DNA of 33,372 nucleotides from Planctomycetota bacterium. GTDB taxonomy: Bacteria; Planctomycetota; Phycisphaerae; SM23-33; FEN-1343. Positions 1-33,372 of this stretch are shown piece after piece. The number at the start of each line of letters is the position of its first letter. Position 1 is the first letter of the stretch. Location of the stretch: the NCBI GenBank assembly GCA_012514895.1, contig JAAYZK010000361.1, positions 1 through 33,372 of the forward strand, given 5' to 3'. The translations under genes were made by a program, and so were the position numbers. The notes beneath the pieces are model-generated. The model was not told where the DNA came from and did not search any database. It was given only the letters and a program-made list of their open reading frames with translations.

Positions 1-825
1 GCCGAACTGCCGCAGCAGCCGCTGGTCGTGCGGGAACACCAGATCGCGGTACGTCGCCGGCGACAGGTTCATCAGCGAATCGTTGCGGATCATCAGCCGT
101 CCCTTGAACATCTTGCCCCAGTGGCAGCAGTACGCCCCGCCCGGCGGCGCCATCGCGAACCACGCGCCGATGAACGCGGCGTAGTGATCCGCCATCAACT
201 GCATGAAGTCGCCCACGAGGGCCGGATCGTCGTACACCGCGTAGAAGAACTCGCTGCCCCACACCAGTTCCAGGTTGTCGATCGGCCCCTGCAGGTCCGG
301 GTGGTAGAGGTTCACCCACCGCCCGATCTTCGGGTACGCCTCAAACACCTCCAGGAACCGCTCGCCCGTATCCAGCACCTTGGCGCCCAGCCCCGCCCGC
401 GGCGAAGGCACGCCGGCGTCCAGCACCCCCGCGATTGCCCCGGCCCCCAGCGGCAGCGACGTCGGCAGGTCGCCCTGCGAGCGGTCCATCTGCACGATCC
501 GGCAGCCGAGCTGGCTGGCCATGATCCCCACGCCGTAGTTGCTCCGCACGTTCAGGGCCTCGTTCCCGCCCCGCTCGAGGATCCGCGACACCGCCGCCAA
601 CTCCCGCCACACCATCAGGTCGATGTCGTCCAGCGCATCGTTGATGTGGATCTCCGGCCACGCCGCCTTCGCCGGCGCCGGCCGTCGCGACGGCGGCGAG
701 AAGAAGCCCTCCGTCAGCCCCCCCTCCAGGAACGCTACCCACTGCGCCCGGTAGGCCTCCTCCTGAGCTTCGTCGATCCGAGCCTCGAGGTCGTCCAGGC
801 AGCGTGTCATCCCGGCGCCCATCAT
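1..825 (-). CDS. Uroporphyrinogen decarboxylase (URO-D)-like protein, 3' truncated by window edge
   Basis: Open frame on minus strand from ATG at 825 to base 1 (MMGAGMTRCLDDLEARIDEAQEEAYRAQW...FMQLMADHYAAFIGAWFAMAPPGGAYCCHWGKMFKGRLMIRNDSLMNLSPATYRDLVFPHDQRLL); URO-D-like C-terminal pattern; GAGGAACAGGA RBS-like sequence; ATGA overlap with upstream gene. Confidence 0.6.
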   Translation of the reverse strand, partial: MMGAGMTRCLDDLEARIDEAQEEAYRAQWVAFLEGGLTEGFFSPPSRRPAPAKAAWPEIHINDALDDIDLMVWRELAAVSRILERGGNEALNVRSNYGVGIMASQLGCRIVQMDRSQGDLPTSLPLGAGAIAGVLDAGVPSPRAGLGAKVLDTGERFLEVFEAYPKIGRWVNLYHPDLQGPIDNLELVWGSEFFYAVYDDPALVGDFMQLMADHYAAFIGAWFAMAPPGGAYCCHWGKMFKGRLMIRNDSLMNLSPATYRDLVFPHDQRLLRQFG

Positions 826-2432
826 TCCTGTTCCTCACTCATCTCCGTCGGGTGTAGTGTCAGATAGTGCCGGCGTGCGATCGCATCATAGACAGACACG
901 CAGATTCTTCCATCGATCTCCTGCCAATCGTAGTTCCCCGGGCTCCGCTCGCGACGGACCGCCCCGCCCGTCATCGGGTTGACGTAATCGGCGGCGAACG
1001 CCCCCGCCAGCGCGGCCTCCAGTTCGTCGACGGTGATGTCCCTGGGGTTCCCCGCGTCGTCATAGGGGTCGACCAGACGCCTCATGGCGGAGGTGTGTTT
1101 CAGGATCGTCCCCCAGCTCCCGCCCAACGGCGGCGTCTCGATGAGCGCGTGCGTCAGCAGGACGGCCGTGCCCACCGCCGCGGCGGCCCCGAGAAACACG
1201 CCGAGATGCCACCACCGAAACGCCGCGCCGGCCAGCCCCCCCACCGCCGGCAGGGCGCAGCACACGCCCAGACCCAGCAGCCCGATGGCGCGGACCAGGT
1301 CGGCCCGTGCCTCCGGCGTGTAATAGGCCACGCGCTGCGGGCGGAGCGGCACCAGGTCGCAGAACACGTCGCGATCCATCTGGTCGCTCGTCAGCTCCGC
1401 CGACAGGTGCGTCAGGACGCAGCCATCCCACATCAAGGCCATTACGTCCGGCTGGCCGACGTGCAGAGGCGTCGAACCGGCGGCGCAGAAATCCCCGTAG
1501 CCCTCCATCCCGCTGGACTCCCGCACATACCTGTCCGCGGCGATCGTCCGGAACCCCGGGGCTTTCGCCTGCCGATCCGCCACGACGTAGAGGTCCACCT
1601 GCGTGGTCGATGCGGCCAGCGCGGTCAGCTTCATGGGGAAGACCGGCCGATCCGCCCTGAACCGCGCGGCGATCGGATGCGCCGCCGCAGTCCCGGCCTC
1701 GTGGGCGAGGCGGGCGACGACGAAGCACCAGCCCCGGGCGACGTAATCGTTGACCACCGGAAGGGATGCCTCATCCAGCGTCTGCAGCCCGTTGGCCGCC
1801 AGCCACTCATCGAGCGGCGTGGCGCCCCGGGCTTGAAGGACGGCCACATCGTAGATCCCCACGCGCTGCTCGGACACGACGTCGACGCCCGCGACGCCTC
1901 CGGCCAGGCCGAGCGTCCGCACGCCAAGCGTTGGCGAGAATAGGGAGTAGACAAGCAGGAACACCAGCGTCACAAGCACGGCTTCCGCCAGCCCCCCCAC
2001 CCATTGGGGCCGCCGCTGGGCGTCCCGGCGACGGACCAGGCAGCGGCGTCGGAGCGCCACGCCCAGGAGCACGGCGCCGAACAGCAGACCCAGCTTGCCG
2101 GCCATCACCCATCGCTTGTGATCGGTGATGATCCCCGGCCGCAGGCACCACCGCAGCGACGGCAGGATCCCCGCGTCCGCCTCGATCATCTCCAGCGGCT
2201 GGGCGGGCAGGGGCAGGACCCAGCCCAATTCGGGCGAGTCGCTCCGGACGCTCGAAGAGACGATGAGCGTCTCGACGCCGTCCCGGTAGACGATCAATGC
2301 TGCCTGCGACGGGATCGACGGGACAGCCGGGTACGCCGGCAGCGAAAAGAACTTCCCATCCGCCATCGCGACCGCGCCGGCGGACAGCAGGACGGCCACG
2401 ACCACCAGACAGCGGGTGTGTGCAGCCCCCAT
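822..2432 (-). CDS. DUF2330-like secreted/membrane protein
   Basis: ATG at 2432 preceded by AAGGAGAC; signal peptide MGAAHTRCLVVVAVLLSAGAVAMADG; SIPSQAALIVYRDGVETLIVSSSVRSDSPELGWVLPLPA and FRADRPVFPMKLTALAASTTQVDLYVVAD resemble DUF2330. The track ORF to 3269 is over-extended. Confidence 0.65.
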   Translation of the reverse strand: MGAAHTRCLVVVAVLLSAGAVAMADGKFFSLPAYPAVPSIPSQAALIVYRDGVETLIVSSSVRSDSPELGWVLPLPAQPLEMIEADAGILPSLRWCLRPGIITDHKRWVMAGKLGLLFGAVLLGVALRRRCLVRRRDAQRRPQWVGGLAEAVLVTLVFLLVYSLFSPTLGVRTLGLAGGVAGVDVVSEQRVGIYDVAVLQARGATPLDEWLAANGLQTLDEASLPVVNDYVARGWCFVVARLAHEAGTAAAHPIAARFRADRPVFPMKLTALAASTTQVDLYVVADRQAKAPGFRTIAADRYVRESSGMEGYGDFCAAGSTPLHVGQPDVMALMWDGCVLTHLSAELTSDQMDRDVFCDLVPLRPQRVAYYTPEARADLVRAIGLLGLGVCCALPAVGGLAGAAFRWWHLGVFLGAAAAVGTAVLLTHALIETPPLGGSWGTILKHTSAMRRLVDPYDDAGNPRDITVDELEAALAGAFAADYVNPMTGGAVRRERSPGNYDWQEIDGRICVSVYDAIARRHYLTLHPTEMSEEQE

Positions 2433-2512
2433 GGGGTCTCCTTGTCGTTCTGGCGCGCCGGGATGCCCAGGCGCGAGTAGACGGTGCCGTCGGTGACGGC
2501 GGATCGCAGAAG

Positions 2513-2542
2513 AGTATCCCGACTTAGGGCGGCGGCCGTCAA
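2513..2542 (-). promoter_or_regulatory. Candidate sigma70-type promoter for the DUF2330-like gene
   Basis: Minus strand TTGACG (2542-2537), 18-nt spacer, GATACT (2518-2513). Confidence 0.35.
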
Positions 2543-2659
2543 GGGCGTTGTCCCGGTGGACACGGCGTACACGCGTTCTTACCGGCGGCCCCTTTAAGCC
2601 CCTTCCCCTGAGGGAGGAACCTAATGCGCCCCCGCGCCGGCACGGTTCCCGTTGTCGTC

Positions 2660-3772
2660 CTACCGCGCCAGGATATCCGGCCGCTGGTACACAGTGCCGT
2701 TGATCTCGACGTCGAACACCGGCCAGTCGTCGGTGGCCGAGAGGATCTCGGCGGGGCCGTCGGGGCGGCAGAGGATCGTGTCTTCGCTCTTGGTGCCCGT
2801 GATGGAAGGGTTCCAGGCGAAGGCCTGGCCGGCGAGAACGGCGGTGGTATCGCCGGGGGTGGCGATGATCTCGCGGGGCTGGTAGCCGCACGAGCCGCCC
2901 TGGTGGTGGAGGCGCCATTCGTCGGCGAAACCCATCTCCCTGTACATGGCGATGCCGGCGTCGAGCACGCCGCCGAGCGTGGCGCCGGGGCGGGTGGCGT
3001 CGATCATGGCGGCGTCGACGGTGACGACGGCGCGGTGCTTGGCGGCCAGCTCGGCCGGCGGCTTGCCGAAGTAGAACAGGCGGGTCACCGCGGCGATCAG
3101 CCCGTCCCGCTCGGCGCAGGTCACCAGCATGCCGTACTTGTTCACCGGCGCCGTCGTCGGCAGCGGGTGGCGGTACTTGGGCACACGGCCCTCCCCGGCG
3201 ACCAGGACCACCAGGGGCAGGCACCCGCGCTGATGAAGGATCGCGCTGAGCAGGCCGGCCAGTTCCCACTCGGTCGCCCCGGGGGTGACGGTCGTGGCGA
3301 CCTCTTCCAGCGATGCCGCGACGTCAACGCTCAACTGGCGGTATCGCTCGATCTCCGCATCCAGCAGCGTCCAGCGCATTTCGTCGAGTACCGCCGACCA
3401 TGGGCGGGTCTTCACGCCGGGAATCGCCACATCCGCGGCGACGGCGCGGCCGGCGATCAGATCGTTGTACGCGCCGATCCGCGCGGCGTTGTCGTGCCAG
3501 GGGACGTCGACAACGGCGATGTCGCGGCCCGCGAGGTCCTCGCCGCGGAAGCGGACCGCTTCGATGTTGTTCGTCAGCAGCGTCGCGCCGTCGGCAGTGA
3601 CCAGCAGCGAGGCCGTCCCGGCGTCGACGGCCGTGTTGACGTGGTTGTGCGCGCCGGAGGTATACCAACTGAAGTTGCACCGGCGGGTCAGCAGCACGCC
3701 GTCCAGTTCGCAGGCCGCCAGGGCCTCTTTGACACGCTGATGCTTGGCCTTGATCTCGTCCTGAATGCTCAT
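2660..3772 (-). CDS. M24 (Xaa-Pro peptidase/creatinase fold) family protein
   Basis: 370 aa; two-domain M24 layout, ...PGATEWELAGLLSAI..., LFYFGKPP, SITGTKSEDTIL; several canonical metal ligands not conserved. Confidence 0.75.
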   Translation of the reverse strand: MSIQDEIKAKHQRVKEALAACELDGVLLTRRCNFSWYTSGAHNHVNTAVDAGTASLLVTADGATLLTNNIEAVRFRGEDLAGRDIAVVDVPWHDNAARIGAYNDLIAGRAVAADVAIPGVKTRPWSAVLDEMRWTLLDAEIERYRQLSVDVAASLEEVATTVTPGATEWELAGLLSAILHQRGCLPLVVLVAGEGRVPKYRHPLPTTAPVNKYGMLVTCAERDGLIAAVTRLFYFGKPPAELAAKHRAVVTVDAAMIDATRPGATLGGVLDAGIAMYREMGFADEWRLHHQGGSCGYQPREIIATPGDTTAVLAGQAFAWNPSITGTKSEDTILCRPDGPAEILSATDDWPVFDVEINGTVYQRPDILAR

Positions 3773-3794
3773 GGTTGTCCCCGGTGGCGGCGTC

Positions 3795-4646
3795 TTACAG
3801 GCCGCAGTAGTCGATAAGCCGCGCGATTTCGGCCCGCAGGTCCTTGCGGGCGACGATGCGGTCGATGAATCCGTGTTCGAGGAGGAACTCGGCCCGCTGG
3901 AACCCCTCGGGCAGTTCGGCCTTGATGGTGTTGGCGATGACGCGCTGGCCGGCGAAGCCGATGAGGGCCTCGGGTTCGGCCAGGATGACGTCGCCGAGCA
4001 TGGCGAAGCTGGCGGTCGTGCCGCCGGTGGTCGGGTTGGTCAGCAGCGAGATGAACAGCCCGCCGGCCTCGTCGTAGCGTGCCAGGGCGGCCGAGGTCTT
4101 GGCCATCTGCATCAGGCTCAGCGCGCCCTCGTGCATGCGGGCGCCGCCGGAGACGCAGACGATCAGCAGGGGCAGCCTGCGGGCGGTGGCGTGTTCGATC
4201 AGGGCGGTCAGCCGCTCGCCCACGACGCAGCCCAGCGTGCCCATGAGCCAGTCGCCGTCCATGACGCCGAGGGCCAGGCGCCGGCCCTGGACGTAGGCCA
4301 CGCCGGTCAGGACAGCCTCGGTGCCGCCGGTGCGGGACTGCTCGGCGGCAATCCGGTCGGCGAACCGCTTGCCGTCCCACTCGAACTTCAGCGGGTCGCA
4401 CGGCGCGACGTCGGCGTCGAGCTCCTCGAAGCTGGCCGGGTCGCAGAGTTGCTCGACGCGGACCCGCCCGCCGACGCGGAAGTGGTGGCCGCACTCGGGG
4501 CAGACCTCCAGGTTCTCGGTGACGGTCTTGCGGTAGAGCATCGCCTCGCAGCCGGTGCAGCGCATCCACAGGCCGGCCGGGACGTCGAGCTTCTTCTCGC
4601 GGAACTGCGGCCCGCCGTTGGCGGGATAGGGTGCGTTGGCACTCAT
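3795..4646 (-). CDS. accD: Acetyl-CoA carboxylase carboxyltransferase subunit beta
   Basis: MSANAPYPANGGPQFREKKLDVPAGLWMRCTGCEAMLYRK...VCPECGHHFRV (CxxC zinc ribbon), SGGARMHEGALSLMQMAKTSAAL, NPTTGGTTASFAMLGDVILAEPEALIGFAGQRVI. Confidence 0.95.
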   Translation of the reverse strand: MSANAPYPANGGPQFREKKLDVPAGLWMRCTGCEAMLYRKTVTENLEVCPECGHHFRVGGRVRVEQLCDPASFEELDADVAPCDPLKFEWDGKRFADRIAAEQSRTGGTEAVLTGVAYVQGRRLALGVMDGDWLMGTLGCVVGERLTALIEHATARRLPLLIVCVSGGARMHEGALSLMQMAKTSAALARYDEAGGLFISLLTNPTTGGTTASFAMLGDVILAEPEALIGFAGQRVIANTIKAELPEGFQRAEFLLEHGFIDRIVARKDLRAEIARLIDYCGL

Positions 4647-5227
4647 CGGGCATCCTCCAGCAGACTGATCCGGTCCAGGTCGAACCCGGTGCAGCGGGTC
4701 GACCACTCGACGAGGTCCCACACGGCGTCGGCGGCGCGTCCGGTCAGGCGGCAGCGGAGCAGGCCGGCCAGGAGCGGCTGGGTGATGATCAGCACATCCT
4801 GCCCGCGATGTTTCCTGACGATCCTGCAGACGGCAGCCCAGGCGCGGTCGAGGGCCTGGTCGTAGGTTTCCCCGCCCGGCGGCGACGCCGAGGCCTCGCC
4901 GGCGCGCCACTGGCGGTAGAGCTTGGCGTAACGCTGCTTGATCTCGCCGACGAGCAGCCCCTGCCACAGGCCGAAATCGACCTCCTGGAGCTCATCGGTC
5001 ACGACCGGCCGCAGGTCCAGGGCCTCGCCGGCGATGGCGGCCAGCGGCTCGACCGGGTCGTGGGCGGCCGCGTAGATCGCCCGGATGCCCGCCGCTGCGA
5101 GTTCCTCGCACGCCTGCCGGGCGGCGGCGGCCTGCCCGTCGGTCAGGGGCTCGCCGGCGGCGCTCTGCAGCCGCTTGGACTCGGTCCACTCGGCCCCGCC
5201 CGCCTGGAGCAGATAGAGCGTGGCCAT
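4643..5227 (-). CDS. Histidine phosphatase superfamily (phosphoglycerate-mutase fold) protein, probably degenerate active site
   Basis: 194 aa; MATLYLLQAGGAEWTESKRLQS aligns with LYLVRHGETEWN; ELQEVDFGLWQGL, SPPGGETYDQALDRAW, VLIITQPLLAGLLR; ATGA overlap with accD start. Confidence 0.75.
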   Translation of the reverse strand: MATLYLLQAGGAEWTESKRLQSAAGEPLTDGQAAAARQACEELAAAGIRAIYAAAHDPVEPLAAIAGEALDLRPVVTDELQEVDFGLWQGLLVGEIKQRYAKLYRQWRAGEASASPPGGETYDQALDRAWAAVCRIVRKHRGQDVLIITQPLLAGLLRCRLTGRAADAVWDLVEWSTRCTGFDLDRISLLEDAR

Positions 5228-5230
5228 CGC

Positions 5231-5935
5231 TCAGCGCGCCCTCGCCGAGGCGATCGACCGCTTCAGCGCCTTGACGGCCGCGGGGATGTCGTCGGCTCCA
5301 AAGACGCTGGCGCCGGCGACGAAGGTGTCGGCCCCCGCCTCGACGCAGCGGACCACGGTGTCCGCGTCGATGCCCCCGTCGACCTCCACGCGGACCGACG
5401 GGCCGACGATGTCGCGGACGGCGCGGATCTTGTCGACCTGGTCGGCCATGAACGCCTGGCCGCCGTAGCCCGGCTCGACCGTCATCACCAGCACCAGGTC
5501 GACCTCGCCGGCGTAGGGCCGGACCGTCTCGGCCGAGGTGCCGGGCTTGACGGTGATGCCGACGCCGACGCCGGCCTGGCGAAGGGCAGCGATCATCCGG
5601 CGCGGGTCGCTGTCGGACTCGACGTGAAAGGTAATGCTGTCGACGCCGGCCTTGATGAACGGCTCGGCGAAAAACAGCGGGTCGGTCACCATCAGGTGCG
5701 CGTCGAGGAAGTGGCCGCAGCCCCGCCGGATCGATCGGGTCACGCCGGGGCTGATGGCCAGGTTGGGTACGAAGTGCCCGTCCATCACGTCGACGTGGAG
5801 AATCTCGGCGCCGGCGCCGATGACCGTGGCGATCTGGTCGGCCAGGTGCATGAAATCCGCCGCCAGCAGCGACGGCGCCACCAGCGGCTTGCCGGCAAAA
5901 CGCGCCCAGGGATTCTTGCCCGCGGTCTTCTTCAC
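5231..5935 (-). CDS. rpe: Ribulose-phosphate 3-epimerase
   Basis: VAPSLLAADFMHLADQI, LHVDVMDGHFVPNLAISPGV, VLVMTVEPGYGGQAFM, VRVEVDGGIDADTV. GTG start at 5935 with GGAGG upstream chosen over the longer ORF. Confidence 0.93.
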   Translation of the reverse strand: MKKTAGKNPWARFAGKPLVAPSLLAADFMHLADQIATVIGAGAEILHVDVMDGHFVPNLAISPGVTRSIRRGCGHFLDAHLMVTDPLFFAEPFIKAGVDSITFHVESDSDPRRMIAALRQAGVGVGITVKPGTSAETVRPYAGEVDLVLVMTVEPGYGGQAFMADQVDKIRAVRDIVGPSVRVEVDGGIDADTVVRCVEAGADTFVAGASVFGADDIPAAVKALKRSIASARAR

Positions 5936-5951
5936 GTGCGTCGCACCTCCG

Positions 5952-5970
5952 TGCGGCCGCGGCGGCCGCA
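5952..5970. repeat. Perfect 19-nt palindrome TGCGGCCGC-G-GCGGCCGCA next to the rpe RBS
   Basis: Read directly: 9-bp arms 5952-5960 and 5962-5970. Confidence 0.85.
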
Positions 5971-5982
5971 GCGCCCTGCCCC

Positions 5983-6024
5983 GGCGCCAGAGCCCGCGGA
6001 CTCCAATCCGCGGGCCTTGGCGCC
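5983..6024. repeat. Strong inverted repeat in the pgk-rpe spacer
   Basis: Arms ggcgccagagcccgcgga (5983-6000) and tccgcgggccttggcgcc (6007-6024), 16/18 complementary, 6-nt loop, no T-run. Confidence 0.85.
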
Positions 6025-6045
6025 GATCCATCGCGGCAGCAGGGA

Positions 6046-7299
6046 TCACTTCTTGTCGAGGATCTCGATCGGGGGCATGGCCTTGCCTTCGAGGTAGGTC
6101 AGGGAGGCCCCGCCGCCGGTGGAGATGTGGGTCATCCGGCTTTCCAGCCCCATCTCCTCGACCGCCGCGGCCGAGTCGCCGCCGCCGATGACGCTGGTGG
6201 CGCCGGCGGAGGTGGCCTTGCCGACGGCCTCGGCGACCGAGCGGGTGCCGGTGGCGTAGTCCTTCTTCTCGAACACGCCCATCGGCCCGTTCCAGACGAT
6301 GGTCTTCGAGCCGGCGATGACCTTGGCGAACGCCGCGATCGTCTTGGGCCCGATGTCCATGCCCATGAGGGTGTCGGGGATGTCGACGCCGCCGACCTTG
6401 ACGGGCTTGCCGTTGGCGAAGTCGTCGGTCGCCACGTGGTCGCCGGGCAGGACGATCTTGTCGCCGGCCTTGCCCAGCAGGTTCTTCATAGCCTCGACCT
6501 GGTCGGCCTCGACGAGGCTCTTGCCGACCTTGACGCCCTTGGCCTTCAGCAGCGTGTAGGCCATGGCCCCGCCGATGAGGATCCGGTCGACCTTGTCCAG
6601 GAGCGTGGAGATGAGCTGGATCTTGTCGGAGACCTTGGCGCCGCCGAGGATGGCGGTGAAGGGCCGCGCCGGCTTGGAGACGGCCTCGTGGAGGTACTTG
6701 ATCTCCTTCTCGACCAGCAGCCCCGCGACGGCCGGACCGCCTTTGGCCTGGATGGCCTTGGCGACGGTGTACATGCTCACGTGCTTGCGGTGGCAGGTGC
6801 CGAACGCGTCGTTGACATAGACCTCACCCAGCGAGGCGAGGGCATCGGTGAACCGCTTCTGGAGGGCTTCCTGCTCGGCGGTGAGCTTCTTGTCGGGGTT
6901 CTTCTTGGCCTTGTCGGCGATGGTCTCGCCGGGGTTGAAGCGGACGTTCTCCAGCAGCAGCACGTCGCCGGGTTTCATCGCCGCGACGGTGGTGTGGTCG
7001 GCCGCCCCGCCGACGTCGCCGTCGCCGATCCTGACCGGCCTGCCCAGCAGTTCGGCCAGCCGGTCGGCGGCGGGCTTGTTGGAGTACTCCGGCTCGTAAC
7101 CCTTTTCGGATGGGCGGCCGGTGTGGCTCATGAGGACCAGCGCCGCCCCGCCGTCCAGCAGCGCCTTGATCGTCGGCAGGGCGCCGACGATGCGCGCGTC
7201 GTTGGTGACCTTCCCGCCCTCGATGGGCACGTTGAAGTCGACGCGGACCAGGACCTTCCTGCCCTTGACGTTGATGTCACGGATGGTTTTCGTCGCCAT
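6046..7299 (-). CDS. pgk: Phosphoglycerate kinase
   Basis: 417 aa; KVLVRVDFNVPIEGGKVTNDARIVGALPTI, LMSHTGRPS, GGAKVSDKI, WNGPMGVFE, IGGGDSAAAVEEMG, HISTGGGASLTYLEGK. Confidence 0.97.
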   Translation of the reverse strand: MATKTIRDINVKGRKVLVRVDFNVPIEGGKVTNDARIVGALPTIKALLDGGAALVLMSHTGRPSEKGYEPEYSNKPAADRLAELLGRPVRIGDGDVGGAADHTTVAAMKPGDVLLLENVRFNPGETIADKAKKNPDKKLTAEQEALQKRFTDALASLGEVYVNDAFGTCHRKHVSMYTVAKAIQAKGGPAVAGLLVEKEIKYLHEAVSKPARPFTAILGGAKVSDKIQLISTLLDKVDRILIGGAMAYTLLKAKGVKVGKSLVEADQVEAMKNLLGKAGDKIVLPGDHVATDDFANGKPVKVGGVDIPDTLMGMDIGPKTIAAFAKVIAGSKTIVWNGPMGVFEKKDYATGTRSVAEAVGKATSAGATSVIGGGDSAAAVEEMGLESRMTHISTGGGASLTYLEGKAMPPIEILDKK

Positions 7300-7346
7300 G
7301 TCACGTCCTCCCCGGCGGCCGCTGGAGGCCGCCCTGTCGTTTTCAG

Positions 7347-7383
7347 AAAAAGGGCGGGCCCACCGGCCTGGCGAGCCCGCCCT
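7347..7383 (-). terminator. Candidate rho-independent terminator downstream of gap
   Basis: Stem agggcgggc (7351-7359)/gcccgccct (7375-7383), followed on minus strand by TTTTTCTG. Confidence 0.65.
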
Positions 7384-7416
7384 AGGATAAGCCTTCCACG
7401 TCCGCGGCTCTCGCCG

Positions 7417-8493
<1,077 letters not shown>

Positions 8494-8545
8494 CTACGCT
8501 TGGCGGAGCCCAAGCGCACCGGAATCCTGTCCACAAAGAGATGGA

Positions 8546-8574
8546 AACCTATCCGCTCGCCTGCGGCCTGTCAA
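8546..8574 (-). promoter_or_regulatory. Candidate sigma70-type promoter for gap
   Basis: Minus strand TTGACA (8574-8569), exactly 17-nt spacer, TAGGTT (8551-8546). Confidence 0.5.
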
Positions 8575-8630
8575 GGCTAAATCACCGCGCGCAAGCCGGG
8601 CGTTCAGGCGGCCCTATCGCCGGCGCGGCC

Positions 8631-9500
8631 TCAGCGCCGGCCGGCCAGGAGGAACCCCAGGGCCGCCAGTTGCAACACCGCCGCCATCGAGAACCACCCC
8701 ATGGCGCCGTAGAAGGCGTCCGGCTCCCGCCCGGGCGAGTCGATCGGCAGGAATCGGAACATCGCCACCGCCAGCGACAGCAGCGCCACGCCCTGGAAGA
8801 CGCCGGCAAGAAGGCGCGTGACGCTGAACTCCTCCTGGCTGTCCCGGCGCGCCTGCTGGCGGGTGAGCTGAACCAGCTCGGCCAGCAGCTCGCTGTCGGA
8901 CACCGACCGCGTCGCCGCCGGGGCCGCCGGGGCCGGCGGGGCCGTCCGCTCCGCCCTGGCGACGATCAGCCGGGCCGCGTCCAGGAGCGTCGGGCAGGTG
9001 AAGTCCGCCTCGACCTCCTCCTCGCCGGCCTCCTGGCCGCCGGTCAGGACCCGGACCGTCCGGCAGCCGGCGCTGCGGCCGGCCAGGATGTCGCGCGGGC
9101 GGTCGCCGATCATCCAGGAGGCCGCCAGGTCCAGTTTCATCTCCCGCCCCGCCCGCAGCAGCATGCCCGGCGAGGGCTTGCGCTCGTCGGACTCGCGGGC
9201 GAACCGCTCGACGGTGCCGTCGGGGTGATACGGACAGTAGTAGACGGCATCCAGGCGCGCCCCGCCTTCGGCCAACTGCCGCGACAGCTCCGCGTGGATC
9301 GCCGCCAGTTGCGTCTCGTCGAGCAGCCCGCGGGCGATGCCGGACTGGTTGGTGACCAGGACGAGCTTGAATCCCGCCTCGGCCAGCAGCCGCAGCGCCT
9401 CGGGGGCGCCGCTCAGCAGCTCGACCGCCGACGGCTCGCTCAGGTAGCCCGGGTCAGCGATCAGGGTGTTGTCACGGTCGAGGAAGACGGCTCGATCCAC
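8631..9500 (-). CDS. gmhB: D-glycero-beta-D-manno-heptose 1,7-bisphosphate 7-phosphatase-like HAD protein with C-terminal transmembrane extension
   Basis: VFLDRDNTLIADPGYLSEP, LVTNQSGIARGL, DAVYYCPYHPDGTVERFARESDERKPSPGML, WMIGDRPRDILAGRSAG; tail with two hydrophobic segments. GTG start at 9500. Confidence 0.85.
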   Translation of the reverse strand: MDRAVFLDRDNTLIADPGYLSEPSAVELLSGAPEALRLLAEAGFKLVLVTNQSGIARGLLDETQLAAIHAELSRQLAEGGARLDAVYYCPYHPDGTVERFARESDERKPSPGMLLRAGREMKLDLAASWMIGDRPRDILAGRSAGCRTVRVLTGGQEAGEEEVEADFTCPTLLDAARLIVARAERTAPPAPAAPAATRSVSDSELLAELVQLTRQQARRDSQEEFSVTRLLAGVFQGVALLSLAVAMFRFLPIDSPGREPDAFYGAMGWFSMAAVLQLAALGFLLAGRR

Positions 9501-9505
9501 GTCGG

Positions 9506-10084
9506 CTATCCTTCGCGTTCGGCTGCGGCGGCCTCCACCAGCTCGCACAGCACGTGGTAGGCCACCTGGTGCAACTGCTGGATCGCGAAACTCCCGGTCG
9601 CCGGGGCGATGAAGCACACGTCGGCCAGGGGTGCGAGCCTGCCGCCGTCGCCGCCGGTGAAGCCGAGCACCTTGGCCCCGCGGCAACGCGCCACCTCGAC
9701 GGCGGCCAGGATGTTCGGGCTGTTGCCGCTGGTCGACAGCACCCACAGCGTGTCGCCGGGGCCCAGGAACGCCTCGGCCTGGCGGGCGTAGACGCGGTCG
9801 AACTGGTAATCGTTGCCCACGCAGGTCAGGATGGCGGTGTCGGCGTTCAGCGCGATGCAGGGCAGGGCGCGCCGTTCGCGGAGGTAGCGGCCGACCAGTT
9901 CGCCGGCGATGTGCTGCGCGTCGGCGGCCGAGCCGCCGTTGCCGCACACGTACACCCGCCTCCCGGCCGCCAGCGTCGCGTCCAGCAGCCGGGCGGCGGC
10001 GGCCAGCGTGGCGACCTGTGCGTCGTCGAGCCGCGCCACGGCGGCGGCGTGTTCGGCGATCCGTTTACGGATGACCGTTTCCAT
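9506..10084 (-). CDS. gmhA: Sedoheptulose-7-phosphate isomerase (SIS domain)
   Basis: 192 aa; VYVCGNGGSAADAQHIAGELVGRYLRERRALP, STSGNSPNILAAVEVAR, GFTGGDGG, IQQLHQVAYHVLCELVE. Confidence 0.93.
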   Translation of the reverse strand: METVIRKRIAEHAAAVARLDDAQVATLAAAARLLDATLAAGRRVYVCGNGGSAADAQHIAGELVGRYLRERRALPCIALNADTAILTCVGNDYQFDRVYARQAEAFLGPGDTLWVLSTSGNSPNILAAVEVARCRGAKVLGFTGGDGGRLAPLADVCFIAPATGSFAIQQLHQVAYHVLCELVEAAAAEREG

Positions 10085-11552
10085 AGACTTCCGTGATCCT
10101 GTTGATGATGTCCGTGGTCGACCGCCCCTCCCGCAGGTCCGCCAGCACCACCCGTCCGCCGGCGGCCTCCACCTCCACCTGGCCCACGACGGCGCCCTTC
10201 CAGTCCATACCCTTGACCAGCACGTCGGGGACGACCGCCTGGATCATCTCCAGCGGGGTCTCGTCCTCGAACACCACCACGTAATCCACGCACTCCAGGG
10301 CCGCCAGCACCTCGGCCCGGTCGTCCTGGCCGACGATCGGCCGGTCGGGGCCCTTGTTCTTCCGCACCGAGGCGTCGGCGTTCACGCCGACGATCAGCGC
10401 GTCGCCCTGGCGGCGGGCGAAGTTGAGGTACTGCACGTGGCCGGCGTGAAGGATGTCGAAGCACCCGTTCGTCCAGACGATCTGCTTGCCGCCGGCCCGC
10501 AGACGGCGGACCTCCGAGAGCAGTTCGTCGATCGAGACCACCTTGCCGTGCTGCTGGCGTTTCTCGAAGGCCAGCCGGTCGAGCACCTCCTGCCTCGTGA
10601 CCGGCACGATGCCGAACCGCTCGACGGCCAACCCGCCGGCGACCATGGCCAGCGCGACCGCCTGGTTCCAGTCGGCCCCGCCGGCGATGGCCACGCAGAG
10701 CATCGCCAGGACCATGTCGCCGGCGCCGCTGACCTCGAAGACCTCCCGCGCCTGGGCGGGCAGCAGACGGCCGGGCCGCCCGGCCGGTTTGAGGTAGGCG
10801 CCCTGCTTGTCCAGCGTAATGACGACGCCGTCAGCCTGTGCGGCGTGGATGATCCGGTCGGCGGCCCGCGCCATCGAGGCCTCGTCGGTGATCGTCACGC
10901 CGCTGGCCTTTTGGGCCTCGTAGCGGTTGGGCGTCAGCAGCGTACAGCCGCGGTAGCGGCCGTAATCGGCGATCAGCGGTGGGTCCACCATCACCGGCAC
11001 GCCGGCGGCCCTGGCGTCAGCGATGATCTGCGGCGTCGTGGCGTCGGTCAGGACGCCCTTGTTGTAGTCCTCGATCGCCAGCACCCTGCAGTCGCTCAGG
11101 GCGCTGCGCACCGCGGCTCGCAGGCCGTTGTGGACGGTGTCGGGCAGCGGCGAGGTGTCTTCCTCGTCGACGCGGAGCATCTGCTGGGGCCGCAGGTGCT
11201 GAGCAAGGCCCACCAGACGGGTCTTGATGATCGTCGGCCGCGTCGGCAGGCGCAGCAGCGTGGAGATCTCCCCTCCGCGGGCCATCAGCATCGACAGCAG
11301 TTCGTCGCCGTGGGCGTCCTGGCCGACGATCCCAACGCACCGGACGGCCCCGCCGAGGGCCAGAATGTCCGCAGCGACCGATCCGGCCGCCCCGCAGAAG
11401 CTCTCCCGCCTCACGACCCGCAGGACGGGCACCGGGGCCTCGGGGTTGATCCGCTCGCAGTCGCCGTAGACGTACTGATCAAGCATGAAATCGCCGATCA
11501 GCGCCACCCGCGGACGGCCGAGGGCCTGCATCCACTGTATCAGGTCTTGCAT
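10065..11552 (-). CDS. hldE: Bifunctional heptose-7-phosphate kinase / heptose-1-phosphate adenylyltransferase
   Basis: 495 aa; N-terminal PfkB-type kinase (GAAGSVAADILALGG, EVSGAGDMVLAML) and C-terminal nucleotidyltransferase (VWTNGCFDILHAGHVQYLNFARRQGDALIVGVN). Confidence 0.94.
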   Translation of the reverse strand: MQDLIQWMQALGRPRVALIGDFMLDQYVYGDCERINPEAPVPVLRVVRRESFCGAAGSVAADILALGGAVRCVGIVGQDAHGDELLSMLMARGGEISTLLRLPTRPTIIKTRLVGLAQHLRPQQMLRVDEEDTSPLPDTVHNGLRAAVRSALSDCRVLAIEDYNKGVLTDATTPQIIADARAAGVPVMVDPPLIADYGRYRGCTLLTPNRYEAQKASGVTITDEASMARAADRIIHAAQADGVVITLDKQGAYLKPAGRPGRLLPAQAREVFEVSGAGDMVLAMLCVAIAGGADWNQAVALAMVAGGLAVERFGIVPVTRQEVLDRLAFEKRQQHGKVVSIDELLSEVRRLRAGGKQIVWTNGCFDILHAGHVQYLNFARRQGDALIVGVNADASVRKNKGPDRPIVGQDDRAEVLAALECVDYVVVFEDETPLEMIQAVVPDVLVKGMDWKGAVVGQVEVEAAGGRVVLADLREGRSTTDIINRITEVYGNGHP

Positions 11553-11562
11553 GGGGCGTATT

Positions 11563-12537
11563 CTAATGCAGCGCCTTGAGAATCGCCATCCTCAGCAGCG
11601 GCAGCGTCAGTTCGTGCTGGCCGGTGATGGCCAGCCCGCGGCCGGGAGCGGCGGGACGGGCGACGACGTTCACCCCGGGCCGGTAGTGCTGGATCATGTC
11701 CAGGTTGGCGGTGGTGATCGAGTCGAGGTTGCAGCCCTGGTTGCGCGCGATATTGTAGGCCTTGATGAACACCTCCGGCCCGAAGACGGCCGAGCCGCAG
11801 TTGACGAACACCCCCCCGACGTCCGGGTCGTCGCAGTCCATCTCCAGGATCGCCGAGACGAGGATGCGGAAGTCGATGTGCGACGCCTGGCCGACCGCCG
11901 CCCCGTCGGCCTCCGGGTGCATGTGGACCGTGTCGCAGCCGATCCCGACGTGAACGGTGGCTCCGCGCGCGTGCTCGTAGGCGGCGGCCAGGAGGCTCAG
12001 GTCGCCGCAGGGCAGATCGCTGTGGAGGATGTGGCGCCCCAGGGCGGCGCCGAACCCGATGCCGCTGTCGGCGCCGGCGCGGGCGCCGATGGCCAGGGCC
12101 TCGGCGGTTTCGCGGACCATGCCCCACATCCCTTCGCCCAGGGCCGCCGCGACGTCCTCGCTGGTGGCGCCGCCGGCGGCCATCTCGTAATCGTGGATCG
12201 CCACCGAGCCGTTCATGGCCAGATGGGTGATGACCCCCCGCCGCATCAGGTCGATCAGGATGGGCGAGCAGCCCACCTTCACGACGTGCCCGCCGACGAA
12301 GAAGATCACCGGCAGCCTCGCGGCGTGGGCCAGGGCGATGGCGTTGGCCAGCCGGCGAAGCTGCTCGACGCCCAGGTAGCCCGGCAGGCAGTCCAGGTAG
12401 TCCGAGATCGTCGCATCCAGCGCGGGCAGCATCGCCACGCGATCGGCGGCCACCTTGGTGGCCCGGTCGCGGACGCTGATCCGCTTGAGGTTCGACAGGT
12501 CGGCCGGGGCCGTCCGCTCCGGGCGTTGCTCGCTCAT
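11563..12537 (-). CDS. Conserved-looking protein of unknown function in the LPS operon; possible deoxyhypusine-synthase-like Rossmann fold
   Basis: 324 aa MSEQRPERTAPADLSNLKRISVRDRATKVAADR...LPVIFFVGGHVVKVGCSPILIDLMRRGVITHLAMNGSVAIHDYEMAAGG...; co-directional, 4-nt gap to lpxK stop and 10-nt gap to hldE. Confidence 0.75.
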   Translation of the reverse strand: MSEQRPERTAPADLSNLKRISVRDRATKVAADRVAMLPALDATISDYLDCLPGYLGVEQLRRLANAIALAHAARLPVIFFVGGHVVKVGCSPILIDLMRRGVITHLAMNGSVAIHDYEMAAGGATSEDVAAALGEGMWGMVRETAEALAIGARAGADSGIGFGAALGRHILHSDLPCGDLSLLAAAYEHARGATVHVGIGCDTVHMHPEADGAAVGQASHIDFRILVSAILEMDCDDPDVGGVFVNCGSAVFGPEVFIKAYNIARNQGCNLDSITTANLDMIQHYRPGVNVVARPAAPGRGLAITGQHELTLPLLRMAILKALH

Positions 12538-12541
12538 CAGG

Positions 12542-13588
12542 TCATGCTCCCGCCAGCGTGCCGGCGATCAGGCCGGCCAGCACAGCATTGTCGTCGCCAA
12601 GCTCCACGTCGATGCGAAGCCACCGCAGGGGCACCCCCGCGGCCGGCGGGGTGAGTTTGACAGCATCCTTGCCCGTCGTCAACAGGATGTCCGCGCCGGC
12701 ACGGTGGGCGTCGCGCTGCAGGAGGCGCATGTCCTCTTCACTGTAGGCGTGATGGTCGTTGAAGACCTCCCGCCCCAGCACCCGCCGGACGAGCGGCTGG
12801 ACCATCCTGAAGAAGGCCTCCGGGTGGCCCAGGCCGCAGAACGCCCAGACCCCGCGGTCGGCCAGGGACGCCAGCGGTTCGGACCGGCCGTCCAGGCTCT
12901 CGACGGCGACGGGGCGCATCGCCGACGTCAGCACCGGCTGATCGCAGCCCAGGGCGGCCAGGCGCTCACCGATGGCCCGGAGGGCCGCACTCTCGACCAG
13001 GTCGCAGCGGGTAAGGATGAACGCGTCGGCGTCCCGCAGGGCCGCCAGGGGCTCGCGGAGCAGGCCCCGGGGGACGACCGCGTCGTAGCCGAACGGGCAG
13101 AGGGCATCCAGCGTGACGAGGTTCAGGTCCCGCCCAAGCCACAGGTGCTGGAAGCCGTCGTCCATGACCAGGACGTCGGCGCCGCCGGCCACGGCCGTCG
13201 CGGCGCCCCTGACGCGGCTGGGGTCGACTACGACGGGCACACCGGTCGCCTGCCGCAACACGGCGGCCTCATCGCTGACGCCGTCGACGGCCCTGTAGCC
13301 CCGCGTGAGGATCGCGGGGCGCCGGCCGAGGCCCGCCAGGTGGGAGGCGATCCACCCCACCAGCGGCGTCTTGCCCGTCCCGCCGACGGTGATGTTGCCC
13401 ACGGAGATCACCGGCACGCCGGCGGCGCGGGGGCGCGGCCAGCGGTGGGCGAAGAGCTTCCGCCGCACCGTCATCGCCGCACCGTAGGGCACACTCAGGC
13501 CCCGCAGCGCCCCGCGCAGCAGATCGGCCGTACGGCCTTCCCGCTCGCCGCGGATGACGTCGCGCCAGTAGTGCTCGTCGATGGGCAT
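12542..13588 (-). CDS. lpxK: Tetraacyldisaccharide 4'-kinase
   Basis: 348 aa; VPVISVGNITVGGTGKTPLVGWIASHLAGLGRRPAILTRGYRA, MDDGFQHLWLGRDLNLVTLDA, LREPLAALRDADAFILTR, NDHHAYSEED. Confidence 0.95.
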   Translation of the reverse strand: MPIDEHYWRDVIRGEREGRTADLLRGALRGLSVPYGAAMTVRRKLFAHRWPRPRAAGVPVISVGNITVGGTGKTPLVGWIASHLAGLGRRPAILTRGYRAVDGVSDEAAVLRQATGVPVVVDPSRVRGAATAVAGGADVLVMDDGFQHLWLGRDLNLVTLDALCPFGYDAVVPRGLLREPLAALRDADAFILTRCDLVESAALRAIGERLAALGCDQPVLTSAMRPVAVESLDGRSEPLASLADRGVWAFCGLGHPEAFFRMVQPLVRRVLGREVFNDHHAYSEEDMRLLQRDAHRAGADILLTTGKDAVKLTPPAAGVPLRWLRIDVELGDDNAVLAGLIAGTLAGA

Positions 13589-13621
13589 CCGCCGTACATG
13601 CTACCCCATCGCGGCCGCGCG

Positions 13622-13645
13622 AAAAAGCCCCCATGCCCGGAGGGC
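13622..13645 (-). terminator. Candidate terminator after icd
   Basis: Minus strand GCCCTC-CGGGCAT-GGGGGC followed by TTTTT. Confidence 0.45.
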
Positions 13646-13687
13646 AACTGCGGGCTGCGGGGACGGTCGTCGCCGCCGTTGCCGTTT

Positions 13688-14809
13688 CTACAGCCTGCCG
13701 TTCTCCAGCTTGCGGATGATCGCGTCGGCCATCTCGCGTGTGCCGACGGCCGTGGGGTCGTTGCGGTCGGGCTTCATGTCGTAGGTGACGTCCCTGCCCT
13801 CGGCGATGACGGCGGCGACGGCCTGCTCGAGGCGGTCGGCGGCCCGGCGCTCGCCGATGTGGCGGAGCATGAGCATGCCCGAGAGGATCAGGGCCGTCGG
13901 GTTGACCTTGTTGAGGCCCTTGTACTTGGGGGCCGAGCCGTGGGTGGCCTCGAAGACGGCGCCGCTGTCGCCGATGTTGGCGCCGGGGGCCACGCCCAGC
14001 CCGCCGACCAGCCCCGCACAGAGGTCCGAGAGGATGTCGCCGTAGAGATTCGGCAGGACGATCACGTCGTACAGTTCGGGCTTCTGCACGAGTTGCATGC
14101 ACATGTTGTCGACGATGCGGTCCTCGAACTCGATGTCGCTGTAGTCCTTGGCGACCTCGCGGGAGACCTCCAGCCACAGGCCGTCGGTGAACTTCATGAT
14201 GTTGGCCTTGTGGACGGAGGTGACCTTCCTGCGCCCGTTGGCGCGGGCGTAGTCGAAGGCGTAGCGGACGATCTTCTCGGTGGCCTCGACGCTGATGGGC
14301 TTGATGGTGATGCCGGTGCTGTCGCGGCCGGTGGCGATTTTCCTGCCGATCGCCAGGGCGTTGATGGTGTCGATGATCTTCTCAGCGCCGTCGGTGGCGC
14401 GCTGGAACTCGATGCCGGCGTAGCAGTCCTCGGTGTTCTCGCGGACGATCACCAGGTCGATGTCTCTGTACTTGCTGCGGACGCCGGCGTAGCTTTTGCA
14501 GGGGCGCACGCACGCGTAGAGGTTCAGCGCCTGGCGGAGGTGGACGTTGACCGACCGGAAGCCGGTGCCGACCGGGGTGGTGATCGGCGCCTTGATGGCG
14601 GCGTCGGCCTTGCGGATGGCCTCGATCGTGGCGTCGGGCAGCGGGGTGCCTTCGGTCTCCATGATGTCGACGCCGGCCTCGACCTGCTGCCAGACCAGTT
14701 CGGTAGCGCCGTCGGTGGTCGCGATCGCCGCATCCAGGCAGCGGCGTGTCGCCTCGGCGATCTCCGGGCCGATCCCGTCGCCGCGAACCAGGCACAGTTG
14801 GTGAGCCAT
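13688..14809 (-). CDS. icd: NAD-dependent isocitrate dehydrogenase (isocitrate/isopropylmalate dehydrogenase family)
   Basis: [126 protein letters not shown] at 14809. Confidence 0.88.
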
Positions 14810-14949
14810 CGGATGTCCTTCCTCTTGCAGAACCATCAGTAGCGGTAGGTCAACACACGAGCCGCGTAGAATACCCCCCGCCGCCGCAGATCGCAAGGAC
14901 TGGTTCGGACAGAGGCTTGAGGCCCCCCGTCCCCGACGGCCGGGCGCAG

Positions 14950-14992
14950 AAAAACACGCCACGGGCCCGTTCCAGGAACGAGCCCGTGGCGT
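14950..14992 (-). terminator. Strong rho-independent terminator downstream of the HTH-REC gene
   Basis: 18-nt arms 14956-14973 and 14975-14992 (17/18 complementary) followed on minus strand by GTTTTTCTG. Confidence 0.8.
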
Positions 14993-15061
14993 CTTCGCCC
15001 GCGGTGGCGGCGAAGTGTCCGCTGCACGATCGGGGCTCCGGCCTTCGGCCGAAGCGGTGGA

Positions 15062-15637
15062 TCAGCGCACCAGGTTGCTGGCTTCTTCGATGACGTTGAA
15101 GACGTCGGTCGTTTCGAAGGGCTTGGAAAGATACGCGTCGAAGCCCTCGCTGAGCAGCTTCTGCCCCTGGCGCGTGGTCAGTTGACCGCTGACGGCCACA
15201 ACCTTCGTGGCGGCCAAGGCGGGATTCTGCTTGATGTTCCTGCACACGTCGCGGCCGTCCACGTCGCCAAGCATCAGGTCCAGCAGGATCACGTGCGGAT
15301 TGAACCGCTCGGCGAGCATGCCCGCCTCGAAGCCGTTCACCGCCGGCTGGACCTCGTAGTTGCCCCGTGTAGCGAGCATGTCCACGACCATCTTGAGGGC
15401 GCCGGCGTCATCGTCGACGACCAGGACCCGAAGGGCCCCGCCGTCCAGGCCGTTCAGGGGCATGCCGTGCGCCCGCATGAACTTGACCAACTGATTGACG
15501 GGAATCCGCCGGTCGCGGCTGCCCGGGATGCGGTAACCCCGGAGCTTTCCTGTGTCGAACCACTTGCTTACGGTGCGCGGCGCAACATTGCAAACTCTTG
15601 CAACTTCACCGGTTGTCAGCACCTCTTTGCGTTTCAT
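15062..15637 (-). CDS. Excisionase/MerR-type HTH DNA-binding domain fused to a response-regulator receiver domain
   Basis: LTTGEVARVCNVAPRTVSKWFDTGKLRGYRIPGSRDRRIPVNQLVKFMRAHGMP (HTH) then RVLVVDDDAGALKMVVDML...VILLDLMLGDVDG...VAVSGQ...YLSKPF (REC). Confidence 0.9.
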   Translation of the reverse strand: MKRKEVLTTGEVARVCNVAPRTVSKWFDTGKLRGYRIPGSRDRRIPVNQLVKFMRAHGMPLNGLDGGALRVLVVDDDAGALKMVVDMLATRGNYEVQPAVNGFEAGMLAERFNPHVILLDLMLGDVDGRDVCRNIKQNPALAATKVVAVSGQLTTRQGQKLLSEGFDAYLSKPFETTDVFNVIEEASNLVR

Positions 15638-15974
15638 CGTGCCAGGCCCCTCTCTTGCAACGTCCTCCAGTCCTCACTTCCGCCGGCGCCCCCGACTCGG
15701 GCCTCCACCGTCTCCAGCGGCTCATGCCTCATTCATCGGAATCCAAGGGACCGGCTTTAGTAAGAACGGCAGGCGCCAGGGTTCAGGCACGGAAGCGGCC
15801 AGGACCTACCAGCCACTGCCCAAGGGAAGGACCAATGACGCGATGGCGCCCCAAGCTTGGCCAGTGCCGCCACTTGCATAGCGGGTGTTCCTTGGTGGCT
15901 ATTGGAGATTCGCCGTTCCCGGCCAATCCCGGCTTGGCTCAGCCGGGCGGTGGTGGTAGAGTAGGGGCTTTGCG

Positions 15975-18212
15975 ATGCTCATCGTCCGTGAGGAGCCGTG
16001 CAAGGTGGATTATCTGGCCGATCTGAACGAGCCGCAACGGACCGCGGTCACCCACGTGGACGGCCCGCTGCTGGTGCTGGCCGGCCCGGGGTCGGGCAAA
16101 ACCCGCGTCATCACCCGGCGGATCGCCCACCTGGTGCAGCAGGGCGTGGCGCCGTGGAACATCCTGGCCCTGACCTTCACCAACAAGGCCGCCGGCGAGA
16201 TGGCCGAGCGGGTGGCGTCGCTGGGCACCCCCCGCGGGGCGACCGTCTGCACGTTCCACAGCCTCTGCGCCCGCCTGCTGCGGGAGTTCGCCACCGAGGC
16301 GGGGCTCCAGCCGAATTTCAGCATCTACGACACGACCGACCAGATGCGCGTCGCCAAGGTCGCCCTGGCCAAGGCCGCCGTCACCGCCACCGCCTTCACC
16401 CCGGCGAAGGTGCTGGCCGGCATCAGCCGCGCCAAGATGGAACTGCTTGGTCCTTCGGAGTTTGAGGCCACCGCCGAGACCTTCGCCACACGGAACCTGG
16501 CCAAAGCGTACGCGGCCTACCAGGCGTTCCTGCGCACATCCAACGCCCTGGACTTCGACGACCTGCTCATGCGGATGGCCCACCTGCTCCGCGACCGCCC
16601 GGACATCCGCCGCCTGCTGGCCCAGCGCTACCGCTACATTCTCATCGATGAGTACCAGGACACCAACCACGCCCAGTACGTGATCGCCCACGGGATCGGC
16701 CTGGACCACACCAACATCTGCGCCACGGGCGACCCCGACCAGAGTATCTACAGTTGGCGCGGCGCCGACGTGGGGAACATCCTGGCCTTCGAGAGCGACT
16801 ATCCCGAGGCCGTCGTCGTCCGCCTGGAGGAGAACTACCGCTCGACGGCGCCGATCCTCGACGCCGCCGGACGGCTGATCGCGCGGAACGTCCAGCGCAA
16901 GCCCAAAGAGCTCTACACCCGCCGCGCCGGCGGCCGGAACGTCCGCGTCCTGACCACCAGCGATGAGCACGCCGAGGCCGCCGCCGTCGTCGATCAGATC
17001 CGCACCTGGGCCGCCGAGGGCGTCCGCCACGACGCCATGGCCGTCTTCTACCGGCTCAACAGCCTCTCCCGCGTGCTGGAGGAGGCCTTCCGCCGCCACG
17101 GGGTGCCCTACCGCGTCGCCCGCGGTGTGGCGTTCTACCAGCGCAAGGAAATCAAAGACCTGCTGGCCTATCTCAAGCTGCTGGTCAACCCCCGCGACGA
17201 CGTCGCCTGCGAGCGGATCATCAACGTCCCGGCCCGCGGGATCGGCGCGACGACCATCCAGCGCCTGCGGACCTTCGCCGACGACCACGGAATCTCCCTC
17301 TACGAGGCAGCCTGCCAGGTCGGGCGCGTCGACGCGCTGGGCAAGTCCGCCGTCGGCAAGGTGATACGCTTTGCCGAGCTGATCGGCGAACTCAGGCGCC
17401 GCCTCGACGACCCCGTCGCCGCCCTCATGGAGGCGGTCATCGAGCAGACCGGCCTGGAGGCCGACCTGCGGGCGCACGGCAGCGAGGATGGCAGCGAACT
17501 GGCGAACGTGGAGGAACTGGTCAGTTCGGCGGCCGACTTCGACCGCCTCGGACCCGGCCGCACACTCGCCGACTATCTCCAGCAGGTCGCACTCGTCAGC
17601 GACGTCGACCGCCTGGAGGGAACCACCGGGGCCGTCACGTTGATGACGCTCCACGCCGCAAAGGGCCTGGAATTCGACGCCGTCATCCTCGTCGGCTGTG
17701 AGCGGGGACTGCTGCCCTTCCAGCGGGCGCTGGAAGACGGCGACGAGGAGGAGGAACGGCGGCTGTGCTTCGTGGGCATGACGCGGGCACGCGAGGCCCT
17801 GGTCCTCACCCACGCCCGTTACCGGGGCATCCGCGGGGCGCGCCAGCGGCAGATCCCCTCCAACTTCCTGATGGAACTGGCCGGCGACCACGTCGACTGC
17901 GAGGACCTGTGTGAACCGGCCTACTCGCCCGAGGCCCCCGCACCGGGACCGGCCGAAGAGATCGAGCCCTGGGACCACCCCGACGCCGAGACCCTCCAGG
18001 AAGACGACTTCTACGACCCCGACGAGCACGCCGACCAGACCGCAGGCGGCGCCCTGCGGCCCGGGGTGCGGGTGCGCCACGCGATGTTCGGCATTGGACG
18101 CGTCGAGAAACTCGGACGCGCCGGAGCTTACGGCAAAGTCGTCGTCGACTTCTACCAGGCCGGCCGCAAGACGCTCATCCTCCAGTATGCACGGCTGGAG
18201 GTGCTGCACTGA
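15975..18212 (+). CDS. ATP-dependent DNA helicase of the UvrD/PcrA family
   Basis: LNEPQRTAVTHVDGPLLVLAGPGSGKTRVITRRIAHL (Walker A), FDDLLMRMAHLL, ILIDEYQDTNHAQY, GDPDQSIYSWRGADVGNI, VTLMTLHAAKGLEFDAVILVG, EERRLCFVGMTRAREAL. Start could also be GTG near 16005. Confidence 0.95.
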   Translation: MLIVREEPCKVDYLADLNEPQRTAVTHVDGPLLVLAGPGSGKTRVITRRIAHLVQQGVAPWNILALTFTNKAAGEMAERVASLGTPRGATVCTFHSLCARLLREFATEAGLQPNFSIYDTTDQMRVAKVALAKAAVTATAFTPAKVLAGISRAKMELLGPSEFEATAETFATRNLAKAYAAYQAFLRTSNALDFDDLLMRMAHLLRDRPDIRRLLAQRYRYILIDEYQDTNHAQYVIAHGIGLDHTNICATGDPDQSIYSWRGADVGNILAFESDYPEAVVVRLEENYRSTAPILDAAGRLIARNVQRKPKELYTRRAGGRNVRVLTTSDEHAEAAAVVDQIRTWAAEGVRHDAMAVFYRLNSLSRVLEEAFRRHGVPYRVARGVAFYQRKEIKDLLAYLKLLVNPRDDVACERIINVPARGIGATTIQRLRTFADDHGISLYEAACQVGRVDALGKSAVGKVIRFAELIGELRRRLDDPVAALMEAVIEQTGLEADLRAHGSEDGSELANVEELVSSAADFDRLGPGRTLADYLQQVALVSDVDRLEGTTGAVTLMTLHAAKGLEFDAVILVGCERGLLPFQRALEDGDEEEERRLCFVGMTRAREALVLTHARYRGIRGARQRQIPSNFLMELAGDHVDCEDLCEPAYSPEAPAPGPAEEIEPWDHPDAETLQEDDFYDPDEHADQTAGGALRPGVRVRHAMFGIGRVEKLGRAGAYGKVVVDFYQAGRKTLILQYARLEVLH

Positions 18213-18232
18213 AACGACAATGGAGTGCCCTC

Positions 18233-19477
18233 ATGACAGTCAGACAGACCATCGCCCTGGCGGCCCTGCTCATCGCCACCGGCGCCGCGGCGGCCGGCGA
18301 GATGACCACGACCTTCACCGGCGAGCAGATCAGCCAATGGCGGGCGCAGACGGCCGACGAGCGGCCCTGCCTCCTGTCGCCGATGATCACCGCCGACGGG
18401 GACGAGCTGAACCACCACCGCATCACCGTCCAGTGGACCGGCGAGGGCGACGTCTGGATCTCCCTGGCCCACTCCGCCGACGAGCAGTGGGATAGGGCCA
18501 TCAGCAACAGGGGACTGCACAGCCGCTGGCGCAAGGCCACGCGCGGCGAGGCGATGAAGATCGTCTCGCTCCACCGCGGGGAACGCTTCGCCTGGATCCT
18601 CCTGCACACCGAAGGCAAGGTGAGAATCGATCAGGTGACGCATACCTGCTACCGCGGCAAGGGGACGCTGTACGGCCACATGCCGATGGAGTACTCCTTC
18701 GGCGGAGCGACGCTGCCCTTCCGCATCATGCTGCCGCGAAACTACGACCCCGACAAGACCTACCCCCTGGTGATCTCCGTGGCGGGGTCGGGCTCCATCG
18801 GGACCAAGAACGACAAGAACATGGAGAGCTGCATCCTGGCGCGCCACCTGTTTACGCAGTACTACGACCAGGAGGAGTTCGACTGCTTCTCGCTGGTGCC
18901 GCAGATCCCGCCCGACCAGGCCGTGCCGGCGCCGTACCACCCGGCCGGCCCGCGCGGGGCGCCGGACCGCTGGCACCCGGACTGGCCGACGGTCAACGCC
19001 GAGGGGTGGTTCGTCCAGGCGACGCTGGCGCTGGTTCGGGATCTGGTGGCCAACCCCAGGCTGCACATCGATCCGGACCGGGTCTACTTCAGCGGCTTCT
19101 CGTACGGCGGCAAGGCCTGTTGGGAGTTCCTCAAGGCCGACCCGGACCTGTTCGCCGCCGCCGTCTGCGGGGGCGGGTGGGCGATCGGCCCGGCGTACAG
19201 CAAGCCCATCGGGGCCGGCCTGGAGCAGCTCGCGCGCGAGGCGGCCAGGTACGCCCGCGTGCCCGTGCTGATCTTCGCCGGCGAGAAGGACCCCATGAAT
19301 CCCGGCAGCCGCGCGGTCCATGAAGCGATCGAGGCCGCCGGCGGCACGAGCCGCTTCGTGGAGATTCCCGGCGCCGAGCACCTGCCCAGCGCATCGCGGG
19401 GCTGGGGCGACCCGGCCACCCTCCGCTGGCTCTTCCAGCAGCGCCGGACGGCAGCGGCGGGCCCGCCGGCCCCGTGA
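18233..19477 (+). CDS. Secreted alpha/beta-hydrolase (carbohydrate-esterase/prolyl-oligopeptidase-like)
   Basis: Signal peptide MTVRQTIALAALLIATGAAAAGE; FRIMLPRNYDPDKTYPLVISVAGSGS, DPDRVYFSGFSYGGKACWEF (GFSYGG elbow), VPVLIFAGEKDPMNP, VEIPGAEHLPS. Confidence 0.8.
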   Translation: MTVRQTIALAALLIATGAAAAGEMTTTFTGEQISQWRAQTADERPCLLSPMITADGDELNHHRITVQWTGEGDVWISLAHSADEQWDRAISNRGLHSRWRKATRGEAMKIVSLHRGERFAWILLHTEGKVRIDQVTHTCYRGKGTLYGHMPMEYSFGGATLPFRIMLPRNYDPDKTYPLVISVAGSGSIGTKNDKNMESCILARHLFTQYYDQEEFDCFSLVPQIPPDQAVPAPYHPAGPRGAPDRWHPDWPTVNAEGWFVQATLALVRDLVANPRLHIDPDRVYFSGFSYGGKACWEFLKADPDLFAAAVCGGGWAIGPAYSKPIGAGLEQLAREAARYARVPVLIFAGEKDPMNPGSRAVHEAIEAAGGTSRFVEIPGAEHLPSASRGWGDPATLRWLFQQRRTAAAGPPAP

Positions 19478-19621
19478 GAGGCTTACCTCTTGCCTGACAG
19501 GACCTTGAGGGCCGAAAACCGGGCATTTGACGTTTTCGTCGAACAAATCTCTTGCCCTGGGCCGATAGACATGCCATAAGTTCGGTTTCAAGGATGACCG
19601 TGTAGGACTTACGAGCGCACC

Positions 19622-20218
19622 ATGGACAGGTCACGGACGATCAAGACGCTTGCCGCACTGCTTGCCGCTCTGACGGTTGGCACGTTCGTCCTGCTGGCCC
19701 TCGAGACCCGCCCCGCCCAGCCCGGCAGCCTGCCCCCCCTGACGGCGCTCCTCCCCCGGGACGGCGCGATCCTGTCGGAAATCGCCTCGACTGCCGTGGC
19801 GGTCCCGCGCGACCGCTGGCGGAACATCGTGATCCACGACAGCGTCTGCAGCATGGACATGAATCCGACGGCGGACTGCCACTTCGTGATCTACGGCCCG
19901 GCGTCCGGCGCCCTGGACGGGACCGTGCGGGCGACCCCGCGGTGGCACCAGCAGGCCCGGGGAAACCACGTGTCCGTGCCCGGCCATGACTATGACGCCG
20001 TATCGATCGGCATCTGCCTGGAGGGCGACCTGGTCGCCGCCACGCCCTCGCCCAGGCAGATCGAAGCGCTGGCCAACCTGACGCAGGCCCTGCAGCGACG
20101 GCTTTCCATCGCCCCCGAGCGGATTTACCTCCACAGCGATCTGTCCGGAACCCACTGCCCCGGGCGGCGGTTCCCGCTCGAAGCGTTCCGCAGCGGCCTG
20201 CTCCCCGACGAACCTTAA
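19622..20218 (+). CDS. Membrane-anchored N-acetylmuramoyl-L-alanine amidase_2/PGRP-fold protein
   Basis: N-terminal TM segment; NIVIHDS...CHFVIYG...DGTVRATPRWHQQ...NHVSVPGHDYDAVSIGICLEGD...YLHSDLSGTHCPGRRFP with His, His, Cys zinc-ligand pattern. Confidence 0.8.
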   Translation: MDRSRTIKTLAALLAALTVGTFVLLALETRPAQPGSLPPLTALLPRDGAILSEIASTAVAVPRDRWRNIVIHDSVCSMDMNPTADCHFVIYGPASGALDGTVRATPRWHQQARGNHVSVPGHDYDAVSIGICLEGDLVAATPSPRQIEALANLTQALQRRLSIAPERIYLHSDLSGTHCPGRRFPLEAFRSGLLPDEP

Positions 20219-20352
20219 GACGCCCTCCCTGCCGCTGAGCCGTTGAACCGGCGCCGTATCTATGGAAATGGCTCCGCCTTCGAGTACAATGCGGGCGAGC
20301 CGAACGGGCGTTGCCGCGAATGACCCTGTAACTCCTGTGAAATAAATATGTA

Positions 20353-21297
20353 ATGTCATCGACGCGAACGCTTGATATCCCCGGCTACCAGGTCGTGAAA
20401 TACCTGGGCAGCGGTGCGCGCAGCTCGATCTGGTCGATCCGCCAGCGCCGCAGCGGCGAGATGTACGCCCTCAAGCGGGTCGTCCGCCGGGAGGAGGCCG
20501 ACGAGCGGTTCCTCGAGCAGGCGGAGAACGAGTTCCTCATCGCCTCGCGCCTGTCCCACCCCGTCATCCGCCAGTGCCACGAGATCCGCAGGGTCCGCAA
20601 GTGGTTCAAAACGCGGGAAGTACACCTGATCATGGAGTACTGCCCCGGCAGGAGCGTCCAGGAGAACCGCCCGACGGACCTGATGGAGGTGCTGCGGATC
20701 TTCACCGCCGTGGCCGAGGGGCTTAACCACATGCACCGCAACGGCTGGCTCCACACGGACATGAAGCCCAATAATGTCATCGTGGCGCCCAGCGGCACCG
20801 TGAAGATCATCGACCTGGGCCAGGGCTGCGAGATCGGCACGGTCAAGGAACGCATCCAGGGAACGCCGGACTTCATCGCACCCGAACAGGTGAACCGCTA
20901 CCCGTTGGATGCCCGAACCGACGTGTTCAATTTCGGTGCGGCCCTGTACTGGACGCTGACCGGCCAGGCGATCAAGACCGTGATGCCCAAGCAGGCCGAC
21001 AGCATCCAGTTGAAGGACGAACTGCATCTGCAGTCCGCCAGCGAGCTGAACCCGGAGGTTCCGCCCGCCCTGGCCGCCCTGGTGGCCGACTGCGTGGCCT
21101 TCCAGGCCTCCAAGCGGCCCGTGTCGATGGAGCCGGTGCTGACCAAGCTGGCGCTGATCCATAAGCAGTTGACCCGCCAGATCCCCAACGGCGACACCCT
21201 GGTCGCCGAGGAGACCGACGAGCCGCTGGACGACGACTTCGACGACGATCTGGATGACCTGGACGACGGGCCGGACCTGGCCGAATGGGAGGACTAG
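20353..21297 (+). CDS. Serine/threonine protein kinase with acidic C-terminal tail
   Basis: YLGSGARSSIWSIRQR, YALKRVVRRE, NGWLHTDMKPNNVIV, KIIDLGQG, GTPDFIAPEQV, DARTDVFNFGAALYW; tail DDDFDDDLDDLDDGPDLAEWED. Confidence 0.9.
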   Translation: MSSTRTLDIPGYQVVKYLGSGARSSIWSIRQRRSGEMYALKRVVRREEADERFLEQAENEFLIASRLSHPVIRQCHEIRRVRKWFKTREVHLIMEYCPGRSVQENRPTDLMEVLRIFTAVAEGLNHMHRNGWLHTDMKPNNVIVAPSGTVKIIDLGQGCEIGTVKERIQGTPDFIAPEQVNRYPLDARTDVFNFGAALYWTLTGQAIKTVMPKQADSIQLKDELHLQSASELNPEVPPALAALVADCVAFQASKRPVSMEPVLTKLALIHKQLTRQIPNGDTLVAEETDEPLDDDFDDDLDDLDDGPDLAEWED

Positions 21298-21301
21298 CCG
21301 C

Positions 21302-22144
21302 ATGGCTCATCCGGTGGCGGACATGCTGCTCGAGGCCGCCGAGCACTGTCGCACGGAGGACCATCGCCAGGGGAACGTCGTGGGGCTCACCGGCGACGCG
21401 CGGGTCATCGTCACCGGCGACATCCACGGCAACCGCCCCAACCTCGTGAAGATCATCCAACACGCCGCCCTGGGCGCCGACCCCAGGCGGGTGCTGGTCC
21501 TGCAGGAGCTGATCCACGGCGGCCCCACCGACGCCGAAGGCGGCGACCGCAGCTTCGAGGTGCTTCTGCGTGCGGTGCGGCTCAAGCAGCAGCACCCCGC
21601 ACAGGTGCACTTCATCCTGGCCAACCACGATCTGTCGGAGATGACCGGCAACGAGATCTCCAAGGACGGCTGCGGGGCCTGCAAGGCGTTCCGGTGCGGG
21701 CTGGACCACGCCTACGGCGACGACGCCGCGGAGATCCACCAGGCGATCCGCACGCTGCTGGCCGCGTTGCCCCTGGCCGTGCGGTGCCCCAACGGCGTGC
21801 TCATCACCCACTCCCTGCCCTCGCCCGGGCGGGAGGCGTTCTTCGACCCGGCCGTCTTCACCCGCCCGTACCAGGACGAGGATCTCCGGCGCGGCGGGAG
21901 CATCTACGAACTGGTCTGGGGCCGCCGCCACACCCCCCAGTCGCTGGCGGGGCTCATCGAACGGATGGGCGCCGGCATCTTCATCAACGGCCACCAGCCC
22001 CAGGACTGCGGCTATCTCCTGAACGACCGCCAACTTATCCTCGCCAGCGAGCACCCGCACGGCACGATCGCCGAATTCGACGCCGGCGAGGAACTCGATC
22101 TGGACATGCTCGATACGATCGTCCGGCCCATCGTCAGGCTGTGA
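21302..22144 (+). CDS. Metallophosphoesterase (PPP/calcineurin-like) phosphatase
   Basis: VIVTGDIHGNRPNL, FILANHDLSE, VLITHSLPSP, GIFINGHQPQDCG; 4 nt downstream of the kinase stop. Confidence 0.85.
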   Translation: MAHPVADMLLEAAEHCRTEDHRQGNVVGLTGDARVIVTGDIHGNRPNLVKIIQHAALGADPRRVLVLQELIHGGPTDAEGGDRSFEVLLRAVRLKQQHPAQVHFILANHDLSEMTGNEISKDGCGACKAFRCGLDHAYGDDAAEIHQAIRTLLAALPLAVRCPNGVLITHSLPSPGREAFFDPAVFTRPYQDEDLRRGGSIYELVWGRRHTPQSLAGLIERMGAGIFINGHQPQDCGYLLNDRQLILASEHPHGTIAEFDAGEELDLDMLDTIVRPIVRL

Positions 22145-22145
22145 G

Positions 22146-22276
22146 AACGGCAGGCTGGAGGCTGAAGGTACAGCAACAGCAACGACTACGGCGACGACGA
22201 CGGCTGAGGCGGCGGCGAGGGGGGAGGACGGCGATAGCCGCCCCTGTGGCGTGAAATCTGCAGCCTGCCGTTTTTT
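22146..22276 (+). repeat. Long-range inverted repeat enclosing a structured intergenic segment, ending in a T-run
   Basis: AACGGCAGGCTG (22146-22157) and CAGCCTGCCGTT (22261-22272) are perfect 12-nt complements; then TTTT. Internal CGGC-GATA-GCCG mini-hairpin. Confidence 0.7.
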
Positions 22277-22396
22277 GTTTGGAATCCGTCCTTCCGGCAC
22301 GAACCCCCCCGCCCTGATGGACGTATCGTAAGGTGACAGGCCTGTAACCCCAGCGACACGAGGTCTCCTCCCTGCCTCGCGTCGCGGTGACTGGTC

Positions 22397-22447
22397 AGGC
22401 GACGCCGAGGGTTCCGTCTCCTTCCCCCGGCGTCGCCTCTTTTTTTT
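22397..22447 (+). terminator. Strong rho-independent terminator
   Basis: Stem aggcgacgccgaggg (22397-22411)/cccccggcgtcgcct (22424-22438), 14/15 complementary, then TTTTTTTT (22440-22447). Confidence 0.85.
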
Positions 22448-22477
22448 CTACCCGAAACCCGGGGTGCATGGCGGACC

Positions 22478-23902
22478 TCACCGTTCCGGCATCGCCGGCA
22501 CGACGTAGACCGGGCAGGGGCCGACTTCGACCTCGACGGCGCCGCCGGCGAGTTCCACTTCGGCGGCGTGGCCGAACAGGTCAATGACCTGGGCCTTCCT
22601 CACGCCCCGGCGGGCCAGGTCGCCCAGCGCAAGCCGGACCTTCCGCGGGCCGGCGACGTTCCAGGCCATCACGACGTCGGACGTGCTGCCGGGGGCCGGT
22701 TCGAAGCGGTAAGCGAACAGGCCGTCGGCGCCGTCAACCAGGGCTTCCTTGAGCTTCGGGTGCGGCATCAGGCGGATCATCGTCTGGACGGCGTACGCGC
22801 TGGGCCGCCAGTTCCCGTCGCGAAGGAAGAAGCCGCCGTTGAAGCCGTCCGAGTCGGTCACGAACATGATCATCACGCGCTCGACGCCCAGGCGCATCGA
22901 ATAGGCGTACTGGCGCACCACGTAGGCCGCCTGCAGCAGCGGGCTGACCAGGACCTTTTCCTTGTCGGGGAAATGCCCGCCGTCGGCCTGGGAGATGGGC
23001 CAGCCCACCTCGGTGTACCACACGGGCCTATCGGCGGCGCCGGCGGCGGCCATGGCCTTGCGGATCTCGGCCAGGGTCCCGGCGACGGTGTACCCGCCCC
23101 AGGATCGCACGGAGAAGGCCTCCGGCGGGGCCGGGCTGATGTACGGGTGCGTCGAGAGAACGTCGTAGCTTCTGCCGACCGCAGGGTCGGCCTCGTGGAC
23201 GTTCCGGATGAACCGCACGTCGCCGGCCGACGCACCGCCGGCGCCGAACCCCACCACCGTCACCTCTGGCGAGACCGACCGGATCGTCCGGTACGCCGCC
23301 GGGAGCACCCTGGCGTAGAGGGCCTCGCGCTCGGCCTCGATCACGAGGCGGTCGACGCCCTCGCGGGGCGGGATCATGTACTGGAAGTTCGGCTCGTTCC
23401 AGACCTCGACGTGGCGGATCGGCCGGACGGGCACGTCAGGGTGCTCGGCGAAGAACGTCCCGCCGGGCCCGTACCGGCGGACGAACGCCTCCAGGCCCTT
23501 GAGATAGTGATCCAGGAACGCCTCGTCGGTATCGAAGCTCGTCCGGTTCCGTTTGTCGCCCCCGCCGTACAGGCCGACGGTCATCATGACTTCCATGTCG
23601 TCGGCGGCCAGCATGGCCATCGTCGCGTCGTCCATCGGCCCGGCGACGCGGACGGTGCGCCAGCCGGCCTTGCGGATGCTGTCGCGGTGGCCGCGGTACT
23701 CCCCGGCCCAGGTATACAGCCCGTAGACCGGCCGCGCCGACCGCTCGCGGGCCAGGATCCCCTCCAGGGACGGCAGCGGGCTGTCCCGCCACTCCCACTG
23801 GCCGGGGGTCTCCGTCGGCTGAACCACCGGTCCGGGCCGCTCGGCCAGGACGGCCGACGCCGTCAGCAGGATCAGGGCGCCTGCCGCAAGAGCCGTTCGC
23901 AT
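22478..23902 (-). CDS. Secreted glycoside hydrolase, clan GH-A-like (GH39/GH5-like)
   Basis: Signal peptide MRTALAAGALILLTASAVLAERP; HVEVWNEPNFQYM (acid/base NEP), PVWYTEVGWPISQADG (candidate nucleophile Glu), STHPYISP. ATG at 23902. Confidence 0.75.
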   Translation of the reverse strand: MRTALAAGALILLTASAVLAERPGPVVQPTETPGQWEWRDSPLPSLEGILARERSARPVYGLYTWAGEYRGHRDSIRKAGWRTVRVAGPMDDATMAMLAADDMEVMMTVGLYGGGDKRNRTSFDTDEAFLDHYLKGLEAFVRRYGPGGTFFAEHPDVPVRPIRHVEVWNEPNFQYMIPPREGVDRLVIEAEREALYARVLPAAYRTIRSVSPEVTVVGFGAGGASAGDVRFIRNVHEADPAVGRSYDVLSTHPYISPAPPEAFSVRSWGGYTVAGTLAEIRKAMAAAGAADRPVWYTEVGWPISQADGGHFPDKEKVLVSPLLQAAYVVRQYAYSMRLGVERVMIMFVTDSDGFNGGFFLRDGNWRPSAYAVQTMIRLMPHPKLKEALVDGADGLFAYRFEPAPGSTSDVVMAWNVAGPRKVRLALGDLARRGVRKAQVIDLFGHAAEVELAGGAVEVEVGPCPVYVVPAMPER

Positions 23903-23912
23903 GGGTCGTCTC

Positions 23913-25292
23913 CTATTCGGCCGGGAAGAACCGCAGGATGGTATCGGCATACACTTTGTGCCCGGCGTCGCCGGGGTGGTTGATCCAGTTGTGGAGCATC
24001 GAGAACGGCGGCACGCCCCGCGTGGCCATGTTCATCCACTCGGTGTAGACATCCGCCACGGCCACCTCCTGCTCCTGGCCGATCTCCACCAGCACCTGGC
24101 GGTACCGCGGCAGGCGCCGGGCGACCTCGTTCTTCAGCCAGGGGTTCTGCTGCATCGTCGTGATGAGCATCACCTCCGTCCCGTCGGCCCGGGCGGCCGC
24201 GACCAGTTCGCCGATGAGCTCCTTGAACCGCTCGGGCGAGTTGCGGGGCTGGCCGCCGATGGAGCTGGCGGCGTCGTTGGCGCCGAAGGCGATGAGCACC
24301 AGGTCCGGCTTGGCCGGGACGACCACCTTGCGGTACTGCTCCAGGCCGTACTGCGTGGTCGTCCCGCCTTTGTAGCACTCCACCGGCGTGACCGTCGCGT
24401 TGGGGAAGCGCTCGCGCAGGGCGTGGATCACGCGGCCGCGGTAGGCCAGGTCGCGTTCGGTGAACAGCTTGGCTTTGTCCCACCACCGCGTCGATTCGGC
24501 CCCCTCGGTGATGCTGTCGCCCATGATGGCGATTTTCACCTCCCGGCCGGCCCGCAGCCCGGCCAGGGTGGACGCGACGCCTTCGGGGTTGATCGGCGCG
24601 ACCGGCGGAGCCGGCCGGATGGGCAGGATGTTCTCGGCGGTGATCGCGAACGCGCCGCCCTGGCGCCACGGGGCGACGTAGACGCCCGCCACGGCCGTGC
24701 AGCCGGCATCGGCCTGGGGCAGATCCGGGCAGACGATCGCCGCCTGGCCCTTCTTGACGCTGTAGTTCCCCTGGGCGTCGCGCTGGATCAGGTCCAGCCG
24801 CTGGGTCGCGTAGCGGCAGGCCAGGCGGACCTTCGCCTCCCCTTCCTTGCCCAGGCCGCCGTTGAGGTTGGCGATCTGGCCCCAGTCGGCGTTGAGCCGG
24901 TAATCGGTCCCGGCCGCGAACGTCCTGGACCCGTCTTCGGAGGTGACGACCACCGACTCGCCCAGCACCGCCCGGAACAGCCCGCCGAGGATCTGCGTGC
25001 CGGTCGGGTCGCGGCGAGGCCCCAGGACGATCGGCTTGCCCTGGCCGGGCCAGGGATCCCACGGGTCGAACCACGTGTCGTAATTCGGCGGGACCGCGAC
25101 GGCGCCGTCACTGGCCCAGTCGCGGATCTCCGGCGCGTCGAACGTCAGCGTCGTCGAGCCCACCTTCACCGCCAGGCTCGGCGGGTCGGTCGGGCAGACC
25201 GCCGGCGCGTCGGCGGCGGCCGCGACGGCCGCCACGGCCGTCAGGAACACGATCATCACGGCGGCACGGACGGATGCGGACAGACGATTCAT
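23913..25292 (-). CDS. Secreted SGNH/GDSL hydrolase
   Basis: Signal peptide MNRLSASVRAAVMIVFLTAVAAVAAAADA; KIAIMGDSITEGAEST, CYKGGTTTQYGLEQYRK, LVLIAFGANDA, INHPGDAGHKVYAD (SGNH blocks I, II, III, V). Confidence 0.88.
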   Translation of the reverse strand: MNRLSASVRAAVMIVFLTAVAAVAAAADAPAVCPTDPPSLAVKVGSTTLTFDAPEIRDWASDGAVAVPPNYDTWFDPWDPWPGQGKPIVLGPRRDPTGTQILGGLFRAVLGESVVVTSEDGSRTFAAGTDYRLNADWGQIANLNGGLGKEGEAKVRLACRYATQRLDLIQRDAQGNYSVKKGQAAIVCPDLPQADAGCTAVAGVYVAPWRQGGAFAITAENILPIRPAPPVAPINPEGVASTLAGLRAGREVKIAIMGDSITEGAESTRWWDKAKLFTERDLAYRGRVIHALRERFPNATVTPVECYKGGTTTQYGLEQYRKVVVPAKPDLVLIAFGANDAASSIGGQPRNSPERFKELIGELVAAARADGTEVMLITTMQQNPWLKNEVARRLPRYRQVLVEIGQEQEVAVADVYTEWMNMATRGVPPFSMLHNWINHPGDAGHKVYADTILRFFPAE

Positions 25293-25426
25293 GGGTTCAT
25301 CCTCTTTCTGCACCTTCAGGCGTCCGCCTCGGGCGGATCGCCGCAACGTCGATCCATCTTAGCACTTCCGGCACAACGGGCCAAGCATCCCTCCCGCACT
25401 CGGCTGCAGCCTCCAGCGGGCCGTTC

Positions 25427-26725
25427 TCACACCGGCGCATCGCCCAGGAGGTCGTCGATGGCGACGACCTCCCCCGAGTCGATGCTGGCGGCGGCGGCGA
25501 TGCCGATCATGATCGAATACGTCCCGTCTCGGTGGTCGGCGCGGCGGTTGAGCGGGTCGGCCGGGGGGGCGGGGTGCAGCAGGTCGGCCAGCAGGACCGG
25601 GTCGCCCCCGCCGTGCCCGCCGGCGCCGACCTCGACCTCGATCTGGCGCGGGCGGGAGAACTGCTCGATCAGCGTGATCGACACCTTGCCCTTCTCCAGT
25701 TCGCCGGGGACGGACCCGTCGCCGTTGATGTAGGTGTTCTCGCAGGCCTGGTGCTCCAGGCGGCCCGTGGTGCCGTTGAAGGCGATGCGGTAGCCTTCCC
25801 AGGGGCTGTGGGCGGTGAGCATGTAGTTCAGCAGGGCGCCGCGCCGGTAGCGGACGTTCAGGGCCATGTGGTCCCAGATGTCGATCTCCTCGGCGAAGAC
25901 GCACCGGTCGCGGAAGTAGCCGTCGTACTGCTCGCAGTCGAGGTAGAGCGTCCTGAGCCCCGCGGAGGCCGCCAGGTCGAGGTAGAAGGGGCACGCCGCC
26001 GCTTCCGGGCAGCCGTGACAGCGCTCCCCGCGCCGCTTGAGGCCCAGGGCGTCGGCGGTCCGGGGCGTATAGAACGCGCGGCGGCCGCGGGCGAAGACGT
26101 CGGCGGGCCGGTCGCCCAGCCACCAGTTGACCAGGTCGAAGTGGTGGGTGGCCTTGTGGACCAGCAGGGAGCCGGAATTCTCGCGGCGGCGGTGCCAGCG
26201 GCGGAAGTAGTCGGCGCCGTGGCGGGTGTCGAGCATCCAGGTGAAGTCCACGCTGAGCACCTCGCCGATCGCGCCGGCGTCCAGCAGCCGCTTGACCTGG
26301 CTGCGGGGCGGGGAATAGCGATAGTTGAACGTCACCCGGAGGCTCCGCCCCGTCCGCTGCCGCGCCGCGAGGATCCTGCGGCAGAGATCGGCGCTGACGG
26401 TCATGGGCTTCTCGCTGATGACGTCGCAGCCAAGTTCCATCGCGCGGCAGGCGTAGTCGGCGTGGGTGACGTCCGGGCCGGTGGTGATGACGACCACGTC
26501 GGGCTTCGTCCGGGCCACCATCTGCTCGAACTGCTCGGCGGGGTACGCCGGCACGTCGCCGCCGCCGGCGGCGGCGATGCGATCGGCGGCAAGCTTGAGA
26601 CGCCCGGCGTTCCTGTCGCAGATCCCCACCAGTTGGGCGTGCTCGGCGAAACCGTCGACCAGCGCCTTGGTGTACATCCAGCTTCGCCCGCCCATGCCGA
26701 CCTGTGCGTATCGCTTACGAGCCAT
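25427..26725 (-). CDS. Gfo/Idh/MocA family oxidoreductase
   Basis: 432 aa; YAQVGMGGRSWMYTKALVDGFAEHAQLVGICDRN, PDVVVITTGPDVTHADYACRAMELGCDVISEKPMTVSADLC. Confidence 0.92.
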   Translation of the reverse strand: MARKRYAQVGMGGRSWMYTKALVDGFAEHAQLVGICDRNAGRLKLAADRIAAAGGGDVPAYPAEQFEQMVARTKPDVVVITTGPDVTHADYACRAMELGCDVISEKPMTVSADLCRRILAARQRTGRSLRVTFNYRYSPPRSQVKRLLDAGAIGEVLSVDFTWMLDTRHGADYFRRWHRRRENSGSLLVHKATHHFDLVNWWLGDRPADVFARGRRAFYTPRTADALGLKRRGERCHGCPEAAACPFYLDLAASAGLRTLYLDCEQYDGYFRDRCVFAEEIDIWDHMALNVRYRRGALLNYMLTAHSPWEGYRIAFNGTTGRLEHQACENTYINGDGSVPGELEKGKVSITLIEQFSRPRQIEVEVGAGGHGGGDPVLLADLLHPAPPADPLNRRADHRDGTYSIMIGIAAAASIDSGEVVAIDDLLGDAPV

Positions 26726-27371
26726 GTCTCACCTTCGCCGCGATGGCCAGGGCTTCCCTGCAGTTGGCGGCGATGGTCTTCCAGTCACCGGCGGCGATGG
26801 CCTCCTTGGTGGCCAGCCAGGTGCCCCCGACGGCCAGGACGGCGTCGCAGGCCAGGTAGTCGGCCAGGTTGGCCGGCTTGATCCCGCCGGTGGGGATGAA
26901 CTTCACGCCGGTGTGCCTGTAGGGGGCCGCGATCGCGGTGAGCATGGGCACGCCGCCGGCGGCGCCGGCTGGGAAGAACTTCAGGGCTTTGCACCCGCAG
27001 GCCAGGGCGCCCTCGACGTCGCTGGGGGTCATCACGCCGGGGGTGAAGGGCAGGTCCAACTCCGCGGCCCGGCGGACGACGGCGGGATTGAACCCGGGCG
27101 CGACCGCGAACTTCGCGCCGGCGGCCTTGGCGCGCTGGAGGTTCTCAACGGTCAGGACCGTCCCGGCCCCGACCAGCAGGTTGGGGCGTTCGCGGCTGAG
27201 GGTCCGGATCACCTCGGCTGCCGCCTCCGTCCGGAAGGTGATCTCCGCAACTGGCAGGCCGCCGGCGATCAGGGCGTCGGCCAGGCCGACCGCCGCGTCG
27301 GCCGACTCGATCGCGATCACGGGAACGACACCCACCTGTGCTAGCCGCTGCAGGACAGACTCGCTGGTCAT
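26715..27371 (-). CDS. eda: 2-dehydro-3-deoxyphosphogluconate / 4-hydroxy-2-oxoglutarate aldolase
   Basis: VVPVIAIESADAAVGLADALIAGGLPVAEITFRTEAAAEVIRTL, LVGAGTVLTVENLQRAKAAGAKFAVAPGFNP, FTPGVMTPSDVEGAL, KFFPA, FIPTGGIKPANLADYL. Confidence 0.93.
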   Translation of the reverse strand: MTSESVLQRLAQVGVVPVIAIESADAAVGLADALIAGGLPVAEITFRTEAAAEVIRTLSRERPNLLVGAGTVLTVENLQRAKAAGAKFAVAPGFNPAVVRRAAELDLPFTPGVMTPSDVEGALACGCKALKFFPAGAAGGVPMLTAIAAPYRHTGVKFIPTGGIKPANLADYLACDAVLAVGGTWLATKEAIAAGDWKTIAANCREALAIAAKVRHGS

Positions 27372-27524
27372 GGCTTCTCCGCTCATGGGCAAAGGGTCTT
27401 CATCTGGGCGCCGCACCGCGGCGCATCAGCGCCCTAACCCTAGCGAAAAGAAGCCCGTCGGGCAACCCTCTCCCCGCGGGGCGGGGTCTGGCCCGTCCGG
27501 TCCGCTGCGCCGGCCCACCCCCCC

Positions 27525-27872
27525 CTACCGGTGCGCTCCGGCATGGCCGGAGGCCACGGGGTAGCCTGCGCGGTGCCAGTCGGTCTTGCCGGCGGCGTAA
27601 TGAAACACGTCCGTGTAGCCCAGGTCCGCCATCCTCGCCGCGGCCTCCGACGAGGCCGAGCACTCGGCGCTGTAGCAGTACACCACGACCGGGCGGTCCT
27701 TCTGGGGAATCGCGTCCTGGATGTTCTCCTCGAAACTCTCGTCCATCGGGACGTTGATCGCCCCGGGCAGGTGGTACTCGTCGAAATACTCGGGCGCCAG
27801 CACCTCCACGAGGACGACGTCCTCGCGATGGTCCAGCCGCCGCTTCAGTTCATCGCGCATGATCGTCCGCAT
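27525..27872 (-). CDS. Rhodanese-like domain protein
   Basis: MRTIMRDELKRRLDHREDVVLVEVLAPEYFDEYHLPGAINVPMDE...VVVYCYSAECSASSEAAARMADLGYTDVFHYAAGKTDWHRAGYPV; GGAGG RBS-like sequence. Confidence 0.85.
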   Translation of the reverse strand: MRTIMRDELKRRLDHREDVVLVEVLAPEYFDEYHLPGAINVPMDESFEENIQDAIPQKDRPVVVYCYSAECSASSEAAARMADLGYTDVFHYAAGKTDWHRAGYPVASGHAGAHR

Positions 27873-27964
27873 TGCTCGCACCTCCGCGCCGGCGTCCGCG
27901 GACGCCGGCCTGCATTCCACTTCATTCTACGGGCGGACGCGCGGTTGCGGACGACATCCCTCTC

Positions 27965-30900
27965 CTAACGGGACGGCCGCTCAAAGAAGTACGACTCCGG
28001 ACAGGTGTTGCCCGGCTCGTGGGCGATCCAGCCCGCCATCGAAAGCCGGGGGACATTTTTGAAGCCGCGGCGGACGTAGACTACCTGCCCCGGCGGGGTC
28101 ATCACCCCGATCACGTGCAGATCCCGGGCCAGCCGCTCGGCGAGGACCTGCCAGGCGTCCAGCTTGCGCTGCTCGTCCGGCGCCGCCACCATGATGTCCC
28201 AGAGCCGGTCGATCTCGCGGAGGAAGTCGGGCGGCTCGGTCCCACTGCGCCCGCCGCTGCGAAGGTAGGTCACCCACGTCGACCAGTGCCCGCACTCGGC
28301 CGGATGGGTCGGGGCGTAGAACCCCGGCTGCAGCGGGGCGTGAAAGTTGCCGCCCTCCCTCCGCAGGCCGATGTCGAGGATGCCGATGTCGATCATGCGG
28401 TTGATCAACGTCGCCCCGCGGACCTGCATGCGGGCCTCGATGCCCAGCCTCCGCCAGTGGGCGCAGGCCAGTTGGACCGCCGCCAGCGGCAGGGTGTCGT
28501 CGACGTCGACGTTGACGATCAGCGGCGTCCCGCCGGGCAGCAGGCGGACCCCGTCGGGGCTTCGCCCGGTCAGGCCCATCGCGTCCAGCAGCGCGTCGGC
28601 CCGGGCCGGATCGTAGGCCACCGACGCACCGGCAAGCGCTTCGCTGTAGTAAGGCGACCCGACCGGCGGGGCGCACTGGGCCGGCTCGCCGAGCCCGCCG
28701 AACACCACGTCGATGATCTCCTGCCGGTTCAGCCCCGAAGACAGCGCGTGGCGGAAGCGAGGGTCCTGGAAGACCTTCGCCAGTTCGGGATCCTTGTGGT
28801 TCTGCAGGGGGTAGAAGTTCATCTCCCCGCAGTAGTCCTGCGCCCACAGCCGCACCTCGTAGTCGCCCTGGGACTCGTGGGCCTTGAGGAACGTGAACAT
28901 GGCGAACGTCAGGTCGCGGACCTGGAAATCCACGTTGCCGCTGGCCATCGCCAGCAGCATGTTGGACTTCTCCGGCTCGATCTTGGTCAGGACGGCGTCG
29001 ATGTAGGGCAGTTGGTTGCCCGCGGCATCCACCCGGTAGTAGTAGGGGTTGCGCACGGCGACCTGGGTCCTGTCGATCGGGTCGGACACCAGCCGCCAGG
29101 CCCCCAGCGTCGGAACATCGGGGCTCTTGACGGGATGATAGGTCATCATCTGCCGATAGAGGTTGCCCCACCCGGTCAGATGGTCCGGGTGGTTCCGGGC
29201 GGCGTGGTTGAGCCCGTCCTCGCGGTTGACCGCCACCAGCGGCGCCTCCAGCGCCCGCTCGTCGAAGGCGGCGCGGAACATCGACTGGTGAAACGCGAAC
29301 CGCTCGCGGTCGCCCAGGCTGCCCGGCCCCTCGGCGGCGACGCGGGCCATCCAGTCGGCGCGGAGGAGCAGTTCGCGGAACAGGCGCCTCCTGGCCGCAT
29401 CCCGCCGAAGCGCCGAGACGCCGCCGGCGACCATGGCCTGCCGCTCGGCATCCCAGGGGACGCCGGCCCAGGCGTCGGCGGAGAAGAAGTCGCGCGACTC
29501 GAACACGGCGTTGAGGCCCTCGACGATCCGCGCCTTGTCGGCCTCCGCCGGCTGCTGCGGCGCCTGTTCGACCAGCCGGCGGACCTCTGGGTCGAGGTGC
29601 TCCCACACCTGCCTGCCGACCGACGGACGGGGGTCCTCCGCCTGCCGGCGGATCCGCTCGAACAGGCCCTGCCAGTCGAGAATGTCGGTCGCCGCCAGGC
29701 GGTTCGTGCCGGCCACGTGATACGGGGCGGAGTAGTGCTTCGGGGTCGAGAACAGGCCCCGGTAAGTCATGAAGGTGCCCGTCTGGGCCAGGAACAGCGC
29801 GTTGGGCCGCGGGAAGGTGAAGCGGATGATGTGGCTGGTGTCCCCGGTGCCGTCGTCGACGGCCTCGACGCGGACCTGCTTCACCCGCGCCCTGTCGACG
29901 CACCGGCGGTAGTGCAGGCGGAACAGCAGCAGGTTCAATTGCGCCCGCTCGGTCGCGGCCAGTTCCTCGCCGGCGGCGGCGCGACCGAACAGGTCGTTGC
30001 GCGTCATCAGCAGGATCGCGCGGTCCAGTTCCTCCTCCGTCAGGCGCGACAGCCCCGCCGCCCGCATCGCCTCCAGTTCGGCCGTCCGATCGTCGCCGCC
30101 CATCGCCTCGGCGTCGAAGAACGACGGGTTGCGGAAGGCCTGGTTCAGGGCCTTGACGATCCGGGCCTGGTCCGAGGCGTCGGGCGTCCGGCCGCCGGCG
30201 ACGGCCTGGAGCGGGACGGTCAGTTCATCGCCGAGCACCGTCGCCAGGCGCCGGCCCATCGAGGGCGCCGGCGAGGCGGCCTCGTCGAGGATCGCCCCGG
30301 CCAGCGCCGGCCAGTCGAGCACATCCTCCTCGTACAGCACGGCCCGCCCGTCGGTCCCCATCATCCAGCTCGGGATCTCCCCCCAGTACCCCTGGCCGAT
30401 GATGCTCTCGGTCACCCACAGGATGTCCTCGGTAGTGAACGGGTGCCCGTCGCTCCAGCGATGGCCCTTGCGAAGATAGAAGGTGTAGACGCGGTTGTTG
30501 TCGGCGACCTCCCACCGGTACGCCAGGCCGGGCTGGATCCGGCCGGCCGGGTCGAAGCGGATGAAGCTCTCGTAGCACAGCTTGCGGGTGAACTCCCAGA
30601 TCGAGTTGGTGCACCGCCGCCACGTGCCGCCGTAGGTGCCGATCCCGTCGGGGCCGACGACCACCGCGGGATTGACCGGCAGGCGATCGGCCACCGGCGG
30701 CAGCGTCCGGGGGAAGTGCCCGCGGAACTCGGGGTCCATGCAGGCCGGATCGTCCATGGCCGCCAGCATGGGCGCTTCGTTGAACGTGGAGATCTCGACG
30801 ATCCCCTCGCCCGGCTCGCCGGTCGGATCGGGAAAGCAGTCCCTGAAGGTGTCGCCGGGGAAGGCCTGCTCGAACGACAGGCCGGGCAGCGAGACGCGGC

Positions 30901-31099
30901 TGCGCGTGGGGCAGGGCAACCGGCCGGAGCGGGCCTCGGCGAGCACGTCGGCGACGGTGACGGCCCTCGTGGGCGCCGCGCCCTCGCCGACGGCCGCCCG
31001 ATCCGCGGCGTCGTCCCGCGTCAGCAGGACCTGCAGCAGCACGAGCGTTGCGCTGAAGCATAGGACGACGATGAGCAGCCTGCGCACCACCGTGACCAC
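27965..31099 (-). CDS. Very large ABC-transporter-type extracellular solute-binding protein (SBP_bac_5-like) with two insert domains
   Basis: 1044 aa; N-terminal hydrophobic segment; YTFYLRKGHRWSDGHPFTTEDILWVTESI, HKDPELAKVFQDPRFRHALSSGLNRQEIIDVVFGGLGEPAQ, YDPARADALLDAMGLTGRSPDGVRLLPGGTPLIVNVDVDD, ACAHWRRLGIEARMQVRGATLI. Confidence 0.85.
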   Translation of the reverse strand: MVTVVRRLLIVVLCFSATLVLLQVLLTRDDAADRAAVGEGAAPTRAVTVADVLAEARSGRLPCPTRSRVSLPGLSFEQAFPGDTFRDCFPDPTGEPGEGIVEISTFNEAPMLAAMDDPACMDPEFRGHFPRTLPPVADRLPVNPAVVVGPDGIGTYGGTWRRCTNSIWEFTRKLCYESFIRFDPAGRIQPGLAYRWEVADNNRVYTFYLRKGHRWSDGHPFTTEDILWVTESIIGQGYWGEIPSWMMGTDGRAVLYEEDVLDWPALAGAILDEAASPAPSMGRRLATVLGDELTVPLQAVAGGRTPDASDQARIVKALNQAFRNPSFFDAEAMGGDDRTAELEAMRAAGLSRLTEEELDRAILLMTRNDLFGRAAAGEELAATERAQLNLLLFRLHYRRCVDRARVKQVRVEAVDDGTGDTSHIIRFTFPRPNALFLAQTGTFMTYRGLFSTPKHYSAPYHVAGTNRLAATDILDWQGLFERIRRQAEDPRPSVGRQVWEHLDPEVRRLVEQAPQQPAEADKARIVEGLNAVFESRDFFSADAWAGVPWDAERQAMVAGGVSALRRDAARRRLFRELLLRADWMARVAAEGPGSLGDRERFAFHQSMFRAAFDERALEAPLVAVNREDGLNHAARNHPDHLTGWGNLYRQMMTYHPVKSPDVPTLGAWRLVSDPIDRTQVAVRNPYYYRVDAAGNQLPYIDAVLTKIEPEKSNMLLAMASGNVDFQVRDLTFAMFTFLKAHESQGDYEVRLWAQDYCGEMNFYPLQNHKDPELAKVFQDPRFRHALSSGLNRQEIIDVVFGGLGEPAQCAPPVGSPYYSEALAGASVAYDPARADALLDAMGLTGRSPDGVRLLPGGTPLIVNVDVDDTLPLAAVQLACAHWRRLGIEARMQVRGATLINRMIDIGILDIGLRREGGNFHAPLQPGFYAPTHPAECGHWSTWVTYLRSGGRSGTEPPDFLREIDRLWDIMVAAPDEQRKLDAWQVLAERLARDLHVIGVMTPPGQVVYVRRGFKNVPRLSMAGWIAHEPGNTCPESYFFERPSR
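29258..29686 (-). repeat. Insert-domain copy 2 within the solute-binding protein (about aa 472-614)
   Basis: DILDWQGLFERIRRQAEDPRPSVGRQVWEHL...DKARIVEGLNAVFESRDFFSADAWAG; aligns to copy 1. Confidence 0.75.
29903..30325 (-). repeat. Insert-domain copy 1 within the solute-binding protein (about aa 259-399)
   Basis: DVLDWPALAGAILDEAASPAPSMGRRLATVL...DQARIVKALNQAFRNPSFFDAEAMGG. Confidence 0.75.
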
Positions 31100-31174
31100 G
31101 GAGCACCTCCTCTGGCCGGAGATACGGCATGGCTGGACGGCCGAAGGCGCCTCTGCCGTCCGCCGCTGCCGCGC

Positions 31175-31198
31175 CTCCAGTCTCAGGTCTCCAGTCTC
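31175..31198. repeat. Short direct repeat ctccagtctc x2 (14-nt period)
   Basis: ctccagtctc at 31175-31184 and 31189-31198, just downstream of the FG-GAP gene stop. Confidence 0.8.
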
Positions 31199-31211
31199 GC
31201 CACGGCTCCGT

Positions 31212-32387
31212 CTACGGCCGGGCCGTGTCGTTGAAGTACACGTGCACGTGCCACTTCTCGTCGCCGTGCAGGGGCTTGCCGACGATGTCCAGGACGCCGC
31301 GGCCGAGCATGTCGGCCAGGACGGCGTCGTGGATGCCGGTGCCCTCGTCGATGACGTGGGGGGTGAAGCGGCCGCGGCCTTCGTTCTCCAGGACGATCAG
31401 GCGCGGGGGGCGGACGTAGCGGTCGTCGGCGCGGTTGGCCACGCCGACCTCCCCGCAGAGGATGTCCGGCCGCCCGTTGCCGCACAGGTCGCCGACCTGC
31501 AGGGAGTGGGCGTCGTGGAGGCCTTCCAGCAGAACGTGCTCGGTCCAGGGGGCCCTGGCGTCGGGGCCTCGCTTGAACCAGGCCAGTTTGCCCCCCTGGG
31601 CCTTGCCGTACACGCAGGGGTCGCCCTCGGCCAGGAGGATCTCGTTGCGGCCGTCGCCGTCGATGTCGGCGATGGCGATCTTGGTGGTGATGTAGCCGGA
31701 GGCGAACTTGTGCCCGCACCAGCGGCCACCGACCAGCTTGTACCAGTGCGTGCCGCACACGATCTCGTTGACCCCGTCGCCGTCGACGTCGCCGATGGCC
31801 AGGCCTTCCTCCGGCTGGATCCTGTCGGTGCCGTCGGCCTTGACGAACGGCTCGCCCCGGGCGGTGGCGATCACCTGCAGGTTGGGCCAGGGGGCCTGCG
31901 TCGGGTCGGCGGGCAGGGGCACGCGGTAGATGTTGGTCCCGCGGACCTGGTTGGTGAACACCAGGGAGTCGGCGTCCTCGCCGGCGAGGCGGCCGAGCGT
32001 GGTGTCATGGAACTGCGACAGGTCGGTCGTCGCGATCGCGCGTCGCTGCCAGGCGCCGCCGCGGGGGCCGGGGTTGGCCCACCAGAAGATCTGGTGGCCG
32101 CGGAAGTCGTTGCCGTTGATAATGTCGCCCAGCCCGTCGCCGGTCAGGTCGCGGATCTGCCCGCCGCACTCCATGGCCTCGACGTCCTCGACGGGGTGCA
32201 CCGGCCAGTTGCCGCGGTCGCCGGTGTTCTCGAACCAGACCATGCGGCCGTTGCGGCCGCTGACGACGATGTCGGGCCGTCCGTCGCCGTTGATGTCGCC
32301 GACGGCGTGGAACGTGTTCATCGCGGCCGGCGGGACGTCGTTCTCCAGCCGCCCGATCGTGACCTTGGTGAACCTCGGTGCTGCCAT
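31212..32387 (-). CDS. FG-GAP/VCBS repeat beta-propeller protein
   Basis: VGDINGDGRPDIVVSGRNG, IGDVDGDGVNEIVCG, IADIDGDGRNEILLAEGD, VGDLCGNGRPDILCGE repeats; AAGGAGGCG RBS before ATG at 32387. Confidence 0.9.
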   Translation of the reverse strand: MAAPRFTKVTIGRLENDVPPAAMNTFHAVGDINGDGRPDIVVSGRNGRMVWFENTGDRGNWPVHPVEDVEAMECGGQIRDLTGDGLGDIINGNDFRGHQIFWWANPGPRGGAWQRRAIATTDLSQFHDTTLGRLAGEDADSLVFTNQVRGTNIYRVPLPADPTQAPWPNLQVIATARGEPFVKADGTDRIQPEEGLAIGDVDGDGVNEIVCGTHWYKLVGGRWCGHKFASGYITTKIAIADIDGDGRNEILLAEGDPCVYGKAQGGKLAWFKRGPDARAPWTEHVLLEGLHDAHSLQVGDLCGNGRPDILCGEVGVANRADDRYVRPPRLIVLENEGRGRFTPHVIDEGTGIHDAVLADMLGRGVLDIVGKPLHGDEKWHVHVYFNDTARP

Positions 32388-32583
32388 GGAACGCCTCCTT
32401 GTCCGGACGGGCCTCGCGCGGGCCCGCCGCCCCCGCGACCATACCGGCCGGGCGGCCCCGCGCCAAGCCTGCAATGTCCGGCGGCCGCGGGCCGGCACTG
32501 GCGGAACGGCCGCGGCGACGGTATCGTCGGCGGCCGCCCGACGAACCGGCGAGGCGCCGGGGCGTACTGGCTGTGGCAGCCCT

Positions 32584-33372
32584 ATGAACGACACGACGAC
32601 GCTCCAACTCATCGCAACGGCCGCCGGCGGGCTCGAAACGTGCGTGCGGCACGAGCTGGAGGCCCTGGGCTTCGACGGCGCCCGCGTCCACTCGCCCGGG
32701 CGGATTGCCTTCGACGCGGCCGCCGAGGGCGTCGCGCGGGCCAATCTGTGGCTGCGCACGGCCGACCGCGTGCTGCTGGTCGTCGGCGACTTCGAGGCCG
32801 GCGATTTCGACGCCCTCTTCGACGGCACGGCCGCCCTGCCGTGGGAGCGGTGGATCCCCCCCGACGGGGCGTTTCCCGTCCGCGGGCGCACCGTCAAGAG
32901 CCGCCTGGCGTCGGCCCCGGCGTGCCAGGCGGTCGTCAAGAAGGCCATCGTCGAACGCCTGCGGGCCGCGCACGGCGTCGGCGAACTGCCGGAGACGGGG
33001 GCCACCTTCCGCGTCGAGATCGCCCTGCGCGACGACCGCGCCCTGCTGACGATCGACACCACCGGGCCCGGCCTGCACAAGCGGGGCTACCGGGCGGCGG
33101 CCGGGCCGGCGCCCCTGAAGGAGACGCTGGCGGCGGCAATGATCCACCTGAGCTTCTGGACCCCCGACCGCCCGCTGATCGACCCGTTCTGCGGCAGCGG
33201 CACGATCCCCATCGAGGCGGCCCTCATCGGGCGGAACATCGCCCCGGGGCTGCGACGAAGCTTCGACGCCGAGCAGTGGCCCGCCCTGCCGGCGGCCCTG
33301 TGGGATGCCCAGCGCCGGCAGGCCAGGGACGCCATCGCCCCCGCCCTGCCGGTCCGCATCATCGGCACCGAC
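32584..33372 (+). CDS. THUMP-domain class I SAM-dependent rRNA methyltransferase (RlmL/YpsC-like), 3' truncated by window edge
   Basis: TLQLIATAAGGLETCVRHELEALGF, TGPGLHKRGYR, APLKETLAAAMIHLSFWTPDRPLIDPFCGSGTIPIEAALIGRNIAPGL (motif DPFCGSGT); open to window end. Confidence 0.92.
   Translation, partial: MNDTTTLQLIATAAGGLETCVRHELEALGFDGARVHSPGRIAFDAAAEGVARANLWLRTADRVLLVVGDFEAGDFDALFDGTAALPWERWIPPDGAFPVRGRTVKSRLASAPACQAVVKKAIVERLRAAHGVGELPETGATFRVEIALRDDRALLTIDTTGPGLHKRGYRAAAGPAPLKETLAAAMIHLSFWTPDRPLIDPFCGSGTIPIEAALIGRNIAPGLRRSFDAEQWPALPAALWDAQRRQARDAIAPALPVRIIGTD

Follow-up and report, generated by a model that had tools for sequence, protein, structure and literature searches.

An undescribed all-helical domain inserted in frame in unrelated planctomycete proteins, twice in one solute-binding protein, and its possible spread as a translated, MITE-like element

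By what route whole domains enter unrelated proteins is a long-standing and unsettled question. Among the systems described to date, Rickettsia palindromic elements (RPE) and other intragenic MITEs lie in frame in unrelated coding genes and are translated together with their hosts (reviewed in PMC10969869). At the protein level, the BEAN and HABAS domains of RNA polymerase represent a repeated, polyphyletic insertion in loops of unrelated proteins (PMC11515920). As for insertion sequences, ISArsp7, of the ISL3 family, is characterized by the inverted repeats GGCTCTTCGCGTTTCGTGGTGAAT and by 8-bp direct repeats (PMC6305408).

The DNA analyzed here (the window), a stretch of 33,372 nucleotides, lies in contig C307 of G000, a fragmented planctomycete bin that is 95% complete and 8% contaminated. 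As the first-pass annotation had claimed, it contains on the minus strand an ORF of 1044 aa (27965–31099), which begins with GTG and whose frame stays open further upstream. The only Pfam match of this protein is SBP_bac_5 (PF00496; E = 3e-46, 158.5 bits vs a curated cut-off of 32.4), and it has the same fold as the solved SBP_bac_5 peptide-binding proteins 5ipw and SPH1118 (7ver), but these consist of 619–633 aa and lack the two inserts of the window protein. From the N-terminus, all on the minus strand, a hydrophobic segment read from the sequence as a putative signal or anchor (aa ~7–26, 31022–31081) is followed by core part 1 (aa ~131–248, 30356–30709; aligned to 5ipw residues 35–142), insert 1 (aa 249–405, 29885–30355), core part 2 between the inserts (aa 406–462, 29714–29884; aligned to 5ipw 157–200, weakly on its own), insert 2 (aa 463–618, 29246–29713), and core part 3, the C-terminal lobe (aa 619–1044, 27968–29245; aa 657–1040 aligned to 5ipw 231–632). 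In this alignment, the step from chain residue 142 to 157 spans query residues 236 to 409, and that from 200 to 231 spans 462 to 657, so that both segments are clean insertions rather than normal parts of the SBP fold. The inserts had thus been located correctly, but their limits are better drawn as given here.

The first-pass claim that the two inserts resemble each other is right and was, if anything, understated. They are 34% identical over 140 aa (BLAST, 65.5 bits, E = 8e-19), their Smith–Waterman score of 161 compares with at most 62 among 1000 shuffles, and profile–profile comparison with four paralogs per insert gives a probability of 99.7% (E = 4.5e-26). AlphaFold2 predicts insert 1, modeled with ten SBP inserts, to be compact and all helical (pLDDT 92.1, pTM 0.88), and the model of the whole SBP core has the same order of helices in both inserts, in agreement with the proposal that the two fold as the same domain. 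The whole-core model, made from five sequences, has a mean pLDDT of 55 and is poor outside the inserts, and the placement of the inserts on the SBP is therefore left unclaimed. A helical, Arg/Leu-rich stretch, reported earlier as following each insert, is indeed present, but it forms the end of that domain and not a separate element.

In general, the domain comprises ~115–130 aa (~125 residues), and the SBP inserts contain in the middle ~35 extra helical residues that are missing from most other hosts. Over 186 copies, conservation is strongest at N65, N108-R109, P117, D5, and leucines, positions that read as structural rather than catalytic. None of 20 inserts tested matches any Pfam family, and no family in NCBIfam or PHROGs fits the domain. 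Among PDB sequences, the best hit (E = 0.067) is at chance level; neither PDB folds (best E = 0.3) nor viral folds match the model of insert 1, and a promiscuous insertion domain of planctomycetes was not found described in the literature. The insert domain is previously undescribed.

Within the window, there is no permease or ATPase gene of the Dpp type, as noted in the first pass. The suggestion of a re-purposed binding protein, however, is not supported by the relatives of the window SBP. G000 encodes three full-length paralogs (70%, 53%, and 53% identical), each with both inserts, and the closest of them (70%, contig C261) is followed downstream by dppB, dppC, dppD, and dppF. Double-insert relatives are also found in Planctomycetota (L130 and L133, the latter from a Phycisphaerae MAG), a Verrucomicrobia MAG (L131), and Kiritimatiellaeota B1221 (L132). 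A survey of their ABC permease neighbors revealed, immediately after the SBP gene, dppB, C, D, and F in L131, L132, and L133, and dppB in L130, where the contig then ends. The two other paralogs of G000 are orphans, as is the window copy. The window SBP is hence an orphan whose paralog is an ordinary subunit of a Dpp-type importer, and it probably serves a permease encoded at another locus. The proteins of L007 (5286–8687) and L130 (5993–9427) carry an extra N-terminal region with an apparent ~45-aa internal repeat (AWEATI..DRPMTMAALRDSLLEA/AWKATV..DGRPADANAVAALL), which is not present in the window SBP (27965–31099).

When profiles of the insert alone were searched outside SBPs, the domain was found in many unrelated hosts. 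It was first encountered in a MalG-type permease of G000, where it occupies a periplasmic loop; directly upstream of this gene (L010, contig C487, 6250–8925) lies an 891-aa ORF in which an SBP_bac_1-like binding protein is fused to a MalF-type permease. Within the same taxonomic order, the insert profile recovered RND pumps, HlyD-type adaptors, LepB, a PilO-like protein, a GT4 enzyme, and others; in search profile A6, used for searching only, the row of insert 2 was entered without its extra central helix to match the shorter form. With broader profiles, the domain was detected in 57/398 genomes of the window class, 95/393 of the phylum, and 35/390 of the phylum of Kiritimatiellaeota B1221. 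The phylum search found 7–11 copies per genome in some genomes, and per-genome matches in unrelated hosts reach E = 1e-20 to 1e-40. The fetched loci contain 186 distinct in-frame copies, representing 93 hosts with dissimilar flanks and 70 Pfam families, the families having been counted with the insert kept in the query (the 20 inserts tested match none themselves). Hosts include RND pumps, ABC and MFS permeases, flippases, kinases, and essential cytoplasmic and membrane proteins, namely SecA, LepB, LspA, CoxC, LptF, an FtsK-like protein, and a divergent second RpoC. Among the whole-genome matches listed for the domain profiles, none contains a stop codon or is out of frame. The insert domain is thus lodged in frame in ~70 unrelated families across Planctomycetota and Verrucomicrobiota.

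Several hosts have unusual features of their own. The RpoC-like protein (L224/L254, G839:C506) is strongly divergent and has an open frame of 2276 aa, and contig C33 of the same genome carries a more conventional RNA polymerase locus. Copies are also present in giant open frames of 14,875 residues (L086 and L125, G196:C142; adhesin-like) and 10,591 residues (L162, G465:C3). An MFS transporter (L092 and L096, from G263 and G364) carries in one loop two detected copies and, just upstream, an apparent third, degenerate one. In L200 (G926:C429), two tandem copies are 63% identical and each is preceded by a near-identical 10-residue linker (RLPxExPPLS); this tandem is a duplication of element plus flank.

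The freshest copies are L214 and L216, located in G839 in genes for an FHA kinase and a UvrD-like/TPR protein, respectively, and L186, in a PRK/uridine-kinase-like gene of G875. Despite their unrelated hosts, these copies are 47% (L214–L216) and 51% (L186–L216) identical at the protein level. The L214 element starts with GGTTCTTCGCTATTTTGTGTGGGTGA and ends, read inversely, with GGCTCTTCGCTATTTCCTGTGGGTAA, and the ends of L216 are near-identical. In both, terminal inverted repeats of ~25 bp, starting with GGYTCTTCGC or nearly so (one end reads GCCTCTTCGC), match at 22/26 positions in L214 and 21/26 in L216, where 300 synonymous-codon randomizations of the same proteins reach no more than 18 and 17, respectively; the 17/26 of L186 is not significant alone and suggestive only. 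Abutting the ends are 8-bp direct repeats, AAAGTTTA/AAAGTTTA in L214, GCAAAAGC/TCAAAAGC in L216, and GAGAAAAA/CAGAAAAA in L186, which match at 8/8, 7/8, and 7/8 positions, each level being reached by ~0.02–0.1% of random pairs. The elements are 346, 352, and 361 bp long, all 1 mod 3, and with the 8 duplicated bases they therefore add whole codons (a net gain of 118, 120, and 123) and keep the frame. The repeats themselves code for the two termini of the protein insert (SSLF..GD and YPQEIAKS) in these copies. Each element, at 346–361 bp, encodes one domain only and carries no transposase of its own. A scan of 740 kb of G839 for the 15-bp end (0–1 mismatch) recovers these ends and one solo 3′ remnant only. 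The latter (AAGATGCTTACCCACGTGAAATAGCGAAGAGCC) lies in the L216 ORF (G839:C447), ~300 bp upstream of the insert and without a recognizable domain body, and is a footprint or deletion remnant. The DNA identity of the three elements (73–75%) was dropped as evidence, as their flanks are equally alike in the same gapped alignment.

Taken together, we put at roughly 65% the probability that the all-helical domain, of which the two inserts of the window SBP are copies, spreads as a MITE-like DNA element that is in frame and translated, and that is most likely old. According to the proposed mechanism, an element of ~345–360 bp with ~25-bp ISL3-like terminal inverted repeats would be moved in trans by a transposase, presumably of the ISL3 type, and its integration would duplicate 8 bp of the target. 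With a length of 1 mod 3, element and duplication would amount to whole codons. Because the element would be open in that frame and encode a self-folding domain, a host protein could tolerate a landing in that frame at a surface loop or within a variable stretch and keep working, and the copy would survive; all other landings would be lost. Older copies, including both in the window SBP, would have arrived by the same route.

One filled/empty site is directly observed. SecA of G906 has 117 extra aa, whereas its counterparts in G875, G839, and G814, 71–74% identical and from the same family, are contiguous there (PLxLC|E). This SecA insertion is thus polarised, the same family having the site in both filled and empty form; the filled site has no obvious target duplication. 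In general, inserts are 31% similar between different hosts of one genome vs 26% between genomes.

Inverted repeats are significant in only 2/182 testable copies, both from G839, and over all copies the terminal inverted repeats have means equal to random, while flank similarity, as a measure of target-site duplication, is 17.7 vs 17.0 for shuffled flanks. Neither inverted repeats nor ends are detectable in the two copies of the window. No transposase was found in or near the elements, and scanning 740 kb (~11%) of G839 by terminal repeat revealed no transposase, no transposase-sized element with the same ends, and no intergenic copy; viral contigs contain no copy of the 24-bp end. These all-copy nulls are expected if most insertions are ancient, and are equally compatible with another route for them. 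Since ends are visible in two to three copies only and no transposase was found, we infer the mechanism for the rest, the window copies included. Two further points stand against the translated element: zero out-of-frame copies demands strong purging of other landings, and the dN/dS values given below show stronger maintenance than a purely inert passenger would need, unless selection acts on folding only. Apparent duplication of the flanks, noted in GH129-type, HlyD, and RND hosts, is not above chance as a class. In GH129/GH101-related glycosidases (L073, L077, L082, L110, and L123), WGxGL-like residues before and WGDGxS-like residues after the insert resemble a short host duplication around it.

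In close ortholog pairs, dN/dS of the insert is mostly 0.07–0.5, about twice that of the flanks. The insert is thus under purifying selection, less strongly constrained than its host. Such selection is what would be anticipated if a promiscuous domain serving one function in all its hosts, such as docking or regulation, had been distributed by ordinary recombination and selected per host, not as mobile DNA. The conservation of N65, N108, R109, P117, and D5 over 186 copies points the same way, as does the fact that, in many genera, RND pumps, flippases, and FucP-type transporters carry the insertion at one conserved site. However, the hosts have no common compartment or pathway, extending from periplasmic loops to cytoplasmic SecA, kinases, a GT4 enzyme, and an RpoC homolog; the insert evolves ~2× as fast as the flanking host, and the youngest copies have inverted repeats and 8-bp repeats. 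We regard a shared function as unlikely, though deserving of consideration. The most likely role in the host is that of an inert or mildly modulating spacer.

Much less probable is that internal duplication suffices, the second SBP insert being copied from the first within the gene and the domain being otherwise an SBP feature. The extra ~35-aa helical part shared by both SBP inserts and absent from most other hosts would fit, but this reading leaves the other hosts unexplained, and copies in unrelated hosts, with E down to 1e-40, refute it as a full explanation. Moreover, SBP inserts at the same position are 39% and 35% identical across phyla vs 28% between position 1 and position 2; both insertions therefore predate the spread of the SBP family, as would any duplication.

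The junctions bear on a still more improbable proposal, that the insert is removed after synthesis by intein-like protein splicing or from the mRNA as an intron or bypass element, which could account for the fact that proteins as essential as SecA, LepB, and LspA carry insertions. In SecA, the insert lies in a variable stretch between GRGTDI and GGLHVxGTERH, where the alignment passes from residue 521 to 547 of the 6s0k chain (a natural variable loop); in CoxC, it lies between the first helices (chain 51 to 55), and in an RND pump, between two porter-region segments (chain 841 to 840), with the host sequence fully kept. These sites are loops or variable regions outside active sites, and the flanks upstream of inserts are enriched in Pro, Ser, and Gly, as loops would show. 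Column conservation of the 186 copies led to rejection of the intein and intron readings: there is no conserved Cys/Ser/Thr start or His-Asn end, and 118/186 copies contain no Cys at all. The insert is also in frame, under purifying selection at the protein level, and predicted to fold compactly. Assembly chimeras are a negligible prospect: although many of the genomes, that of the window among them, are fragmented MAGs, copies occur in single-contig, 99–100% complete genomes (e.g., G836, G1014, and G1137), which refute chimerism unless those are also wrong, insert GC tracks that of the host (r = 0.94), and orthologs of several genera have the same insert.

Given one domain in ~70 families, a polarised insertion in SecA, and transposon-like ends in the youngest copies, domain insertion by transposition becomes directly testable. 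The insert domain accounts for many oversized transporters and enzymes of planctomycetes and will disturb annotation and structure prediction in the Planctomycetota group; as a naturally tolerated insertion module, it is also of interest in protein engineering. With modest conviction, we favor the view that it is a mobile protein domain, that is, a transposable element that yields nothing but one domain able to fold on its own, codon-whole with its duplication and readable through both ends, which has long remodeled essential and membrane proteins in frame in the Planctomycetota–Verrucomicrobiota and is active now or was recently so in some genomes.

Compared with described systems, the ends of the G839 copies resemble those of ISL3 elements in that they begin with GGYTCTTCGC, continue like the ISArsp7 ends printed in PMC6305408, and are flanked by 8-bp direct repeats. 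Unlike ISL3 elements, they enclose no transposase gene, none was found nearby, and the element measures ~350 bp rather than ~1.4 kb. In kind, in-frame MITEs such as RPE appear to be nearest, as both are short DNA elements situated in frame in unrelated genes and translated within the host protein, a likeness in kind and description. RPE, however, are ~150 bp long, have been reported from Rickettsia, and encode a short peptide, whereas the element here measures ~350 bp, codes for what is predicted to be a compact folded domain, and extends over two phyla and ~70 host families. As a protein phenomenon, the nearest counterparts seem to be BEAN and HABAS, which contain beta structure, occur in a handful of ancient proteins, and have no known mechanism of insertion; the insert domain, in contrast, is all-helical in prediction, far more promiscuous, and provided with transposon-like ends. 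Thus, what differs from known systems is a complete predicted folded domain, the breadth of its hosts, and its taxonomic range.
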